Positions 1 through 64,000 of a stretch of DNA of 64,000 nt are shown piece after piece. The notes under the pieces are model-generated. The model had not been told where the DNA came from, did no database searches, and saw only the letters and a program-made list of their open reading frames with translations. Origin of the DNA: Halalkaliarchaeum sp. AArc-CO. GTDB lineage: Archaea; Halobacteriota; Halobacteria; Halobacteriales; Haloferacaceae. The DNA lies in the NCBI RefSeq assembly GCF_024972735.1, contig NZ_CP087723.1, forward strand, positions 806,001 through 870,000. The letters are read 5' to 3'. The translations under genes and the position numbers were made by a program. Every line of letters starts with the position of its first letter. Within the stretch, counting starts at the first letter, position 1.

Positions 1-1301
1 AATGCACCGCCACGGTCGGGGTTCTCGCCGAGAGTGACGGTGAACGTCTCCTCGTCCGATTCGTCCCACGAACCGTCCTCTCCGGGGACGTACGCCTCGA
101 CTTCGACGGTGTCGCCGGGCTCGTACGGCTGCAGCGCCCGGTTCACGTCGCGGTGGTCGTACACCCGCGTGTCGCCGATTTCCGCGACGACGAACCGTCG
201 GTCGGTGGGTGCGTCCGCATCGGCGAGGGGACCGTCGTCCGTCGTGGCCACGAGCGCGCCGACCGGTCCGGTTGCGGTCTCACCGTCGGCAGTTTCGAAC
301 GTCGCGACGTGGTCGACGCCAACGGTGTCCCTGAGTTCGGCTTCCGTCCGGACCTCGGTTCCGTCGACGGCGGTCACGGTGTCGTTGATCGACAGGCCGG
401 CGCGATCGCCCCGGGACGCGAACGGCGAGTCGGCCACCAGCGTCGTCACGAGCAGCGACCGCTCGACGGTCGTTTCTGTCCGCTCGTCGCCGTCGGCGAG
501 CGTCACGCTGACGGATCGCTCCTCGAGGTCGTCGAGCACTGCAAAGAGGTCGTCGTTCGAGCCCACCTCGACGCCGTCGACGGCGACGATCCGGTCGCCA
601 GCCTCGATTCCCGCTTCGTCGGCTGCCGAGCCCGGGTACACGCCACCGACCGCAGCGCCCGGGGAGACCGCAACCGCGCCGGCGATCGGGCCGAACAGCA
701 GCCCGAACGCGATGATCGTGACGATGATGTTGTTGGTCACGCCGGCGGCGAACATCCGCGAGCGAGCCCCACGTGAGGCCGCCTGCGCGCTCTCTTCGTC
801 CGGCTGGACGAACGCGCCCAGCGGAATGAACGCCAGTAGCACCACACCCATCGACTCGATGTCGATGTCTTCCACGCGACACAGCAGTCCGTGGCCTCCT
901 TCGTGGACGACGAGCCCGACCAGCAGGCCGATGACGATCTCCGGGGCCACCTCCAGCGGGAGGAACTCGTTGACGCCGGGGATCACGAGCACGTTCTGCG
1001 GGCCGCCGGCGATCGCGCTGTCCGGCGGCGATTCGAGGATAAAAAGCGCCTGCCCGACGAGCATCAGGAACGCGCCCGCCATCGCGACTAAGGCGAGGCC
1101 GAGTCCGAGGTTCGAGACCGCCCGCCAGAACCGCTTCGGACGGGAGAGACGCGTGAGAAACTCCCGTCCGCGTTTCGTGTGGACCGTCATGAGCGGCCCG
1201 GAGACGCGGACAGAGTCCGGGAGATACCCGCGGTTCCGCAGCGCCATCGCCGCGAACGTGTACGCGAGGATCCCCGCTAGGACCCAAAGCAGCGTATTCA
1301 T
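1..1301 (-). CDS. Site-2 protease family (M50) membrane metalloprotease with PDZ domains, 3' end cut by the window
   Basis: Reading from the ATG at 1301 gives an open frame that runs off the left edge. It begins MNTLLWVLAGILAYTFAAM, a membrane helix, followed by further helices. It contains the zinc-binding motif HEGGH (HExxH) at about residues 135-139, in a transmembrane context (VGLLVGLVVHEGGHGL). Two PDZ-like stretches follow (GSAADEAGIEAGDRIVAVDG and ASRGDRAGLSINDTVTAVDG), the usual order in archaeal S2P proteases that cleave substrates within the membrane. The substrate cannot be told from the sequence. The last zinc ligand (an NxxPxxxxDG-type motif) is not recognised in the part read. 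The long frame on the opposite strand is a GC-rich shadow. Confidence 0.88.
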   Translation of the reverse strand, partial: MNTLLWVLAGILAYTFAAMALRNRGYLPDSVRVSGPLMTVHTKRGREFLTRLSRPKRFWRAVSNLGLGLALVAMAGAFLMLVGQALFILESPPDSAIAGGPQNVLVIPGVNEFLPLEVAPEIVIGLLVGLVVHEGGHGLLCRVEDIDIESMGVVLLAFIPLGAFVQPDEESAQAASRGARSRMFAAGVTNNIIVTIIAFGLLFGPIAGAVAVSPGAAVGGVYPGSAADEAGIEAGDRIVAVDGVEVGSNDDLFAVLDDLEERSVSVTLADGDERTETTVERSLLVTTLVADSPFASRGDRAGLSINDTVTAVDGTEVRTEAELRDTVGVDHVATFETADGETATGPVGALVATTDDGPLADADAPTDRRFVVAEIGDTRVYDHRDVNRALQPYEPGDTVEVEAYVPGEDGSWDESDEETFTVTLGENPDRGGA

Positions 1302-1419
1302 CGTGGGTACCTGGGGCTTCAGCGGGCAAAGGAGTTCGGATTCGGCGGACGTCGTACTGACTGGCGACGGGCGATCGGGAGCATCAACGTACAAATACCC
1401 ACCCGTTCAAGCCTCCAGT

Positions 1420-1650
1420 ATGTACACGCCCGCCGAACTCGTCATCGAACTGGTCGCCAACCTCTGGGAGATGATCGTCATCATTGCGACGGAAGTCGCA
1501 CTGGCAGATCCGTTGAGCACCGTCGCGGTCGCTGGCGGCGCCGCGTTCATCACGGTTGCCGTCGTCGTGTTCCTCTATGCGGCGATCGGTGCGGTCCTGG
1601 CCGAAGTCGGAATTAGGCTCCCCCGAATCGGCGACGGACAGTCGTCTTGA
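1420..1650 (+). CDS. Small two-helix membrane protein
   Basis: A 76-aa protein starting MYTPAELVIELVANLWEMIV. It has two hydrophobic segments (about residues 5-25 and 33-62), the second ending in a polar tail. The ATG at 1420 lies about 120 nt from the divergently transcribed protease start, so the two genes share one intergenic promoter region. A much longer frame continues upstream but is antisense to the protease gene, so the ATG at the head of the membrane segment is chosen. No family recognised. It could be a small partner of the protease, but this rests only on the divergent arrangement. Confidence 0.6.
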   Translation: MYTPAELVIELVANLWEMIVIIATEVALADPLSTVAVAGGAAFITVAVVVFLYAAIGAVLAEVGIRLPRIGDGQSS

Positions 1651-1709
1651 CTTTCTCTCCGCCCTGAAGCGCGAAGATTCCTCCGTGGGTAAGGGGTACC
1701 CGAAGCCGG

Positions 1710-2465
1710 TCAGGCATCGACAGCCCAATCCCGAAGCGCCTGCCGAACGAAGTCGCTCTCGATCTCGCGGAACAGTTCTTCTGAACCGTCGTGGTCGCCG
1801 AATTCGAACCCCCGGATCACGACGACCGGCGTCCCGTCGTCGCCCTCGCCCGCGAGCAGGTTCGCCGCCGCGGCGAGTTCGTCGACGACGTTCTGGACGG
1901 TGACTCCCAGCTCGCGTCCCGTTCGATCTCGCTCGCCCCGCCAGTCCCGGCTCGCCGGAAGGCCGGTCCAGCCGATCGCGACGCCCCGCTGCCCGTGTCG
2001 GAACGGTCGCCCGCAGGTGTCGGTGACGATCACACGGTCGGTCGAGAGCCCGTCGGCGATCGATCGTGCGCTCGCGCTGGGGCGGCGGGGGAGCAACAGC
2101 AGATCGTGGCCTGGAACGTTCGACCGGTCGATCCCGGCGTTTACTGTGATGTGGCCGAACCGGGTTTCGGTGAGCAGAAACGGGGATTCCATCAGCAGTT
2201 CGACGCTTTCCTCGAGTACTGCCTGAGCAAATCGGGGGTCTTTCGGCTCGCCGGTGGCCGACTCGAGGGTCGTCGCGAGCTCCCGAGCCCGGGGACCCGC
2301 CGGAAACGACGACAGATCCGCGAGCCGGCCCTCGGCCTTCGAGACGATCGTCGAGGCGATACAGACGACGTCCGTCGGCTGCAGGTCGGTCCGCTCTTCG
2401 ACCAACGCTGCGATGTCGTCACCCGGTTCGATCTCCGGTAGCCCCGGGACGGCGAACAGCTCCAT
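1710..2465 (-). CDS. Coenzyme F420-0:L-glutamate ligase-like protein (CofE family)
   Basis: 251 aa from the ATG at 2465 (MELFAVPGLPEIEPGDDIAA). CofE-type features are visible: an N-terminal beta segment ending in GDDIAALV, DVVCIASTIVSKAEG (the family's V-x-K-x-E-G element), HITVNAGIDRSNV, and VIVTDTCGRPFRHGQRGVAIG, matching the D-T-x-G-R-P-x-R-x-G signature. CofE adds glutamate to coenzyme F420-0 in a GTP-dependent reaction. Its length is close to the usual 240-255 aa. The frame can be extended upstream to 2615, but that part is antisense to the neighbouring intergenic DNA and lacks family features. It is divergent from the NUDIX/eIF2B gene. It may be a paralogue with a different substrate. 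Confidence 0.82.
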   Translation of the reverse strand: MELFAVPGLPEIEPGDDIAALVEERTDLQPTDVVCIASTIVSKAEGRLADLSSFPAGPRARELATTLESATGEPKDPRFAQAVLEESVELLMESPFLLTETRFGHITVNAGIDRSNVPGHDLLLLPRRPSASARSIADGLSTDRVIVTDTCGRPFRHGQRGVAIGWTGLPASRDWRGERDRTGRELGVTVQNVVDELAAAANLLAGEGDDGTPVVVIRGFEFGDHDGSEELFREIESDFVRQALRDWAVDA

Positions 2466-2598
2466 GTCCGGAGGTAGTGAGGGTCGGGAAAAAGTCCGCC
2501 GGTGTGCTTCTGTCGGTACTTCCTGCCCATCGCCGTTCGGAGTCTGTCGCAGGTCGCCCAGTCGAAAGTACCGTATCCCGGGGACGCAACCGTTCGGT

Positions 2599-3975
2599 AT
2601 GGACCACGCCGTCACGACATTCCTCAGAAACCGCGGGCAGATCCTCCTCGTCCGCCGGCCGTCGGCTGTCGACGTGTATCCGAACCGCTGGTCGGGGATC
2701 GCCGACTACCTCCAGTCGGAACCCGACGATCCGCTCGCCGAGGCCGAGCGGCACCTCCGTGAGACGATCGGTTCCGGCAGAGTAGATCTCGTTCGGTCCG
2801 GCGCGCCGATCACGGTTCCGGATGAGGATCGCACGTGGCTCGTCCATCCGTTCCTGTTCGACGTGGAAACCCGACAGATCCCCTCGGACGGGAGCATCGA
2901 GGGTGCCGAATGGGTTCACTCGACGGCGATCCGCGACCGGGACACCGTTCCGATGCTGTGGGAGACGTACCGTCGGGTCGCGCCGACCGTCGAGACGATC
3001 CGTACTGACGAAGTTCACGGGGCGTCGTGGCTCTCGGTTCGCGCGCTCGAGGTGCTCCGCGACGAAGCCGCAAGCGTCGACGAGTGGGACGGAGTCGTAG
3101 GTCTCGCACGGGAACTCGTGGACGTCCGTCCAGGGATGGTCACGATCGGAAACCGGGTGAATCGGGTAATGGCGGACGTCGTCGACGGGGTGAATCTCGT
3201 CGACGGGGATGATGCTGTCGCCGACGCGCCGTCACCGGCGTTCGTTCACGACCGATCGATCGGGGCGATCGATCGGGCGGTCGAAGCCGACGGAACAGCA
3301 GCCCGGTCCGTCGCAGAGCTCCTCGAATCCGGCAACCGCTTTCGCCGACGCGGCGGACCGATCGTCACGCTTTCCCGTTCCGAGACAGTGGTCGACGCGC
3401 TTCTCGAACTGTGTTCCCGGACGGAGCCGGCGGGTCGATCGGAGTCGGCGGATCGTTCGGAGCCGCCGGCGGATATTCGGGTGCTCGTCGGGGAATCCCG
3501 CCCCGACAGGGAGGGAGTGGGCGTGGCCGAGACGCTATCCGACTCCGGCATCGAGGTCATGCTCGCTGCGGATTCGGCGCTTCCTTGGCTCCTCGAGTGC
3601 GGCGACGCCGGCTGTGTGCTCGTCGGGGCCGACACGGTCGATCCCAGCGGGGGCGTGTACAACAAGGCAGGGACCTACGGGCTCGCACTCGCCGCCGACC
3701 GGGCCGGCGTTCCGGTGGTCGTCGTGGCGTCCTCTTCGAAGATCGCCCCGACCGCGGGGTTCGAGCAGGAACGGTCGGATCCCGCGGCAGTGTACGGCGG
3801 AAGCTCCGGGATCGAGGTGGCGACGCCCCGGTTCGACCGGACGCCCCCGGGGCTGGTGACGGCGATCGTCACCGAACATGGGACGCTCTCGACGGCAGAC
3901 GTCCGGTCGATCGCGGCCGAACACCGGACGAATGCGGCGTGGTCACGGCGTGCAGTCGGGACGGACGACGTTTGA
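2599..3975 (+). CDS. NUDIX domain fused to an eIF-2B/ribose-1,5-bisphosphate-isomerase-like domain
   Basis: 458 aa from the ATG at 2599. Residues 1-135 resemble a NUDIX hydrolase (RGQILLVRRPSAVDVYPNRW, then HPFLFDV), but the Nudix box is degenerate: where GX5EX7REUXEEXGU is expected it reads ADYLQSEPDDPLAEAERHLR, so catalysis is uncertain. Residues about 170-450 match the eIF-2B alpha/beta/delta and MtnA/R15P-isomerase fold, with VLVGESRPDREGVGVAETL, VLVGADTVDPSGGVYNKAGT and VVVASSSKIAP. The GADxxxxxGGxxNKxGT core is typical. Haloarchaea carry this fusion. The C-terminal half suggests sugar-phosphate or nucleotide metabolism, but the reaction is not known from sequence. Confidence 0.85.
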   Translation: MDHAVTTFLRNRGQILLVRRPSAVDVYPNRWSGIADYLQSEPDDPLAEAERHLRETIGSGRVDLVRSGAPITVPDEDRTWLVHPFLFDVETRQIPSDGSIEGAEWVHSTAIRDRDTVPMLWETYRRVAPTVETIRTDEVHGASWLSVRALEVLRDEAASVDEWDGVVGLARELVDVRPGMVTIGNRVNRVMADVVDGVNLVDGDDAVADAPSPAFVHDRSIGAIDRAVEADGTAARSVAELLESGNRFRRRGGPIVTLSRSETVVDALLELCSRTEPAGRSESADRSEPPADIRVLVGESRPDREGVGVAETLSDSGIEVMLAADSALPWLLECGDAGCVLVGADTVDPSGGVYNKAGTYGLALAADRAGVPVVVVASSSKIAPTAGFEQERSDPAAVYGGSSGIEVATPRFDRTPPGLVTAIVTEHGTLSTADVRSIAAEHRTNAAWSRRAVGTDDV

Positions 3976-4098
3976 GGCAGCGTCTTTCCCCGTGCAACTT
4001 TTGAGGCAGGACGTCCTATCCACGTTCGGTGGCGATGACGACGGTTACCCCCACTGAGCCCCGTGTGATGATGGGTTCGACCGAGCCACTCCTTTGAT

Positions 4099-4314
4099 TC
4101 AGTGACCCGCAACCAGCGCGAGCACGTGGGCCGCGAGCAGTGCGAGACCGAGCGCGGGGGTGATGGGGCCGATTCCGCCGGCGAACAGCACGGGGACGTA
4201 CACCGCGGGCAGGGCGACGGCGGCGACGAATGCGACGGTTCGCAGGAGGGCGAGGAGTCGATCGCCGCCGAAACTTCCGTTCCACGGTTTCGATCGGGCG
4301 ACGGAGCCGCTCAT
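4099..4314 (-). CDS. Small two-helix membrane protein
   Basis: 71 aa from the ATG at 4314 (a GTG at 4326 is in frame). A basic N-terminal stretch (VARSKPWNGSFGGDRL) is followed by two hydrophobic helices (LLRTVAFVAAVALPAVYVP and ITPALGLALLAAHVLALVAG). No family is recognised. It lies between the NUDIX/eIF2B gene, with which it converges, and the PAP2 gene, from which it diverges. Hydrophobic composition and haloarchaeal codon use support it more than any homology. Confidence 0.5.
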   Translation of the reverse strand: MSGSVARSKPWNGSFGGDRLLALLRTVAFVAAVALPAVYVPVLFAGGIGPITPALGLALLAAHVLALVAGH

Positions 4315-4431
4315 ATCTCGAGACACGGTTCACGACTGCAATAACGTACTGTAAACACAAACGGGCGCTTGAGTTATGCTCCTTCGATCGTGTCGGAGGA
4401 CATTTTTGTCTCCCATCCCTGGGTTCGGGGG

Positions 4432-5397
4432 ATGAACCGCTACGGTCCGCTGTGGGACGCGAGCGTAAACGCGTCGTTTCGGGAAGCGCTGGGACCGATC
4501 GTACCGGTACTGGAATCGCTGACTCATCTCGGCGACGGCGCGTTGCTGCTCGTCCTCGGCGTGTTGCTCTACTGGTTTGGCGCCCGGGGCGCGCGCCGGG
4601 AACGGGCGTTCGTCATCGCGGTCGGCGTCGCGGTGTTTGCGCTTTCGGTCGGCCTGAAGGGGATCGTCCAGCTCCCTCGGCCGGACCTGGCGTTTACTCC
4701 CGCGGGGTATCCCGGCTACTCGTTCCCGAGCGCCCACGCGATGGGCAGCGCGGGGTTTTACGGCGCGCTGGCGGCGAGCATGACTCGCGGCCGTCCGCTG
4801 TGGCGGTATTTCGCTGCCGGTGTCGTCGTGGCGGTGGTCGCCGTCTCGCGGGTCGTGATGGGCGTTCACTACGTCGGCGATGTACTCGTGGGCGTGGTGT
4901 TGGGGTTCGGAATCGTCGCGTTCGGCATCTACTACCGGGACAACTGGACGTTCGATCCCGGGCCGCTGTTCGTCGCCGCGACGGCGATCGCGCTGCTTGC
5001 CGGGCTCTTGGGCTCGCGCGTGTTTCTCAGCTTCTCGCTCGGTGCAGCGCTGGGCGGGACGATCGGCTGGTACTACGTCGCCGAGCGCCCGACGACCTCC
5101 GTGGGTGCGGCCGTCCTGGTTCTCGGCGTAATGGGCCTGGTCGGTATCCTGGTGGTGCGTGTCGCAACGGTGTGGCTGGGGATCACGGCGCTCGTGAACG
5201 TCCATCCGGTCTCGGCGCTGGTCGCCGAGGTGATCGCGTATGCCGCGCTCACCGGATTCGTGTTGGTCGTCCCCTGGCTCGCGGTTCGGATCGAGACGCA
5301 TCCGGTGGTGGTATCGCTCCAGACGAACCTCCCGTTCCGCGGTCGCGTCGTCGAACCCGAACTGCAGGCGGAGGGGGGCGACCCGAGCGACGACTGA
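4432..5397 (+). CDS. PAP2-family membrane phosphatase
   Basis: 321 aa polytopic protein. The three PAP2 signature motifs appear in order: KGIVQLPRP (KxxxxxxRP), YSFPSAHAMGS (PSxH) and SRVVMGVHYVGDVLVG (SRxxxxxHxxxD). These form the active site that dephosphorylates lipid phosphates such as polyprenyl pyrophosphate or phosphatidate at the membrane. About eight hydrophobic segments are visible, including an extra hydrophobic C-terminal half beyond the PAP2 core. The ATG at 4432 is chosen because the family starts close before the first helix; a TTG at 4369 would add 21 residues. It converges with the LPG-synthase-like gene, so a shared membrane-lipid or glycan-carrier role is possible. Confidence 0.85.
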   Translation: MNRYGPLWDASVNASFREALGPIVPVLESLTHLGDGALLLVLGVLLYWFGARGARRERAFVIAVGVAVFALSVGLKGIVQLPRPDLAFTPAGYPGYSFPSAHAMGSAGFYGALAASMTRGRPLWRYFAAGVVVAVVAVSRVVMGVHYVGDVLVGVVLGFGIVAFGIYYRDNWTFDPGPLFVAATAIALLAGLLGSRVFLSFSLGAALGGTIGWYYVAERPTTSVGAAVLVLGVMGLVGILVVRVATVWLGITALVNVHPVSALVAEVIAYAALTGFVLVVPWLAVRIETHPVVVSLQTNLPFRGRVVEPELQAEGGDPSDD

Positions 5398-5418
5398 CAC
5401 TGATTGTGAGCCGGCGGA

Positions 5419-6447
5419 TCACTTCCCGCGTGTCGGGGTTGGATCCCGGAGCGTCATCGCCAGCGCAGTCGTTCCGCCGACCAGAATCGTGAACCAGTAC
5501 GTGGACAGCCGCCACAGCAACGCGATCGCGGTTGCAGTTGCGAAGCCGACTGGCCAGAGCAGATACAGAGCCGCCGCCATCGACGCCTCGACGCCGCCGA
5601 CGCCGCCGGGAGTCGGAACGAGGAAGCCGACCTTGCTCACGGCGACGGAGAGAAACGCGATTCCCAGCGGTATCGGGAGGCCGACCGCGTGTGCGGTCGC
5701 GAACAGTGCGACGGCGAGCCCGGCCCACCCGAGGTGGGCGAAGACGACCGCGCCCAGAATCGCCCGGCGGTCCCGACCGACCAGATCTAGCGTCGTGTAA
5801 AACCCCTCGAACCGGCGTTCGACGTTCTCCCGCCTGAGGAACCTGACGTTGCGACCGGTCAGGTGGCGGACGACCCCTCGTAGACGGGCAGTAAGGGCGG
5901 TTATCCCCCGGACCACGAGTCTCCGACGTTGCCAGCCGATCCAGAGCACGATCGCGACGATCGCGACGAGCGCGACGACCGGGAGCGCGTGGGTTCCGAT
6001 GTCAATCGGGAGCGGATGGGTAACCAGGACGTAGACGGCGCCGACGCCGCCGAGCGTGTAGTAGGGGACGTAGTTGAGGAAGTCGGCGCTCACGACCGCC
6101 GCCAGTCCCTCCTCGTAGACGGCGTCGTAGTACCGGCTGACCACCGCGGCGACGCCGACGCCGGAGGTGACCTGACCGTATGGGACGGCGTATTTCGCGA
6201 ACATCGCGGTGAGGAAGACGCCACTCACGAGCCAGTAGGGTCTGGGCTCGTCTACGACCGAAAGCACCTGGTGCCAGACGAGACTCCGGAAGAACAGACA
6301 GCCGATCATCGCGAGAAACGCCGTCGCGTACATCGACGGTGATGTCCGGGACACCGCAGCCAAGACGTCGTTCCATCCGATCGCGTACACGAACAACACG
6401 AGCAGCCCGACCGCGATGGCGAACGCCACGACGGCTCGTCGTTTCAT
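5419..6447 (-). CDS. Lysylphosphatidylglycerol synthase TM-domain family membrane protein (UPF0104)
   Basis: 342 aa from the ATG at 6447 (MKRRAVVAFAIAVGLLVLFV). It has about eight membrane helices and the family hallmarks: AKYAVPYGQVTSGVG in the middle, and FLVPTPGGVGGVEASMAAAL near the C terminus (the P-x-P-G-G-x-G-x-x-E motif). In archaea these proteins are flippase or aglycosyl-transfer-like membrane proteins, AglD-related in some cases. No amino-acyl transferase domain is attached. An in-frame upstream extension to 6564 lacks membrane or family features. Confidence 0.8.
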   Translation of the reverse strand: MKRRAVVAFAIAVGLLVLFVYAIGWNDVLAAVSRTSPSMYATAFLAMIGCLFFRSLVWHQVLSVVDEPRPYWLVSGVFLTAMFAKYAVPYGQVTSGVGVAAVVSRYYDAVYEEGLAAVVSADFLNYVPYYTLGGVGAVYVLVTHPLPIDIGTHALPVVALVAIVAIVLWIGWQRRRLVVRGITALTARLRGVVRHLTGRNVRFLRRENVERRFEGFYTTLDLVGRDRRAILGAVVFAHLGWAGLAVALFATAHAVGLPIPLGIAFLSVAVSKVGFLVPTPGGVGGVEASMAAALYLLWPVGFATATAIALLWRLSTYWFTILVGGTTALAMTLRDPTPTRGK

Positions 6448-6578
6448 CCCGGTCGGTCCGTTTCTCTCCGCGGATATAAAATCCGCTTTCGTTCGTCCAC
6501 CCGTCGACTGGTGTCTGCCCTGAGTTCTTGGACCGCTCGTCCCCGGAATTGAATACAGTGGCAATGGTGGGGGGACGT

Positions 6579-6809
6579 ATGGACATCGACACGGAGGAGC
6601 TGATTACGTCACTGACGCCACGCACGGAGAACCCGGCGATCAAGTCCTACCAGAACACGGTGTCGGTCGCGTGTCCGGCCTGCGGGATGCCGTTCGACGA
6701 CCTCGTGGTCTGCAAGCAGAACCCGACCAGCCTGAATCTCTCCAAGCAGTTGAATTTCTGTGTCGGCGTCGAGGACGGGCAGGCGTTTATCTTCACCCAC
6801 AAGCGGTGA
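6579..6809 (+). CDS. Small CPxCG-containing haloarchaeal protein (DUF7385/flagella-cluster-like)
   Basis: 76 aa from the ATG at 6579, preceded by a G-rich Shine-Dalgarno-like run. Residues 31-36 are CPACGM, with C at VVCKQN and NFCVGV, so a single-zinc fold is plausible. The end is aromatic-basic (AFIFTHKR). From memory it resembles a conserved small haloarchaeal protein sometimes annotated as a flagella-cluster protein, but that name is not supported by the neighbours here. It is divergent from the LPG-synthase-like gene; the two share a promoter region of about 130 bp. Confidence 0.65.
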   Translation: MDIDTEELITSLTPRTENPAIKSYQNTVSVACPACGMPFDDLVVCKQNPTSLNLSKQLNFCVGVEDGQAFIFTHKR

Positions 6810-6921
6810 TCCGCGTCGCTGGGGTGCCGCTTAAGAGGTGCCTGGTTATCCCGGCGAGTTCCCGAACGAAGTGGGGAAAATGCGTTCACGTCTTCGAGGC
6901 CTCACTTCGTTCGGACTTGCT

Positions 6922-7213
6922 ATGCACCGTCCGGGAAGTGGGGTGGCGCACGACCGTCGGGAGTGCGCCGTCCGGGAATTGAACTACGCCGAGACGTTCT
7001 TGCTCGCTCACTCTGTTCGCTGCGCGAGCTGCGACTCGTCTACTTCAATTCCCTGTGGCGATTTCGTCGCTCGCTGCGCTCGCGACAGAAATGCGCCGTC
7101 CGGGAATTGAACCGGAATCAGACGTGCTCGCTCACTCCGTTCGCTGCGCGCGACTGATAGGGTTACAATTCCCGGGTGGCGATGATGTCTCTCACTTTCG
7201 TTCGAGACAATCA
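6922..7213. repeat. Decayed tandem copies of the tRNA-Gly 3' end
   Basis: The first bases of the adjacent tRNA-Gly 3' end (plus-strand TGCGCCGTCCGGGAATTGAA) recur at 6964-6984 and 7092-7113, with a mutated copy at 6922-6938, before the intact gene at 7214. Unit spacing is about 128 and 122 bp. Each unit then carries a stretch rich in CGCTCGCTCACT-type sequence, and ends with CAATTCCC followed by GTGGCGAT, a partial inverted copy. No convincing protein is encoded. This is the pattern left by repeated integration at, and loss from, a tRNA attachment site. Confidence 0.7.
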
Positions 7214-7284
7214 TGCGCCGTCCGGGAATTGAACCCGGGCTAGTGGCTTGGGAAGCCACTGTCCTACCACTGGACCAACGGCGC
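7214..7284 (-). tRNA. tRNA-Gly (anticodon CCC)
   Basis: Read on the minus strand, the 71-nt sequence folds as a cloverleaf. The 5' acceptor strand GCGCCGT pairs with ACGGCGC, and A is the discriminator. The D arm contains GGTCCAGTGGTAGGAC. The anticodon stem-loop is GTGGC-TTCCCAA-GCCAC with CCC at the anticodon position. The T arm is CCGGG-TTCAATT-CCCGG. No CCA is encoded. Confidence 0.95.
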
Positions 7285-7467
7285 GCACGTCGAGATACCG
7301 TATCGGAACACTTGAACGTAGCGCTTGCCGACCAGAGATCCGGTTTCGTCTCAACTTTCGGTATTCTTATAAACGAACGTTTGATTGTCCTCTCATTTAT
7401 CATCCGTTCAGTCATATTTTGACCGCTACAGATGGCTATTAGTCATTCGGGAACGAACCCGGGATCG

Positions 7468-8307
7468 ATGAGCGAATCCGACGATGGGCGATCGATATTT
7501 CTCCGGGAGGAACCGCCGCTCGACCTCACGTTCTCGGAACCCGAACTCGAAGAGGTCCGCGACCACATCACCGACTTCATCGCCGCCACCGTCGACGCGG
7601 CCGGCGCGGAGGGCGCTGTCCTCGGGCTCTCGGGGGGGATCGACTCGACGACGACTGCCTATCTGGCGGTCGAGGCGCTGGGCCCCGACGGCGTTCACGG
7701 CCTACTCATGCCAAGCGAAGTGAACGATCCCGAGACGATGTCCGACGCCGAGCGCGTCGCCGAAGCCCTGGGTATCGAGTACGACGTAATCGAGATCCAG
7801 CCGATCGCCGAGACGTTCTTCGATCAGTATTCCGACGCGGCCGACGATCGGATGGCGGCCGGAAACGTCTACGTCCGGACACGGGCGGTGTTGAACTACT
7901 TCGTCGCGAACCACGAAAACCGGATCGTTCTCGGGACGGGCAACCGCTCGGAGGCGATGACCGGCTACTTCACGAAGTACGGCGATCAGGCGGTCGACTG
8001 CAACCCGATCGGCAACCTCTACAAGATGCAGGTGCGTCAGCTTGCAGCTCACCTTGGCGTCCCCCACGATCTGGTGATGCAGACGCCCACCGCGGGGATG
8101 TGGGTCGGGCAGACCGACGAGGAGGAGATGGGCGTCGACTACGACACCCTCGATGGAATCCTGGCGCTGCACGTCGACGGTCCGCTGTCGGCCGACGCCA
8201 CCGTCCGGGCGCTGGACGTGACTGCAGAGCAGGTCGATCGAGTGGTGGAACTCGTCGAGACCAGCGAACACAAACGATCGATGCCGCCGGCGCCTCCCCT
8301 GGAGTGA
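7468..8307 (+). CDS. nadE: NAD+ synthetase (ammonia-dependent type)
   Basis: 279 aa. It converts deamido-NAD+ to NAD+ with ATP in the last step of NAD biosynthesis. The N-type ATP-pyrophosphatase P-loop is VLGLSGGIDSTTTAYLA (SGGxDS). RIVLGTGNRSEAMTGYFTKYGD is the strongly conserved NadE stretch binding the deamido-NAD and ATP. It ends in HKRSMPPAPP, as haloarchaeal NadE proteins do. There is no glutaminase domain, so ammonia is the expected nitrogen donor. The ATG at 7468 is preferred to an ATG at 7432. Confidence 0.96.
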   Translation: MSESDDGRSIFLREEPPLDLTFSEPELEEVRDHITDFIAATVDAAGAEGAVLGLSGGIDSTTTAYLAVEALGPDGVHGLLMPSEVNDPETMSDAERVAEALGIEYDVIEIQPIAETFFDQYSDAADDRMAAGNVYVRTRAVLNYFVANHENRIVLGTGNRSEAMTGYFTKYGDQAVDCNPIGNLYKMQVRQLAAHLGVPHDLVMQTPTAGMWVGQTDEEEMGVDYDTLDGILALHVDGPLSADATVRALDVTAEQVDRVVELVETSEHKRSMPPAPPLE

Positions 8308-8359
8308 CCTTCGACCGGCTGGGATCCGGTCGACGTCACTCGTCCACCCCCGGTCGCCG

Positions 8360-9070
8360 TCACCTGTCGATGTCTTCCCCAAATCGACCGTAGAGCCGGG
8401 CGAACAGTTCCGCCTCGGCGCGTTCTTGAGCGTCGACGTCGCTCCGGTCACGGATCCGTCGCGTTATGCCCCGGAGGGCCGCTGGCGGATTCGCGGCGAG
8501 TTCCACCGCCACCTCGAAGGGATCGTCGGTGATCCGGGAGACGAGTCCGATCCGGCGTGCCTCCTCGGCGTCGATGGTCCGGCCGGACAGGGAAAGATCG
8601 AGGGCGTTGCCCTCTCCGACGATCCGGGGCAACCGGGCGGTGCCACCCCAGGCGCCGAACAGTCCGAGCCGGACGCCCGACTCCGCGAACGTCGCTTCCG
8701 GCGTGGCAATTCGGAGATCACACGCGAGCGCGAGTTCGACCCCACCGCCGCGTGCTGGCCCGTCGATTCCGGCGACGACGACCGGATCACACTCCGCTAT
8801 CAGTCGGGCGACCCTCGCCCCGTGTCGGGCGAACGCCGCAGGATCCGACAGCGACGCAACAGCATCCAGGTCAGCCCCTGCACAGAACGCGTCACCCACT
8901 CCCGTGAGATAGACAACCGGATCCCCTACTCGTTCGGCGTGCCGGAGTGCATATTCCAGGCGGGTCAGGTCGGCGGGAGAGACGGCGTTGCGTCGAGCAG
9001 GAGTCGCGAATTCGACCGTTCGAATCTCATCGCGCGTCCGCGTCCGAACAGTCACGGTTGATTCCCCCAT
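8360..9070 (-). CDS. Enoyl-CoA hydratase/isomerase family protein
   Basis: 236 aa crotonase-fold protein. The CoA-binding and oxyanion-hole segments are visible: GDAFCAGADLDAVASL and VVVAGIDGPARGGGVELALACDLRIA. Further on are AESGVRLGLFGAWGGTARLPRIVG and a DAEEARRIGLV element. The usual hydratase glutamate pair is only partly evident (E in AESGV; the GG of WGG sits where some family members carry the second acid), so the exact reaction cannot be assigned. Convergent with nadE. Confidence 0.88.
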   Translation of the reverse strand: MGESTVTVRTRTRDEIRTVEFATPARRNAVSPADLTRLEYALRHAERVGDPVVYLTGVGDAFCAGADLDAVASLSDPAAFARHGARVARLIAECDPVVVAGIDGPARGGGVELALACDLRIATPEATFAESGVRLGLFGAWGGTARLPRIVGEGNALDLSLSGRTIDAEEARRIGLVSRITDDPFEVAVELAANPPAALRGITRRIRDRSDVDAQERAEAELFARLYGRFGEDIDR

Positions 9071-9180
9071 CGACGCGACGTAGTCGTGCGGTTTTGTCGA
9101 CTGTTGTGACGGATGTGCACACCTCGAATCCGGCGGGATTTTCCAAAGGTCTTTGCCTTTCGCTCCCCAACCTCGTGTTG

Positions 9181-9840
9181 ATGGACGACGCCGTGCGGGC
9201 TCGCAACGCCGCGCGCGAGGCGCTCTCGGATATCGAACCGGTGCGGCTCCGTGAGGTTCTCGATGACCGGATCGCCGACGCCTCGATGACCCCCGGAGTT
9301 TTGACGCTTTTGAGCGCGCGCGCGCTCTCGCCCGACGTCGATCTCGACGGGCTACACGGGTGTGCTGCCGGTGTGCAGCTCATCTACGAGGGGCTCCGTC
9401 TCACTCGAGCGCTCGCACACGAGGAACCGTGGGCCGACGTCGCCGACACCGAGACGGACATCGACGCCGACCTCGACGTCGTCGCTGCCGACGTGCTCGT
9501 GGCGAGGGGATTTTATCTGTTGGCACGCACTGAAGCCGGCGACCGAGCCGTCCAGGTCGTCCGGTCGTTCGGCCGCGACCAGACGCTCCGGGAAGCCGAG
9601 GGGGCCGATGTCGAAACGCTGGATCGGAACCTCGAGGCCGACGTGTTCGAACTCGCCGTGCTTGCGGGCACGACCGCCGTCGGCGAGGATCCGCCGGACG
9701 AACTGCTTTCCTACGCCTGCGAACTCGCCAGGGAGTACGAGGGCGACATGCCCCCGGCCCGGCAGGCGCTCCCGGAGACGACCACCGACCACATCGCTAC
9801 GCTGACTGGCGGGCGGGTGCCGTCGACGACGGATTCCTGA
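9181..9840 (+). CDS. Conserved haloarchaeal protein, helical, possibly DUF7114
   Basis: 219 aa from the ATG at 9181 (MDDAVRARNAAREALSDIEP). It is acidic and helical. The stretch DLDGLHGCAAGVQLIYEGLRLTRALAHEEPW is followed by IDADLDVVAADVLVARGFYLLART. This has the look of an all-helical polyprenyl-synthase-like fold, but without the DDxxD metal-binding motifs. From memory it belongs to a haloarchaea-restricted DUF family. Its position directly before tRNA-Thr is typical. Function unknown. Upstream in-frame sequence is antisense to the neighbouring hydratase gene and is excluded. Confidence 0.75.
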   Translation: MDDAVRARNAAREALSDIEPVRLREVLDDRIADASMTPGVLTLLSARALSPDVDLDGLHGCAAGVQLIYEGLRLTRALAHEEPWADVADTETDIDADLDVVAADVLVARGFYLLARTEAGDRAVQVVRSFGRDQTLREAEGADVETLDRNLEADVFELAVLAGTTAVGEDPPDELLSYACELAREYEGDMPPARQALPETTTDHIATLTGGRVPSTTDS

Positions 9841-9888
9841 GGCGAATCGAAAGCCCTAAAGACGAATCCAGCCAACCCACTGTTGCGC

Positions 9889-9960
9889 GCCTGGGTAGCT
9901 TAGCGGTAAAGCGCGTCCTTGGTAAGGACGAGACCGCGGGTTCAATTCCCGCCTCAGGCT
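9889..9960 (+). tRNA. tRNA-Thr (anticodon GGT), island attachment site
   Basis: The 72-nt sequence folds as a cloverleaf. GCCTGGG pairs with CTCAGGC (one G-U), with T as discriminator. The D arm contains TAGCTTAGCGGTAAAGC. The anticodon stem-loop is CGTCC-TTGGTAA-GGACG with anticodon GGT. The T arm is GCGGG-TTCAATT-CCCGC. An integrase gene starts about 190 bp downstream, and a diverged copy of the 3' half lies at 24125-24167, so this gene is the left junction of an integrated island. Confidence 0.95.
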
Positions 9961-10150
9961 TGCTTTCCCTGTTTCTTCCGGTAGTTACCGTGTTCTCCGT
10001 CGGTGAAACAAAGATGGGTTTGAAAGGACGCGAGGGTGCCCTTCTCGGGAGCGCCTTGACGCTGTCACGCGTTTTTCAGGTACAGTCAAGCATACTAGAT
10101 GAATATAAACCCGGGCGAATACTAGCTCTAGCGTTTGGACGGGAGGTGCG

Positions 10151-11281
10151 ATGAGAATGAAGCACGGAGACGAGAACAAGGTAGACGGTATCGTCCTCGT
10201 AACAGAGGACGCCGCAGAATACCTGAATCCTCGGCAGGAACTCTCTTACCGGGAACACCGCAGAGAGTTAGCGGAGTGGATGCTCAGCCTCGGAAAAGAC
10301 CCGGGGAAGGCAGAGGGCTACAGCCATACTACTGCGAAGAACAGGATGAACCGGCTCGACCTCTTCTACCGGTACACCTGGGATCAGGAAGGCCGATACG
10401 TCCAGGATCTCTCGACTGATCACGCCGATTCTTGGATGCGTTGGCTCGCACGGAAAGACTACAAGGAGTCGACGAAGTGCCACTACCAGAAGGCCGTCCA
10501 CACCTTGTTCAAATGGCAGAACTGGGAACGCGACCGGAACATCGACTGGGAACCTGTGATCGAGTACAGCGATCCCTCCACCAACTACACCCCGAGAGAC
10601 TACCTGACAAGGGACGACCGTAGAAAACTCCGGGAAGCTGCGATGGAGTACGGATCCGTACCTCACTACAATTCTTTAATGCCGGAGGAGCGGGACCGCT
10701 GGAGGAAGCACCTCGCACAGCGGCTCCAGAAACCCGCTGAAAAGGTAGGGAAGGAGGACTGGATCAAGGCGAACTCCTTCAAGTACACCTCAATGATCTA
10801 CACCGCTTTGGACGCGGGACTACGGCCATGTGAGGTCGAACGCGCCAACCTTCGATGGGTGGACACGGACAACCAGGTACTACGGATTCCCAGGGAGGAC
10901 GCATCGAAGAACCGTGAGAACTGGATCATCGCACTGAAACCCGAGACCGCATCCATACTGGAACGCTGGATCGAGGAACGAAAAACACGTGAGAAGTACG
11001 ACAACCGGGAGGCGTTGTGGCTTACCAAGTACGGCAACAGGTACAACAAGGACTCCTTCAGGACCGTCTTCCGGAACATCGCCCAGGAGGCAGGGCTCGA
11101 CCTCGAGAACCGTGACCTGACTCCTTACAGCATCCGGCACTCCACCGCTACATACATCGCCGAGGAACAAGGGTTAGCGGTCGCTGCCGCACAGTGCCGC
11201 CACAAGTCCAAACGGACTACGGAGAAGTACGAGCATAGTTCAGTTAGTCGTCAATCCGACGCGGTCAACAGCATAGACTGA
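10151..11281 (+). CDS. Tyrosine recombinase (integrase) next to tRNA-Thr
   Basis: 376 aa. The catalytic domain occupies about residues 210-376. ALDAGLRPCEVERANL holds the first catalytic Arg; TPYSIRHSTATYIAEE is the HxxR-type box, with Tyr in place of the first His, as is usual in haloarchaeal integrases; CRHKSKRTTEKYEH carries the late His and the nucleophilic Tyr. The N-terminal half is a SAM-like core-binding domain. A ribosome site GGGAGGTG precedes the ATG; another ATG lies two codons in. Its position beside the attachment site makes it the likely enzyme for island integration. It is diverged from the second integrase at 18107 and lacks that protein's zinc ribbon. Confidence 0.92.
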   Translation: MRMKHGDENKVDGIVLVTEDAAEYLNPRQELSYREHRRELAEWMLSLGKDPGKAEGYSHTTAKNRMNRLDLFYRYTWDQEGRYVQDLSTDHADSWMRWLARKDYKESTKCHYQKAVHTLFKWQNWERDRNIDWEPVIEYSDPSTNYTPRDYLTRDDRRKLREAAMEYGSVPHYNSLMPEERDRWRKHLAQRLQKPAEKVGKEDWIKANSFKYTSMIYTALDAGLRPCEVERANLRWVDTDNQVLRIPREDASKNRENWIIALKPETASILERWIEERKTREKYDNREALWLTKYGNRYNKDSFRTVFRNIAQEAGLDLENRDLTPYSIRHSTATYIAEEQGLAVAAAQCRHKSKRTTEKYEHSSVSRQSDAVNSID

Positions 11282-11447
11282 ACTTCGGTCAAATCGATAC
11301 ACGGCGTATAGTCGCCGTGTTTTCAAACCTGATTCAGACCTGTTTTCCCATGCTGCCAGGAACCGTTCTAACCTGATTCAAGGCTGATTCAGAACCGGTG
11401 AATAGTAGGAGGCTTAAGAGACTTGAGTACGAAATTCTGTTTAGTAT

Positions 11448-13871
11448 ATGAGTGGTGCCCTGCCTTATGTTGATACTGAGGAATGTGTAGTAGCCGCTCT
11501 GGAGGCTTTTGAATCCTGGCTTGAGAACTATTTAGAACAAGACCAGGTAAGCTGGAAGATCGTTTTCGATCAATATAGCACGATCTTCATCGATGATCCT
11601 TCCTCTGATCTGATCGACATTTCTATCACTGGACGCCTTTCAGAACAGATACCTGAGGAATATGCTAATGATTCAGGAGAAATACGCACGCCTGTTTTTC
11701 CAGCTGGTGCTCAAGGATTCCCAGACAACATCAAGGTTAATGAATCAGTGGGGCATGAAGAGTTATTCTCTGAGATTGTTGTCGAACTTCAGGAACTCGA
11801 AGAAGGTTCTGCTTCTGAGGACATTGTTCTAGAAGATGTTATTGAACGTCATAATGATCATGGGATTGTGGATGCCTTCGGCAGCGTCTGGGGTGAACGT
11901 GATTCTCTATTAGCGGTGAAAGCGGCTGAGCGCTCTCTATCCGAAGAGGACCCTGATATCGTTGTCAGCTTTGATGTTCTCCAGAGAATGGCTCCTCCTT
12001 TCCAATATGCAGATTATCTGAAGTATGAACAGCATGAGGATGGCGAGCTGCTGAGCCAGCATAAAGTCAGTTTCAATAAGATCGTAGAGTCAGAGTCTCT
12101 CTCGTCCGAGGAACTTCCTGAAGCCGAGAAAGTGTATGTTCATCAGGATAAGAGGGTTGCAGCATCAGATCATGATATCTCTTCCCAGGATATCGCTCAA
12201 GCCATTCAGGGAAATGTACTACGTAAGAACAGTTTTTGTACACTTTCTGACCCTACTGATAGAGGTTTAAGAGCCCGTGTTGGATCCATAGAGAAAGTAG
12301 TGCTTGAAGAAGATGAAGAGACTTACCGCGGCTTTGTCCGTATCTCACCTAGCGTTGATGTCTCTCTTGTATACGATTTCTATGCAGCGCTCCGTGTACC
12401 TGAAGCTCCCTATCTGACCCATGATTTGGCTCAGGAAACCGTAGACTGGGATAGAGACCACAATCGGTTTTCGGGTTGGAGTGCGGCAGGCGACGGTTTT
12501 GCCTACCATAGCATTGATCGGAGGAGAGACATTCAACGTCGGTTGCTCGCACATAAGTACTGGGTCATACACGGTGAGAAGTACCGCAGAAAGGCCGATT
12601 TCGAAGACGATGTTGAAGCCCTTATTGAGATGATGGAGTCGGAACTGAACTGCGAGGTCTCTTGGCGCAAGTTTGAGGGAACCCGTATTCAGAAGACGCC
12701 TATCCGCCAGTCAGATGTATTGGAACAGATTAGGAACGATGTCCGTACGCCACCTGACAGAAGCACCTTGCTCGAGGCCATAGATCCATTCACAAACAGC
12801 AGCGAGGATGTCGAAGATATTGATGAACCGCTGTTTCCCAGCGATCTATCCGAATTCGTTGCCGATACAAGCATAATCGATGCCCAGGTAATCACGAGAC
12901 TTGTATCAGAGGGTGATCTATACAGATCAACCGTACTGATCCCGGATGTAGTACTGGAAGAGATTCACCGACAGGTCGAAAAAGGAGCTTCACGAGGCGA
13001 CTCCGGCCTTGAGGAGCTAACCGCATTAAGAGAGCTCACGGAAAAGGATATCATCAACCTTGAAACAGTTACTACAGAAAAATCTGTAGATACTGAGGAC
13101 AACGTCGCAGTCGATCAATCACTAATTCAAGTCGCAAAGAAACACGACGTCCCACTCTGTTCTGCAGACGAGACACTTCTGAAGTTCGCGGAGGCAGCTG
13201 GTGTCACTGCATACCCCTTAGAACAGGAACTTTCCCACTGGAGCCAGACGATCAAAAATTCGCTGAGACAAAGCGGTGAGCTTCCGATTACTGACTTGGT
13301 TAGGAAAGTCTACCAGAAAGTCGATGAGAAGAAGTTTTCAGAAGAATCGGTGCATCAAGCCCTCTTCAGAAGTCCTGGACGGATACCATCTCAAGATATA
13401 GCTATGGAGATGGCTATACGGGAAGAAATCAACCGTCTTGTACGCCGCGGAGAACTGTACCAACAAGGTGGACAGGTAGGTCTCAAACAGGAAGTCACAG
13501 TGGTACCTTCGCTAGGTGCGATTAAAGACAGGACACTTTTTGAGAAGATAGATAACGGTGAACTTTCCGACAGAATCGAAATCCCTCCCCACAAAATCCA
13601 GTTCAAAGTCCTTCTACCAGATACCTTCAAGCACTGGGCTTCACTCCAAGGCAAGCAGGAATACCTTTTAGCACTCGACAAGCTAGAAGATCTGGATAGT
13701 CAGGCCGAAATCCGGATTGAATGGAGGGAAGTCCTACCATCAGAAACAGGGTTAGCATTGCTGGACGAGGAACAGTTCTCCAATCTCTTCCAAGGCCTTC
13801 AAAGGAAGACCGCCGTGGAACTCAACACTGTAATCGGCACGGGTTCCAGCTCTATCCTGATAAATCATTAA
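11448..13871 (+). CDS. Large protein with a central PIN nuclease domain, unknown N-terminal half
   Basis: 807 aa. Residues 1-460 match no family I know and contain no ATPase loop. Residues about 465-585 form a PIN domain of the PINc/VapC-ATPase type: EFVADTSIID (first Asp), LIPDVVLEEIHRQVEKG (Glu), NVAVDQSLIQVAKKHDV (Asp) and LCSADETLLKFAEAAGV (Asp), the complete acidic set for a metal-dependent RNase. The region after it (about 600-700) looks like a winged helix (RIPSQDIAMEMAIREEINRLVRRGELYQQGGQ). AT-rich codon use differs from the core genome. It lies upstream of, and co-directional with, the QatB-like/QueC-like genes, with a gap of about 375 bp. A nuclease effector role is inferred. Confidence 0.8.
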   Translation: MSGALPYVDTEECVVAALEAFESWLENYLEQDQVSWKIVFDQYSTIFIDDPSSDLIDISITGRLSEQIPEEYANDSGEIRTPVFPAGAQGFPDNIKVNESVGHEELFSEIVVELQELEEGSASEDIVLEDVIERHNDHGIVDAFGSVWGERDSLLAVKAAERSLSEEDPDIVVSFDVLQRMAPPFQYADYLKYEQHEDGELLSQHKVSFNKIVESESLSSEELPEAEKVYVHQDKRVAASDHDISSQDIAQAIQGNVLRKNSFCTLSDPTDRGLRARVGSIEKVVLEEDEETYRGFVRISPSVDVSLVYDFYAALRVPEAPYLTHDLAQETVDWDRDHNRFSGWSAAGDGFAYHSIDRRRDIQRRLLAHKYWVIHGEKYRRKADFEDDVEALIEMMESELNCEVSWRKFEGTRIQKTPIRQSDVLEQIRNDVRTPPDRSTLLEAIDPFTNSSEDVEDIDEPLFPSDLSEFVADTSIIDAQVITRLVSEGDLYRSTVLIPDVVLEEIHRQVEKGASRGDSGLEELTALRELTEKDIINLETVTTEKSVDTEDNVAVDQSLIQVAKKHDVPLCSADETLLKFAEAAGVTAYPLEQELSHWSQTIKNSLRQSGELPITDLVRKVYQKVDEKKFSEESVHQALFRSPGRIPSQDIAMEMAIREEINRLVRRGELYQQGGQVGLKQEVTVVPSLGAIKDRTLFEKIDNGELSDRIEIPPHKIQFKVLLPDTFKHWASLQGKQEYLLALDKLEDLDSQAEIRIEWREVLPSETGLALLDEEQFSNLFQGLQRKTAVELNTVIGTGSSSILINH

Positions 13872-13962
13872 TTCCGAATCCCGGTATGAAAACCATCGAA
13901 ATTGCACCTAAGCCAGTGTTTTTCGATTTTCTTAGCAGTTCGGCCACTTCGGCAGGAAAGCA

Positions 13963-13992
13963 GAACTCCAACCCTCATTAGCGAGGGAGTTC
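13963..13992. terminator. Stem-loop in the gap after the PIN gene
   Basis: GAACT (13963-13967) plus CCCTC (13972-13976) pair with GAGGG (13983-13987) plus AGTTC (13988-13992), with a four-base bulge and a six-base loop. It lies about 90 bp after the PIN gene stop. It could end that transcript or belong to an untranslated RNA. There is no strong T tract next to it. The rest of 13872-14209 holds no convincing gene. Confidence 0.3.
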
Positions 13993-14208
13993 GGGGACTT
14001 CGGCATATCGGAAAAGGGTAGCTCTGTTGACCTCGCTCACCCAGTCCAGGGTGAAGCCATCTGAGGAAAAGCGGCCGAACAAACGAAACGATGCTTGCGT
14101 GTTCTTGATCAAGTGAAGAGAGGAGGACACCCGTCTCGTCGAAAGGTTCGCTCGTCAACAGAGCTCATAGATCACGATTGAGGTTGCCGATTAAGTGTCA
14201 CTGTCAAG

Positions 14209-14220
14209 TGATTATTTATG
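14209..14220 (+). promoter_or_regulatory. Probable TATA box for the QatB-like gene
   Basis: The AT-rich stretch GATTATTTATG lies about 28-37 nt before the ATG at 14247, the spacing expected for an archaeal TATA box giving a leaderless or nearly leaderless transcript. This suggests that the QatB-like/acidic/QueC-like trio is transcribed from its own promoter, separately from the PIN gene. Confidence 0.4.
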
Positions 14221-14246
14221 TTTTGGCTGAATATGTTTTCACAGAT

Positions 14247-14726
14247 ATGGGAAGCGCCTCCACTGGTTCCTCAGGAGCATCAAGCATAGGATATACAGAT
14301 GCAAAGAAAGGGATGAATCAAGCTTTAGAATCAGATAAAACACAGATGGCGGTTGATATCGCAGTTACTGGCGCTTTAGCCGTACAGCCGAACGGTCCAG
14401 CGAAAGTAACCACTTATGCTTATCTAAAGCACACAAACACCTTTATTCAAACAACAAGCCAGGAAGGTATTGAGGCAGGAATCCAAGCGACCGGTAAAAG
14501 CATGGTAAAAGGAGAAATAGCTAATCAGGTTTCCGGAGGAATCGTTCATACATCACAACAAGCAGTTTCAGCTGCCTCCGAAAACGAAACAGTGGCAAGA
14601 GGTGTTGACGAGGTAAACAACAACTTCGGAACACCTTCGGAAGAGGCCGCAAAGGCGACTCTTGGAAGCGTTATCTCCAATGGTGCGGACGCCATGATGA
14701 CTGGAGGTTCGAAAGACGATGAGTGA
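14247..14726 (+). CDS. QatB-like small protein with Gly/Ser-rich N terminus
   Basis: 159 aa from the ATG at 14247. It starts MGSASTGSSGASSIGYTDAK, a flexible Gly/Ser/Ala segment beginning Met-Gly, then becomes a helical Ala/Thr/Gln-rich protein ending GGSKDDE. The Met-Gly-Ser/Thr start followed by Ser/Gly-rich sequence resembles QatB of the Qat antiphage system, but no longer homology can be claimed by eye. The stop codon lies inside the start of the next gene (overlap 14719-14726), and the QueC-like enzyme is third in the unit. From the context it may be the protein the QueC-like enzyme acts on. In-frame codons upstream to 14178 would hide the Gly N terminus and cross the TATA box. Confidence 0.7.
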   Translation: MGSASTGSSGASSIGYTDAKKGMNQALESDKTQMAVDIAVTGALAVQPNGPAKVTTYAYLKHTNTFIQTTSQEGIEAGIQATGKSMVKGEIANQVSGGIVHTSQQAVSAASENETVARGVDEVNNNFGTPSEEAAKATLGSVISNGADAMMTGGSKDDE

Positions 14727-15144
14727 CGATCCATTCGTAGATGAAGAAGAGGCAGAACAGAATATTGAGGAGTTTATTGAGGAACACGGGACAGAAGGTC
14801 TCTTCGTCGTATACTTTCGTCAGTTCATCTTTAGCTTCATAATGCAGGAGCTGAAGTCCAGTGACGAAGAAGTAGAGGACATCGGAACCCAGCTTCACCT
14901 TGACCCGGACGGAGACCAGCCTCTCAAAAATCAACGCGAACAAATGCTGGAACGGTGCGAACACTGGGCTCGAGACCTCGTCGATCACCTAAAAGAAGAT
15001 GAAGTCGTCTCCGAAGTCATCGAATCAGGCGATCTTTCACGGCTTGAAGACGAAGATGTCGAGGAACGAGTCGAACAGGCTATTGACGAGAAGTTTGGTG
15101 AATGGAAAAATCTTCTTGAGGACTTTCTTGAGGGACTGGAATGA
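14719..15144 (+). CDS. Acidic helical protein of the QueC-like cluster
   Basis: 141 aa, very acidic, and predicted to be almost all helix with coiled-coil character (EEAEQNIEEFIEEHG, DEDVEERVEQAIDEK). It contains one aromatic hydrophobic segment, LFVVYFRQFIFSFIMQEL (about residues 28-45), too polar at its edges to be a clear membrane helix. No family recognised. Its start overlaps the end of the QatB-like gene by 8 nt and its stop overlaps the QueC-like start (ATGA at 15141), so the three are translationally coupled and probably act together. Confidence 0.72.
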   Translation: MSDDPFVDEEEAEQNIEEFIEEHGTEGLFVVYFRQFIFSFIMQELKSSDEEVEDIGTQLHLDPDGDQPLKNQREQMLERCEHWARDLVDHLKEDEVVSEVIESGDLSRLEDEDVEERVEQAIDEKFGEWKNLLEDFLEGLE

Positions 15145-16568
15145 CAACGGAGAAATATTATGTTCTACGTCATCCTGAGTTCCAGAGACGGACGGAATCG
15201 AAACTTCGAAAGAAAGATGAAACGGACTATGATAATATCATAGCAGTTGTTCCATACAAAAAGGACGAATTTCCTTACGAAGTAGACTATAGCAGGAGGA
15301 AACCGCTAGAGGCGGACGAAGTCGTCAAGTACGATCACTCCATCACCCATAATCTGTTTCAGGATAGAGTTCCCGACATCGTATTAGATATTCTGGAAAT
15401 TGCTGTGGCTACATTCGCGGCAGACAAAGCAGTAGATCGCGGTGTTAAGATTAATGATGAGGACTTTGATGAAAGCCGACTCAACACCAGGAATATCAAG
15501 CTCCAGGTTCCAGTACTATCGCCTGAGATAGCGACTGAAGAGATGGAACGGCTCTACTCGGAGATGGTGTCCCACATGACTCGGGATGTTGTAGAGTACG
15601 ACTTCCAGCTCGTCGGCAAAACTGAGTCAATAGATAGATACACGGGCCAATGTGGCGATAACACAGTAAGCCTCCTTTCAGATGGTCTGGATAGTACTGC
15701 CGGTATCTACCATAACAAGTCCCAAGGAACGGAATCAGAGTACGTCACGGTCAATTATGGAAGCGGTGTTAGACCGAAAGTAGAAGAAATCGCAGAAGAA
15801 GCAGAGATTGACCCTCAAATCTTCAAAACTCGTTACGAAGGTAGCGGCGAATCTACTCAGTTCTCCCGAGGACTTCTCCATCTCAGCTTTGCAGCTGCTG
15901 CCGGTTCCGCCTTCGGCGCCAACGAAATACGATGTTTCGAGAATGGAATCATGGCCCGGTTCCTCATACTTTCCGAAGGCTGGATGACCACAAGAACCGT
16001 TTCACCACTCTTCTTAACCTACTTCAACAAGATACTGGATAGCCTTTCAAAGCCAATCACGGTCAAAAACCCGTTTGTCAACCACACCAAAACAGAGATC
16101 ATAAGCAAGATTCCTAGCACCGAAACAGTACAAAAAGCCATCTCTTGTCCACATAAAGCCTGGTTCGGAAACCAGAACTGCGGACTCTGTGTACCCTGCC
16201 TCATACGGAACATCGGCATAATTCAGAGCAGTCATGAAGTCGCATTAGAAGACCTCTCCAAGTATAACCCGTTGCTCTCAGCGAACTTCGAAAATCAGAC
16301 TTTCGACGTAGAAATAAAAGAGAATTTGAACGACAATGCAAACTCTCAAGATGTTTTCTTCAAAGCTGTAGCAGAGATAGCATACTTCTGCCGCCGCATC
16401 CTGAAAGAGAATCCTCGGGACCTCGCAATAGAGTATCCGGAATTGCTAAACAGGCCAATCTATAGACAACATCATCTATTTGCAGAAAACTTCGTGGAAT
16501 CCATGCACACAGCTTCAGAGAAAAACCCTACCCTCTCTTATCTAGTGAGAGAATCGTCAAACAATTAG
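15141..16568 (+). CDS. QueC-like ATP-pyrophosphatase, QatC-type
   Basis: 475 aa, about twice the length of housekeeping QueC. Residues about 175-188 carry the N-type PPase P-loop (VSLLSDGLDSTAGIY, SxGxDS). The zinc site is at about 336-353: Cys in ISCPHKAW, then NCGLCVPCLIRN, the C...CxxCxxC arrangement of QueC, which makes 7-cyano-7-deazaguanine. The N-terminal 170 residues and C-terminal 120 residues are extra and have no named domain. Long QueC-like proteins with such additions occur in antiphage systems (QatC, and Cap9 of type IV CBASS). No other queuosine-pathway genes are nearby, which argues against a tRNA-modification role. It overlaps the upstream gene by ATGA and, tail to tail, the TraB-like gene by 4 nt. 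Confidence 0.85.
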   Translation: MTTEKYYVLRHPEFQRRTESKLRKKDETDYDNIIAVVPYKKDEFPYEVDYSRRKPLEADEVVKYDHSITHNLFQDRVPDIVLDILEIAVATFAADKAVDRGVKINDEDFDESRLNTRNIKLQVPVLSPEIATEEMERLYSEMVSHMTRDVVEYDFQLVGKTESIDRYTGQCGDNTVSLLSDGLDSTAGIYHNKSQGTESEYVTVNYGSGVRPKVEEIAEEAEIDPQIFKTRYEGSGESTQFSRGLLHLSFAAAAGSAFGANEIRCFENGIMARFLILSEGWMTTRTVSPLFLTYFNKILDSLSKPITVKNPFVNHTKTEIISKIPSTETVQKAISCPHKAWFGNQNCGLCVPCLIRNIGIIQSSHEVALEDLSKYNPLLSANFENQTFDVEIKENLNDNANSQDVFFKAVAEIAYFCRRILKENPRDLAIEYPELLNRPIYRQHHLFAENFVESMHTASEKNPTLSYLVRESSNN

Positions 16569-17299
16569 AAAAACAGCGGGAGAAAAACTGAGGAAAGATA
16601 AAGGATTCCTGAGTAGAATACGAATAAAACGGAAAATGCAGTGAAGGCCGGAACAGCTAACTCACGTAGATGATGTAAAGAAAGTCGGCTGTACGAGGTG
16701 CGGCGGACTTCTGGATCAATATCATTTGGTAAATGATCCAAAATACCCTCAACATGGCTATCGCCTACTACAGCCACAACTCGATTACTGTCTTCAGCTG
16801 CTTCAACAATTTTATCTGCCATAATCTGATCTCGGTTATTATCCTCAGATGAACGCTCCATATTGTATATCCGTATAAGCAAAATCGGTAACAGTACACC
16901 AATTAGGAGAAGAAATGCACCTCCTACAGTATTTCCTGTGGAGAGACCGAAAAGGATGCTAAACGATACTAAGAGGTAGAACAAAATAGCGCCCATCCAC
17001 TGCATCCATCGAGAAGTGTTGTCCAATAATTCTGAATCCGATTCCCTAGTGTACACTACGTCAGCATCCTGTATCTCCGCCAAATCAATCAGAATATCTT
17101 TGCCGACATACAGATTGTTCATAATCAGCCCAAAAATATCGAGCGATGTCGAGAACCAGCTTTCTTTCCAGCCATAATCAGGTTCAGACTCTGCGCCTTC
17201 TAAGACTAGGGTGTCGATCCCCTCTTTCACTAACTCACATTCTTCTTCCAAGTCCCCCGAACTTGTATGCAACTCTCCCTTCAAAACGACCTCTGTCAT
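16565..17299 (-). CDS. TraB-like membrane protein
   Basis: 244 aa. The soluble parts resemble the TraB family: VVLKGELHTS at the start (in place of the GTAHVS motif), VLEGAESEPDY, and RDQIMADKIVEAAEDSNRVVAVVGDSHVEGI (the family's RDxxMAxxI...VVAVVGxxHxxGI block). Three or four hydrophobic segments are present: two in the middle (about 102-146) and one or two at the C terminus (AFSVLFVFYSGILYLSSVFL). It is shorter than chromosomal archaeal TraB proteins (about 500 aa). It converges with the QueC-like gene and overlaps its stop codon, so it may be unrelated cargo or an accessory of the cluster. Confidence 0.62.
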   Translation of the reverse strand: MTEVVLKGELHTSSGDLEEECELVKEGIDTLVLEGAESEPDYGWKESWFSTSLDIFGLIMNNLYVGKDILIDLAEIQDADVVYTRESDSELLDNTSRWMQWMGAILFYLLVSFSILFGLSTGNTVGGAFLLLIGVLLPILLIRIYNMERSSEDNNRDQIMADKIVEAAEDSNRVVAVVGDSHVEGILDHLPNDIDPEVRRTSYSRLSLHHLRELAVPAFTAFSVLFVFYSGILYLSSVFLPLFF

Positions 17300-17444
17300 C
17301 CCTTGTCAATCAACATAGTATATAGATATATTATACTTTTCGGCGAAATCTCCAGGCGCCAGATGCCAGATGCACTTAGGGGTACAACGGAAATTGGATA
17401 GTTGGGGTTAAATTTTAGTTATTTAACCATAGATTTGTTTTTGA

Positions 17445-17774
17445 ATGCCTAGGTTCGAACACGGGATTGAAAGAGGTGTTGGAATGGTTATAGAGGCAAT
17501 TATTGTCGCCATCCTATTCTCTGCCTTTGTTGAAGCCGGCCTCATTCCAAGATTGTACTTTATTTTGTTCAATATGGCCTCGATCGTTGGTCTCGTGTTT
17601 TTAATAGATAAGTCTAGGTACTGGTCCTATGGCTACCTTTTAGGATGGGTTTTTGGAATAGTACTGACTGCAGGAACGTTGATTCAGACCGAACTTTTCG
17701 GATGGTTTGACCTGCTGTTATACGGCGCAACGGCTTCGGCAGCAGTGTATCTCAGGCTAAAAATCCGTCTCTAA
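17445..17774 (+). CDS. Small four-helix membrane protein
   Basis: 109 aa with about four hydrophobic segments (VIEAIIVAILFSAFVEAGL, LYFILFNMASIVGLVFLI, GYLLGWVFGIVLTAGTLI, LLLYGATASAAVYL). Each is about as long as one membrane helix and they are separated by short turns. No family recognised. It lies alone between the divergent TraB-like gene and the second integrase. AT-rich DNA before the ATG (TTAGTTATTTAACC) could serve as promoter. Confidence 0.6.
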   Translation: MPRFEHGIERGVGMVIEAIIVAILFSAFVEAGLIPRLYFILFNMASIVGLVFLIDKSRYWSYGYLLGWVFGIVLTAGTLIQTELFGWFDLLLYGATASAAVYLRLKIRL

Positions 17775-18106
17775 ACCTTATCGATTACTGTCAACCGAAC
17801 TGTTGCGTTCCACTATCTAGATAGTATATAAAGAATACTGGCTAGGTTTCTCTTGAAAACTCAAAAGAAGGAAGGAGAAGGAAAAATAGAGGTATCGAAC
17901 ACCTCTAAACGGTTTAGAGCTTGGGGTGGGAGCCCAGTTTACAAACGATGTAATGGGGTCCAAAAGTAACGGCGGGCAAGAGAAGCCGGGCACCGGTTCC
18001 ACCGGAACCCAACCGACGAACGGTGTAGAGCATTCACACCCCATTGAATCCAAGCGAAGCTGCGTCTCTCCCCGGTCTCCTTCCATCTCGAGGAGAACGA
18101 AACTCT
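17775..18106. other. Gap before the second integrase, with a repeat-like motif
   Basis: 332 bp without a convincing gene. At 17787-17803 it has ACTGTCAACCGAACTGT, close to motifs seen at 34258-34285 and, inverted, at 63178-63195. A second part (17931-18062) is GC-richer and could belong to the integrase leader. No tRNA half or copy of the island attachment core was found here, so a boundary between two elements cannot be proved at this point. Confidence 0.45.
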
Positions 18107-19333
18107 ATGTCTACCACCGAACACGTCAACGTAGAACGAAGCCTTCAAAATCTCGAGGAGGAGGTCCACCCGGAGAACGCGGAAGCAGTACGCCGCTTTA
18201 TCGATCACCAGGCCGCGGAAGGGATCAGCGAGGTACAGCAGGACCGCCAGGTACAGTCGTTCAAAGCGCTTCTGACTAAGTTCGCTCCCGACGGCTTCCG
18301 GCTGCAAGGTGCGTCCGAAGACGAGCTCAAAACGTTGCTCGCCCGTTTGAACAGGAGTGACTACGCGGAGTCGACCAAGATCAAGTTCAAGGGAGCGGTC
18401 AAGAAGTTCTACAAGGTGGAGAACGGTGGCCACGAACACCCTTCGAAAGTAGGTTTCTTCTCCGTTAACAAGAAGAAGGCCACTCCCGTTACGCGGGACG
18501 ACCTGTTTACCGATGAGGAGCGGAAACGTTTGTTCCGCAGCTTCACCAATACAAGGGATCGGGCGTTCACCATGGTTCTATACGAAAGTGCGGCACGTCC
18601 AGGTGAACTCCTCAACTGCAACATAAACGACTTCTCAACAGGGAAAGGCGACTTCATCTTCCTCGAAGGATCGAAAGGGACGCCCGACAGGAACAACCAG
18701 CTCGTGCGATCGGGAAGGACGTTACGTGAATGGATCTCGCAGCACCCTTTAGGCGGTGAGATCGGCGACATCGAGGATTCATCCGCACCTCTCTGGGTCA
18801 AAAACGAGCAACAAAGTTGCGAACACTGCGGTGAGATCCCGCGTTTCCACGATGATGGTTGTAGTTACGAGCCGGATCTACGTGACAGGATGAACTACAA
18901 CGGCTTCCTCAACCGTTTCAAGGATGCCTGTGAACGCGCAGACATCCCTGAGAACAAACAGCGGCCGTACAATCTGCGTCATACCCGTTTGACCGAGGTC
19001 GCGACCTTCATGGGCTACGAACAGCTCAACAAGTTCGCCGGCTGGGTCCCAGGAAGTAATAGAGCGAAGGTATACGTCCACCTCAACAGCGACGACGTCA
19101 ACAAAGCGATACGGGAAGAGTACGGTCTCGACAACGGTGAGGAAGAGGACGGGTCGATCAACTGCTCCTTCTGCGGAACCGAGAACCAGTCCCAGTATTC
19201 TGAGTGTCGTAACTGTGGACGACCACTAAGCCTTGAAGAAAAATCGAGCAAAGAGGAGAAGCGGAAGATCCTGGAACGGTTGGCAGAGCTTGAGGAACAA
19301 GGAGTATTAGAAAATATTTTTACTGATAAATAG
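18107..19333 (+). CDS. Second tyrosine recombinase, with C-terminal zinc ribbon
   Basis: 408 aa from the ATG at 18107, preceded by CGAGGAGAACG. The catalytic domain holds LYESAARPGELLNC (Arg), KQRPYNLRHTRLTEVATF (Tyr replacing the first His of HxxR), KFAGWVPGSNRAKVYVH (late Trp and the Tyr nucleophile). There is a cysteine cluster CEHCGEIPRFHDDGC inside the catalytic domain, and a zinc ribbon near the C terminus (CSFCGTENQSQYSECRNCG), followed by a coiled coil. Haloarchaeal mobile elements commonly carry integrases of this kind. Coding composition is GC-richer than that of the adjoining defence genes, so it may have a separate history. Confidence 0.92.
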   Translation: MSTTEHVNVERSLQNLEEEVHPENAEAVRRFIDHQAAEGISEVQQDRQVQSFKALLTKFAPDGFRLQGASEDELKTLLARLNRSDYAESTKIKFKGAVKKFYKVENGGHEHPSKVGFFSVNKKKATPVTRDDLFTDEERKRLFRSFTNTRDRAFTMVLYESAARPGELLNCNINDFSTGKGDFIFLEGSKGTPDRNNQLVRSGRTLREWISQHPLGGEIGDIEDSSAPLWVKNEQQSCEHCGEIPRFHDDGCSYEPDLRDRMNYNGFLNRFKDACERADIPENKQRPYNLRHTRLTEVATFMGYEQLNKFAGWVPGSNRAKVYVHLNSDDVNKAIREEYGLDNGEEEDGSINCSFCGTENQSQYSECRNCGRPLSLEEKSSKEEKRKILERLAELEEQGVLENIFTDK

Positions 19334-19394
19334 TTTGGCACGGAATTATCCATCACAACGCACGTGTTCTTCCATTCCCGGGCGAGGATTAATA

Positions 19395-22300
19395 ATGACT
19401 GAAAATGAGAGGACAGCTACTGAATCAGAAAACATGGATGCTTCCGCTAGTACCAGACGGATGGCTGGAGCTGCCAGAGGTTATACCTTCCAAGATGTTA
19501 TAGCGGGCGCATGCATTCTGTCAGTCTTTTTTGAGGAGTCTCAGGCTATTACTATTGAATCGAAGCTCAACGAAGGAGACAAATTTGATGACATTATTCT
19601 GGAACAGGATGGTGACATAATCTGTATACAGGTGAAAAATGGTCCAGATCATACACTTTCATCCAGTGACCTTACCGGCTCAAGCGGCAGAGGGCTAGAT
19701 CTTAGCAATCTATCCGAATCTGCAGAAGCTCGAGTCCAAGCAGGAGAAGGCACACGTTTCATAGCGCTAACCTCGTTTGGAAGTGAGACTGGCCCAGATA
19801 TCGAATTTTTAGATGACTCTGAAAACATAACTCTGTTCGGCGAATTAAGCTTTGAAACGGACATATTAGCGGATGGTAGGAACGAGGTTGACGGAGAAAT
19901 CGTTGATATTGAATTCGTTCTTGGAGTACCGGGAATAGGAACAGCTACTGATGAAAAGGTAGAATCGCTTCGCAATACGGAACTTTTCGAAAGAATAGTT
20001 GAAAGTGTTACCTCACGTCTAAATATCCGAGAGAATCCAGAAATCGATGATCCATATTCGCTAACGGAGAGGGCAGTTAACTTAGCGAGATGGGCGCGGA
20101 ACCAGCCGGTCGATGTTCAAAGATTGGACCGAGAGGAGATAATCCACCGGTTAAAGTTGTTTCCATCTAAACAGTTCGCACAACAATTTGAACTTCCAGA
20201 GAAATACATCCGACCCAGATGGACCGAGGAACTAGAGGAAGCATTTGATGATTCAGACAACCGAGTCTTAGTAGAAGGCAGCCCCGGAAGCGGGAAATCC
20301 GTAGGTATTGAACTCTTTCATCGGAGTTGGGAAGATTCGGATGATTATCGAACTCTTCGATTCTACCTCTATGTGCCGGAAGATGCTGATTCACTAGAAA
20401 AGAGGCGAGGCGACCCAGAATGGTTCAGGCACCAGCTTGCTGCTCAGATATATGATACATTTCCAGAAGCGTTTGGAGAAGGTACTCCAGCTCCGGTATG
20501 GACGGGAACTGAAGACCTACAACAGTATATTGATAAGGTTGCCCAATGGGCAGAACAAGAGGAACAACAAATTCTATTTATCATTGATGGTCTTGATCAT
20601 GCACTACGACAGTTTGGAGGTACTTCCGCCACAGAATCCGCTGAAGGCACCGTCCTTGAGGAACTGGGATCGCTTGACTTCCCTAATCCGCTAGGTCTCT
20701 TGATGATCAGTCGTGAGATAACGGAGGCTCACGATATTTTACGAGTTGATAATCAAATTGAGGTTCCACGATGGAGTGTGGAGGAGATCAAAGAATATCT
20801 TGAGAGAAAGAACATACCTCCCGAGGACGAGTTCGTCAGAAGAGTTGCAGAAATTTCTGGCGGACTCCCTGTCATCATCTCGCATCTCATACGAAAGGCT
20901 GAAACTCAGGGAGAAGAAGTAATTGAGGGTCTTCAATCAGCAATCGAGGATGCATCGCACGTTGATGGTGAACTTGAACAGTATTACGATACGATTTGGG
21001 AGCCTTTAGAACCGTATGAGCGAGACGTGGTCTCTTTATTCGCATTGAACCCTACAGGGTTACGAGAAGAGACAATTAAATCAGTAGTCGATTTTCCCTA
21101 CATACAGGAAAGCACGAGGCTTGAAGGTGCACCACTCGCCCATATTTTAGAGTCTACGGCAGATGGACGATTCCGAGTATTCCATGATAGCTTCAGAAAG
21201 TTCGTAGAAGACCAGCTGGATCAAGAAGAAATTACACAAGGCCACGAACGCCTCTACGAGTATCTGTTTGACCAGTGTATCAAGTTTCCACAAAACTTGG
21301 AGAGTCTAAAGTACCACGCAGAAAATGGACCTGGACGTAGTGCTCTCAAGGAGTTGGCAACTCTTGAGAATCTCCTGTGTTGGTGGCAAGAAGGGATTCA
21401 TCTCGACCATCTCTCTAAAACGTTAGACTTGGCCTTTGATGTTTCACTTCGAGATGAAGACTATTTCACGGCTGTGGACTGTATCCTTCTTGGAGGTGTT
21501 GCCCGAAATATGCTCGATATTTACATGGAAGATAACTCTCGTCTCAGATATTTTGCCGCCCAGTCAGACCTAGGTAGGGCTCTACGCTTAGTAGATCAAA
21601 TTCGGGGTTACGAAGGCGGCAGCAAGGAAGCCATCGAAGCGATGCAAATCGTGGCTCGGAACTGGGAAGATGAATTGGAGCGAGATTGGCTTGCTGCTTG
21701 GGAAGAAGACTATCAAAGAGCTGAGCAGCCGAGCTGGGATCCGGAAGCGTACTTTGAGGTCGCATCTGAAATATTGGAGCCGCAGGAGTTTTGGAAAGCC
21801 GCGGGAGAAATTAGGCGAGAGGACAACGGACAACACTTTCCGCGAGAAGTCCTTGCTGCTGTCCAGAATAAACCCGAACTATTGGAGGGCCAACCCGAGC
21901 CGCCGGAGTGGTTATTTGAGAATGAATCAGTGGCATTGGAAGCGTGTGAAGACCTAATCCATGATCTTCCGGAGCCATGGCGTGAAGAACTTAAAGAGAA
22001 TGCCCCGGATTACTCAGACTTATCTTTAGCAGCACTACATACTTTACTCAGATGTGGTGGAGCAGAAGACGAAATCCGAGAGGTTATTGAAAACACCGAA
22101 CTTGGCGAGCCGATAGATGATTGGGGTCAAGGAGGTTCCCGGTTCTATGAAGTCTACTATACCGGTTCAATAGTTGCAAGTCTTGACGAGTCTCCCGAGG
22201 AGCTTCTTGAAACCATAGACCGGATAGCTATCGAGCAACCGCGGTTTCAGAAGCTTCTTGCCATGATGGGGGCGGCCACGACTAGAGACTCTTCGACTCA

Positions 22301-23891
22301 GAGCCAGCGGTGGGTCGATGCTACCCTTGAGTTCCTTTGTAGAATCTTTGAAGAAGGCCATTTAGTTGATTCAGATGTTCGATATGTAGACCAGTTTCGA
22401 TATCAGCAAGCAGTTTCTGATATTGCAGGCGCCTTTAGAAAGGTAGTTAAACAGGGTTCAGAGGACCAATTAAGTGAAGCAATCCAACTGAATAAAGAAG
22501 CGGACTTTGAAGATCGAACCTTGGAAACGGTTTCCCGATATCTTACTGAAGCATGGGAGGAAGTCAACACGGAAGCTCTCCCGGATGGTATAGATGAGCG
22601 TTATGAGAACATATTGAAAAGACCCCCTAGTGAAGAGCCGCCGTCGAGAGAGCTCATGGATTTAGCTGTACGAGCGGCCAAAGAGGGATATGATTCTCGC
22701 GCTGAAAATTACGTAGAAGTCGCGGTTGAGCGCTGTTTCCGATATGGTTATCGGAAGGATATTTTCCTTAACGATGTTTGGAAAGGACTTGAAGATGTCG
22801 CAGACGGGCAATGGGATCGACATCTCGGCACTGCTATCCAGCTGATTAATTGGGCGAATCTTCTTCATGACCTTACAGACGGGAAAGAGACTCGTCACTT
22901 TGAGGGAGTATTCTTAAAATCTCTTCTTGATGCTGATGCCGTTGACTATCATACGGCAGAAAAATATGCTGAACATAACACAACTCAAAGGAAACTCTGG
23001 AACTGGCGCTTGGAGAATCCAGATGGAATGACTGCAGAGGAACTGAGAAGTCTCATTTATGTGAAAGAAACGCGGATTCGAAGTCGACGTCATTCAAATA
23101 GAGAGCTCCCCTTCTTTTCAAAAGCTGCTGAAGTGGCTGATAATTTCGGTTGGGATGAACTGGTTGTTAAAGCACTACATGCGTTAAATAGGGGAGACTA
23201 TGTCCGAGACGGTATCAACTCCGATCGAGAACAGAGACTTCGGGACTTGGCATCACAATATGATATAGAGATACCCAGCGACCTGGATTCAGATAATGGT
23301 TCCAGTGAATTCGAAGGAGAATCTGTAGAAACAGAATCAGAAGATGACCGCATACATGAAATTCTTTCTCAACATTCAGAAGAGGATCCGGTTTCGGTGG
23401 AGAGTGTGGAAGAACTTACGTCAGAGGAACTTTTGAATGCTGGCGAATTGCTCCAAAAGGATATGGTAGGATCACCAAGGTACAATCCGGCTGCAGCAGC
23501 TCCAATTTCGCGTGTTTTAGCGGATAGGGGTAATGTGGATGACGCGATTGAGTTGTTGGAGAATGTGATTGCAGAGCGTGATCTTATAAATTCGTGGTTG
23601 GGAGGCGGACGTGGCCGCTTTGAGATGGTCGCTGAAGCTTTGCTCGACATAAATGAAGAAAGAGCTCTCCAGAGTGTGCTTAATGGTTGGAGAATGAGCC
23701 GCCTTGACACTCAAAGCTATCTTTCGATACTTCCTCAACTATTGTGGATAGTAAAACAGACTGAGGGAGAAATAGCCGCTGAAGAACTATTTTCGCACAT
23801 GATGAAGTGGATGAGAAGACTTGTATGGCCATACGAAAATCACGTCCAGAAGTGGGGTGTTCTCGAATCAGATGAACATTCGACGAGATAG
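19395..23891 (+). CDS. Avs-like STAND NTPase with N-terminal Cap4/Mrr-like nuclease
   Basis: 1498 aa from the ATG at 19395, with GAGGA upstream. Residues about 28-180 form a PD-(D/E)xK nuclease-like domain: GYTFQDVIAGA, E55, DD at 65-66, then CIQVKNG (Q79, K81), the E-D-QxK layout of DUF4297/Cap4 effectors. A P-loop follows at about 295-302 (EGSPGSGKSVG), Walker B at about 393-400 (ILFIIDGLDH), then LLMISREI and EISGGLPVIISHLI, typical of STAND ATPases. The remaining 900 residues are helical repeats, the usual sensor part. Such proteins (Avs/AVAST) recognise a viral protein, oligomerise and degrade DNA. Which Avs type it is, and its ligand, cannot be told. It is the last gene before the right attachment copy. 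Confidence 0.88.
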   Translation: MTENERTATESENMDASASTRRMAGAARGYTFQDVIAGACILSVFFEESQAITIESKLNEGDKFDDIILEQDGDIICIQVKNGPDHTLSSSDLTGSSGRGLDLSNLSESAEARVQAGEGTRFIALTSFGSETGPDIEFLDDSENITLFGELSFETDILADGRNEVDGEIVDIEFVLGVPGIGTATDEKVESLRNTELFERIVESVTSRLNIRENPEIDDPYSLTERAVNLARWARNQPVDVQRLDREEIIHRLKLFPSKQFAQQFELPEKYIRPRWTEELEEAFDDSDNRVLVEGSPGSGKSVGIELFHRSWEDSDDYRTLRFYLYVPEDADSLEKRRGDPEWFRHQLAAQIYDTFPEAFGEGTPAPVWTGTEDLQQYIDKVAQWAEQEEQQILFIIDGLDHALRQFGGTSATESAEGTVLEELGSLDFPNPLGLLMISREITEAHDILRVDNQIEVPRWSVEEIKEYLERKNIPPEDEFVRRVAEISGGLPVIISHLIRKAETQGEEVIEGLQSAIEDASHVDGELEQYYDTIWEPLEPYERDVVSLFALNPTGLREETIKSVVDFPYIQESTRLEGAPLAHILESTADGRFRVFHDSFRKFVEDQLDQEEITQGHERLYEYLFDQCIKFPQNLESLKYHAENGPGRSALKELATLENLLCWWQEGIHLDHLSKTLDLAFDVSLRDEDYFTAVDCILLGGVARNMLDIYMEDNSRLRYFAAQSDLGRALRLVDQIRGYEGGSKEAIEAMQIVARNWEDELERDWLAAWEEDYQRAEQPSWDPEAYFEVASEILEPQEFWKAAGEIRREDNGQHFPREVLAAVQNKPELLEGQPEPPEWLFENESVALEACEDLIHDLPEPWREELKENAPDYSDLSLAALHTLLRCGGAEDEIREVIENTELGEPIDDWGQGGSRFYEVYYTGSIVASLDESPEELLETIDRIAIEQPRFQKLLAMMGAATTRDSSTQSQRWVDATLEFLCRIFEEGHLVDSDVRYVDQFRYQQAVSDIAGAFRKVVKQGSEDQLSEAIQLNKEADFEDRTLETVSRYLTEAWEEVNTEALPDGIDERYENILKRPPSEEPPSRELMDLAVRAAKEGYDSRAENYVEVAVERCFRYGYRKDIFLNDVWKGLEDVADGQWDRHLGTAIQLINWANLLHDLTDGKETRHFEGVFLKSLLDADAVDYHTAEKYAEHNTTQRKLWNWRLENPDGMTAEELRSLIYVKETRIRSRRHSNRELPFFSKAAEVADNFGWDELVVKALHALNRGDYVRDGINSDREQRLRDLASQYDIEIPSDLDSDNGSSEFEGESVETESEDDRIHEILSQHSEEDPVSVESVEELTSEELLNAGELLQKDMVGSPRYNPAAAAPISRVLADRGNVDDAIELLENVIAERDLINSWLGGGRGRFEMVAEALLDINEERALQSVLNGWRMSRLDTQSYLSILPQLLWIVKQTEGEIAAEELFSHMMKWMRRLVWPYENHVQKWGVLESDEHSTR

Positions 23892-24124
23892 TTCGCACTG
23901 CTACAGGAAGACAGAGTAGCAATCTCAGAGTTAGTGTTATGATGCATGCCCAAAGCATGCTTGCCCGGTGTTTTATCGTGGTGCGCGATAACACTACTCT
24001 TGACGGAGACAAAGCGTAAAACCGGGAAGTCAGGGACGGAGCCGAGGTCCGAAAGATCCGCGTCAATCCTGTTGAAGTGATGGGGTCAGAAACCGGGTTG
24101 TTGGGCCACGGGTTATGTCACCGT

Positions 24125-24167
24125 CTTGGTAAGGACGAGAGCCCGGGTTCAAATCCCGGCCTAGGCT
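24125..24167 (+). repeat. Right attachment copy: diverged tRNA-Thr 3' half
   Basis: CTTGGTAAGGACGAGA is identical to 9918-9933. The following 27 bases keep a T-arm (CCGGG-TTCAAAT-CCCGG) and an acceptor strand ending in CTAGGCT, but differ from the tRNA-Thr gene at several sites. No 5' half precedes it, so it is not a functional tRNA. It marks the right end of the island. The bases from 23892 to 24124 hold no convincing gene. Confidence 0.78.
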
Positions 24168-24351
24168 TATAACATTTCCTTCAAATCCTACAACGACATT
24201 CAGTTAGTGGCTTCCCCGCTATTGGTTTCTAACCTCTCTCGTTATATACTATTTCTGTCTAATTTGGAGGCGTCATCTGTAGAGTAATGTGAGTCCGAGT
24301 GAGTAGCTCGATGTGCAAGCTGTGTGCAGTCAGCGAAACCGTTATGCACCC

Positions 24352-24370
24352 ATGTGCAAGATATGCACAT
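24352..24370. promoter_or_regulatory. Operator-like inverted repeat before the antitoxin gene
   Basis: ATGTGCA (24352-24358) and TGCACAT (24364-24370) form a perfect 7-bp inverted repeat with a 5-bp spacer, ending three bases before the ATG of the RHH gene at 24374. A further half site, ATGTGCAAG, lies at 24311-24319 and TATGCAC at about 24343-24349. Ribbon-helix-helix antitoxins bind such repeated short inverted sites and repress their own operon, so autoregulation is the natural reading. Confidence 0.65.
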
Positions 24371-24373
24371 AGG

Positions 24374-24736
24374 ATGAGTGCAAGCGATGACCCGCGGCGA
24401 GTCCACTTCCAGTCCCCGGAGTACCTCGTTGACCGTCTCGACGCGATCGCCGATCTCTTCGATAAGGATCGGACGGATCTGCTCGTCGAGGCGATCCGTG
24501 AATACATCGAAGATACTGCCGACAGCGAGACGTTTCAGGAACTCGTCGCAACAAAATACTACGACGACCAACTCGACTTCGAGACCGTCAAGCAACTGGT
24601 CGGTGCTGAGAGTGCCCAGCGTCTCCGCTTGCTCAAAGGAGATCTCGAAGACGAACCACTCGATCTCGCGGCACCCGACGATGTCGATATCTACGATGGC
24701 GAGACGGCGACAGTCGACGCGGATGACGAGCGATGA
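24374..24736 (+). CDS. Ribbon-helix-helix antitoxin-like protein
   Basis: 120 aa from the ATG at 24374 (MSASDDPRRVHFQSPEYLVD). The first 50 residues fit a ribbon-helix-helix fold: strand RRVHFQ, helix PEYLVDRLDAIADLF, then DRTDLLVEAIREYIEDTA. The acidic C-terminal part probably wraps the toxin. It overlaps the PIN gene by ATGA (24733), a VapB/VapC-like arrangement. GC content is that of the core genome, so the pair is probably outside the AT-rich island, just past its right end. Confidence 0.82.
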   Translation: MSASDDPRRVHFQSPEYLVDRLDAIADLFDKDRTDLLVEAIREYIEDTADSETFQELVATKYYDDQLDFETVKQLVGAESAQRLRLLKGDLEDEPLDLAAPDDVDIYDGETATVDADDER

Positions 24737-25305
24737 GCAGTTACCGACTGCGAACAGCCGTCGCCGACACCAGTGCGCTCATCAGTCTCGCCGTCCCCCG
24801 TGCCGACGCAGCCTTCGATACCGAGACGAATCCCGATCCACTCCAGTATCTCCTCACCTCCTGTGATGTGTTCGTGCCACCGGAAGTCCTGAGGGAACTC
24901 CGAGAGATAAGACAGTATCAGGACATCCACGCCGCCGCCGCAAGCAATGTCCTCGCAGCTCGCACCCACTATACGGTCGAGGATCCGTACGGGTATGACG
25001 CCACGCCAGATTCGCGGCCAACGTTCGGCCTCGACGACGGCGAAACCGACGGCATCGTCCTCGCGAACGCCCTCTCTGCCGATGGGTTTCTCACCGATGA
25101 GTTCGGTGGGACGAACTTCCCGCTCATCCATGCGGTTCTCCAAGGACCCCGTATCGTGCCGACACCGCGGCTCATCTGTGACTACGCCCGGAACGGTCAC
25201 ATGACTCACGAGGAAGCGAAAGCGTTGATCACGATGATTAGCCCACATCGAAGCTGGAAGAACAGTCCCTACGTTGGACAGTTACTCCAGTACCTTGAGG
25301 AGTAG
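24733..25305 (+). CDS. PIN-domain toxin-like protein of the RHH/PIN pair
   Basis: 190 aa. The PIN acidic residues are in order: AVADTSALISLAV (Asp), FVPPEVLRELREI (Glu), FGLDDGETDGIVLANAL (Asp) and ADGFLTDEFGGTN (Asp). This is a complete set, expected to act as a ribonuclease. The C-terminal 50 residues are helical (THEEAKALITMISPHR). It is about 50 aa longer than a standard VapC. It is translationally coupled to the RHH gene and under the same operator. Targets are not predictable. Confidence 0.8.
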   Translation: MSSYRLRTAVADTSALISLAVPRADAAFDTETNPDPLQYLLTSCDVFVPPEVLRELREIRQYQDIHAAAASNVLAARTHYTVEDPYGYDATPDSRPTFGLDDGETDGIVLANALSADGFLTDEFGGTNFPLIHAVLQGPRIVPTPRLICDYARNGHMTHEEAKALITMISPHRSWKNSPYVGQLLQYLEE

Positions 25306-25363
25306 GCATACTATGGGCGGTCAGCCTGGGCTTCTGAGCGGTGCCTTATTTAGGACTGACACG

Positions 25364-26986
25364 CTATGCTGACGCTTCGAGATACGTGATGAGTGCTGCT
25401 TTACTGATCCGGATTAGCTCGTCGTAGGCGTCCCACTCGGAGTGATCGAGAAATAGTTGCTTCAACAGCGCCTTGTATTTGTCTGCCTCCCGATCACGGT
25501 AAAGATCGACGGCGAGCCAGCGCAGGTCAGTCGTTGAACGGAATGTGTCAATTCCGTGTTCGACGACCTCAAGTGCACGCCCTTCGTCGTCTTGTTCGAT
25601 CAGCCGCTCGGCGTACGCCTTACAGAACCGCTTGTCTTCAAGGTAGATCTCTTCGTACAGCGTATCCAGAACATCTTCCTCGCCAAGTTCCTCCAGCACG
25701 TACACGTACGTCGAGAGGACACGTCGTTTCTGGAACTTCGAAGCAAGATCTGACTCGGAAGCACTGGATTCGGGCGATTCGATTTCAGCAGTGTGCCGTT
25801 CGACGGTTGTTGGAGCGTCCACGCGGAGCTCGTCAAACGCATCGCCGACGAAGTATCCGATCTCTAGTGGTCCGACTGCTAAATGCTCGACATCAAGCGT
25901 TCCGCCAGTAAAGTCGTCCGTAGAGAGCGGCCCGGTCGCGAAATCCGAAGTATAGAGGACACTGTCGGTCCGCCCGTTTTCGACAGTTGTGTCTGTCTCG
26001 TCTTCCGACTGCGCGTTCGAACCGTCTGTCGGTTGGCTTGATGAGATGTCTTCTTGAACGTCGTCCTGAGTCGTCTCCGTCGAAGAGCCGACCGATGCTT
26101 CGAGGGCCTCTGGCTCGAGGTCGACACCCGAAACGTGTGCATCCAACAGCTCGAGCCAGTATTCGAGGTCCGCCCTCGTTGTGCAGATCGTCCGTAATGC
26201 TTCGGCGTAGTCCTCGGTGGCAAACCCGTAATCCGCATCGATGAATTCCCCGAAGAGATATTCGATGTGCGGTCGCTTTTCTGGGTGTCCATACCCTTGT
26301 TCGGTGATCGTCTCAGCGTACTCCTCAATAGCACGGTTCAATTCGCGACCGTAGTGCCCGCTACTGTCGTCGATTCGATTCATGTTTTCGCGGATTGCCT
26401 CCGCCAGCGCACGGTAGATATCGGTCGCTGTGCCAATGTTTCCACGGCCTCGGTGCATTTCCGCCAGGTCATGATACTGGGAGAAGTCAATACGAGTATC
26501 GTATTCGATCATGCCACCACGACCGGCTGCATCCTCGAACAGACGGTCGATTTCTTGTTTGTAATCGTAGACGGTCTTACCTGGCTCTTCGCCAGCAAAT
26601 GCGACGAAGCGATCACGGATATCACGGTCGTCCGCGATGATGTCGAGGAGAAACGTTCGAAGCTCGTCTTCGGGCGTCTGATCGATCAGGGCTTCAATAT
26701 TGACGGTCTCGGGGCTGTCTGATGAAGTGGTTGTCTCGGACGTTGACTCGGATGAGCGATCTTCGACGGCTAAGAGTACAGCGACGATGTGCTTGCAATC
26801 TCCAGCATAGTCGTAGGGGCAACTACAGACGGTCCGAATCGTGTTGTCGTCGATATCGATTGAGATGTCGTAATCCCGGGATCCGCGAACGATTGCAGTA
26901 ATGTCTCCGCCCTCGACCTCCAGTTTCTGAATCCTATCCTCCTCGTAGTACTTGACCCCCCGTTCGAAGGACTGTTCCGTACAGAG
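25364..26986 (-). pseudogene. SWIM zinc-finger protein gene, 5' end removed by an IS element
   Basis: The open frame on the minus strand continues from the IS boundary at 26986 to 25364, about 540 codons, without a start near its 5' end. Near the head it has SFERGVKYYEEDRI and a SWIM motif, VCSCPYDYAGDCKHIVAVLL (CxCx-n-CxH). This is followed by a Ser/Thr/Asp-rich linker and helical repeats. Haloarchaeal SWIM proteins start 10-20 residues before the SFERG element, so only the first codons are missing; reading on into the IS meets TGA. The first in-frame ATG inside is at 26512, after the zinc finger. Full-length product is therefore unlikely. Confidence 0.78.
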
Positions 26987-27925
26987 GGCTCTATTGAATC
27001 ACTAGACTGCGCCGGGGTGAGTCGGTAAATCAAAGGAGTTGAAGCGGGTGAGTGACGATTTGGATGAACCTCACCACCCGCTTCACTGAGGAAATGGTGT
27101 CGCTGGCCAAAAGTTATTGCGACGATCCCGACGAAGCTGCCGCCCCGGAAGGCGGCGGCAGCTTCGCGGAGTACGCGATGATTTCCCTCCACGGGCTGCG
27201 GATTTTCCTTGATGAGACCTACGAAATGATCATCGACCGGCTAGAGGTGATGCCGCCAATTTTGGAGATCAGCGGCCTTGAGCCCGATGATCTCCCGCAT
27301 CCTTCGACGTTGAATAAGTGGCTTGATAGGATCGTGATGCAGGTCTGGCGAGTGCTGCTGCGCCACTCAGCGCAGCTGCACGATCCCTCGCCTCACGTTG
27401 CTGTTGACGCCACCTACTACGAGCGGTCACCGGCGAGCAAACACTACTGTGACCGCACGAGCTACCGGGTTCAGACGGTCGAAGCGACGAAGCTCGTCGA
27501 CACAGAGACGCAAGCAATCTTAGACGTGCATTGTACGACCACGCGAGAAGGAAGCGATGCAGACGTCTGCGCGCAACTCGCCCGCCGGTACACGGGCGAG
27601 TTGCAGACCCTTGCCGCCGACAAAGGCTATGACAGCCAGCCATTACGTGAGACACTCCGTGAAATGGGCATACGTCCTCTCGTGAAACATCGCGTCTTCG
27701 CACCCTACGATCACGCACACAACGCGCGCATTGAAGACGATCTCTACAACCAGCGCTCAATGACCGAGACAGTCAACTCCTCGGTCAAGCGCTCGTACGG
27801 CTCTGCCGTCCGAGCGCGTGAATGGTACCGTGAGTTCCGCGAAATCGTCCTGATGTGTCTCGTCTACAACATCAAACAGTACGTAACCCGCTGATTCCAA
27901 CGCCCTATGGCGATTCAATAGAGCC
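26987..27925 (+). mobile_element. Complete IS5-family insertion sequence
   Basis: 939 bp. The ends are perfect inverted repeats: GGCTCTATTGAATC at 26987-27000 and GATTCAATAGAGCC at 27912-27925. One transposase gene fills it. No target-site duplication is visible: the flanks read TACAGAG on the left and GGTTATT on the right, and the SWIM gene it cuts does not resume on the other side. This suggests that flanking DNA was deleted after insertion. Confidence 0.9.
27064..27894 (+). CDS. IS5-family transposase
   Basis: 276 aa from the ATG at 27064 (a GTG at 27052 is in frame). The DDE residues lie in PHVAVDATYYERSPASKHY, TLAADKGYDSQ, and the C-terminal SMTETVNSSVKRSYG stretch with its Glu. It is full length with no frameshift, so the element may still move. 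The N-terminal 80 residues form the helix-turn-helix-like DNA-binding part of this group (ISLHGLRIFLDETYEMI). Confidence 0.9.
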   Translation: MNLTTRFTEEMVSLAKSYCDDPDEAAAPEGGGSFAEYAMISLHGLRIFLDETYEMIIDRLEVMPPILEISGLEPDDLPHPSTLNKWLDRIVMQVWRVLLRHSAQLHDPSPHVAVDATYYERSPASKHYCDRTSYRVQTVEATKLVDTETQAILDVHCTTTREGSDADVCAQLARRYTGELQTLAADKGYDSQPLRETLREMGIRPLVKHRVFAPYDHAHNARIEDDLYNQRSMTETVNSSVKRSYGSAVRAREWYREFREIVLMCLVYNIKQYVTR

Positions 27926-28636
27926 GGTTATTCACGTATTAATGGGTGGGAGAGAGCTGACAACCTACTCTGCTTTTCACTACCCTACGAGGATTTAAAA
28001 CTCGGTGAAGATGTTGCCAGTCAGCCAGCGATTCCCACTATCTCGAATATCTTTCGCCCGATTTCGGGTACCTGACCGTCTCCGATCGTTCTCGAGAATG
28101 ACTGAAAAAGAGAGCGTATTGGCCCGCTTATGTAACTGCCGTTCATGCAGTGCAGACAGGAATACCCGTTTACGATGGCGAAACTTCGCTACTATCGCCG
28201 GCAGCTTCCCGGCCCACGGATTCTCGTGGGCCCCGGGTTATTCTCCGGTCGAGCCAGGATCGAAAGGTGTTGGTGGAGGACGCCCACTGGAGGAGTAGCC
28301 AATGTCATTTGTTGCCTTTGAGCTGTCTACCCCAACGAATACTAATCAAGGTGGAGGAGTGTGAACTGTGGATTGCTCAAAACGAACGAAATGGATTCCC
28401 AACAGACAGAGAAACGTCTTCTTGGCCGCAAATCTGATCCTTACGAACGGCGACACCACAGTCACTTCGCCCCGACGATTGCGAACTGATGATTCTCGGA
28501 TCCACAGCCCCCGAAACCACGAAAAGAGATCCTACTCAATGGTCTCCCTGTGGTGTAGACCGTGACGTAAACTTTTGCAATCTCCCTGTTAGGAGGTCTG
28601 TAGTAATGTATCAACATACCCCACAGAATCGTATTA
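27926..28636. other. Gene-poor stretch between the IS and the ABC transporter
   Basis: About 710 bp. Short open frames exist on both strands but none has a convincing start, composition or family. At 28211-28232 there is a perfect 8-bp hairpin, GGCCCACG / CGTGGGCC, with loop GATTCT. Hairpins of this kind occur at the 3' ends of haloarchaeal IS200/IS605 (TnpB) elements, so this may be a decayed end. The last 80 bases probably hold the promoter of the ABC gene. Confidence 0.4.
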
Positions 28637-30433
28637 ATGGTAGACGACATCGAGAACGTTTCTCGACGCGAGAAACTGAATGCCCTCCTGGACGTGGCCA
28701 GGTTTGATCCGAAGTTCACTCTAGTGATCGTGTCACTCGGTCTATTGGCTGCAGCCCTTGAAGGCGTGGGGTTGAGTTTCATCCTGCCGATCATCGAGAT
28801 CGTGCAACTTGAAGATCCCGTCGCGGAGGCCGACGGGTTTCTGGAGTATTTTGTCCTGGTCTATCAGACGCTCGGAATCCCGTTTACTCTCGGCTATGTC
28901 GTGGTCGGAGTAACGGGAGTAATGATCGTTCGATACACGACGACCTTTCTCGTCGGCTGGTTTCAGGCGGCGCTGACAAACTATTACATCCGCGATCTTC
29001 AAAACCGGGCGTACGGAAGCGCACTGAATGCCCACGTCGCATATTTTGACGAAGAAGGATCTGATGACATTTTGAACGCGATCATCACAGAAACGAGATA
29101 CGGAGCCCGCGTCATCCGACACACCGTTCGATTCATGGAACGGTTGTTCTTGTCGCTGGTGTATCTGTTAATCGCACTCATCATTTCACCGTTACTCACG
29201 TTGATGGCGATCGGTATTCTGGGCTTTCTGACAGTCTTCCTTCGATGGGTCGTCGAGCCCGGTTACGAACTCGGGGATATCGTCGCTGACGCGAACGAAC
29301 GACGCCAGGAGGCCGCACAAGCTGGGACGCAAGGGGTTCGCGACGTCCGAATTTTCAACCTCACCCAGGAACTGTTCGAGGATTTCACGAATGCTGTCGA
29401 TCGGTATACGAGAAACAAAATCAAACTCCGGCGAAACGAGGCAGCAATCAGTAGCTTCTACAATCTCGGAGTTGCAGTCTCGGTTTTCGTGTTGATCTAT
29501 CTGGCGCTTACGCTTGCGAATCTGTCTATTGGTGCCCTCGGTGTATTTTTGTTCGCCATGTATCAACTCGGCCCCAAAGTGAGTTCATTGAATAAACTGT
29601 ACTACAAAATCGAAAACAATTTGCCTCATCTCATCCGGACGCAGACGTTCATCAAAGAGTTGAACCAACGAGAAGAGGTGAACAACGCAGAAACTTCGGT
29701 CCCGAACGCGATTCGACACGTCGAATTCGACGACGTGTGGTTTTCGTATGACGATGAGGAATCAGTACTCAAAGGTGTCGACTTTGAGGTCGAGAAGGGT
29801 GAATTCGTCGCGTTCGTCGGCCAGTCGGGAGCCGGAAAGTCGACCATCGTATCGTTGTTGGCTCGATTGTACCGGCTGGACCACGGTGTGATTCGAGCCA
29901 ACGGGATCCCGATCGACGAGATGGACATCAACGAGTGGCGCGAACGAATCGCGGTGGTTCGGCAGAGCCCGTTCATTTTCAATGACACGCTCGAGTACAA
30001 CCTCACGATCGGCAACAGGACGGCGACACGCAACGAGCTCGATCGAGCCTGTCGAATTGCGAAAGTAGACGAGTTCTTCGAGGAGTTACCGAACGGGTAC
30101 GATTCCCAGCTTGGCGACGACGGGGTTCGTCTCTCGGGAGGACAGAAACAACGTGTCGCCCTGGCCCGTGCGCTGTTGACGGATGCGGACCTGTTGTTGC
30201 TGGACGAGGCGACGAGCGATCTGGATTCGCACCTGGAGCAGAAAGTACAGCGGGCGATCGAAGCGATGGATCGGGATTATGCGATGATTGCGATTGCCCA
30301 CCGGTTGTCGACCGTAGAGAACGCGGACCGCATATATACAATGGAAGATGGCGAAATTACGGAGGTCGGCACCCATCAAGAATTGATTAATCAGAATGGT
30401 CGCTACGCAAACTTGTACGCAATTCAGTCGTAG
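28637..30433 (+). CDS. ABC transporter, fused permease-ATPase (lipid/glycan exporter type)
   Basis: 598 aa half-transporter, MsbA/PglK-like order. Residues about 30-330 form the six-helix permease domain (DPKFTLVIVSLGLLAAALEG, LFLSLVYLLIALIISPLLTL). The ATPase domain follows at about 355-598: VAFVGQSGAGKSTIVSLLARL (Walker A), VVRQSPFIFNDT (Q loop), RLSGGQKQRVALARALL (signature), LLLLDEATSDLDSH (Walker B) and IAIAHRLSTVE (H loop). All motifs are intact. At the head of a surface-glycan cluster the likely substrate is a lipid-linked oligosaccharide flipped across the membrane. It would act as a homodimer. Confidence 0.92.
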   Translation: MVDDIENVSRREKLNALLDVARFDPKFTLVIVSLGLLAAALEGVGLSFILPIIEIVQLEDPVAEADGFLEYFVLVYQTLGIPFTLGYVVVGVTGVMIVRYTTTFLVGWFQAALTNYYIRDLQNRAYGSALNAHVAYFDEEGSDDILNAIITETRYGARVIRHTVRFMERLFLSLVYLLIALIISPLLTLMAIGILGFLTVFLRWVVEPGYELGDIVADANERRQEAAQAGTQGVRDVRIFNLTQELFEDFTNAVDRYTRNKIKLRRNEAAISSFYNLGVAVSVFVLIYLALTLANLSIGALGVFLFAMYQLGPKVSSLNKLYYKIENNLPHLIRTQTFIKELNQREEVNNAETSVPNAIRHVEFDDVWFSYDDEESVLKGVDFEVEKGEFVAFVGQSGAGKSTIVSLLARLYRLDHGVIRANGIPIDEMDINEWRERIAVVRQSPFIFNDTLEYNLTIGNRTATRNELDRACRIAKVDEFFEELPNGYDSQLGDDGVRLSGGQKQRVALARALLTDADLLLLDEATSDLDSHLEQKVQRAIEAMDRDYAMIAIAHRLSTVENADRIYTMEDGEITEVGTHQELINQNGRYANLYAIQS

Positions 30434-30802
30434 CGTTGTGTCCGAAACGGCGTTGTGAGGCAGAGACCGATTCACAGGGCGTCGTCCAGGAGCTAACGTT
30501 TCTCTTCGACGTCCGGAGTGACGGTGCGAACAGGCTGATAGTCCACCCGCTCGATGGACGGGTGGATCATAGCGAAACCATCTGTCGAGACAAACTCTGC
30601 ACGGGTCAGCAATACCTCAGCTTGTCTCTTGTGGGCGCCCTGGAGATGGGGATGAGCAGTTCGCGATCTCCCGCGGTGTTTGTCCCGTGAGGGAAAGCAG
30701 AAAGACTGGACTGGCGACGGCCCACTGGACGTCGTCGGGAAATCCGGCTACACGGATTACCACGTCGACGACGTGTCTTAACTGCGGGAATAGACCGATC
30801 TC
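30434..30802. other. Gap with a hairpin after the ABC gene
   Basis: About 370 bp without a convincing gene. A perfect 8-bp inverted repeat, TCCACCCG (30542-30549) and CGGGTGGA (30559-30566), with a nine-base loop, lies 110 bp after the ABC stop and may act in termination or be an IS remnant. A short open stretch ends at about 30780 (it reads KDWTGDGPLDVVGKSG) and could be the tail of a lost gene. Confidence 0.35.
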
Positions 30803-31162
30803 TTACCCAGATTCGTAGACTGAGACGGTACCGTCCGCGCGTATGTGGATCACGCGACCGGCGTACGGGAAGGTTACGGCACCTCGAATCTCGTTTCGCT
30901 GAACTCCGACGCAGTCTCCCGCAAAAAACAGACGCTGTACCGCAGTGGCGTCGATAGCGTCGTAAATTGGAGGCAGCTTTTCGACCGCTTCGATGTCGAG
31001 GGGGTCGACGCCCATCACCTTCGCAACTGATACGGTCAGATACGTCGCGAGTTCTCCGTCTTTCGTCGGGTCGTACCTGTCCCGATAGATCGGTGTTTGA
31101 TCCTCGAATCCAGGTGGCGACTCAACGGAACCTGCGACGGAGACATCCTCGACGTCACTCAT
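30803..31162 (-). CDS. HalOD1 output domain protein
   Basis: 119 aa from the ATG at 31162. The core fits the haloarchaeal HalOD1 domain: ELATYLTVSVAKVMGVDPLDIEAVEKLPPIYDAIDATAVQRLF, ending in a beta hairpin with FPYAGRVIHIRADGTVSVYE. These stand-alone domains are predicted sensory or regulatory outputs. The target is unknown. Its start overlaps the stop of the 47-codon gene before it (ATGAGTGA), so the two are coupled. Confidence 0.85.
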   Translation of the reverse strand: MSDVEDVSVAGSVESPPGFEDQTPIYRDRYDPTKDGELATYLTVSVAKVMGVDPLDIEAVEKLPPIYDAIDATAVQRLFFAGDCVGVQRNEIRGAVTFPYAGRVIHIRADGTVSVYESG

Positions 31163-31298
31163 GAGCGTGGTCGTCATCGTCAAGAATGCAGTCAGTTCGT
31201 TTCACTGTCGTCGCTCGAGGGGTCTCTGTGTCTTCGTCTGGAACCCCGCCTGCCTCGAGGATAACGTTCCATTGATCGTGTGCCAGCTTGCGTGCCAT
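31155..31298 (-). CDS. 47-aa leader gene coupled to the HalOD1 gene
   Basis: Starts MARKLAHDQWNVILEAGGVP and ends DDDDHAHE. Its TGA lies inside ATGAGTGA, the start of the HalOD1 gene, and a TATA box is placed for a leaderless transcript at this ATG. The first five codons and the base before them (31280-31301) match 22 bases at the start of the large exported protein at 48113, which also begins MARKLA. No family recognised. It may be a regulatory partner or a recombinant leader. Confidence 0.6.
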   Translation of the reverse strand: MARKLAHDQWNVILEAGGVPDEDTETPRATTVKRTDCILDDDDHAHE

Positions 31299-31318
31299 GC
31301 AGTCGTTAGGTTGACCAT

Positions 31319-31327
31319 AATATAAAT
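31319..31327 (-). promoter_or_regulatory. TATA box of the 47-aa/HalOD1 unit
   Basis: On the minus strand the bases read ATTTATATT, 21-29 nt before the ATG at 31298, the position expected for a leaderless haloarchaeal gene. A very similar arrangement (TTTATATC about 25 nt before the ATG) lies upstream of the gene starting at 48113. The DNA from 31328 to 31539 is AT-rich and holds no gene. Confidence 0.55.
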
Positions 31328-31539
31328 AATTCTTTCTATTCCTGATTTAGTTACATATTCGTGACTGTAAAGATATGAAATCAGAAATTCCAAGAATAAA
31401 AACTTCATTTACCTACTTGACTGCCTTTCAGTGGTTGGATATTTTCTCCTTAACATCGGGGTTATTATATGTCTATCAAAAGTAGTTATCGTTCTATAAC
31501 GTGTACTTAAACAATGTTAACGCCCCACGAGCAAGACAG

Positions 31540-32145
31540 TCACCCGTGTCTGGAGACATCCAGTGCGGCCTGCACGAGTGAACCGAAGCCGTCAATGACA
31601 GTGCGAACTCCCGGGTAGCCGTCGACTCTCCACAGGAGCAGGCCACAGACGAGGGAGCCGAGCTGTAACGCGACCACTGGCGTTACTTCGAGCGCGACGA
31701 GTCCTTGCACGTACATGGTCAGATGATACGCGACGCCGTCTGTGAGCCCGTAGTGGGTGCGTGTGGGATCTACGACGACAACTGGCCACAGGACGTGGTC
31801 GACGTACAGCTCTCCTCGACGAAGAGATATCGGAAGCACGTCGCCGACGATGTGGAGGAAATATCCGACTGCGAACGCGCCCCCCTCGCGGGCACGGTCA
31901 CGACGCCGAGCCAGCAGGTAGATTCCGAACAGGAGGGGAACCGTCACCAAAATCGAATGACCGACGGTGTAGCCCGATTCGACGATTCCGAACTGCCAGG
32001 CGAGCGGTTTGTCGATCAGATCCGGGAGGACCGACCCGAACGCGAGGGCGACCGTCGCAGGTCCCGACGGGGAGTCCCCGTATTTGAGGTGTCGATAAAT
32101 CGAATAGAAGACGTACGCAAAAAACACGTGCTCCCAGGGCCACAT
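31540..32145 (-). CDS. Membrane-bound metal-dependent hydrolase family protein (YdjM/DUF457-like)
   Basis: 201 aa with about five hydrophobic segments. It starts MWPWEHVFFAYVFYSIYRHL and carries the conserved H and D residues of the family: WEHVFFAY, FGSVLPDLIDKP, YTVGHSILVTVPLL, YFLHIVGDVLP. Family members are membrane proteins annotated as hydrolases by their metal-ligand-like pattern; no reaction is proved. It sits at the edge of the glycan cluster. Confidence 0.78.
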   Translation of the reverse strand: MWPWEHVFFAYVFYSIYRHLKYGDSPSGPATVALAFGSVLPDLIDKPLAWQFGIVESGYTVGHSILVTVPLLFGIYLLARRRDRAREGGAFAVGYFLHIVGDVLPISLRRGELYVDHVLWPVVVVDPTRTHYGLTDGVAYHLTMYVQGLVALEVTPVVALQLGSLVCGLLLWRVDGYPGVRTVIDGFGSLVQAALDVSRHG

Positions 32146-32423
32146 CGGAACGGGCTATGCCCCGGTGCAGCTTATTTAACGGCAAAATAATATCCACGCC
32201 GTGCAACTGGCAGGTACCTTCTCTACGACGTCACGGTCAACGGAGGACCGATTGCCAGTTCTCCCCGGGAAAAAACACAGTTCGACCCACTAGAGAATTC
32301 ACTGGCTCTCACTTCCACGTTCGGTTCAGTATGCCACTAGCAAAACTGCTACGCGACTACTGGTCTACCGTGAATTCCACCGAAGAACACCGCAATCCCC
32401 GGTTCAGAATCCCAGTGGTTCTC

Positions 32424-33392
32424 TCACAGGTAACGGTCGTTTTCGCGATAAAACTCGAACGTGCGCTCGAGACCTTCTTCCAGGGAGACGTTCGTAGTCC
32501 AACCCAGTTCAGATTCGATCTTTGATGGATCAGTGGAGACGTCCCCGCGTCTGATTTCTTGCCACGAGTCGGTCCACGGCACGAGGTCTATCGAACCACT
32601 GCCAGCGATATCTACAACCATTTCAGCTGCTCGTTTCATTGTCAGTGACCGACCTGTACTCAGTACATAGCACTCACCGAACGCCGTCTGATCCCCGGCG
32701 ATACGGGTTAGAGCATCTACCATATCATCAATGTAGAGAAACTCTCTCGTGTCACTCGGTTCAAATACTGGAAGGGTTTCGTCACGGAGGGCCGCGCCCA
32801 CAAACTGGTTGATAATCCCGTATCCGGTGGCATAAAGTGGCGCATGGGGGCCATAAAGATTTGCTGGCCTGACGGCAGTTGTCGGAACGTCTTTGATACG
32901 CGTGTAGAGTTTACAATACTCTTCGACGGCGCCCTTGTTGATCCCATACATATCAACAGGGTTCGGCACGGTAGATTCGTCAATAGTTTCCGAAACGTTG
33001 CCGACCACAGCCAGTGAACTGGCGTAAATCACGTGCGGTGGATCCTCGCAACTGGCCGCTGACTCTAGGACGTTTAACGGCCCCCGACAATTGATCTCGA
33101 GATTTTCTCTGGGGTTCTCGTTGGCCTCACTTCGACTGGTCTTTGAAGCCAGGTGGAAGACCACGTCCGTCTCCGTGACGGCGTTGTCTACGATCTCGCC
33201 ATCACGGATGTCACTATCGATGACCCGTACTTCATCGCGGATATGCCGAATACTGTGAAGCTTTTCTTCGCTCCGGACGATATCCAGTAGTGTAACATTC
33301 GCTCCCTGATTTACCAGTTGACTGGCCAGGTTACTTCCGGTGAACCCGAGCCCCCCCGTGATTAACACGTTTTCAGAGTTCCAGTTCTGCAT
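32424..33392 (-). CDS. NAD-dependent epimerase/dehydratase (extended SDR)
   Basis: 322 aa from the ATG at 33392. The Rossmann motif is VLITGGLGFTGSNLASQL (GxxGxxG). DVVFHLASKTSRSE follows, and the catalytic triad is at S (IYASSLAVVG) and YxxxK (DMYGINKGAVEEY), with RPANLYGPHAP further on. This is the UDP-glucose 4-epimerase/dTDP-dehydratase superfamily; the sugar cannot be assigned. It could make the final sugar in the dTDP branch, although it does not look like a typical RmlD. Confidence 0.88.
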   Translation of the reverse strand: MQNWNSENVLITGGLGFTGSNLASQLVNQGANVTLLDIVRSEEKLHSIRHIRDEVRVIDSDIRDGEIVDNAVTETDVVFHLASKTSRSEANENPRENLEINCRGPLNVLESAASCEDPPHVIYASSLAVVGNVSETIDESTVPNPVDMYGINKGAVEEYCKLYTRIKDVPTTAVRPANLYGPHAPLYATGYGIINQFVGAALRDETLPVFEPSDTREFLYIDDMVDALTRIAGDQTAFGECYVLSTGRSLTMKRAAEMVVDIAGSGSIDLVPWTDSWQEIRRGDVSTDPSKIESELGWTTNVSLEEGLERTFEFYRENDRYL

Positions 33393-33501
33393 AGGATCTG
33401 TTTTAATCACTACCCGTTTGGTAATGAATCATTTAACGAGTTCGGGCCTCCTCCCATCCGGCGATTAACTATTACCCGGTCAACGTTTTACCTAATCGAA
33501 T

Positions 33502-34212
33502 ATGCCGGGCGCTCACCCGAAGATCGCCTTCGAGATCCTCCGGGAGGAGGGTCCAAGAGAACTCTCCAGACTGTCTCACAGGTTCTTTCGATTTCATATA
33601 GTCGATAAACCCAAACTCTGGTTCAAATACGGAGAGATCCGACCCAAGCCGAGAGAAATCCTCTACGTTGACCCGACAGAGATTGATTACCGTATCGGGA
33701 AAAAACACATACCCGATGACGCTCCTCCTTACGGGATTATTGATGGGGAATGGGATCTGAACAAATCTCACTGGCAAGCAGGATTCTTTTACGGATTAAT
33801 AGAACGCTTCGAGGAAGGAAAAAAATGGGAGGATACGGTTTATTATCAGACAGGGATGGAACTGTTAGAATCGGGTGAAACCTTCGGCCCAGTCAGCAAT
33901 TCTCAAACAGTTCGCGGGTTCAAGCGGTATCTATCCAGCCTCGACGAATTGTATGAGGACATAACCCAAAACGGGTACGATATGTCCTCTGTGTTAAAAG
34001 TCCACGTTGGCAGGGATGGGGAGCTGATTGTGAAACACGGCAACCATCGGTTAACAATAGCACGTATCACAGATGTGGATGAAGTTCCGGTACGAATTCA
34101 GTACAGACACAAAAAGTGGCAAGAACTACGGGCCGAAATTTTTGATACTGGTTTTCCTGCAAACCACGAAGAGCTCCGTGACCACCCAGACCTCCGGGAA
34201 ACGTTCCAGTAA
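33502..34212 (+). CDS. ParB-like-fold protein of the glycan cluster (paralogue 1)
   Basis: 236 aa. The C-terminal part reads VHVGRDGELIVKHGNHRLTI, followed by ARITDVDEVPVRIQYRHKKW, a pattern like ParB/sulfiredoxin-fold domains (DG-x-n-G-x-HR-x-x-IA). The middle has YGIIDGEWDLNKSHW and RFEEGKKWEDTVYYQ. The same order of motifs occurs in the protein at 52878-53666, so the two are paralogues. No signal peptide or membrane helix. Function unknown. Association with glycosyltransferase clusters is the only clue; a kinase- or nucleotide-related role is possible for this fold but unproved. Confidence 0.78.
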   Translation: MPGAHPKIAFEILREEGPRELSRLSHRFFRFHIVDKPKLWFKYGEIRPKPREILYVDPTEIDYRIGKKHIPDDAPPYGIIDGEWDLNKSHWQAGFFYGLIERFEEGKKWEDTVYYQTGMELLESGETFGPVSNSQTVRGFKRYLSSLDELYEDITQNGYDMSSVLKVHVGRDGELIVKHGNHRLTIARITDVDEVPVRIQYRHKKWQELRAEIFDTGFPANHEELRDHPDLRETFQ

Positions 34213-34245
34213 CACCGCAGTGTACTGATTTGATCTCCGGGCACT

Positions 34246-34310
34246 GTTTGTAGCGGTGACTGTCAAGTATCGGTTGAACAGTCACAAAACCTCGCGATTA
34301 ACCTACAAAC
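34246..34310. repeat. Nested inverted repeats between convergent genes
   Basis: The outer arms GTTTGTAG (34246-34253) and CTACAAAC (34303-34310) enclose the inner arms GTGACTGT (34256-34263) and ACAGTCAC (34278-34285); both pairs are perfect. It lies between two genes ending toward each other, so a two-way terminator is possible. The inner part resembles motifs at 17787-17803 and 63178-63195, which suggests a mobile repeat or insertion-sequence end. Confidence 0.55.
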
Positions 34311-34377
34311 GGATGTCAACGTGACCGTGAGCTTTTACTCCCGCTATTTGGGCCGACGCCTCGCTCCCCGGCTCCTT

Positions 34378-35310
34378 TCAGCCCTCATCCAGGTAATAAT
34401 TAACAGTCCGTTCGAGCCCCCGTTCGAACGTATAGTCTGGTTCCCAGCCCAGCGCTTCGATTTTCCCCGTTTCGAGTGCGTAGCGCTGGTCATGGCCGGC
34501 ACGATCCTCTACAAATTTGATTAGATCGTCATCTGCCCCGACGACATCCAGAATCGCTTCGGTGACTTCGAGATTCGTCTTTTCTATGTGGCTGCCGATG
34601 TTATATATTTCTCCAACAGCACCCTCCCTGAGAACCAGATCGAGTGCGCGACAGTTGTCTTCGACGTAGATCCACTCCCGCACGTTAGAACCGTCGCCGT
34701 ATACCGGGAGCGGAGTTCCGACTGCAGCGTTTTGGATGAACTTTGGAATGAGCTTCTCCGGGTGCTGGCGGGGCCCGAAATTGTTACACGTACGCGTGAT
34801 AACCACGGGGACGTCGTGGGTGATGTGGAAGCTCTGTGCGAGCAGGTCAGCACCAGCCTTCGTCGCTGCATACGGGTTGCGAGGATTGAGCTGATCGTCC
34901 TCGGAGAAGTTCCCGTCGAGAATCTGGCCGTACACTTCGTCAGTCGAAATCTGGAGGAACCGTTCGACGCCGGTTTCTTTTGCGGCGTCGAGGAGTGTTT
35001 GCGTCCCCTGGACGTTCGTCGTCACGAACGGCTTCGAGCCGTCGATTGATCGATCTACGTGGGATTCCGCGGCAAAGTTGGCAATGACATCGACGTCAGC
35101 AACGAGATCTGCAACAACATCGCGGTCGCGTATATCGCCTTCCACAAACGTGTGACGCGGGTCGTCAATCACTGGTTCGAGATTTCCTTTCGAGCCCGCG
35201 TATGTCAGGGCGTCCAGCGTAATTATCTCAACATCATCGTGTTCCGTGAGCATGTACTGAACGAAGTTCGATCCAATAAACCCGGCTCCGCCTGTGACGA
35301 GAATTTTCAT
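34378..35310 (-). CDS. rfbB: dTDP-glucose 4,6-dehydratase
   Basis: 310 aa. It converts dTDP-glucose to dTDP-4-keto-6-deoxyglucose. NAD-binding GxxGxxG is in ILVTGGAGFIGSNFVQYML; NFAAESHVDRSI is the family-specific block; the catalytic stretch is ISTDEVYGQI (Asp-Glu) with YAATKAGADLL (YxxxK); TRTCNNFGPRQHPEKLIPKF and YGDGSNVREWIYVEDNCRA complete it. With rfbA and rfbC it forms the dTDP-6-deoxysugar route, although it is separated from them by the GT61 gene. Confidence 0.95.
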   Translation of the reverse strand: MKILVTGGAGFIGSNFVQYMLTEHDDVEIITLDALTYAGSKGNLEPVIDDPRHTFVEGDIRDRDVVADLVADVDVIANFAAESHVDRSIDGSKPFVTTNVQGTQTLLDAAKETGVERFLQISTDEVYGQILDGNFSEDDQLNPRNPYAATKAGADLLAQSFHITHDVPVVITRTCNNFGPRQHPEKLIPKFIQNAAVGTPLPVYGDGSNVREWIYVEDNCRALDLVLREGAVGEIYNIGSHIEKTNLEVTEAILDVVGADDDLIKFVEDRAGHDQRYALETGKIEALGWEPDYTFERGLERTVNYYLDEG

Positions 35311-35422
35311 ACAATATCTGTATTCGTTCTCCCTATTGATAGTGGTTCTCGCCGACCTGAATGAAACAGCAGATGGCGATATACAGGATTTCGCCCTGGA
35401 ATAGTTTATTTTCTAACATGTT

Positions 35423-36733
35423 TCATGTGGACGCCCGTTTTAGCAGTTCCCGCAATTCAGCAACGTCAATTTCGATAGGGGTGTGGTGACCCCGTTCTCC
35501 TTCACTCTGCAAATAGTGATACTCATGACCGCACAACTGGGCCAGGTGCTGATATGAGGGGTATGATTTGTTGAGTAGTTCGATAACGCAGGTGTCACTC
35601 GAGAAGATCATATTCGTCAACCCCGCCCCGTGTGGTCCGATGAGAATCTCTGCATTCTCATAGAGCGCAATCTGCTCGGCGATCGAAAGCGTTTCTGGGG
35701 TACACATTGTAATGTCGAACTCGTCCAGCACCCGTTTCAGGTCCTCCCTGTTGCTGACGTACCGGCCGCGATCAGCAAGGTTCTCCCGTGACACATAGAC
35801 TCGGTCAGGATGTTCCGTAGTGGTGGGTGGCGCCCGCGACTTCATTTCCCGACTCAGCCAGGCGATATCTTCTCTCGACGGTTCATACACTGACTGGTTT
35901 CTCGGGATACTTTCACGACATGACGAAACGATCAACCGATCAGCTTTCGCAACTGGCACCGCTAACGGGACGGCGGAATCGACCCCGACGAGAGAGAGCG
36001 TTTCTTCAATCCAGCCGGGGGGATCCGACTCTATTATAACAGTTGGATCGCGCCCTGTCATCTCTTTGTAGTGTTCGAGTCCACGGAGGGTCGGCAACTG
36101 ATCCAGTACCCAGTGACCGTAGCTCGTGTCTCGTCGAAACAATGGAAAAACTGAGTCGAATCGCGCCTGTTCGTGAAATCGACTACGTGACTGTACGTAT
36201 CCTCGACACAGCTGCCCCATTCTATCGCTGGTCGAACGGTCAGAATACTCTGTTCGCTTATGGAATGGCGTATCCGCCCGAGACGCCCCCTTCCGAGCCC
36301 CGAATAGTGGTTTCTCCGTCTCCATGATTACGTTTCTATTCTGATCCACCACGAGAGGATCGGCGGCGTTGATCAGGAGCCCCCCATTTAGTTCACAAAC
36401 GAATGGTCGTCGCACGTCATACGTTCCTGCATATTCGGCAAACAGATCAGGGACGCTTCGGTCTTCCAGGGTCTTGTCTGCCTGGGGCTTGATTTCTATT
36501 TCCTCAGCTGAACCGTATTCCCAATATCCACCACTCTCTTTTGCCCCCTGGATCATCTCCTCACGCGTCAGCGAACCAAATAGGGCTTTGAAAAGCAAGA
36601 CGTTCGAGACATCTACGATACGGTTCGTTGCCGCCTTGAGAAAACTCCCGACGCCGTCCTGTTTGACTTTTCTGGTCGACCTCGTGGCAATCTCTGCGGT
36701 CCGTACGCGGCCCAGCGATAGTATCGAAAGCAT
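35423..36733 (-). CDS. GT61-family glycosyltransferase (DUF563)
   Basis: 436 aa. The C-terminal half carries the family signature: FPLFRRDTSYGHWVLDQLPT, then DRVYVSRENLADRGRYVSNRE and LYENAEILIGPHGAGLTNMIF, where the GPHGAGLTN motif is diagnostic. The N-terminal 130 residues are less conserved. The acceptor is probably a membrane-linked glycan. It starts 3 nt before the end of rfbC, with which it is co-directional, so it belongs to the rfbA-rfbC transcript. Confidence 0.85.
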   Translation of the reverse strand: MLSILSLGRVRTAEIATRSTRKVKQDGVGSFLKAATNRIVDVSNVLLFKALFGSLTREEMIQGAKESGGYWEYGSAEEIEIKPQADKTLEDRSVPDLFAEYAGTYDVRRPFVCELNGGLLINAADPLVVDQNRNVIMETEKPLFGARKGASRADTPFHKRTEYSDRSTSDRMGQLCRGYVQSRSRFHEQARFDSVFPLFRRDTSYGHWVLDQLPTLRGLEHYKEMTGRDPTVIIESDPPGWIEETLSLVGVDSAVPLAVPVAKADRLIVSSCRESIPRNQSVYEPSREDIAWLSREMKSRAPPTTTEHPDRVYVSRENLADRGRYVSNREDLKRVLDEFDITMCTPETLSIAEQIALYENAEILIGPHGAGLTNMIFSSDTCVIELLNKSYPSYQHLAQLCGHEYHYLQSEGERGHHTPIEIDVAELRELLKRAST

Positions 36734-36736
36734 AGT

Positions 36737-37294
36737 TTAAAACACCAGGTCGTTTTCAATCGCGGTTTCCAGTGTCGGCCAGTTCCGATCTTTCTCGGAC
36801 AGAATCGGATCGTCAGATGGCCAGTCAATAGCCAACGTGGGGTCGTCCCAAATTATCCCTCCTTCTCTGTTCGGCCGATAGTCATTATCGACCTTATACC
36901 GGACTTTCGCGGTATCGCTCAGTGTCAGAAACCCGTGGGCATACTCACGAGGAACGTATAACATCAGTTTGTTTTCTTCAGAGAGGATTGTCGAGGTGTA
37001 TTCCCCGAACGTCGGCGATGCTTTCTTGAGATCGACGACGACGTCGAATATCTTCCCCGCGGTACACTGGACTATCTTTGCCTGTGCAGCATCGCCCGTT
37101 TGATAATGGAGTCCCCGAAGCACATTCGACGTTGATTTGGAAAAATTGTCCTGAATAAATCCCACATCAATTCCTGCCTCTTCAAACGCTTCCCGTTTGT
37201 ACGTCTCCATGAACAGCCCTCTATCGTCTTCAAATACCTCGGGTTTGATCGCTTTCAATCCACGGAGCTCGGTGTCAGAAAACTCGAATGGCAC
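36737..37294 (-). CDS. rfbC: dTDP-4-dehydrorhamnose 3,5-epimerase
   Basis: 185 aa cupin-fold enzyme of normal length. Family blocks are present: LRGLKAIKPEVFEDDRGLFMETY, FIQDNFSKSTSNVLRGLHYQ (catalytic His in RGLHYQ), AKIVQCTAGKIFDVVVDL, MLYVPREYAHGFLTLSD (AHGF) and VRYKVDNDYRPNREGGI. It inverts C3 and C5 of the 4-keto-6-deoxy sugar in the dTDP-L-rhamnose pathway. The fourth enzyme, RmlD, is not recognised nearby. Confidence 0.94.
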   Translation of the reverse strand: MPFEFSDTELRGLKAIKPEVFEDDRGLFMETYKREAFEEAGIDVGFIQDNFSKSTSNVLRGLHYQTGDAAQAKIVQCTAGKIFDVVVDLKKASPTFGEYTSTILSEENKLMLYVPREYAHGFLTLSDTAKVRYKVDNDYRPNREGGIIWDDPTLAIDWPSDDPILSEKDRNWPTLETAIENDLVF

Positions 37295-37401
37295 GATTAT
37301 GTCTAACGAACCAGATATGCAAAGTTAGTTATAGAGTTTCTATTGGAGGCGATCCCGCAGCGAACGTCGACGTCACGTGTATTCACAACAGAAACGGAGC
37401 G

Positions 37402-37575
37402 TCATTTCGATTTCCCTCGCGACTTGAGCGAAACCTTCTTTTTCTCCTGTATATCCTCGAACGACAGTATCTCCTCACACTCATAGTAGGGACATTTCAT
37501 GACTCGCTCTTCTTCGAGTACATTCTCCGCTACGATCGTCCCGCATTCTGAACAGGTCAGTGTTGTGATTTGCAT
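37402..37575 (-). CDS. Small zinc-ribbon protein between rfbA and rfbC
   Basis: 57 aa. It starts MQITTLTCSECGTIVAENVL and continues RVMKCPYYECEE, giving a CxxC...CxxxxC pair that fits a small zinc ribbon, then a basic tail (EKKKVSLKSRGKSK). The ATG is 3 nt after the rfbA stop. Codon use and the tight spacing support a real gene. Function unknown; it may be a regulator or a scaffold, given its nucleic-acid-binding type fold. Confidence 0.68.
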   Translation of the reverse strand: MQITTLTCSECGTIVAENVLEEERVMKCPYYECEEILSFEDIQEKKKVSLKSRGKSK

Positions 37576-37577
37576 CG

Positions 37578-38651
37578 TCAGAACCCCAGGTTTGAATCTT
37601 CACCGACGACAAGTCGGCGACCTTCCGGCTTTTTGTCGTTGCCGTTTTTGATGTCTGTTCCCTGCCCGATGAGACTGTCGACGATCTTATCATACGTTCT
37701 GATAGTGGAGTTCCCCACGATAACGCTGTTTTCGATGTGCGTATTTTCAATCGTCGAGTTCGGTCCAATCGAGGTGTACGGTCCCAGATACGTCTCGTCT
37801 TTGATCACTGTCCCGGCATCGATAGAGACGGGACCGCGCACGACCGCCCCGGATTCCACCGTCGCTGTCTCGTGCAGCTCGATCGTCCCCATCGTTTCGG
37901 CACCCTCTTCAATCGTCCCGTCGATCGAGGAACTCATCTCACCGAGAATCAGTCGGTTGGCAGAGATGATGTCTTTGGGTTTTCCAGTATCTTTCCACCA
38001 TCCTTCCACCGTATGGGAGTCGATCACCTCGTCGTGATCTATGAGCCACTGAAATACATCCGTGATTTCCAGTTCGTTTCGCCACGAGGGCGTTATCTCC
38101 TCGATAGCTTCGAAGGCTAACGGAGACAGGATGTATATCCCGATAATCGCGACGTTGCTTGGCGGGTCATCCGGTTTCTCGACGATCTGAACGACGTTAT
38201 CGTCCTCGTCCAGGTCGACCACACCAAACCGCTCGGGATTGTCCACCTCCTGGAGAGCGATGCCCCCAGCATACTCACCCCGCTTGAAACTGTCGAGCAA
38301 CGGTTCGATCGGTTGTCTGAGTATGTTGTCTCCCAGGTACACCACGAAGTCGTCGTTTCCGATGAAGTCTCGCGTGCAGCCGATTGCATGTGCGATACCG
38401 AGTGGATCACCTTGAACGATATACGTGATCTCAACACCGAACTTCGAACCGTCCCCCAAAAATTGTTGAACTTCTTCCCGGCTCTTATTCCCGAGGACGA
38501 TCCCGATTTCGGTGATGCCTGCTTCTCGCAGGTCCTCGATCGCGTACTGGAGGACCGGTTTGTTCGCAACGGGTATGAGTTGTTTCGGGCCGGTGTGAGT
38601 AATTGGTCGGAGGCGACTTCCTGTCCCCCCCGATAACAAAACACCTTTCAT
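37578..38651 (-). CDS. rfbA: Glucose-1-phosphate thymidylyltransferase (long archaeal form)
   Basis: 357 aa. The N-terminal nucleotidyltransferase starts MKGVLLSGGTGSRLRPITHT (GGxGxRLxPxT) with GPKQLIPVANKPVLQYAIED, VVYLGDNIL, and GWWKDTGKP. The C-terminal 110 residues are left-handed beta-helix repeats (TVIKDETYLGPYTSIGPNSTI), as in the long RmlA-like enzymes of archaea. It makes dTDP-glucose from dTTP and glucose-1-phosphate. It heads the minus-strand unit rfbA, zinc ribbon, rfbC, GT61, rfbB. Confidence 0.92.
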   Translation of the reverse strand: MKGVLLSGGTGSRLRPITHTGPKQLIPVANKPVLQYAIEDLREAGITEIGIVLGNKSREEVQQFLGDGSKFGVEITYIVQGDPLGIAHAIGCTRDFIGNDDFVVYLGDNILRQPIEPLLDSFKRGEYAGGIALQEVDNPERFGVVDLDEDDNVVQIVEKPDDPPSNVAIIGIYILSPLAFEAIEEITPSWRNELEITDVFQWLIDHDEVIDSHTVEGWWKDTGKPKDIISANRLILGEMSSSIDGTIEEGAETMGTIELHETATVESGAVVRGPVSIDAGTVIKDETYLGPYTSIGPNSTIENTHIENSVIVGNSTIRTYDKIVDSLIGQGTDIKNGNDKKPEGRRLVVGEDSNLGF

Positions 38652-38677
38652 CTGTCCCCCGTCGGTATGTCGAACCG

Positions 38678-38687
38678 CTTATTTATC
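38678..38687 (-). promoter_or_regulatory. TATA box of the rfbA unit; surrounding 420-bp gap
   Basis: The minus strand reads GATAAATAAG, 27-36 nt before the rfbA ATG. The remaining gap to 39072 is AT-rich, separates divergent genes and holds no convincing gene; a 23-codon frame at about 38967 is too short and lacks support. The last 60 bases before 39073 (TTCTAATTATCAT) probably hold the promoter of the GT4 gene. Confidence 0.5.
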
Positions 38688-39072
38688 GGTGACATTTTTG
38701 CAACGTTACTGGGCCTGATTGCCTCGAACGTTCCTCTCTGGTGGTGAATTCCTCCGTCCGGTCGATTCGACGGGTCGGTCCACATATCCGCTACTAACCT
38801 TCTGGTGTCATTGTTAGTAGTCGCTTTACCGCTCCGGTTACTGGGCAATTGACCGATGACGCTAACTAAGTCGCTCTCTGATTTTCCTATCACCTCCTTC
38901 GATTCGCTATTTTCATCCTTCCCCTACCGAGAACCTCCCTTCCTCGGGTTCAATGGACGGTGCCATCATGAATAAACGAGCTAGAACTTACTATATTCTG
39001 ATTATTCTTGAGGTTGCTGATCAAGAAAGACCCCGTTAACAAAGTTTCATAGGACGAAATTCTAATTATCAT

Positions 39073-40287
39073 ATGAACGTCCTATACTACTTGAGGGTGT
39101 TTCCAAAACTGTCTGAAAGTTTCGTCCTCAATGAAATTCATACGCTGAACCAACTGGGTCACAACGTTGCAGTATTCGCATTGAACTCCGCCGACGATCC
39201 GCTCACACACCAGGAATTCGAAGAGCTAGATATTCCCATCAGGTACGCTGAACATCCAAAATACACGGATCTCCCGAAAACGATATTCTCCAAAACTCTA
39301 TCACGATTTCTTCCGAAAGTTTATTCGAAAGAAATATCAACTAAAGATAATATCGGAAACGCTGTCTGGACGGAGCAGTGTATTGAATTCATCGAACAGT
39401 TAGACTGGGAAATCGATTGTCTGCACTCCCACTTTGCTATTGAGTATACGTTTCCCTGTGGGTATATCAGCTCGTATTACGACGTCCCGTTTACTCTCAC
39501 AACTCATGCGTACGATCTATACCGCGACTCCGGGCCTCACACTGGTACCCTGCTCGAAATTGCCGATCGAATAATTACAATATCGCAATACAATAAGAGA
39601 TACATTACCGAACGATTCGCACCGAGTACACCGATTGATGTCGTTTACCTTGGGATACGACCCGACAAATTTTCTCCGAGTGATCAGGTCATCGACAATC
39701 GGGTTCTCACTGTCGCTCGGCTTCATGAAAAAAAGGGTGTGGATGTCGCTCTTGAAACGATTGCCGTTGTCGCTCGGGAAGTTCCAGACGTCGAGTACCA
39801 CATCGTTGGAACGGGGCGACAATTCGAGCACCTTTCACAGCGGGTGTCGGAGTTGGGTATCGAGCGAAATGTCGAGTTCTTGGGGAACGTTTCCGACGAA
39901 CAGTTGCTCACCGAATATGACCAGGCCAGGTGTTTCTTGCTCCCTTGCGTCATCGCAGAATCGGGGGACAGAGACGGGATACCGGTGTCGTTGATGGAGG
40001 CGATGGCGATGCGAACACCACCAGTTTCGACGACAATATCGGGAATTCCCGAACTCGTTGACCACGGGACGAACGGGCTGTTGACCGAGCCGCGGGAGCC
40101 GGAAGCAACAGCCAGAGCGGTATTAGAACTATTAGGAAACGACTCAGAATGGTCGGTCTACGCCGATCGGTCACGAGATAAGGTTGTTGAGGTATTCAAC
40201 GTAACTGAGCAAGTGGAAAACCTCGTTGCGTCATTCGAAATGGCTCGGGATTCAGTAGTCGAAACACCAGTTCCTAACAATAAATAG
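39073..40287 (+). CDS. GT4-family glycosyltransferase
   Basis: 404 aa GT-B fold enzyme. It starts MNVLYYLRVFPKLSESFVLN, a common opening for this group. The C-terminal domain shows VLTVARLHEKKGVDVALETI, YHIVGTGRQFEHL, VEFLGNVSDEQLLTEYDQARCFLLPCVIAESGDRDGIPVSLMEAMA (E-x7-E nucleotide-sugar motif region) and GIPELVDHGTNGLLTEP. It retains the donor configuration. Acceptor and sugar are not predictable. Codon use is AT-richer than the core. Confidence 0.9.
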   Translation: MNVLYYLRVFPKLSESFVLNEIHTLNQLGHNVAVFALNSADDPLTHQEFEELDIPIRYAEHPKYTDLPKTIFSKTLSRFLPKVYSKEISTKDNIGNAVWTEQCIEFIEQLDWEIDCLHSHFAIEYTFPCGYISSYYDVPFTLTTHAYDLYRDSGPHTGTLLEIADRIITISQYNKRYITERFAPSTPIDVVYLGIRPDKFSPSDQVIDNRVLTVARLHEKKGVDVALETIAVVAREVPDVEYHIVGTGRQFEHLSQRVSELGIERNVEFLGNVSDEQLLTEYDQARCFLLPCVIAESGDRDGIPVSLMEAMAMRTPPVSTTISGIPELVDHGTNGLLTEPREPEATARAVLELLGNDSEWSVYADRSRDKVVEVFNVTEQVENLVASFEMARDSVVETPVPNNK

Positions 40288-40313
40288 GCCCTCGATGATT
40301 TTCCATCTGCCCG

Positions 40314-41879
40314 TTAGTTTTGAGATTCGACGTTATTGGGGACCGTACACGAACTACGATTGCTAATATTTCGGACGGTCCCGTTGGAGTTCGTGAAGCG
40401 GACCGGCAGTCCTCCCACGTTGATATTCGAGTTCCTGACTATCACGTCGTTACAGTTTTCAAACGCTATTCCGTCAACTGCACTATTCGGTGCGTGAATA
40501 CAACAGTTAGTTATCCTGGTGTTGTTCCTCCCGGTCTGGACCGCAATAACTGCACCTTGATATTGTGTTTCAGCTGTAGCGGTCACGTCAACGTTTTCTA
40601 ACGTCACCCCGTGCGGTTCTTCGGCACCGGCTTTAATCGATTGAAGCCAAAATGTCTGCGCCGTGGTGTTGTTATATACCCGACAGTTCTTCATCGTAAA
40701 TCCGCCGGGATTTGAGACGCCCGTGTCAGAAAGTCTGATTACTCCGTTCGGAGGTCCCTCGTGCCTTTCATCGAGGTCGATGTTGTAGTACTCGATGTCG
40801 CAATCTTCGAAAACCACTCCAGACTCTCCTTTTCGAGAGTCTATGTGAATTCCAGTTCCGTGACGGGGTTTGGATCCCTTCGTCGGATAACGGATATCGT
40901 CGTGGTTTATAACCACACGTGCGCCAGTTACCGACGAAATTTTTGTGGGATGCTTTCCTCCCTGAAGACGAAGGTTCGAAATATCGTTGTTTCTAAATAA
41001 GCCACCCCTTACTGTAATAACGCCTTCGTTGTTCGTGGATCGGAACGCGTTTCCACCACTCTGTTCGAGGTGTAAATCTTCGTAGATCACTTCCCCGATG
41101 TGGTCGGGATAATGGCGAATGTACGTCGTTCCGGGAGACGTTCCGGTTCGGGATCTATGGCCCCCGTACCAGGCACCGCCACGTCCAATCGTCAGGCGGC
41201 GAAGTTTGTTGACGCCGTGGATGTTTGCACCGGTAGTCTCGGCAACGTTACACCGTATCAGTTGACCATATCCTTTGCTCTGTGCCGGAATAAACCCCAA
41301 CCATTCGACATCTTCTATGAGACCCCCGTCATTACAGTCGAACCTCACGCTCACTGAGGTCTCCCTGTCGTCCGTCAACTGAATTGAAAAATTCTTGAGC
41401 AGAATGTCCTTGCCTCCCGCTTGATAAAAAAACCAAAATCCCTTTTTTTCAGACGCATTCGGGAAGTGAAACTGGACGTCGGTGTGAGATTCCCCGCGAC
41501 CAACCATGCCAAATCGGGATGGGTTATACGGTGGATTTGTGGGTGCCTCTTGGGCGACCGTGTAGTCCCCTGGGGGGAATTCAATGAGTGTCCCGGTTTC
41601 GACGCCGTCAGCGAGCGCATCATCTATGGGTTCCTCACCGGTGGCATCCATACCGAGGTCGTCGACCGCATCCACAACACGATCGAACTCGAAGTCGTCC
41701 TCGACCAGTTTTTCGTCCCTTCTATCGTCCATCACAGCCGGAGTTTGTGACTCCTGGATCGGCTGATTTGGTGACGCCTTTCTCTGGTCTCCACTGATTT
41801 CACTCGGTGGGGTGCCTGTGCAGCCGCTCAGACTAACAACTCCTGCCGCAAGCATTTGAAGAATTTTCCGACGGCGCAT
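40314..41879 (-). CDS. Exported parallel beta-helix lipoprotein (paralogue of 44934-48113)
   Basis: 521 aa from the ATG at 41879. The start MRRRKILQMLAAGVVSLSGC is a signal with lipobox (LSGC), so the mature protein is probably a membrane-anchored lipoprotein. After an Asp-rich spacer, a right-handed beta-helix runs over most of the length (EDVEWLGF, VITVRGGLFRNNDISNLRLQ, FEDCDIEYYNIDLDE, RITNCCIHAPNSAVDGIAF). It shares the motifs FDRVVDAVDDLGMD, GTLIEFPPGDY and HLEQSGGNAFRSTNN with the larger neighbour. The fold suggests a polysaccharide lyase, hydrolase or epimerase acting outside the cell; catalytic residues are not assigned. It converges with the GT4 gene. Confidence 0.82.
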   Translation of the reverse strand: MRRRKILQMLAAGVVSLSGCTGTPPSEISGDQRKASPNQPIQESQTPAVMDDRRDEKLVEDDFEFDRVVDAVDDLGMDATGEEPIDDALADGVETGTLIEFPPGDYTVAQEAPTNPPYNPSRFGMVGRGESHTDVQFHFPNASEKKGFWFFYQAGGKDILLKNFSIQLTDDRETSVSVRFDCNDGGLIEDVEWLGFIPAQSKGYGQLIRCNVAETTGANIHGVNKLRRLTIGRGGAWYGGHRSRTGTSPGTTYIRHYPDHIGEVIYEDLHLEQSGGNAFRSTNNEGVITVRGGLFRNNDISNLRLQGGKHPTKISSVTGARVVINHDDIRYPTKGSKPRHGTGIHIDSRKGESGVVFEDCDIEYYNIDLDERHEGPPNGVIRLSDTGVSNPGGFTMKNCRVYNNTTAQTFWLQSIKAGAEEPHGVTLENVDVTATAETQYQGAVIAVQTGRNNTRITNCCIHAPNSAVDGIAFENCNDVIVRNSNINVGGLPVRFTNSNGTVRNISNRSSCTVPNNVESQN

Positions 41880-41996
41880 TACGTCTCTTTCCTTGATGTA
41901 GTATTTTACCCAAACGAACAATTTTGTTATGTGGGGGTTATTATTTATACAATATACTTAACTAAGCGTCTGCCACGACAGCATTTTGCTGACCCG

Positions 41997-42974
41997 ATGA
42001 CTGTCGACCGAGAGTTGGGAAACGTCCCTCTGGTTTCCGTCGTCCTCCCTACCTATGATCGTCCCGAATTCTTAGCGGAAGCTGTTCGAAGCGTACGACA
42101 ACAGACGTATCCTCGCATCGAACTCGTGGTAGTGGACGACTGTTCACCCCGACCAGCTGCGGACATATTAGCGGAGGTAAATACCGGATCAATATTCTCG
42201 GTCCGATGTATCCGTCACGATGAGAACAGCGGTGCCAACGCTGCACGAAATACTGGTATCCGTGAGGCTAACGGGAAGTTCATCGCGTTTCTCGATGATG
42301 ACGACAAGTGGTTACCGAAAAAAATTGGTCGACAGGTATACCGATTTAACGAAGGTCCGGACAATTTAGGGGTAGTTACTGTCGGTAGCCGAATCGTAGA
42401 CGAAGACGGTAATCAGATCGGAATTTCTCGGCCATCCATCAACGGTAATGCCATCAAACCCCTATTATATGGGAGTATTGTCGGATCGTTTTCGCGAATT
42501 ATGGTGCGGACAGACGTGGTCGCTCGAGCGGGGTTTCTCGACGAAACATTTCCTAGTTGGCAGGATCGAGAGTGGTATCTCCGGCTCGCACAACATTGTA
42601 CATTCGCTTCGGAAGAGGATATCTTGGTGGAACGACGAGTCGATGCAAACGGTCGAATAAGCGACGATTTCGAAACAAAGCGCGATGTATCCTTCCATCG
42701 ATTCCTTGAGAAGCACCGGTCCCTGGCCGCAGAACAGGGATTATTAGTTGAACGAAGGTTCGTTGCCACTCTCTCGCGGACACTAGCGTTTTCAGGACTC
42801 TCCAATGGATACTATCGGGAGTCAGTCAAGTATCTCCTGCTCGCACTCGTGTATTATCCGTTCGACCCGAAGACCTATTTGTACCTGTGTTTGGCTGTCG
42901 GTGGACCGATTACGTTCGGATCTGCCCGGCGTCTCAAGCAGAATCTCAGCGGCGAAACCGGTATGTTTTCGTGA
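41997..42974 (+). CDS. GT2-family glycosyltransferase
   Basis: 325 aa from the ATG at 41997. GT-A features: VSVVLPTYDRPEFLAEAVRS, IELVVVDDCSPRPAADIL, NSGANAARNTGIREANGKFIAFLDDDDKWLPKKI (the DxD), and later FPSWQDREWYLRLAQHCTF (the ED/QD acceptor block). Such enzymes add one sugar to a lipid-linked or polymeric glycan. In-frame codons upstream to 41856 are antisense to the beta-helix gene's signal region and are excluded. It is followed 63 nt later by the AsnB-like gene. Confidence 0.9.
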   Translation: MTVDRELGNVPLVSVVLPTYDRPEFLAEAVRSVRQQTYPRIELVVVDDCSPRPAADILAEVNTGSIFSVRCIRHDENSGANAARNTGIREANGKFIAFLDDDDKWLPKKIGRQVYRFNEGPDNLGVVTVGSRIVDEDGNQIGISRPSINGNAIKPLLYGSIVGSFSRIMVRTDVVARAGFLDETFPSWQDREWYLRLAQHCTFASEEDILVERRVDANGRISDDFETKRDVSFHRFLEKHRSLAAEQGLLVERRFVATLSRTLAFSGLSNGYYRESVKYLLLALVYYPFDPKTYLYLCLAVGGPITFGSARRLKQNLSGETGMFS

Positions 42975-43037
42975 AATCCTCCGCAAAGAGGGTCTAAGAG
43001 TGCAATAACAAAGCGGTGAACGTGAGCATATGTGACC

Positions 43038-44903
43038 ATGCCAGGAACCACCGTCTGGCTCCCGCGTTCCGAATTTTCCGCTCCAGATCAGGGCGGGGAT
43101 TCCGTCGGAAGCTCGGAAGCACTTGATTCGAGTTTTTATGAAACCCTCGGAGCACTTCAACACGCTCCAGACTACGAACAGGAGGTTATCGTCGACCGAA
43201 CTGATGTCAAAATCGGTGTTTCGGGCTATGCGAGCTATCCGATCCGAACCGTTGAAGACGACGAGTATTTTGTTTGTTTCGAAGGAAAACAGTACGCGAC
43301 AGACCTTTCTCGGTCAGACCTTCTGACTGTCGGGGAAAACGTAATCCGCAACCGGCGCGAATGGATTAGTGATTGGATAGGCAGCAGTGACGGAGATTTC
43401 GTCGTTTATGCTCTGGAAAAAGACTCTGGAACTGTTGGGATAGTTAACGACGTATTTGGGCGCCTTCCGTTGTACGTTTCAGAAAGGGATGGGCAAATTA
43501 TCATAACTCGCGAGAATAAATTCCTACGCGAATGTATTGACGGAATCGATATTGATCGGCTCGGAATTGCTCAATCTCTCCTATTCGGCTTTCCTCTTGG
43601 TACGCGGACACTCTGGAAGGGCGTAGACAAAATTGACGGCGGCTCACTCCTTCGATATCTCCCTGAATCTGGTCTCCAACGTGAACGGCTACACTGGTTT
43701 GATTTCGGGAAAACCTTGGCTGAGAAACGTTCCGTCGAGGAAAACGCCAGGTTGCTCGCGAAGTCTTTCCAACAGTCCTGCAGACACCGAGCAAACTCCG
43801 CAACGTCAACGGTCGTCTCATTGAGCGGTGGTCACGACTCCCGATCAGTCGCGGCAGGATACCACTCAAGCGGATCCTCATTCTCGGCAGCTACGTTCGC
43901 TCCTGCCTCCACCGATGATAGGTCCGGTACGACTGCTGACGTCGAGATCGCCCGGAAAACCGCCAATGCCCTCGGGGTCGATTGGCACCGATTCGTCCTC
44001 TCATCCCCTGTTTCTGAGGACTTTCGACTGTTGTTATCGATGAAAGGAGGGATGAATCCGTTCACCAACGCAGAAACGCTTGACTTCTTTCGTCGTCTTC
44101 GGGCAGAGTTCGGCTCAGATATCACCTACGTCACTGGAGATGGAGGTGACAAGGCTATTCCCGACCTCTCTCCGCCTCAAGAAATCGAGAGCTTTGAGGA
44201 ACTTGTCTCGTACCTGTTCCGAGCGGAAAGTATCGTTTTCCCCCTCAAACGCGTTATTACTCTGACTGGCGTTTCGGAGGCGGAACTTCGAGACTCGGTG
44301 ATTGCGCGCTTTCAATCGTATCCAGAGTCCAACCCCTCTGATATGTTCGTGGGGTTTAAAATACGTGAGCGGGGTTTTAACTGGCTCAATGAAGGGGAAG
44401 ACCGCAATCGGTCATACTTCTGGTCGACCTCTCCGTTTTACTCACTCCCGTTCTTTCGAAAGGCGATGGCTATCCCCGCCGAGCAAAAGCAACACAATCG
44501 GCTCTATCGGGCGTTCCTCCGCCAGTTATGGCCGGAGGCTACCCTACTGAAGGACGCTAACTTTCACGTTTCCATGGCTTCTCCGCTGTACCCCGGTGTC
44601 CAAAGGAGCCTCTCTTTCCTCGCTGCTCATCCCCGTATCGAGGACATCGTCACTTCGATCTATCGACGTGAACTCCTCGACAACTACGACGAGAACGTGG
44701 CTCGACTCCTGCTCACACAGGTACGTGAATGTGAAGAGATGGGCAATATCTTCATGGAAGGAGAAATCGCCCGAATCGGTGCCGACCGTAGTTCCTGTAA
44801 CAGTCAACAGGCGTTTAATCTTCTCACGATGACCTCCGCTGTCGCCGAAATTTTGTGCGATGATCCGTGTTTCGATTCCGTTGATGAGGTTTTGTACTCG
44901 TAA
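43038..44903 (+). CDS. Asparagine-synthase-like protein without the glutaminase Cys
   Basis: 621 aa from the ATG at 43038 (a GTG at 43032 is in frame). Residues 1-215 resemble the class-II glutamine amidotransferase fold (VVYALEKDSGTVGIVNDVFGRLPLYVS), but the protein starts MPGTTVWLP, so the catalytic Cys2 is missing. The C-terminal part has the ATP-pyrophosphatase loop TVVSLSGGHDSRSVAAGYHS and YVTGDGGDKAIP. It probably activates a carboxylate with ATP and uses ammonia or another amine, for example to amidate a uronic acid in the glycan. That is inference. Confidence 0.82.
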   Translation: MPGTTVWLPRSEFSAPDQGGDSVGSSEALDSSFYETLGALQHAPDYEQEVIVDRTDVKIGVSGYASYPIRTVEDDEYFVCFEGKQYATDLSRSDLLTVGENVIRNRREWISDWIGSSDGDFVVYALEKDSGTVGIVNDVFGRLPLYVSERDGQIIITRENKFLRECIDGIDIDRLGIAQSLLFGFPLGTRTLWKGVDKIDGGSLLRYLPESGLQRERLHWFDFGKTLAEKRSVEENARLLAKSFQQSCRHRANSATSTVVSLSGGHDSRSVAAGYHSSGSSFSAATFAPASTDDRSGTTADVEIARKTANALGVDWHRFVLSSPVSEDFRLLLSMKGGMNPFTNAETLDFFRRLRAEFGSDITYVTGDGGDKAIPDLSPPQEIESFEELVSYLFRAESIVFPLKRVITLTGVSEAELRDSVIARFQSYPESNPSDMFVGFKIRERGFNWLNEGEDRNRSYFWSTSPFYSLPFFRKAMAIPAEQKQHNRLYRAFLRQLWPEATLLKDANFHVSMASPLYPGVQRSLSFLAAHPRIEDIVTSIYRRELLDNYDENVARLLLTQVRECEEMGNIFMEGEIARIGADRSSCNSQQAFNLLTMTSAVAEILCDDPCFDSVDEVLYS

Positions 44904-44933
44904 TTCCCCCGGCTGGGGGGCAGGATGCACTAC

Positions 44934-47900
44934 TTACTCTTCGTCGAACTGAACGTCCGCCGTTCCCTGGACGCGCAACATGGTCAGGTCGCCACTGAAC
45001 CTGTAGCCGTCGACGTCGTCAGTAACCGACCCGATGACCATCCCGTCGGTAATGACGTCGTCTGCTTCGACAGGACCGAGATCGGGTGATTTGTAGAGGT
45101 TTCCAGTCACTGAAAACTGGTAGGAGGTTTCGTCCTCGAGTCCGTCGACCGTTAACCAGTTTGGAAGAACTGGGTCTTCTTCGGTACCCAGCAGTTCGGG
45201 ATCGACCTGGTTTCCGTCCAGATAAATTCCTGCTTCACCGTCCAACGAGAAGTCTGTGATCTCCCCGTCGAACTGGAACTTGGCGGTTTCGGAATTCACC
45301 GCGTCTTCGGCGCTACTTCCCGAAATTGAATCTTCACAGGATATCTCACAGGACGGGTCACTGATCAAGTTGCCATCCACTGTGACGTTGAAACTCGACG
45401 TGGTTCCGGTTCCCATAACCCACAGGGTGTGATCGAGTTCCACTTCGTGGTCACAGTCGACGATTTCGTCTCTGGAGATTTCTTCGCCGTCGCGCTCGAA
45501 CCGCATGTCCGGCCCTGCAGCGTAGCTTTCGATACAGCCGTCGTAATCGAAGGCGTCGACGCCAGACCACATCTCGCCGGCGACTCGGGTTTTTCCACCG
45601 TCGATGGCTTCGACTGTGCTGACCGTCCCGTACTCACTTAGCTCCGTGTTTTCTCGCGCGTCACCATAAACGACGAACTCGTACTCGCCGCTAGTGTTCG
45701 AGTCGAACCCGTCGATTACGAATGACTTCCATTCCCCGTTCGTGGGGGCATCGTCGTCTTCGTCCTGATCGTCGCTGGTGTCGTCTCCGTCTTCTTCTTC
45801 CTCGTCATCGTCTCCGAGGTCGTGGTCGCAGTCGACGATATCGTCCCTGGAGATTTCTTCGCCGTCGCGCTCGAAATTCATGTCCGGTCCCGCAGCGTAA
45901 CTTTCGATACAGCCGTCGTAATCGAAGGCGTCGACACCAGACCATATTTCGCCAGCGACTCGGGTTCTATCGTCGTCGACCGATTCGACAGTACTAACCG
46001 TCCCGTACTCACTTAGTTCGGTGTTTTCACGCGCGTTGCCGTAGACGACGAACTCGTACTCGCCGCTAGTGTTCGAGTCGAGACCGTTGATTACGAACGA
46101 TTGCCACTCTCCGTTCGTGGGGGCATCGTCGTCTTCGTCCTGATCGTCGTTGGTGTCGTCTCCATCTTCTTCCTCGTCATCGTTTCCGAGGTCGTGGTCG
46201 CAGTCGACGATTTCGTCCCTGGAGATTTCTTCGCCGTCGCGCTCGAAATTCATGTCCGGTCCAGCAGCGAAACTTTCGATACAGCCGTCGTAATCGAAGG
46301 CGTCGACGCCAGACCGCATAGCGCCGGCGACTCGGGTTCTGTCGTCGTCGATCGATTCGACAGTACCAACGGTCCCGTACTCGCTCAGTTCGGTGTTTTC
46401 CCGAGCCTCACCGTGGACGACGAACTCGTACTCTCCGCGGGTGTCCGAGTCGAATCCGTCGATCACGAAGGATGTCCATCCATCGTCTGCTAGACCATCG
46501 TCGTCGGAATCGTCCGACGAGTCGTCACTCCCATCGTCCGTATCGCTCTGGGATGGGAGGGGACAGGAGTCGCTGTGGCTAATATTCCGGATGTTTCCGT
46601 CGGTGTCCGTCAAGTCCACGGCTTCACCACCGACGTTGATGTTCGAATCTTCGACGACCACGTTATCACAATTAGTGAATGCGATCCCGTCGATTGTTCC
46701 GTTGGGCGCGTGAATACAGGAGTCGGTGATCCGTGACCCATCTCTTTCGTTGATCACACAGACCGCTCCTTCTGTTTGCGTGTCGTGATCCACCGTTATA
46801 TTGACGTTATCCAGCGTCACTTCTATGGGTTCGTTAGCTCCGTCTTCGGCCCTTTGGAACCAAAGGGTCTGCATTCTCGTATTATTGTATATTTTGGTAT
46901 TCCGTATCGTAACGCCGCCAGGATTCGAAGATCCTGTCCGCGTAAGGCGGATAAGTCCATGCGGCTTACCGTCGGTTTGATCCTTGATGTCTATCTCGTT
47001 ACAAATGAACTCACAATCCTCGATGAGCAGGTCGGTTCCGCCGACCCGCGAGTCGATGTTAATACCCATACCGTGGAAAAAGCCATTTTCACCCGTCGGA
47101 TACGGCACGTCGCCGTGGTCTACGACGACGCGTGCTCCCGTGACCGTAGACCGTTTCTCTGGATGATTACCGCCTTGGAGCCGCAGATTTGAAATATCAT
47201 TGTTTTTAAATAATCCACCTTTGACCGTTATGACTCCATCATTATTGGTAGACCGGAACGCATTTCCACCGCTCTGTTCGAGGTGGAGGTCTTCGACGAC
47301 AATTTCGCCGACGTGATCCGGATAGACTCGAATGTACGTCGTTCCCGGTGGAGTCCCGGTACGGCTCCGATGGCCGGCGAGAGCTGCTCCACCCCGCCCG
47401 ATGGTCACACGACGGAGCGTATTGACTGAATCAGTCGTTGCACCACTATCTTCAGGTGTGTAACAAGTTAGCAGTTGACCGTATGAGTGAGATGCTGTGG
47501 GGACAAAACCGAGCCACTCAACGTCCTGAATGAGTGCCCCGTCGGCACAATCGAAGCGAACGTTTATTGAGGTGACATGGTCGTCTGTCATCTGAATGGA
47601 GAAGTTGGCGAGAACACAGTCCTCGCCACCATCCTGATGAATAAACCAGTATCCGTCGTATTCTTTATCACCGTTTGGAAAGTGGAACTGAACGTCTTTG
47701 TGGGAGTCACCCAGACCGACCATACCGAATCTGCTTTTGCTTGCCCTCGGACCGATCACCGTTTCGGTTTCGACGCGGTAATCTCCGGGAGGGAATTCGA
47801 TGAGCGTTCCGGTTTCGTACGCTGCCGAGAGAGCGGAGTCGATCGGTTCACTCCCGGTTGGATCCATTCCGAGGTCGTCGACTGCGTTCACCACTCGATC

Positions 47901-48113
47901 GAACGTAATCCCGTACCGTTCCTCTGCCGCCGAACCTAACCCCGAAGAGGCGAGAACTGCCCCCGTCGCTGCCGCACTCAATTTCACGTAGTCGCGTCTG
48001 TTGAGTAAACTGCCCGCACTCGCGTCCGCGTTGCTATTTTCTGCGTCCGGTTCCTCGTCGTCGGTAGCCCTGCCGCTATCGGGGCCACGCTTGCGTGCCA
48101 GCTTGCGTGCCAT
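44934..48113 (-). CDS. Large Tat-exported beta-helix protein with three tandem C-terminal domains
   Basis: 1059 aa from the ATG at 48113 (MARKLARKRGPDSGRATDDE). About 38 residues in comes a twin-arginine signal, LLNRRDYVKLSAAATGAVLA, after an unusually long acidic leader. Residues about 68-520 are a right-handed beta-helix closely like the lipoprotein at 40314. Three near-identical modules of about 124 aa follow, each with EYEFVVYGNARENTELSEYG and SGVDAFDYDGCIES, linked by Asp/Glu-rich spacers, and then a further beta module. Probably an extracellular glycan-active or surface protein. The acidic linkers fit a high-salt exterior. It converges with the AsnB-like gene. Confidence 0.85.
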   Translation of the reverse strand: MARKLARKRGPDSGRATDDEEPDAENSNADASAGSLLNRRDYVKLSAAATGAVLASSGLGSAAEERYGITFDRVVNAVDDLGMDPTGSEPIDSALSAAYETGTLIEFPPGDYRVETETVIGPRASKSRFGMVGLGDSHKDVQFHFPNGDKEYDGYWFIHQDGGEDCVLANFSIQMTDDHVTSINVRFDCADGALIQDVEWLGFVPTASHSYGQLLTCYTPEDSGATTDSVNTLRRVTIGRGGAALAGHRSRTGTPPGTTYIRVYPDHVGEIVVEDLHLEQSGGNAFRSTNNDGVITVKGGLFKNNDISNLRLQGGNHPEKRSTVTGARVVVDHGDVPYPTGENGFFHGMGINIDSRVGGTDLLIEDCEFICNEIDIKDQTDGKPHGLIRLTRTGSSNPGGVTIRNTKIYNNTRMQTLWFQRAEDGANEPIEVTLDNVNITVDHDTQTEGAVCVINERDGSRITDSCIHAPNGTIDGIAFTNCDNVVVEDSNINVGGEAVDLTDTDGNIRNISHSDSCPLPSQSDTDDGSDDSSDDSDDDGLADDGWTSFVIDGFDSDTRGEYEFVVHGEARENTELSEYGTVGTVESIDDDRTRVAGAMRSGVDAFDYDGCIESFAAGPDMNFERDGEEISRDEIVDCDHDLGNDDEEEDGDDTNDDQDEDDDAPTNGEWQSFVINGLDSNTSGEYEFVVYGNARENTELSEYGTVSTVESVDDDRTRVAGEIWSGVDAFDYDGCIESYAAGPDMNFERDGEEISRDDIVDCDHDLGDDDEEEEDGDDTSDDQDEDDDAPTNGEWKSFVIDGFDSNTSGEYEFVVYGDARENTELSEYGTVSTVEAIDGGKTRVAGEMWSGVDAFDYDGCIESYAAGPDMRFERDGEEISRDEIVDCDHEVELDHTLWVMGTGTTSSFNVTVDGNLISDPSCEISCEDSISGSSAEDAVNSETAKFQFDGEITDFSLDGEAGIYLDGNQVDPELLGTEEDPVLPNWLTVDGLEDETSYQFSVTGNLYKSPDLGPVEADDVITDGMVIGSVTDDVDGYRFSGDLTMLRVQGTADVQFDEE
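45454..46490 (-). repeat. Three tandem coding repeats of about 372-375 bp
   Basis: The same block recurs at 45454, 45829 and 46201 (measured at CAGTCGACGAT), spacing 375 and 372 bp. It encodes the repeated modules of the large exported protein, each with an Asp/Glu linker. Similarity is very high at the DNA level, which suggests recent duplication or ongoing homogenisation. Confidence 0.85.
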
Positions 48114-48128
48114 GCATTCAGTAGTCAA

Positions 48129-48628
48129 GGCTTAACCGATATAAATGTTCTGTTAATGATATGTTTCCGACTTCGTGAATGTCAATTTGAGATACCTGAA
48201 AGAGGAAGGAACGTAACCTGAATATCATTAAATAAAACCTGTACTCCGCCGGAAATGGGGGAGATCATATAAGTATTATATATTAATTAACGCGGGCATT
48301 ATCGTTTCAGGCCCGATTCTGTATCCGTCTGGCCGAACTGGAGTCCTGTCCGATATTGTTCAGTCCACTAACACATGGGTGATATATCGTCACGCAGGAC
48401 GATCATCGATATTGCATGATAGCGCCCTTCTGTCGTTGTTTAAGCTACCAATAACAGTTCGCCGCGTAGATTTCTGGTCCAGAATGGCTCATTCGTCCCC
48501 GGGATGAAACCACACTAGTTGTGCTACTGACTCACGGCCGGAACTGTTCGAAGCGTATTCTCTGGTCACTTCCAAAACTATCGGTAGGATCAACGTAACA
48601 AAACCAACTCGTCCGATGGATTTAGACG
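48129..48628. other. 500-bp AT-rich gap with promoter of the large exported protein
   Basis: It separates the divergent genes at 48113 and 48629. The minus strand has TTTATATC about 25 nt before the ATG at 48113, a good TATA box for a leaderless transcript. The stretch around 48265-48300 is very AT-rich (ATAAGTATTATATATTAATT). No gene of convincing length or composition is seen. Confidence 0.5.
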
Positions 48629-49792
48629 ATGGCGTCGGCCGAAGGTGGATATCGGACTGATCCGTGGCAAAACGAGGAAGTCGGCAGTCGGGCTCCAGGA
48701 GACGAACCCGCACCAGACGGAGAATCACTCGATCGAGTGTTGTTCGTCTACGGCCCGACGAATGTCGAAAAGATCGATCGCCACGTGAAACCACTGGCTG
48801 TCGTCGTCGAGACGACGCTCGTCTGTACCGCACCAAACCCGGACGTCACCGGCGTTCGTCAACTGTCGCCTCCATCGACAGGAATACGGATCGTCGATTT
48901 GCTCTTGATGTCACTGCTTGTTGTCCTCGAAAGCGTCCGGGGCGACTACGACGCGGTCTGTTCAATCTCCCTTATTCCGCACGGCTGTCTCGGACTGTTT
49001 GCCGCCCGATTGATGGGTGTACCGGCCCATCTCGGCATTATCGGCTGTGACATCGATGTCCACGCCCATGCGTGGTATCGGCGACCGGTTCACGTTCTCA
49101 TCCGACAGTTCGACGTTGTAACGGTCCCCGGCCCGACACACAGACGCCGGCTGCACGATCTGATCGGCCTTCCGTCCCACAAAACCGCGATTCTCGCGAA
49201 CCCGATCGACGTCGAAAAGCTTCCCGCGACGGGCCGGGAGACGGACGCTCGGTACGACCTGCTCTGGGTCGGGCGGTTCACCGAGGAAAAGCGACCGCTC
49301 TTGTTCGTCGACGTAGTTGCGGCCCTCAGGGACCGTGACCCGTCAGTTCGGGCCGTCATGCTCGGGGACGGTCCAATGCTATCAGCCGTAAAACGACGGA
49401 TAGCTGCGCGCAATCTCCAGGATACTCTCCACACTCCAGGATGGGTCGACGATCCGATTCCGTGGTACGCTGACGCCGACCTGTTCGTCTTGACGTCGAA
49501 ACGCGACGCACTCCCGCTGACGCTGGTCGAGGCGATGGCGAGCGGTACCGTCCCCGTCGCACCGCCGGTCGGTAACGTTTCTGACCTCCTCGTGGACGAC
49601 TGGAACGGCGTTCTCGTTGATCCGGCCACTGCTGACGAGTTCGCTACGGCGATCGAAGCACTGCTGGGCGCCCCCGGCCGGCGGGACCGACTCGGACGGA
49701 ATGCTCGCGGCGTGCGCGACCGGTTCTCCTCACGGGCTGCATCCGAAGACTGGCGGTACGTAACGAGTGTACTCGCACGCTCGTACTCCTGA
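48629..49792 (+). CDS. GT4-family glycosyltransferase
   Basis: 387 aa GT-B fold. After a 33-residue acidic N terminus come VLFVYGPTNVEKIDRHVKPL, the inter-domain stretch VTVPGPTHRRRLHDLIGLPS with LANPIDVEKLPA, then DLLWVGRFTEEKRPLLFVDV, VMLGDGPMLSAVKRRI, LHTPGWVDDPIPWYADADLFVLTSKRDALPLTLVEAMA (E-x7-E region) and VGNVSDLLVDDWNGVLVDP. It is GC-rich, like the following genes, so the AT-rich part of the cluster ends here. Substrate unknown. Confidence 0.9.
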   Translation: MASAEGGYRTDPWQNEEVGSRAPGDEPAPDGESLDRVLFVYGPTNVEKIDRHVKPLAVVVETTLVCTAPNPDVTGVRQLSPPSTGIRIVDLLLMSLLVVLESVRGDYDAVCSISLIPHGCLGLFAARLMGVPAHLGIIGCDIDVHAHAWYRRPVHVLIRQFDVVTVPGPTHRRRLHDLIGLPSHKTAILANPIDVEKLPATGRETDARYDLLWVGRFTEEKRPLLFVDVVAALRDRDPSVRAVMLGDGPMLSAVKRRIAARNLQDTLHTPGWVDDPIPWYADADLFVLTSKRDALPLTLVEAMASGTVPVAPPVGNVSDLLVDDWNGVLVDPATADEFATAIEALLGAPGRRDRLGRNARGVRDRFSSRAASEDWRYVTSVLARSYS

Positions 49793-49806
49793 GGAGCGTG
49801 TGGAGT

Positions 49807-50925
49807 TCACTTCGGGAGTTGATCGATCGGAATCCGTTCGATCGATCCGCTCGACCGCGACGTGTTGTACGGATTGAGAAAGAGGCCGCGTTCGTCGTCG
49901 GCTGCGAGATACACGTAGGCGCTGGCTTTCGGGACGACATTCCCCGGTATCCTGTCGCCGACGACCTGGCGTCGAGAATATCGCCGGAGTTCCTGCCAGT
50001 CTGTGAAGTCTGACGCTGACGAGGAAACGACGACGCCTGCCGACTCGCTCCTCCGAACCGACCGCTCGGGAGCTGTGCTGTCGGTACTCGGTTCCGCCGC
50101 GGTCGAGAAGGCAATCCACCTGTCTCCCCCGCGTTCTACCGAGGCGGAGTAGAACACTGACCCGTCGACCGTGTGGACTGTTCTGGGACGTTTTGAGATC
50201 GCCTCCGACGGGAGTGTTTCACGCTCGAGACGGAACACCCGGTTCTGGTCGGCGTACGAACAGTCCATCCCCCACAGGATCGCGTCCGGGGTGAACGCGA
50301 GTTCGACCGCACGCCACTGTTGGGAGCCCCCACCGATCGGTTCGAACCGCCCATCTCGAAGTCGACCGATCCAGCATTCGTCGTCCGTATCACCCGTCGT
50401 TATCCAGATCTCGTCGCTGTACGGATCCTTTTGAACACTATGAATGTGCCGAACGTCGGAAATCGGAATCCGTTGCCAGGTTTCACCGTCGTTGTCGGAG
50501 ACGAGTACACCGGGCGATTGATCGGAAGTCAGGGGGTATTCGCCGACGTAAATCCTTTCGTCAGTAGCTTCGATCGCGGACGGTAACGCACCAAACGGTG
50601 GGGAGGATTCAGGGAGTGCCCGTTTGGGTTGCCATCGCTTTCCACCGTCGTGGGAAATCGAGAGCTGGCGTCCGGCCGTGGCGACGTACGACTTTCGAGA
50701 AACTCCCTGGACAGTGGCGACAGAAAAATCCCCGACGATTCGTTCGAGCAGCCCACGGGTGTAGTCGCTATCCAGTAGAAATTCCTTGAACTGTGATCGT
50801 CCACTGGTCAGGCCCGGGATCGTTCCCCGGCGCTGGAACGACCCGCCATCCGCTTCGCGCTCGACGAATAGTGTCCGGCCGACTGTTCCGTAGAGCCGCC
50901 CATCGACACAGCCCTGTAATCGCAT
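49807..50925 (-). CDS. Beta-propeller protein with Asp-box (BNR) repeats
   Basis: 372 aa without signal peptide. Asp-box motifs SHDGGKRWQPK and VSDNDGETWQRI mark a six-bladed sialidase-like propeller (SxDxGxxW). The other blades are diverged. Stand-alone Asp-box propellers are widespread in haloarchaeal surface-glycan loci; catalytic sialidase Arg residues are not evident. The start is 4 nt after the membrane-protein stop (50929), so the two are one transcript. Confidence 0.72.
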   Translation of the reverse strand: MRLQGCVDGRLYGTVGRTLFVEREADGGSFQRRGTIPGLTSGRSQFKEFLLDSDYTRGLLERIVGDFSVATVQGVSRKSYVATAGRQLSISHDGGKRWQPKRALPESSPPFGALPSAIEATDERIYVGEYPLTSDQSPGVLVSDNDGETWQRIPISDVRHIHSVQKDPYSDEIWITTGDTDDECWIGRLRDGRFEPIGGGSQQWRAVELAFTPDAILWGMDCSYADQNRVFRLERETLPSEAISKRPRTVHTVDGSVFYSASVERGGDRWIAFSTAAEPSTDSTAPERSVRRSESAGVVVSSSASDFTDWQELRRYSRRQVVGDRIPGNVVPKASAYVYLAADDERGLFLNPYNTSRSSGSIERIPIDQLPK

Positions 50926-50928
50926 CGG

Positions 50929-52770
50929 TTAGTCACCGGGCGCTTCACTCTGGAAGGTTTCGCCACTCACGTAGTAGAGAGTGAACTCTCCGTTCGTCTG
51001 GATTCGATGAACCCCTTCCATTCCCTCGAGGCCATCGATCGACGTTTCGCTGTATCGCAACTCCCTGTAGGCGATCACTTCACGGTCCCGGTCCGATTTC
51101 GCTATCGGGAGATAGAAGTCGGTGTCGCGGGCGAGTGCCGGGTTCGCGCGCAACTCCTCGTCTGTGATTGCCCCTTCGAGACCGGGCCGTTCACCGGCGA
51201 CGAGCGCGTCGCTGTAACGATGTGGTGAACTTCGGACACCACTGAATCCCAGGGCCTCGTCGTGATGTTCGAATGCCGACGCGTATCCGTCGTATTCGTA
51301 ATCGCTGACGTGATGGTTTTGCTGGTAGATGTACGGTGATGGGAACACTACGATCAGCGACACCAACAGCCCAATTGCCAGGAGCGAAATTCCGAGCGTT
51401 CGAACAGACGGTTTGGAGAACTGTTCGCCGAGAACGCTCGACATCCAGAAGAGACCGATCGCTCCAAACACCGTCGAAAGTACCAGTCCGAAGGAAACGT
51501 GCCGGAAGAACAGATGTGAGACGTCACCCAGGAAGTGAGCGATGAAAAACGGCGTGAGTATTGCAGTGGCGAACCCGACGTACAGTGTGATCGACCGGGT
51601 TTTCGAGTCAATAGTTCCCCACTTCAGGAACGAGGCGATCACGACCGCTATCGCGATCGTCGTGTAGATACTTCCGACGAAGAACAGTTTGAAAAACAGC
51701 TCGGGGATGCTCCCTCCGACCGCCGCCGCTGATTGACCTTGTGTTTCGACAGTCGATCCGACTTCCCCGGTTCCGTAATACATTTCTTGGATAGCGTCGA
51801 CCACGTTTTCGCCGACAACGAACGCCGTCGGAAACTGCGTAATCCAGAGGACCCACGCACCAACCAGTGCCACGAAAACCAGCGCGTTCGGACTGAGAAC
51901 GCCAATTGTATCGGACGACCGTAGCCAGACGTAGACGTACAAGACGTTTATCGCTCCAAGGAGTATCAGGAGGTTCAGCGTGATCTGGGGATGAAAGAAC
52001 AACAATGCCACTCCGGAAAGGAAGAGCACGATAGCGTTGCTCGATATCCGAAACGGACCGATCCCTGTCGAAGTTGGCTCGTACAGCGATCTGACGATCA
52101 AAAAGAGGACCAGCGGAAAGAACAGCACACCGAGCGAGAAGGTGTGGTACATCATCCCCCCGCTGACATTCGTGATCGGGAGAAAGAGGAATCCCGAAAA
52201 CGCGGCGATAATAGTCGATCGACGATCTCCCGTCAGGGCCCGTACAGCGAGGGGAACGAACAGGAGAAAGAGTCCGGCTATCGTGACGATCATCAACAGT
52301 GCGGCCGCTTCATACGACAATGCGAACGTCTCGGCGAAAAACACCGAGATCGTGTGGGTTCCCGGATAAAAGAACTCGAGAAACGACAGTCGCTCCGTCC
52401 CGAGATCTTGAACCCAGCCGAGATGCGTTAGTGAATCTGATTGCCCATAGAACCGGTAGCCACGAAGTACTGGTAACGCGGCGATGACGAGGGTCGTAAC
52501 TCCCCCGAGGAACAGCGCCAAACGACAGATCACGACACGTGCAGTATGAACCGATATTACCGCTGCGGCGGCATAGGCGATAATCAGGCCGATCCATACA
52601 GCCGGCGGTGTCGACGCGTATAGCGACACCTCGTATCCATCGGCAGGCGAGAAGTGAGCGATCGTGATCCCGGACAGTAACCCGATAAAACCGACGAGTA
52701 ACACAGACAATTCTACCCGAACCGTCGAGGTGTCCTGTCGATGACCGCCACTGCTTCCCCTGATATGCAT
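50929..52770 (-). CDS. Polytopic membrane protein, polymerase/GT-C-like
   Basis: 613 aa from the ATG at 52770, with about thirteen hydrophobic segments and a C-terminal outside domain of about 130 aa. Between helices 3 and 4 an external loop reads GYRFYGQSDSLTHLGWVQDL. The acidic-His pattern resembles the first loop of GT-C transferases and of haloarchaeal polysaccharide polymerases. A further helix group holds a long loop (EMYYGTGEVGSTVETQGQ). No named family can be assigned. In this position it could polymerise or transfer lipid-linked repeating units on the outer side of the membrane. Confidence 0.68.
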   Translation of the reverse strand: MHIRGSSGGHRQDTSTVRVELSVLLVGFIGLLSGITIAHFSPADGYEVSLYASTPPAVWIGLIIAYAAAAVISVHTARVVICRLALFLGGVTTLVIAALPVLRGYRFYGQSDSLTHLGWVQDLGTERLSFLEFFYPGTHTISVFFAETFALSYEAAALLMIVTIAGLFLLFVPLAVRALTGDRRSTIIAAFSGFLFLPITNVSGGMMYHTFSLGVLFFPLVLFLIVRSLYEPTSTGIGPFRISSNAIVLFLSGVALLFFHPQITLNLLILLGAINVLYVYVWLRSSDTIGVLSPNALVFVALVGAWVLWITQFPTAFVVGENVVDAIQEMYYGTGEVGSTVETQGQSAAAVGGSIPELFFKLFFVGSIYTTIAIAVVIASFLKWGTIDSKTRSITLYVGFATAILTPFFIAHFLGDVSHLFFRHVSFGLVLSTVFGAIGLFWMSSVLGEQFSKPSVRTLGISLLAIGLLVSLIVVFPSPYIYQQNHHVSDYEYDGYASAFEHHDEALGFSGVRSSPHRYSDALVAGERPGLEGAITDEELRANPALARDTDFYLPIAKSDRDREVIAYRELRYSETSIDGLEGMEGVHRIQTNGEFTLYYVSGETFQSEAPGD

Positions 52771-52877
52771 TCGGCGAAATATGACGTACAAGCGTCTTTG
52801 TTATACTCGGTATATCGGGTGCCCGAATGACGTCGGAGACACGTCGATCACAATGAGCAAAAGAAATCGATCAGTAC

Positions 52878-53666
52878 TCACTCCGTGTCCTCGAGCACGT
52901 CCTTCAAATCTGGATGGGTACGATGGCGGATTTCTACGCGGGCAGAACCCGAGCCGGACCCCCCGTGTATCTGTTCGCGTACCCGTTGCCACTCCCAGTG
53001 TCTTGCAAGTACGTTAACCGGTATCTCGTCGATGCCGACCAGCTTCGCGATGGCCAGTCGGTGAAACCCCTCTGTGAGATACAGTTCACCGTCCCGTCCG
53101 ATAGCGACGAGCGGTTCGAGGGAATGCAAGTGACGAAACCGACTCTGTCTTCCCCCGACGTCCGGGGCATCGTGACCGGCCTCGTAATTTGGGCGGTATC
53201 CGTTTTCTTTTATGTCGGTGTATAACTCTTCGATGTAGCCCAGCCGTTTATCCTCGATGTCCGTCAAAAAGTTCTCGCGTGATTGATAGTATACTGTTTC
53301 TTCCCAATCGTATCCCTCCTCGAAGCGCTGTTTCAACCCTCGAAAATGTGACGTGGAACGGATCGGTTCGCAGTTGGCCTGTCGGTCCCATTCGCCCCCC
53401 TTGATAATTCCCAGCCCCCACCCCGTGTCGATAGCCGTGTTGAAGTACTCGATATCGCTCATATCCACGTGGAGCACTTTGTACGGGTGAGCAGGGGCAT
53501 CGTACTGGTATTGTTGTTTTCGATATCGCAATTCGGTCATGTATTTGAAGACACGGTCCCCCTGTACAGTGTTCTTCAACTGTCGGGGGACGGCAGCGAA
53601 TATTGATCGAGCCCCTTCATTCCGGTATTTTCTGATCGCCAGTCGAATCAACCTGGATGAGTTCAT
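52878..53666 (-). CDS. ParB-like-fold protein of the glycan cluster (paralogue 2)
   Basis: 262 aa. The same motif order as the protein at 33502: LGIIKGGEWD, RFEEGYDWEETVYYQ, ELYTDIKENGYRPN, then VAIGRDGELYLTEGFHRLAI and DEIPVNVLARHWEWQRVREQ, ending HPDLKDVLEDTE. The HR followed by A after an Asp-Gly turn fits the ParB/sulfiredoxin-like core. No membrane segments. The pair share perhaps a third of residues. Finding two copies in one glycan locus argues for a specific role in it. Confidence 0.78.
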   Translation of the reverse strand: MNSSRLIRLAIRKYRNEGARSIFAAVPRQLKNTVQGDRVFKYMTELRYRKQQYQYDAPAHPYKVLHVDMSDIEYFNTAIDTGWGLGIIKGGEWDRQANCEPIRSTSHFRGLKQRFEEGYDWEETVYYQSRENFLTDIEDKRLGYIEELYTDIKENGYRPNYEAGHDAPDVGGRQSRFRHLHSLEPLVAIGRDGELYLTEGFHRLAIAKLVGIDEIPVNVLARHWEWQRVREQIHGGSGSGSARVEIRHRTHPDLKDVLEDTE

Positions 53667-53721
53667 GGGGTGAGTACTCCGTCATTCAGTTGGCGAGATG
53701 GCCGGTGAACGACGACAGCTG

Positions 53722-54723
53722 TCATTCGCCGTTGGCGTCAGCGTCTGTAATCCAGACGTACGTACTCAGATAGGCAGATTCCATGTCTGGATCGGCAGGG
53801 GGTTGCTCTACGTACACGAGATACACGAGGCGGAGGGACTCGCCATCCAGCGTCGGATCGGCAGTGTGCGTCTCGAATGCCTGCTCACCGTCGTCCAGTT
53901 CGAGGTGGAATTGATCGACATCGGCCCGTTCCACGATCGTTCCGTCCGACAGTTGTTGCACCTGGACGACGACCGTGTAGTCGCTCCGCTCCCCCTCTTT
54001 GTTTTCGACGAACAGCGTGTATTCGACCTCCTCGGTGTCGTTGGCTGCGATCGAATAGCCGCTCGTACTGAAATCCTCGCCGCTCCCCGTGCCGACGACG
54101 ACGTTCGTCGTCGACGTGCCTGACTGGGGTGCGACGAGACCGAACGCGAGGACGGCGACCGTGGCCACGACACAGGCGGCCACCAGTACGGTTAAAATCG
54201 CGGTCGATCGTGGCGTCCGAAAGAGGACGTTCTCGACGTCGGCACTCCATCGTCTAACCGGAACGTAGAACCGTCGATGTTCGGGGACAGCTCGCCGGCG
54301 GACAGTACCCACGACGAGGAAGATCAGACTGAAGGTGGAAAGCACAGGGATCAACCCGTCCGTGAGAGTTCCGTAGACGGCAGTCAATCCGAATCCAGCG
54401 ACCGGGAGCAACGCGACACTGCATCCGATTGAGAGCGCGGCTCGCTCCGGCCCATCGACAGTAAGAGCCGTCTGGCTCTGATCTCTCGATTGCCCGGGGT
54501 TCGCTGGGGCTGCGGGAAACAATGACAGTAGTAGAACGTAGCCGGGAACGAACAGGATCATCGGCCCGAGGAGGATAAAACGACTCACTGTGCCGGTGAG
54601 CATCACGTCTGCAACTGGAGCGAACAGTACGTACGCGCCGACCGCGAGAGCGTCAAGGGGGAACGTGCTGCTATCGCCGTAGGTGGTCCCGAATACTTCC
54701 GAATTCGAATCCTCATCTATCAT
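53722..54723 (-). CDS. DUF1616 family membrane protein
   Basis: 333 aa. Four hydrophobic segments at the N-terminal half (LDALAVGAYVLFAPVADVML, FILLGPMILFVPGYVLLLSL, ALSIGCSVALLPVAGFGL) and a fifth, STAILTVLVAACVVATVAVL, precede an outside beta-sandwich domain (GYSIAANDTEEVEYTLFVEN). The FVPGYVLLLSLFPA block is characteristic of DUF1616, often found in archaeal cell-envelope loci. Function unknown. Confidence 0.82.
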   Translation of the reverse strand: MIDEDSNSEVFGTTYGDSSTFPLDALAVGAYVLFAPVADVMLTGTVSRFILLGPMILFVPGYVLLLSLFPAAPANPGQSRDQSQTALTVDGPERAALSIGCSVALLPVAGFGLTAVYGTLTDGLIPVLSTFSLIFLVVGTVRRRAVPEHRRFYVPVRRWSADVENVLFRTPRSTAILTVLVAACVVATVAVLAFGLVAPQSGTSTTNVVVGTGSGEDFSTSGYSIAANDTEEVEYTLFVENKEGERSDYTVVVQVQQLSDGTIVERADVDQFHLELDDGEQAFETHTADPTLDGESLRLVYLVYVEQPPADPDMESAYLSTYVWITDADANGE

Positions 54724-54920
54724 TGTACGGAATCCGATCGGCGTCTTGTCCCGGAGTCAGTCCTCTTCGACTCATCCGGCGTGTCATCCGGAGTCCGGCG
54801 AGTCCCCCACGCTTGTTGCCGACCAACCTGGTGGATCCCTGGCTGTCCAATCACGTAGTTCTCGATAACAACCCGCGTCGGCATTGTTATTGTCGGAATA
54901 ATAGCTGCAGGCGGTTGCAC
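54720..54920 (-). CDS. Possible 66-aa protein coupled to the DUF1616 gene
   Basis: GTG start at 54920 (MQPPAAIIPTITMPTRVVIE), ending with a basic-polar tail (KRTDSGTRRRSDSVQ). Its TGA overlaps the ATG of the DUF1616 gene, and TATATTT lies 20-30 nt before the start. No family recognised and composition is not strongly coding, so it may be leader sequence. The rest of the gap to 55010 shows nothing clear. Confidence 0.3.
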   Translation of the reverse strand: MQPPAAIIPTITMPTRVVIENYVIGQPGIHQVGRQQAWGTRRTPDDTPDESKRTDSGTRRRSDSVQ

Positions 54921-55010
54921 GAATGTAATTTCAAATATACGGCTCAGTTAGTCCTGCAAGCGGTCCAGTTTTCACTGTCCTTCCCGAGAGGCGTTTCTGA
55001 TGGTGGAGAT

Positions 55011-56357
55011 TCACTTCATGTATCCGAGATCCGTAAGCTGGGCCTCCACGGCGGCATCGAGGTCACCGGTGCTCTCCCGACCGGTCGCCCGGGAGAGGCC
55101 TCTTACCCGTTCCTCGAACGCCAGCCGCATGGACTCTCGCTGGTGTTCGTTTTCTCCGTCGTCGAACTCGCCGAAGAAGTACTCTCGGTTCTCCTCGTCG
55201 TCATACACGTAACGGCTGTTTGGACCACAGAGCGTCCGCCATCTGCTGACGTCCGTTTTGTTGCGACCGGTGTGAGGGACGAAATCTTCGACGAGCGCGT
55301 ACTCGTTGGAACACAGCCAGTCGCGTGGGGAACTACCCTCGAGAATCAGGTCGTGTATACCGACGAGCTCTGCCGGCTCTTCGATCCGTTGGCCGACCTC
55401 CTGGTCCGGCGTTTTCACCACCAGTGGCACGTCCGTGTTGACGTCGCGAACGTAATGTGGCGGGGTTCCGTCCCGGTCGTACTCGCCGAGCGTCTTTCCG
55501 TGATCCGAACAAACGACGACGAGTGTGTCGTCGAACCGTCCGGTTTCGCGGAGTGCCGTGAGCAGCTCATCGACTTTTCTATCCTGGTAGCGAACACTCG
55601 CGTCGTAGTATTCCAGTACTCGTCGCCGGCGCTCCGGTGGAAGATCGGCTTTCCCGAGAACGTATGCGAGCAGCTTCGTGTTCAACAGGCGCGGTTCGAT
55701 CGGACCGGGGGGATCCAGATCGAGTTGCCGGAACGCTGATCGCGGAGGAAAGTACGGACTATGGGCTTCCATGAGATTGAGAAACGTAAACGTCGGCTGA
55801 TCGTCGTCCGCGGTCCGTTCGAGCCACCGAACCGCTCGATCGACCAGATTCGCGGTGAAGAACCGCCGTTTGATAAGGAAGGCCGGCTGTTTCGCGGCGT
55901 ATCCCAGTCCCGTGTGCACTCTCGAATAGACGCGGTCGCGGGGTCTGTGGATGCCGATCCCGCTGTCACGGCCGATTCGAAGATCCCACTCGACGAACTC
56001 GTCGAATCCGCGATCCAGGCCCGCCACTGATCCGACCCACGGATTGTTTGAGAAGCCGGCTGTGCGGTAGCCTCGTTTCGAGAGCCGCTCTGCAAGCGGC
56101 GTCACCTCCGACGGAAGCCGAGCAGTCCCGTCTGCAAAGCCGTTCGTGACGCCATGTTCCGTCGGGAACAGCCCGGTAAACATCGAACTGTGCGACGGCA
56201 GGGTCCACGGTGCCGGGGCGAACGCGTTCTCGAATACGGTCGCTTCCTGTGCGAACGCGTCGAGCGAGGGCGTCGTTTCCCGATCGTGCCCGTGAAACGA
56301 GACCCGATCGTGTCGCACCGAATCCAGCACCAGAAAAAGGACGTCGTGATCTGTCAT
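55011..56357 (-). CDS. Sulfatase / phosphodiesterase family protein
   Basis: 448 aa from the ATG at 56357. Alkaline-phosphatase-superfamily features: VLFLVLDSVRHDRVSFHG (first metal Asp), APAPWTLPSHSSMFTGLFPT (the position of the sulfatase CxPxR, here with T or S and without a CxPSR signature), VVVCSDHGKTLGEYD (metal Asp-His) and PPHYVRDVNTDVPLVV. The missing formylglycine Cys argues for a Thr/Ser nucleophile, so a phosphodiesterase or phosphotransferase role on the glycan is as likely as sulfatase. No signal peptide. An upstream in-frame extension to 57221 is antisense to the next gene and is excluded. Confidence 0.85.
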   Translation of the reverse strand: MTDHDVLFLVLDSVRHDRVSFHGHDRETTPSLDAFAQEATVFENAFAPAPWTLPSHSSMFTGLFPTEHGVTNGFADGTARLPSEVTPLAERLSKRGYRTAGFSNNPWVGSVAGLDRGFDEFVEWDLRIGRDSGIGIHRPRDRVYSRVHTGLGYAAKQPAFLIKRRFFTANLVDRAVRWLERTADDDQPTFTFLNLMEAHSPYFPPRSAFRQLDLDPPGPIEPRLLNTKLLAYVLGKADLPPERRRRVLEYYDASVRYQDRKVDELLTALRETGRFDDTLVVVCSDHGKTLGEYDRDGTPPHYVRDVNTDVPLVVKTPDQEVGQRIEEPAELVGIHDLILEGSSPRDWLCSNEYALVEDFVPHTGRNKTDVSRWRTLCGPNSRYVYDDEENREYFFGEFDDGENEHQRESMRLAFEERVRGLSRATGRESTGDLDAAVEAQLTDLGYMK

Positions 56358-56398
56358 AGCCGGAAAAACGTCCGGAAACGCCTTTGTTAGGTCCGTAA

Positions 56399-57691
56399 TT
56401 ACGGTTCGTTTTCGATCGCTCCGAGATATTCGCTCAACGCCAGACACATCCACGCCTGGCTCCAGCGAATGTACGGCGTTGTATCGGTAAACGCGCGACC
56501 GACCCGTCGATAAAAGTAGCCCTCCGGATCGTACAGCCGGTTCAGCGTCCAGGCGAGAACGCGTCGAGCAAGTTCCCTGTCGGCCGGGTCGTCTCGCCTC
56601 GTGAACGTGATGATCGCCTGGGCCGAGGCGTGGATGTCGTAGGGTCGGGAGGTGTCGTGTTCGAACTTCGGTGCCCCGTTCGGCTCGAAGTGATGCTCCC
56701 GATGAAACGTCATTCCCCGCTCGTAGGCCCGCCTGACGGGATGATCCGGTGGCTTCCCCTCGGCGTACTCGGCGAGACTTTCGAGTACGAACCCGGTGTG
56801 GAAATTGTCGTAGTCGAGATGCGAATCCGACGCCGGGACGGAGTAGTACCATCCCCCGTCGTCGGTCTGAGTGTCGACGACGAACTCGAAGAGCTCCCGT
56901 GCACGTTCGAGGAGGCGCTCTTCCCCGACGAGTTCTCCGACTGACCAGAGATAGCCGGCTACGAGCGCATTGGCGTTGATCGCCACGTACGAGTCGTACG
57001 GCGTGTACGTGAGTGCGTCGAACCCTCGTACCGTCTCGGTTCCGATGTCCTCCCGGAGAAACGTCGCCGCACCCCGTGCGAACTCGAGGGATCGCTCCGC
57101 ACCGGTCACGCGGTAGTGGTGCAGGAACGCCCGCGCACAGAAGACGGTTACGACCCCGCAGGGGTGACCCGCCGGCAGGAAGAACTTGTTCGAGTTCTGC
57201 CAGTCGAAGTTGTACCCCCACGACGGGGTGTCGAACTCGGGCGAGGTGTTGTCTGCGAGCCAGTCGAGCAGTCGCTCCGCCTCAGTCAGGTATCTCCCTT
57301 CGTCGGTCTGTTCGTATCGATTGAGGTATGCGCGGGCGAATAATCCGATCCCTTTCGGGTTTCGTTCTTCGGGAACGCCGAGATACGGTCGGAGGTTCAA
57401 CGGGAACGCACGGACGCCGTGCATCGCGACGAGCCGGAGAAGCCAGTGTCGGGCGACTGCAGAGAGAAACGGGCTGTTCAACCCGTCGTACGGGTCGTAA
57501 CCGGCGTAGTCTCGGTCTCGTGCCCACCCGAGCGCGTTCTCACAGACGACTTTTGGATCGTATCCCGCCACGCGATGGGGTGCTATGTGATGTTCTGTCA
57601 CGCCCTCCCGGGGCTCGTCCTGTCGGCTGTCGCCTTCCGGGCTCTGTGTCCAGCCCTTGCCGTTTTCCTTTGTCCGTGCGTTTCGCTCCAT
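56399..57691 (-). CDS. Alpha/alpha-barrel (six-hairpin) protein, glycan-related
   Basis: 430 aa. Repeated helical hairpins (FARAYLNRYEQTDEGRYLTE, FCARAFLHHYRVTGAERSLE, NANALVAGYLWSVGELVGEE) fit an alpha/alpha toroid, as in GH88/lanthionine-cyclase-like or prenyltransferase folds. Distinctive stretches are YNFDWQNSNKFFLPAG, TDDGGWYYSVPASDSHLDYDNFHTGF, and RPYDIHASAQAIITF. No named family is clear by eye; similar haloarchaeal proteins are sometimes mislabelled as transporter parts. Uronyl hydrolase-like or sugar-binding activity is possible. Confidence 0.72.
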   Translation of the reverse strand: MERNARTKENGKGWTQSPEGDSRQDEPREGVTEHHIAPHRVAGYDPKVVCENALGWARDRDYAGYDPYDGLNSPFLSAVARHWLLRLVAMHGVRAFPLNLRPYLGVPEERNPKGIGLFARAYLNRYEQTDEGRYLTEAERLLDWLADNTSPEFDTPSWGYNFDWQNSNKFFLPAGHPCGVVTVFCARAFLHHYRVTGAERSLEFARGAATFLREDIGTETVRGFDALTYTPYDSYVAINANALVAGYLWSVGELVGEERLLERARELFEFVVDTQTDDGGWYYSVPASDSHLDYDNFHTGFVLESLAEYAEGKPPDHPVRRAYERGMTFHREHHFEPNGAPKFEHDTSRPYDIHASAQAIITFTRRDDPADRELARRVLAWTLNRLYDPEGYFYRRVGRAFTDTTPYIRWSQAWMCLALSEYLGAIENEP

Positions 57692-57761
57692 CCGTTTTCG
57701 TGTATCACTCTCGACAGTAAGTTATGGTCTGGTTTCTGCGGTGTGGTTGCGGAGGGAGCGG

Positions 57762-58877
57762 TTATCTCACCGCTTCCGGATCCCGATAACTTTCGAACGC
57801 TTCGAGACGGTCTCCGTCCGATCCGAGCCCCGGATCTCGCGGGTTCTCGATCAACTCCCGGACGAGGGAGGCGACGTCCTCGCGGACGCGAATCGAGCGA
57901 TCGCGATCCGCACCTGACTGCGATCCATCCGCCGACAGCAGATACGAAACGATCTCGTCGGGCTCTCGGGAGTGGACTACCATCCCCTCTTTCACCATCG
58001 ACCTGTCGACCGACAGGAGCGGACCCGGGAAGAAGGAAACTGCCGGCTTCCCCATGCACGCGGCTTCCCGGGACATCGTCCCCGATCCCGTCAGGACGCC
58101 CCGCGAGTGCCAGGCGAGCTGAAGTCCATCGAGTGCCGCGTCGGGGACATACACCCGATTGGCCGGGTACGATTTGGCGTGTGGTCTGTCTGCGGCCCTC
58201 CGCGGCAAGTAGACGACGTTCATCCCGTTGGCGTACAGCGATTCGAGCAACGGTGGTACCAGTGATTCACCTTCGTCCACGTACGCTGCACCGAGGGCTT
58301 CGGGACGGAGAACAACGTAGTCCTCGAACGGAAGTGCGTCGGTGAACGTGTCGTCGGGTTCGAAGTTCGCGACGTAGATGTCCTCCTTGTAGCCGTCGTA
58401 GGTGTGGATCCGGTCGGGATCTGCGCCCCAGCGTGTCAGTTCAGACGTCCGGAACGCCGCCGGCACGACGTGGTGGGTCGCCATCGTTCTGAATCGGCAG
58501 AACGCTCGCTCGACGAGTGGTGCCTCGACGTACGCTGTGATGTCGTTATCGGTGAAGTGGATCGACGGGATCCCCCGGGATCGCGAGGCGAGAACGCACA
58601 TCGCGTTTCGGGCCGAAAGCGAGACGTCAGCGTCCGGCGCCTGGACGGCAAGCTGGAGCGTTCGCAACGGCACTCCAAGCGTCCGCAGCGTGACGTTGTC
58701 GAAGTCCCGTCCCAGCACGTCGAAGTCGAATCCGGCCTCCCGAGCCAGGTCGATTGTTTCGGTCTTGTTTCTGACCGTCGTTCGGAGATCAAGGTCCGGC
58801 ATTCCGTCGAGCAATCCGTTGAAGAAAAACGGGTGCGAGGGACTCGCGAGGTCCAGCCAGGCTGTTGTTCCGTCCAT
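57762..58877 (-). CDS. DUF354 family protein (GT-B-like)
   Basis: 371 aa. The start TAWLDLASPSHPFFFNGLLDGM and the stretches FDFDVLGRDF, NAMCVLASRSRGIPSIHFTDND, and VLTGSGTMSREAACMGKPAVSFFPG follow DUF354, a GT-B-fold relative of UDP-GlcNAc epimerases and glycosyltransferases in archaeal glycan loci. It starts 2 nt before the end of wecC and is co-directional, so it probably works with ManNAcA. The exact reaction is unknown. Confidence 0.85.
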   Translation of the reverse strand: MDGTTAWLDLASPSHPFFFNGLLDGMPDLDLRTTVRNKTETIDLAREAGFDFDVLGRDFDNVTLRTLGVPLRTLQLAVQAPDADVSLSARNAMCVLASRSRGIPSIHFTDNDITAYVEAPLVERAFCRFRTMATHHVVPAAFRTSELTRWGADPDRIHTYDGYKEDIYVANFEPDDTFTDALPFEDYVVLRPEALGAAYVDEGESLVPPLLESLYANGMNVVYLPRRAADRPHAKSYPANRVYVPDAALDGLQLAWHSRGVLTGSGTMSREAACMGKPAVSFFPGPLLSVDRSMVKEGMVVHSREPDEIVSYLLSADGSQSGADRDRSIRVREDVASLVRELIENPRDPGLGSDGDRLEAFESYRDPEAVR

Positions 58878-58878
58878 G

Positions 58879-60168
58879 CTAGATCCGACGTACTGTGAAT
58901 CCGGCCTCGCGCCACCGCTCGGGATCGAGGATCGCTTTCGTGTCGATAATCGTCCGCTGTGCCATCCGCTCTCCGAGCGCGTGGGGATCCAGGTCCCCGA
59001 ACTCGTCGTGGCCCGTCGCGATTACGACGGCGTCGGCGTCGATTGTCGCCGCTTCGAGCGTCTGCAGATCCAGCGTCGGATCCTCGACGTGCGGATCGTG
59101 GATCGCGACTGCGGGAGATTCGGGGCTCCCGCCGTCGGTCGCCGGCACGGCCTGTCGGTGTCCGTGCTGGAGTTCGCGAGCCAACCGCAGCCCGGGGCTC
59201 ATCCGCGTGTCGCCGACGTTGCCCTTGTAGGCGACGCCGAGGATCGCGATCCGCGTGCCCGCAAGCGAGTTGACCTCCTCGGCGAGCAGTTCAGCCACGA
59301 ACTCCACCATCCCGTCGTTTACCTGTCGTGCGGTCGCGATGAGGTCGAGTTCGTCCGAGTCGACACCGAGGAACCACGGATCGACCGGGAGGCAGTGACC
59401 GCCGACGCCGGGTCCAGGCTGCAGGATGTCGACGCGGGGGTGTTCGTTCGCCATCTCGATCGCCTCGCGCGAGTCGATCCCGTAGTCGTTGGCCAATCTG
59501 GCAATCTCGTTTGCCAGTCCGATGTTCGTGTCCCGGAACGTGTTCTGAATCAGTTTAACGAACTCCGCCGTCGTCGGATCCGCAGTCGTGTGGATTTCCC
59601 CTTCGACGAACGAGTCGTAGAGGTGGACGGCTGATTCGGTCGAAATCCCGTTGACACCGCCGACAATCCGGGCGTTCTGTCGGAGTTCGGTTATGATGTT
59701 CCCAGGGAGGACCGTCTCCGGGCAGTGGACGAGTGCGAAGTCGTCACCGGCCGTCAGCCCAGATTCCTCGAGGATCGGCTGGAGCGTCCCCGTCGTGGTT
59801 CCCGGTGGAACAGTCGATTCCAGAATTACGGTGTCGCCAGTCCGCAGTACCGGAGCGACGGCGTCGCCGACTGCCCTGACGTAACTCAGGTCTGCGGCCT
59901 TCTCGTCGCTGTCGAACGGCGTTGGCACACAGACCACGTGATATTTCGCCGGAACGATCTCTTCGACGAGTTCGAGTTTGCCGGACTCGAGCGCCTGCGT
60001 GACGAACGCCCGCAACCCTGGCTCGTCGAGGTGGATCTCTCCGTCCCGGAGCTCCGAGATGACCGTCGTATCGGCGTCGTATCCCGACACGTCGTGGTCG
60101 TAGTTTGCGAGCATCGCGGCGGTCGGCAGCCCGATATACCCCAGGCCGTGAACGCACACAGAACTCAT
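58879..60168 (-). CDS. wecC: Nucleotide-sugar dehydrogenase, UDP-ManNAc type
   Basis: 429 aa. It oxidises a UDP-hexose at C6 to the uronate with NAD+. The start is MSSVCVHGLGYIGLPTAAML (GxGYxGLP). It has HVVCVPTPFD, VILESTVPPGTTTG, FALVHCPETVLPGN, AEFVKLIQNTFRDTNIGLAN and GPGVGGHCLPVDPWFLG (the catalytic Cys and Lys context), and a C-terminal SRIAILGVAYKGNVGDTRMS-type block. Overlap of the ATG with the wecB stop (60165-60168) supports ManNAc as substrate. Confidence 0.93.
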   Translation of the reverse strand: MSSVCVHGLGYIGLPTAAMLANYDHDVSGYDADTTVISELRDGEIHLDEPGLRAFVTQALESGKLELVEEIVPAKYHVVCVPTPFDSDEKAADLSYVRAVGDAVAPVLRTGDTVILESTVPPGTTTGTLQPILEESGLTAGDDFALVHCPETVLPGNIITELRQNARIVGGVNGISTESAVHLYDSFVEGEIHTTADPTTAEFVKLIQNTFRDTNIGLANEIARLANDYGIDSREAIEMANEHPRVDILQPGPGVGGHCLPVDPWFLGVDSDELDLIATARQVNDGMVEFVAELLAEEVNSLAGTRIAILGVAYKGNVGDTRMSPGLRLARELQHGHRQAVPATDGGSPESPAVAIHDPHVEDPTLDLQTLEAATIDADAVVIATGHDEFGDLDPHALGERMAQRTIIDTKAILDPERWREAGFTVRRI

Positions 60169-61280
60169 TGGCGAACACGCTCCGTTTTTGGCATCACTTC
60201 TCGCAGGATCTGTTTGCCGGCAGTGCCGTCACCGAAGGGGTTCTCCCAGTCGCGGTCCATCCCGAGCATCTCGTCTACTGTCCGGACGATTCGTTCTGGA
60301 TCAGCGGAACTCAGGCGATTCGCCCCGACGGTTACCGTCTCGGGCCGTTCTGTGCTGTCCCGCATCGTCACGCACGGGACTCCAAGGACGCATGCCTCCT
60401 CCTGAACGCCCCCCGAGTCGGTCAAGATCACGCTGGCAGACGCCTCCAGCCGGAGGAAGTCCAGGTAATCCAGCGGCTCTACGAGCCGGATCCGGTCGGA
60501 CACGTCGATCCCGAACCGATCGAGTCGTTCCCGTGCCCGGGGATGGATCGGATAGATGAGTTCGACACCGTGTCGGGCGGCGGCTCTGTCTGCTCCCTCG
60601 AGGATCTTCCGAAATCGGGACTCTTCGTCGACGTTCTCCGCGCGGTGAACGGTCATCAGGAAGTACTCGCGTCCCTCGAGACCGTGATCGGACAGGACAG
60701 TGCTTTTCCGCCGGGCGATCTCCCGGTTCCTGTAGAGCGCGTCAACCACGGTGTTTCCTGTGACCGTGATGCGTGATTCGGGGATCCCCTCCCGCAGCAG
60801 GTTTTCCTTGCTCTGGTCGGTCGGAGCGAACAGGTAGTCAGCGACGTGATCAGCGACTACCCGGTTCGTCTCCTCGGGCATCTCCCGATCGTAGCTTCTG
60901 AGGCCCGCTTCGACGTGTCCGAGTTTCGCCTCGAGCTTGCTCGTCGCGATCGCCCCCGCGAGGACGCTGTTCGTGTCGCCCTGAACGAACACGACGTCGG
61001 GCGATTCGCGTTCGAGAACCTGGCCCACCTCGATAAGCATCTCACCGGTCTGCTCTGCGTGGGAGCCAGACCCGACTCCCAGATTGTAGTCAGGGTCCGG
61101 AAGTTCGAGCCGATCGAAGAACACCGAATCGAGCGTATCCGAGTAGTGTTGTCCTGTGTGTACGAGCGTGAAATCGGCGCCGGTACGGACGCATTCGCGG
61201 ACGATCGGAGCGAGTTTGATGATTTCGGGTCTGGTACCGAGAACGATCGCGAGCGTTCTTCCGCCGGTAACGCCGTTCAT
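60165..61280 (-). CDS. wecB: UDP-N-acetylglucosamine 2-epimerase (non-hydrolysing)
   Basis: 371 aa. Converts UDP-GlcNAc to UDP-ManNAc. Blocks present: LAIVLGTRPEIIKLAPIVRE, LVHTGQHYSDTLDSVFFD, VVFVQGDTNSVLAGAIAT, LGHVEAGLRSYDREMPEETN, RITVTGNTVVDALYRN, FLMTVHRAENVDEESRF and ILTDSGGVQEEACVLGVPCV. All family catalytic acids and His are in place. It overlaps both neighbours by ATGA, so GT2, wecB and wecC are coupled. Confidence 0.95.
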   Translation of the reverse strand: MNGVTGGRTLAIVLGTRPEIIKLAPIVRECVRTGADFTLVHTGQHYSDTLDSVFFDRLELPDPDYNLGVGSGSHAEQTGEMLIEVGQVLERESPDVVFVQGDTNSVLAGAIATSKLEAKLGHVEAGLRSYDREMPEETNRVVADHVADYLFAPTDQSKENLLREGIPESRITVTGNTVVDALYRNREIARRKSTVLSDHGLEGREYFLMTVHRAENVDEESRFRKILEGADRAAARHGVELIYPIHPRARERLDRFGIDVSDRIRLVEPLDYLDFLRLEASASVILTDSGGVQEEACVLGVPCVTMRDSTERPETVTVGANRLSSADPERIVRTVDEMLGMDRDWENPFGDGTAGKQILREVMPKTERVRQ

Positions 61281-62467
61281 GAACGGTCCTCCGAGCCAGG
61301 TCGGATCTGGCCAGCCGGGCCGTCGCTGTGGACGAACTCCATTGCAGACGCAATGGAAGCGGGAGGCTGTGGCTCGTCGCGCCGGTTCCGGACCGCCGGA
61401 TACCCGTGACGGTGAACCAGTCCCTCGTTTTCTTTGACGTCGAACCAGCAGCCGAGCACCAGCAACAGGCAGCCGAAGGCGAACACGAGAAACGACACCA
61501 TCCCGCCGAGGAACGCGTTCACGGTCGACGAGAGGGCTGCATAGAGCCCGCCTCCGACGCCGACCAGCAGAACACTCACACCGAGTGTGTAACAGGGGAC
61601 GACCGGATGGAACTGTTTGACGAGATACGACTGTGCCATGCGGTCGAGGAAACTCCGTAGCAGAAGCATCGAAAGGCCGGGGACGAATCTGGAGTACCGT
61701 ATCGAACTCGTCTCGTCACCGTAGACGGCCGAATGTGCGACGTCTGCGATTGGTTCCTCGCGTATGTTCAGCGCGACCAGGAGGTGGTTGAGGAACCCGT
61801 ACTCCTCGTAGAGATCCTCGAACGGTACTTTTTGCAACCCGTCGTTGGATATCGCGGTGTAGCCGTTCTGTGGATCTGACACCTCCCAGTAACCGCTTGC
61901 GACGCGAGTGAGCATCGTCAGCAGTGCGTTCCCGAACAGCCGCCAGTTCGACATCCCCTGGCGGTCCTCTCTGGAGTGGAGCCGATTCCCCTTCGCGTAG
62001 GTGGCCTCGCCGTCGACCACCGGATCGATGATCCGGTCCAGCTCGTCGGGATCCATCTGTCCGTCGCCGTCCATCACTGCCGTCACGTCCATCTCGTCCG
62101 CCAGCGCGAGCGAATACCCCGTCTTGACAGCTGCTCCGGCTCCACGATTTCGCTCGTGTCTGACCGGAACAACGCGCTGTGCGGGTTCGCCGTCTCCCCC
62201 GTCGGCGACTGGTCGTTCGCTCGCTCGTTCGCTCTCCCGTCGGGCGTACTTCTCACTCCCTTCTGTACCTTCTTCGGTGGCAATGCCCTCGAGGCCATTT
62301 ATCCGACGGGCGTGTTCCCGGATCTCCTCCCAGGTTCCGTCAGTGGAGGCGTCGTCGACCACGTATATGCGATCGACGAACGAGGGCATCGTCTCTATCA
62401 CCGATCCGACCAGTCCTTCCTCGTTGTAGGCTGGAACGACGACTCCGATTGAGTGTCCCGCGTACAT
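61277..62467 (-). CDS. GT2-family glycosyltransferase with C-terminal membrane anchor
   Basis: 396 aa from the ATG at 62467. The GT-A domain: IGVVVPAYNEEGLVGSVIET, RIYVVDDASTDGTWEEIRE, NRGAGAAVKTGYSLALADEMDVTAVMDGDGQMDPDELDRI (DGDGQ) and YAKGNRLH. An acidic low-complexity insert follows ITEEGTE-like sequence. Two or three hydrophobic helices at the C terminus (CYTLGVSVLLVGVGGGLYAA, GMVSFLVFAFGCLLLVLGC) resemble the dolichol/polyprenol-phosphate sugar synthase group. It heads the coupled operon with wecB and wecC. The gap 62468-62741 shows nothing clear. Confidence 0.9.
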   Translation of the reverse strand: MYAGHSIGVVVPAYNEEGLVGSVIETMPSFVDRIYVVDDASTDGTWEEIREHARRINGLEGIATEEGTEGSEKYARRESERASERPVADGGDGEPAQRVVPVRHERNRGAGAAVKTGYSLALADEMDVTAVMDGDGQMDPDELDRIIDPVVDGEATYAKGNRLHSREDRQGMSNWRLFGNALLTMLTRVASGYWEVSDPQNGYTAISNDGLQKVPFEDLYEEYGFLNHLLVALNIREEPIADVAHSAVYGDETSSIRYSRFVPGLSMLLLRSFLDRMAQSYLVKQFHPVVPCYTLGVSVLLVGVGGGLYAALSSTVNAFLGGMVSFLVFAFGCLLLVLGCWFDVKENEGLVHRHGYPAVRNRRDEPQPPASIASAMEFVHSDGPAGQIRPGSEDRS

Positions 62468-62741
62468 GATCACCACGAACCCATCGATACTGGTTCGCCG
62501 TGGACTCCCGATTCCAGTTTGCTGCTCCTCTCACGTTTCGTGTCCACTATCGCAATCGCAGGCCGAACTCCCGTCGCGAATTCACGGTAAGTGGCGACGG
62601 CTGGCCCCAACTGTTTTCGGTCGTCTCCGGTGTGTGTTCCCTTCATTGGATCCCTCCCTTCGATCTCTTCAGGTCGATCCTGCAACGAGACCGGGAAGTC
62701 AGGTAATCCAATCGGTCACGCAGCCTTTGTTATAGACGCAT

Positions 62742-63194
62742 TCACGGAGGATTGGTGACGTCGCTCGTCGAGCCAGAACGAATAAATCCGTATGTAGAAG
62801 CGCTGCCAACTCCGAATTTTGGATGTGCGTCAATCTGATAGCTTTCGACACGGGTACTCGTCTCACTCTCCCGGCCAGATTGTGTAAAGTTCGCTATAAC
62901 TGTCGGGACGAACGACTGGGTGTACTGGTCACTCGGCATCTTCTGTGCACCCGTGTTGAACGACGTCATTAAGTCGGCTGTAACTCGGCTGTCGGTGGCA
63001 GCATGCACGTCCATCCAACGGTGAAGCGACACGATATCCGCAGTTCCCGCTCGAGTTTTACTATTTGCAGTTTCTGGTCGGGTTGTTACGATACCCGAAC
63101 CGCTGCTCGGGACGCAGTTTTCGTGGACGTCGCCGCCATGCTCCAGTTGAGGAAACAGAGCGGAACTCCGGTGTGAAACTGTTCGGGTTGACAG
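62742..63194 (-). pseudogene. Open frame without a start, possible remnant of an exported protein
   Basis: About 150 codons are open on the minus strand, in the same frame as the PadR gene and directly after its stop. There is no ATG near the 5' end; a GTG at 63032 would give 96 aa. It reads LEHGGDVHENCVPSSGSGIV, then MDVHAATDSRVTADLMTSFN and SYQIDAHPKFGVGSASTYGF. The Thr/Ser/Asn-rich, aromatic composition is like a secreted beta protein and unlike random GC-rich shadow. A truncated gene is the best reading; a chance frame is not excluded. Confidence 0.35.
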
Positions 63195-63479
63195 TCACAA
63201 ATCAACGTACTGATTTTCCCACGTGCGCCGTCGTTCGAGTTCGGCGATTCCCCGATCGGTTATCTCGTAGTAATTCGTTCGCCGGTCTTGCGTCCCCTTT
63301 TTGATGAGATCGTTCTTGACGAGGGTATCGAGGTTCGGATACAGTCGACCGTGTGTAATGTCTCCCAGTTCTCCTTCCAACTCCTTTTTTATCTGTTGCC
63401 CCGAGGGACGGTCTTGCCCCGCGATCACGTACAGCAGGTCCCGCTGAAATCCAGTGAGTTCGAAGAGAACGCGTGGCAT
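63195..63479 (-). CDS. PadR-family transcriptional regulator
   Basis: 94 aa winged-helix protein. It has ELTGFQRDLLYVIAGQDRPS, GQQIKKELEGELGDITHGRL (recognition helix region), YPNLDTLVKNDLIKKGTQDR and RTNYYEITDRGIAELERR, which is the PadR wing and helix order. Haloarchaeal PadR proteins of this size repress neighbouring genes. An inverted repeat and TATA box just upstream (63504-63525) suggest autoregulation. Confidence 0.88.
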   Translation of the reverse strand: MPRVLFELTGFQRDLLYVIAGQDRPSGQQIKKELEGELGDITHGRLYPNLDTLVKNDLIKKGTQDRRTNYYEITDRGIAELERRRTWENQYVDL

Positions 63480-63503
63480 GTCAGAGTGAATTCTAACGCG
63501 TAG

Positions 63504-63525
63504 ACATTGTAATGTTATTTATAAT
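63504..63525 (-). promoter_or_regulatory. Probable TATA box and operator of the PadR gene
   Basis: ACATT (63504-63508) and AATGT (63511-63515) form a 5-bp inverted repeat with a 2-bp spacer, directly next to TTATTTATAA (63515-63524), a TATA box about 37-46 nt before the ATG. A repressor bound there would block start-site selection. The bases from 63526 to 63913 are AT-rich in places and show no convincing gene. Confidence 0.45.
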
Positions 63526-63913
63526 GTTGGAAGCGTCGACGTGCCGTGAACAGTCTCTCCGGTGGAAAATTTCCCTTCAACGACCGGGTCGGGATCCACA
63601 ACTCGTCGCGAAGAGCCGTATGGATCTGCAGTTGTTTTAAATATGCTTAATACGGCGTAAGATGGACTGTAACCGACCAAAACGGGAGTTTTTATTCCGG
63701 CCCATTCGACAAAATATTCGCGCCAGGTCGCGGTTTGCAGTCGCCTTCCACTCGGAATCAGCAGTCGATCGACCGAATAACCGCGCAGATACCCGGACTC
63801 CTGAGATATGATTTATTAATGAGTGAATAACGAATTAGTCATGATCAATATGTTTATTGGATGGGACCCCCGCATTTCGATTGCTGGTGTACCGGTCTTC
63901 GGAGGTTCGAGTC

Positions 63914-64000
63914 ATGACGGAGCCGGGAGACGGTGACGTACTGGAAAAGGACGTGGTATTCGAGGTTCTGGCAAGTTCTCGAAGACGATTGCTCTTGTAT
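63914..64000 (+). CDS. Haloarchaeal winged-helix (DUF7344-like) protein, start only
   Basis: 29 codons are visible from the ATG at 63914, with GGAGG 8 nt upstream: MTEPGDGDVLEKDVVFEVLA, then SSRRRLLLY at the window edge. The pattern of an acidic head followed by FEVLASSRRRLLLY matches the first helix of small haloarchaeal winged-helix domains. The rest lies outside. The family name is from memory. Confidence 0.5.
   Translation, partial: MTEPGDGDVLEKDVVFEVLASSRRRLLLY

What the first reader, a model, noticed from the sequence alone, without database searches (positions are those of the whole stretch)
11448..16568. Candidate defence system: PIN protein with QatB-like, acidic and QueC-like genes
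Inside a tRNA-integrated island, three genes overlap (14247-16568): a protein starting Met-Gly-Ser with a Gly/Ser-rich tail, a very acidic 141-aa protein, and a 475-aa QueC-like ATP-pyrophosphatase. An 807-aa PIN-domain protein lies just upstream on the same strand. Established: Qat antiphage systems pair QatB and QueC-like QatC with QatA (ATPase) and QatD (TatD-like DNase). Here QatA and QatD are not visible and a PIN RNase-like protein stands instead. This could be a distinct, archaeal branch in which the PIN protein is the effector.
Basis: partly seen in the sequence, partly recalled or inferred. Interest (0 to 1): 0.88.

Follow-up and report, generated by a model that had tools for sequence, protein, structure and literature searches.

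The report
Archaeal three-gene Qat-like defence cassette
A small archaeal gene trio, probably antiviral, pairs an enzyme related to the bacterial defence enzyme QatC with a new partner protein that it probably tags at its first amino acid, and some of its hosts lack the known pathway for making the tag used by a related system.

Summary
Three overlapping genes (14247-16568) encode a 159-aa MGS protein, a very acidic 141-aa protein and a 475-aa QueC-like enzyme; a PIN-domain gene lies upstream. The enzyme is a true relative of QatC (hhalign probability 100, E 1.2e-40) and keeps the QatC-specific Thr-x-Thr pair, the SxGxDS loop and four zinc cysteines. The trio recurs in 13 of 13 evaluable haloarchaeal loci (window included), and the same layout occurs in two genomes outside the class. 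QatA, QatB and QatD are not found, and the partners are not detectably related to QatB. What is shared is the N-terminus: MG(S/T) in all 13 haloarchaeal gene 1 proteins. The PIN protein was found in none of 14 other loci; it is a separate, rare gene.

Best reading: a new variant of Qat. The QatC-type enzyme uses ATP to modify the exposed N-terminal glycine of the small protein, with the acidic protein as partner. Seven of 13 haloarchaeal host genomes, the window's included, lack QueE and an over-cut-off QueC, hence the known route to 7-carboxy-7-deazaguanine. This bears on the open question of what QatC attaches. The defence role is inferred from homology and neighbours (8 of 13 loci). Chemistry and activity are untested.

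The parts
14212..14219 (+). TATA-like element 28-35 nt before the gene 1 start codon
   Evidence: by eye; an A/T-rich element at a similar distance stands before gene 1 in the other 12 loci
14247..14726 (+). gene 1: 159-aa protein starting MGSAS, the likely modified substrate
   Evidence: present in 13 of 13 evaluable loci, start MG(S/T)A(S/T) in all; no Pfam, PADLOC or QatB match
14719..15144 (+). gene 2: 141-aa acidic, predicted all-helical protein, likely partner of gene 1 and the enzyme
   Evidence: model pLDDT 76.8, helical; no fold match below E 2.3; internal stop in one of 13 loci
15141..16568 (+). gene 3: 475-aa QatC-type enzyme of the QueC family
11448..13871 (+). 807-aa PIN-domain protein; judged NOT part of the system
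9889..9960 (+). tRNA-Thr(GGT), likely attachment site of the element that holds the trio
10151..11281 (+). tyrosine integrase of the element

Best explanation
The three overlapping genes are a stand-alone archaeal variant of the Qat defence system. Shown here: gene 3 is a QatC-type enzyme with ATP loop, zinc site and the QatC-specific Thr-x-Thr pair; genes 1 and 2 accompany it in every locus that could be judged; gene 1 starts Met-Gly-(Ser/Thr) in all of them. Inferred: after removal of the first Met, the Gly/Ser-rich N-terminus of gene 1 enters the active site, where the enzyme uses ATP to activate a small carboxylate and joins it to the N-terminal glycine. Inferred: the acidic helical gene 2 protein, perhaps with the divergent C-terminal extension of gene 3, docks or restrains gene 1, the job of the QatB body in bacteria. 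Inferred: on virus infection the modified gene 1 protein stops the virus or the cell. Inferred: the attached group is probably not 7-carboxy-7-deazaguanine (CDG) made by QueE, since seven of the thirteen haloarchaeal hosts tested lack QueE and QueC. The PIN protein plays no part, and QatA and QatD are not needed.
For: QatC relation: PADLOC 2.4e-30, NCBIfam 9.6e-33, PDB QatC 1.2e-12 and 5.3e-31 with a profile, hhalign probability 100 and E 1.2e-40. Pocket residues T284/T286, S180-x-G-x-D-S185, E-N-G, T-K and four Cys in 14 of 14 haloarchaeal rows, as in 10 of 10 bacterial rows. Trio in 13 of 13 evaluable loci. MG(S/T) start in 13 of 13 gene 1 proteins against 2 of 267 other ORFs. Same three-gene layout with MGSQ and MGGR proteins in G583 and G632. 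Published: QatBC alone protects against some phages; QatB Gly2 and the QatC Thr pair are required (PMC13279940). Defence-family neighbours in 8 of 13 loci. QueE and over-cut-off QueC missing in 7 of 13 hosts.
Against: No activity, modification or toxicity has been shown. Enzyme score is far below the NCBIfam QatC cut-off (113.6 against 280 bits). Residues invariant in the 10 bacterial QatCs are lost in all 14 haloarchaeal rows (W120, H177, R226, N260, R355) and W85 is lost too; the window's subgroup also has Asp for the first Gly of SGGxDS and Ser for the QatC His. The AlphaFold model of gene 1 failed (pLDDT 35.9), so no docking or flexibility is shown. Six of 13 haloarchaeal hosts and both other archaea do have QueE and QueC, and CDG or a related base might be salvaged. 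One locus keeps genes 1 and 3 open although gene 2 has a stop. Neighbour evidence has no matched control.
Confidence: 0.6

Rival explanations
1. It is an ordinary Qat core (QatBC) in which QatB has been split into genes 1 and 2 and has diverged beyond recognition.
For: Same place before QatC, same MG(S/T) start, helical proteins; genes 1 and 2 always together. QatB is itself poorly conserved (17-36% identity to the first row).
Against: hhalign probability 0.2 and 0.5 against a QatB profile; no QatB HMM hit; no QatB among the 16 PDB fold matches of gene 2.
Confidence: 0.2
2. The enzyme attaches CDG, as Cap9 does in type IV CBASS, using CDG made by the host or salvaged.
For: QueC family; Cap9 precedent (PMC11996544, abstract); PMC13329287 proposes it for QatC. 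QueE and QueC are present in 6 of 13 haloarchaeal hosts and in G583 and G632.
Against: Thr-x-Thr in place of the Tyr/Asp that binds CDG. QueE and QueC missing in 7 of 13 haloarchaeal hosts, the window's included.
Confidence: 0.25
3. A four-gene system in which the PIN protein is the RNase effector.
For: Same strand, 375 bp upstream.
Against: Found in none of 14 other loci; its two relatives stand without the trio; separate TATA-like element before gene 1.
Confidence: 0.03
4. A toxin-antitoxin or plasmid-addiction module in which gene 1 is a toxin activated by modification and gene 2 its antidote, with no direct antiviral role.
For: Small coupled genes on plasmids and islands; an acidic partner of a small protein.
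Against: QatC homology and repeated placement beside defence genes. One locus has a stop inside gene 2 while genes 1 and 3 stay open, against gene 2 as an essential antidote.
Confidence: 0.12

Closest known systems
qatABCD (Qat) antiphage system, QatB-QatC core
   Same: QatC-type enzyme with Thr-x-Thr pair, zinc site and ATP loop directly after a gene for a protein starting MG(S/T).
   Different: No QatA, QatB or QatD; two small partner proteins in place of QatB; C-terminal extension does not align; score below the NCBIfam QatC cut-off.
Type IV CBASS (Cap9 and CD-NTase)
   Same: QueC-family enzyme beside a protein with an N-terminal glycine motif; Cap9 conjugates CDG there (PMC11996544 abstract; PMC13279940).
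   Different: Substrate is no CD-NTase; Thr-x-Thr instead of Tyr/Asp; no Cap10-like gene among the window proteins scanned.
Qat-like locus of Listeria phage LM 4-11-1 (unverified record)
   Same: QatC-type protein behind a 206-aa MGTN protein that matches no QatB profile.
   Different: Has a QatD; one partner protein, not two.
[quoted passage not shown]
   Same: PF06508 fold, ATP loop and zinc cysteines.
   Different: 475 aa; no queD or queE beside it; QatC-type pocket; 26.3 bits against the TIGR00364 cut-off of 150.3.

Membership tests
Qat (qatABCD) | QatC homologue with SxGxDS ATP loop and Cys4 zinc site | tested here: met
Qat (qatABCD) | QatC-specific Thr-x-Thr pair in the substrate pocket | tested here: met
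   T284/T286; 14 of 14 haloarchaeal rows, 10 of 10 bacterial rows; also G583, G632 and Listeria
Qat (qatABCD) | Other residues conserved in QatC (D72, R77, R87, D118 kept; W85, W120, H177, R226, N260, R355 lost) | tested here: inconclusive
   about half of the non-motif residues are kept in all 14 rows
Qat (qatABCD) | N- and C-terminal extensions of QatC | tested here: inconclusive
   alignment covers window residues 73-363; the last 112 residues do not align
Qat (qatABCD) | NCBIfam QatC equivalog score of at least 280 bits | tested here: not met
   113.6 bits
Qat (qatABCD) | QatB homologue as partner | tested here: not met
   hhalign probability 0.2 and 0.5; no HMM hit
Qat (qatABCD) | Partner protein starting with MG(T/S) | tested here: met
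   13 of 13
Qat (qatABCD) | QatA (KAP ATPase) and QatD (TatD nuclease) in the operon | tested here: not met
   no HMM hit in the window and 14 loci; QatD found in the Listeria control
Qat (qatABCD) | Antiphage activity | not testable with these tools
   needs virus challenge
Type IV CBASS | CD-NTase as modified partner in the operon | tested here: not met
   no CD-NTase among P0001-P0007. The CD-NTases beside three distant loci start MISRAK in the two copies read
Type IV CBASS | Cap9-type Tyr/Asp CDG-binding pair | tested here: not met
   Thr/Thr instead (the Tyr/Asp rule from PMC13279940)
Canonical QueC (preQ0 synthesis) | TIGR00364 score over cut-off and queD/queE linkage | tested here: not met
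   26.3 bits against 150.3. The queD-queE-queC clusters of the six haloarchaeal hosts that have them lie at other places

The most novel reading that the evidence does not exclude
QatC-type enzymes are a general class of N-terminal-glycine protein ligases whose substrates are swapped freely: QatB, the haloarchaeal pair, the G583 and G632 pairs and the Listeria phage protein share little but an MG(S/T/G) start. They attach a small carboxylate that is not a 7-deazaguanine, a protein modification not yet described, so this defence can run in archaea without QueE.
Probability: 0.35. Interest if true: 0.88.

Novelty: new variant of a known kind. Interest (0 to 1): 0.72.

Why it matters
The paper on QatBC (PMC13279940) leaves open which reaction QatC catalyses and how modified QatB stops phages. 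A minimal archaeal version with an unrelated substrate pair, in hosts that in part lack the CDG pathway, separates what seems essential (QatC pocket, N-terminal glycine) from what is not (QatB fold, QatA, QatD and probably CDG). It can be tested by mass spectrometry in genetically tractable haloarchaea; one relative sits in Haloferax gibbonsii. It also suggests looking upstream of other QatC-type genes that lack qatA and qatD for proteins starting MG(S/T/G).

Tried and rejected
PIN effector: rejected on neighbourhood data. Housekeeping QueC: rejected. Split or diverged QatB: not supported by profiles or by the fold search of gene 2, kept as a rival. Viral carriers: no relative confirmed in viral contigs with P0004, A1, A3 or P0001 (pattern-seeded scans that can miss distant relatives). 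In the phage collection P0004 matched 2 of 50,697 records, both Listeria. Plasmids: gene 1 in 5 of 72,556 records, all haloarchaeal; gene 2 in 2; the PIN protein in none; the Listeria partner in none. AlphaFold of gene 1 failed and was not searched. PDB sequence profiles of genes 1 and 2 gave nothing below E 0.04. Right end of the island: no second tRNA 3' end in the window (one search used a wrongly guessed tRNA end). Relation between partner families: only weak hints, P0002 against P0013 (z 2.9, 4 of 300 shuffles), P0003 against P0017 (z 2.9, 4 of 300) and P0014 against P0017 (z 2.6, 6 of 300), with hhalign probability 2.1 for gene 1 against P0013 and 0.1 or less for the others tested; too weak to claim. 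Rows dropped: L019 left out of A1 (its gene 1 equals that of L018); L027 out of A2 (internal stop); L028 out of A3; L028 and L030 out of the 13-locus count (cut by contig ends).
Full report
What is there. The window holds a tRNA-Thr followed by a tyrosine integrase and a stretch of low GC. Inside it lie a PIN-domain gene (11448-13871) and, after a 375-bp gap, three overlapping genes: a 159-aa MGS protein, a 141-aa protein with 32.6% acidic residues, and a 475-aa QueC-family protein. The window is part of a near-complete genome of two contigs.

The enzyme is a QatC relative. It matches QatC better than QueC in PADLOC (2.4e-30 against 6.8e-9) and NCBIfam (9.6e-33 against 4.6e-6), and it matches solved QatC in the PDB (1.2e-12; 5.3e-31 with a profile). 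A profile of 14 haloarchaeal proteins aligns to a profile of 10 bacterial QatCs with hhalign probability 100 and E 1.2e-40. It scores well below the NCBIfam equivalog cut-off (113.6 against 280 bits). A residue comparison shows the Thr-x-Thr pair, S-x-G-x-D-S, E-N-G, T-K and the four zinc cysteines in 14 of 14 haloarchaeal and 10 of 10 bacterial rows; D72, R77, R87 and D118 (numbering of the L070 QatC) are kept as well. Against this, W120, H177, R226, N260 and R355, invariant in the bacterial rows, are replaced in all 14, and so is W85 (in 9 of 10 bacterial rows). In the window's own subgroup of seven rows the first Gly of SGGxDS is Asp and the QatC His after the Thr pair is Ser; the other seven rows keep Gly and His. 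A tree puts the 14 haloarchaeal proteins in one clade of two subclades, apart from the bacterial ones (support 99/98; several long branches, so finer placement is unsure). The last 112 residues do not align to QatC, which would fit a different docking partner.

The trio is the unit. P0004 relatives occur in 13 of 391 haloarchaeal genomes at 14 places, own place included, and at one more place in Halosimplex salinum (its other two loci have the contig lengths of G112 and G145 and are counted once). Of these 15 places two are cut by contig ends. In the other 13, genes 1 and 2 precede the enzyme every time; in one, gene 2 has an internal stop. The window set (window plus five places) and the distant set (seven places) are only about 31% identical in gene 1, yet the first residues stay MG(S/T)A(S/T) in all 13. 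Outside gene 1, 2 of 267 ATG-started ORFs of 120 aa or more in the same DNA start with MG(S/T). An A/T-rich TATA-like element stands shortly before the start codon in all 13 upstream regions (by eye), so the trio probably has its own promoter.

No QatA, QatB, QatD or PIN protein. HMMs from plasmid Qat operons (10, 8 and 10 sequences) find none of the three in the window or in 14 other loci, while QatD is found in the Listeria phage locus. Genes 1 and 2 show no relation to QatB or to each other. No match to the PIN protein was found in the 14 other loci (flanks up to about 10 kb, shorter where contigs end, and without the upstream side in two). In 382 genomes the PIN domain alone is common (matches in 305), but only two genomes besides the own one hold a full-length relative (59% and 34% identity), and the 19.0 and 10.7 kb around these hold no trio.

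The design is wider than haloarchaea. A profile of the enzyme over 392 genomes of the phylum found five: the window genome, G074 and G051 with the haloarchaeal trio, and G583 and G632 from outside the class. Both of the latter have the same layout: about 150 aa starting MGSQ or MGGR, about 95 aa, then a QatC-type protein of 409 or 443 aa (NCBIfam QatC 1.2e-26 and 6.2e-22). In G583 even the overlaps are 8 and 4 nt, as in the window. The Thr pair is kept in both, but other QatC residues are not (R77, R87, D118 and N299 in both, one zinc Cys in G632). Their partner proteins are not clearly related to the haloarchaeal ones, and a profile of gene 1 found only 3 of 392 phylum genomes, all with the haloarchaeal trio. 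A Listeria phage locus (unverified record) has yet another partner, 206 aa starting MGTN, with a QatC-type protein and QatD. In the 10 bacterial plasmid loci read, QatB starts (M/V)GTS: eight as annotated, two after moving an annotated start upstream, one of them at a Val codon. So partner bodies vary and the N-terminal glycine motif stays.

Mechanism. Published work (PMC13279940; parts 1-3 of 6 read) shows that QatB and QatC form a complex that suffices against some phages, that QatB Gly2, the QatC Thr pair and the ATP loop are required, and that the reaction is unresolved. Cap9 of type IV CBASS joins a 7-deazaguanine to an N-terminal glycine (PMC11996544; only the abstract is held). By analogy the archaeal enzyme should act on the glycine of gene 1. 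This is inference; nothing here shows a reaction.

Is CDG the tag? The window genome has no canonical QueC (its other PF06508 matches are two PP-loop genes that read like ArgG and LarE, and one at window 7615-7812) and no QueE match. Of the 13 haloarchaeal hosts, six have QueD, QueE and QueC side by side; seven have neither a QueC over the cut-off nor a QueE beyond weak matches of at most about 25 bits. G318 among these seven has a 76-bit QueC-like protein. The Halosimplex host was not tested. QueE is present in 205 of 292 haloarchaea, so hosts are if anything poorer in it (binomial P of 6 or fewer of 13 is 0.06; relatedness not corrected). G583 and G632 have both genes. Carrying the trio thus does not require the CDG pathway. 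Together with the Thr pair in place of the CDG-binding Tyr/Asp this favours another tag, unless CDG is salvaged.

Defence role. In 8 of 13 evaluable loci a gene with a defence-family match lies within about 7 kb: Avs1b-like (window, 1.3e-8), IetA-like AAA (L015 by match, L019 by family), CBASS CD-NTase (L023 by match, L021 and L024 by family), PglZ and HmaB/PglX-like (L020) and a type IV restriction-like protein (L022). L026 has an Mrr-like neighbour below the Pfam cut-off and L027 shares that family. Only 16 chosen neighbours of nine of these loci went through PADLOC; several gave nothing, and no control regions were scored. The CD-NTases start MISRAK in the two copies read and in L023 one is followed by what reads like a membrane-plus-barrel effector (my reading), so they look like a separate CBASS.

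Novelty. Four literature searches (titles and abstract starts of the listed papers only, 20 of 123) show no report of an archaeal Qat system or of QatC with partners other than QatB. PMC13329287 (parts 1-2 of 5 read, and passages) calls the QatC cluster mainly bacterial and leaves three archaeal QueC clusters uncharacterised. Preprints in bulk and subscription papers were not searched, so prior description cannot be excluded. I file it as a new variant of Qat: it works like the QatBC core as far as sequence can tell, but fails the QatA, QatB and QatD features of membership.

Noticed in passing
L081 3042-5588 (Listeria phage LM 4-11-1, unverified record): A Qat-like BCD locus whose partner protein (206 aa, MGTN) is unlike QatB, followed by a QatC-type protein and QatD.
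   Followed up: partly
window 19335-23891: 1518-aa NACHT protein with a partial Avs1b match; its N-terminal part looks like a nuclease by my reading.
   Followed up: partly
window 18104-19333: A second tyrosine integrase with a possible zinc ribbon at its C-terminus inside the island, so the island may be composite.
   Followed up: no
window 16565-17299 (- strand): 244-aa membrane protein with a weak TraB-family match next to the trio; a relative lies beside the trio in L029 too, at the other end.
   Followed up: partly
L027 10700-11200 (G143): Gene 2 has an in-frame stop while genes 1 and 3 stay open: decay, or gene 2 is dispensable there.
   Followed up: no
L018 and L019 (G375, Natrinema sp. 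DC36): Two nearly identical trios on two large plasmids of one strain, in different surroundings.
   Followed up: no
L084 1717-2358 (G318): A 213-aa QueC-like protein (76 bits) without QueE in that genome, overlapping a gene that reads like a kinase/deoxyribosyltransferase-type protein: another non-canonical QueC.
   Followed up: no
window 7615-7812: Another PP-loop ATPase match of PF06508 outside the island, in a 294-aa open frame.
   Followed up: no

Follow-up and report, generated by a model that had tools for sequence, protein, structure and literature searches.

In our preferred reading, to which we give a probability of about 0.6, region 14247-16568 of the window (the whole 64,000-nucleotide stretch of Halalkaliarchaeum sp. 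AArc-CO that was analysed) represents the QatB-QatC defence core in an archaeal form of three genes, in which QatC would join a small carboxylate to Gly2 of the product of gene A. The reading draws on a Met-Gly start that is forced in the haloarchaeal homologues and an invariant Gly2 within the 20 N-terminal residues, the most conserved of that protein; on an A-B-C gene order that is conserved with overlapping frames and recurs in two more distant archaea; on a QatC that retains its catalytic set (T-R-T and the zinc cysteines), together with a match between gene B and the C terminus of QatB; and on Gly-first partners in other architectures, taken with the literature on QatB G2D and on Cap9. 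We count against it that gene A has neither detectable similarity to QatB nor the Pro-Trp motif, that the ATP motif reads SDGLDS, and that the model of gene B matches nothing in the PDB. The MGTS form of QatB is known from bacteria; a predicted three-gene archaeal variant with a conserved Gly2 is what is added here.

The locus bears on the main question of the Qat system, namely what, if anything, QatC attaches to QatB. It is a small version of that system, and its host genomes come with and without the pathway to 7-carboxy-7-deazaguanine (CDG), so that the deazaguanine model can be compared simply. The cassette may also be relevant to QueC-family clusters restricted to archaea, to which a recent survey gave no assignment (PMC13329287).

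Table 1. Positions of the cassette genes and their elements in the window.
Feature	Positions	Strand	Description
Gene A	14247..14726	+	159-aa partner of QatB type with an N-terminal Gly; may be the front part of a split QatB; each A-B-C cassette has a homologue
N-terminal tail MGSASTGSSGASSIGYTDAK of gene A	14247..14306	+	Gly2 is the proposed acceptor; M1, G2, A4, S9, S12, Y16, A19 and K20 invariant
TATA-like promoter element ATTATTTAT	14211..14219	+	28-36 nt 5' of the ATG at 14247
Gene B	14719..15144	+	141 aa, acidic and helical; overlaps gene A by 8 nt; separate overlapping ORF in 12/13 loci
Gene C	15141..16568	+	QatC-type QueC-like enzyme, 475 aa; 4-nt overlap with gene B
ATP pyrophosphate-binding motif SDGLDS	15678..15695	+	From the QatC alignment; SGGxDS in most QatC
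T284-R285-T286	15990..15998	+	Invariant in the QatC alignment; equivalent to T278/T280 of P. aeruginosa QatC
Zinc-binding cysteines C336, C347, C350, C353	16146..16199	+	C347, C350 and C353 invariant, C336 nearly so, in the QatC alignment

Gene C encodes a QatC-type enzyme

The product of gene C is assigned to the QatC type of QueC-like enzymes. It matches the QatC model of PADLOC at 2.4e-30, the NCBIfam QatC model NF041925 at 9.6e-33 (113.6 bits, well under the 280-bit cut-off of that model) and the solved QatC chains 9vlk (PDB, 1.2e-12) and 9zee. In a tree of QatC sequences the haloarchaeal proteins all fall together with 100/100 support, and the two distant archaeal proteins lie on long branches, which makes their placement unsure. 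The ATP motif departs from SGGxDS in the window and reads SDGLDS or SDGIDS throughout its clade, with SGGLDS in the other haloarchaeal clade. At the Thr-x-Thr site, T278 and T280 of the P. aeruginosa enzyme take the place of the Tyr and Asp with which QueC and Cap9 bind CDG, and defence depends on them (PMC13279940). With canonical QueC, the preQ0 synthase, the protein shares the QueC fold, the PP-loop and the zinc site; it is unlike QueC in being about twice as long, in having different active-site motifs and in not lying beside queD or queE. The initial annotation had placed this gene next to gene A, but gene B intervenes and the QueC-like gene is the third of the cassette.

Gene A starts at a conserved Met-Gly that is forced in its homologues

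Gene A opens with the ATG at 14247, and its protein, starting MGSAS, carries exactly the N terminus that the initial annotation had read from the open reading frame. Two further details of that annotation are also borne out: in-frame start codons do continue upstream to 14178 (TTG and GTG codons are present there, and the frame is open for 46 codons upstream), and the TATA box that it put about 28-37 nt before the gene is the element in Table 1. The short start that it favoured is the only one possible in frame in each of the 12 other haloarchaeal loci, where a stop codon lies 0-10 codons before the ATG-GGN with no in-frame ATG, GTG, TTG or CTG in between. The genes of this survey were found by the pattern ATGGG; a separate homology search aligned its matches from query residue 1. 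A TATA-like, AT-rich element precedes the ATG by about 21-38 nt in all 13 loci. Such a distance is what one expects of archaeal transcripts with no leader or almost none, and the predicted promoter element of gene A is placed as fits a transcript of this kind. Because the relatives have a forced Met-Gly start behind a TATA-like element, the in-frame extension upstream of 14247 in the window is most likely an accident. A longer N terminus, which had been named beforehand as the finding to set against the short start, was looked for in these relatives, and their starts are forced at Met-Gly.

Aligning the N termini of homologues for a conserved Met-Gly, as had been proposed, shows Gly2 to be invariant in all nine sequences, which are 31-85% identical to the window protein. 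The mean identity between the two haloarchaeal clades is 0.62 over columns 1-20, compared with 0.23-0.33 elsewhere in the protein, and dN/dS of gene A is 0.05-0.12 (taken only where dS is unsaturated). From these values and the invariant residues we conclude that the N terminus is the most constrained part of the protein; with the forced starts and the TATA-like elements, they show the Met-Gly start to go beyond chance. In an AlphaFold2 model of low confidence (pLDDT 39.9, too poor for a fold search) the first predicted helix begins at residue 16, so that an unstructured tail is not a firm feature.

The protein had also been called QatB-like, and here the profile searches do not follow: Pfam, PADLOC and NCBIfam assign it to no named family and do not recognise it as QatB, and the NCBIfam QatB model NF041924 is not matched. 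When gene A was aligned with QatB by hhalign, 32 of 150 shuffles scored as high, which amounts to no detectable similarity, and gene A lacks the Pro-Trp motif that many bacterial QatB keep in their tail. Its profile found no relatives in the viral contigs, and the profiles of genes A and B found no plausible relative among PDB sequences.

Genes A and B as a possible split QatB

The three genes recur together in the same compact arrangement. In 12 of the 13 loci gene A runs 8-11 or 32 nt into gene B, which in turn overlaps QatC. The same order is found in two distant archaea of the same phylum (G632 and G681), with an A of about 150 aa, a B of 94-95 aa and then a QatC-like enzyme; gene A starts there with MGSQNRSRLS (after a second ATG) and MGGRKSYSAN, respectively. 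The cassettes are carried on plasmids in several haloarchaea, and a Natrinema plasmid has the three genes without other Qat genes. Searches by tblastn with two QatA and two QatD queries found neither qatA nor qatD in the window or in 16 archaeal loci; as a control, the bacterial QatA queries found each other at 33% and the QatD queries at 41%. In a minus-strand Natrinema plasmid copy (L029), gene B, which lies directly downstream of gene A, contains an in-frame TAG, and this copy of the cassette may be decaying.

Gene B offers a suggestive resemblance, at the level of profiles, to the C-terminal third of QatB. Its hhalign match covers the final ~88 columns of the bacterial QatB profile, at a score of 26.7 and a probability of only 12.9%; the best of 150 column shuffles reached 19.0 (0/150 as high) and the reversed profile 18.9. 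The AlphaFold2 model of gene B is helical (pLDDT 76.8), and Foldseek against the PDB returned nothing below E 7 for it, QatB included. Together A and B add up to about 243-302 aa, which matches the 240-300 aa of QatB. The simplest reading is that A and B together are a split QatB, the A half being suggested by gene position, size and the Met-Gly terminus. We rejected the possibility that A and B are one gene broken by a frameshift, because they lie in separate frames with conserved overlaps in 12/13 loci and dN/dS is low in both.

Compared with the bacterial qatABCD system, the archaeal loci are alike in having a QatC-type enzyme that keeps the invariant Thr-x-Thr as well as the zinc cysteines, a Met-Gly partner upstream in the same operon, and overlapping genes. 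They differ in having no qatA or qatD, in the apparent division of the QatB role over two genes, in starting the partner with MG[ST]A where bacteria have MGTS, in the missing Pro-Trp motif, and in the score of the window QatC, far under the NCBIfam cut-off (113.6 vs 280 bits).

An N-terminal glycine recurs beside QatC

Is a glycine at position 2 a general property of the partners of QatC? Among bacterial QatB proteins sampled from plasmids, 14/15 start with MGTS and 1/15 with MGGS. In viral contigs with QatC, 44/45 loci yielded an upstream ORF with a Met-Gly start, mostly MGH or MGTS, with MGH in 30; the rule applied was GG after the start codon, some loci hold other in-frame starts upstream, and the listed start of one (L102) is probably wrong. 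As a control, the same loci hold 394 ORFs of 200 aa or longer, and 48 of these have Gly2 at their first start, a count that includes the partners themselves.

The MGH proteins precede QatC-like proteins of mostly ~600-800 aa, and the QatC sequences of the ten MGH loci put in the tree make up a single clade (100/99). The MGH proteins are mostly ~260 aa and follow the pattern MGH..LG.LP.(T/S)..W..V, as in L090:3184-6049, L117:3088-5743, L094, L111, L121, L122 and others. Scans of two of them, from L117 and L090, gave no hit in Pfam, PADLOC or PHROG, and the MGH family in viral contigs is apparently unreported.

By their sequences, then, predicted Gly-first partners adjoin QatC in three groups: the known MGTS QatB, the archaeal MG[ST]A proteins and the MGH proteins. 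This recurrence supports Gly2 as the target. In bacterial Qat, G2 and the MGTS motif of QatB are essential, defence is lost with G2D, and QatBC can be protective by itself (PMC13279940). The earlier proposal that an exposed Gly2 goes with the QueC-like gene is upheld insofar as a QatC-type enzyme is encoded in the same cassette and Gly-first partners lie beside QatC elsewhere; comparison and the published bacterial genetics give good support for Gly2 being the functional acceptor. That the glycine recurs in dissimilar partner families argues that the function of the class centres on Gly2, and this recurrence supplies a sequence rule for finding further members. More tentatively, and at somewhat under even odds, QatC-type enzymes may be a broad class of N-terminal glycine ligases that attach something other than deazaguanine to MGTS, archaeal MG[ST]A plus B, and MGH partners, families with no detected similarity to each other (MGH being set apart by family-model scans of two members); that the group would be other than deazaguanine would follow from such enzymes working in hosts without the CDG pathway.

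Proposed mechanism and alternative readings

In the reading that we prefer, gene A would be made from the Met-Gly start, and removal of the methionine would leave an N-terminal glycine. By analogy with type IV CBASS and bacterial Qat, A would be docked on QatC with the help of gene B, in the manner of the C-terminal part of QatB, and QatC would activate a small carboxylate with ATP and join it to the alpha-amine of Gly2; this ligation would in turn arm or regulate the A-B-C complex for defence. The attached group would probably not be CDG from the known pathway of the host. Bacterial QatC has so far not been reconstituted in vitro (PMC13279940).

The nearest precedent is Cap9 of type IV CBASS, which deazaguanylates an N-terminal Gly (PMC11996544), and the window has in common with it a QueC-like enzyme and a partner with an N-terminal Gly. 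The differences are that the partner A is not an oligonucleotide cyclase (CD-NTase), matching no model of one in Pfam or PADLOC, and that Cap9 keeps the CDG-binding Tyr and Asp where the window QatC has Thr-Arg-Thr. No TGT-like (Cap10) match was found among the genes beside gene C in the window.

On the Cap9 precedent (PMC11996544) and the QueC ancestry of gene C, QatC could attach CDG to Gly2 of A in the way that Cap9 modifies its CD-NTase, and the initial annotation had proposed a deazaguanine there; we find this proposal unsupported and consider it unlikely. Six haloarchaeal carriers of the cassette do have orthologues of both QueE and QueC (G375, G112, G155, G051, G085 and G143), and archaeosine TGT is present in 18 of the 18 genomes searched, which implies that deazaguanines enter these cells. 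But the residues that hold CDG are replaced by Thr/Thr in QatC (PMC13279940), and QueE and QueC queries, taken from the queD-queE-queC operon of G004, gave no ortholog match in the window host, with none or weak matches at most in six other carriers (G093, G207, G126, G074, G145 and G318). A search of the host for canonical QueC likewise returned only argininosuccinate synthase, a LarE-like protein and NAD synthase, all identified by reading their sequences, and QatC itself. A QueD-family gene is present in the host, which nevertheless seems unable to make CDG by the known pathway; a CDG-dependent reaction would be hard to sustain there, barring import of CDG or its production by other enzymes. 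Finding no QueE or QueC in the host, together with the Thr pair, argues for a different activated acid, and Gao and colleagues have raised a distinct modification on structural grounds. Since TGT is present in all 18 genomes, hosts without QueC probably import preQ0. The patchy distribution of QueE and QueC in haloarchaea, set against TGT in all 18 genomes, suggests that preQ0 salvage is widespread.

Slightly less favoured than a CDG conjugate is a tail of A that stays unmodified and occupies the active site of QatC, where only Gly would fit, acting there as a sensor or a pseudosubstrate plug. Published structures and models do place the N terminus of QatB within the active site of QatC with no modification of QatB seen, and the Gly2 conservation found here would look identical; a mere plug, though, would need no intact ATP site, and the catalytic residues of QatC are essential in bacterial Qat (PMC13279940) and conserved here. 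We think it very improbable that A-B-C is a defence cassette functionally unrelated to QatB, whose Met-Gly would stem from ordinary start preferences or N-terminal acetylation: such an origin would agree with the failure of gene A to match any QatB model, but it sits poorly with a Gly2 in QatC partners that are unlike in sequence, with a first-start Gly2 in just 48/394 ORFs, partners included, and with the resemblance of gene B to QatB.

Genes around the cassette

Upstream of the cassette in the window, 11448-13871 encodes an 807-aa protein with a weak PIN-domain match, unseen beside the cassette in other loci; downstream, 16565-17299 (minus strand) encodes a membrane protein that gives weak TraB/ChaN-type matches and has a close relative next to the cassette in Haloferax gibbonsii (L002:4241-4978). 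We considered both genes as parts of the system and ruled them out, as the neighbours differ in most other loci. Tyrosine-recombinase genes at 10151-11281 and 18107-19333 flank the cassette region, which suggests a mobile island, and a 1498-aa NACHT-domain protein with weak similarity to Avs1b (19395-23891) is likely a STAND-type defence gene.

Elsewhere, an oligonucleotide cyclase (L009:2920-3816, PADLOC 3.4e-81) lies directly downstream of QatC in the second haloarchaeal clade, as also in L011 and L012; the cyclase beside the second-clade cassette starts MISRAK, without Gly2. In L010, a ThsB-like TIR gene (3048-3974, Pfam 4.7e-28) and a PDC-M50A candidate adjoin the A-B-QatC cassette.
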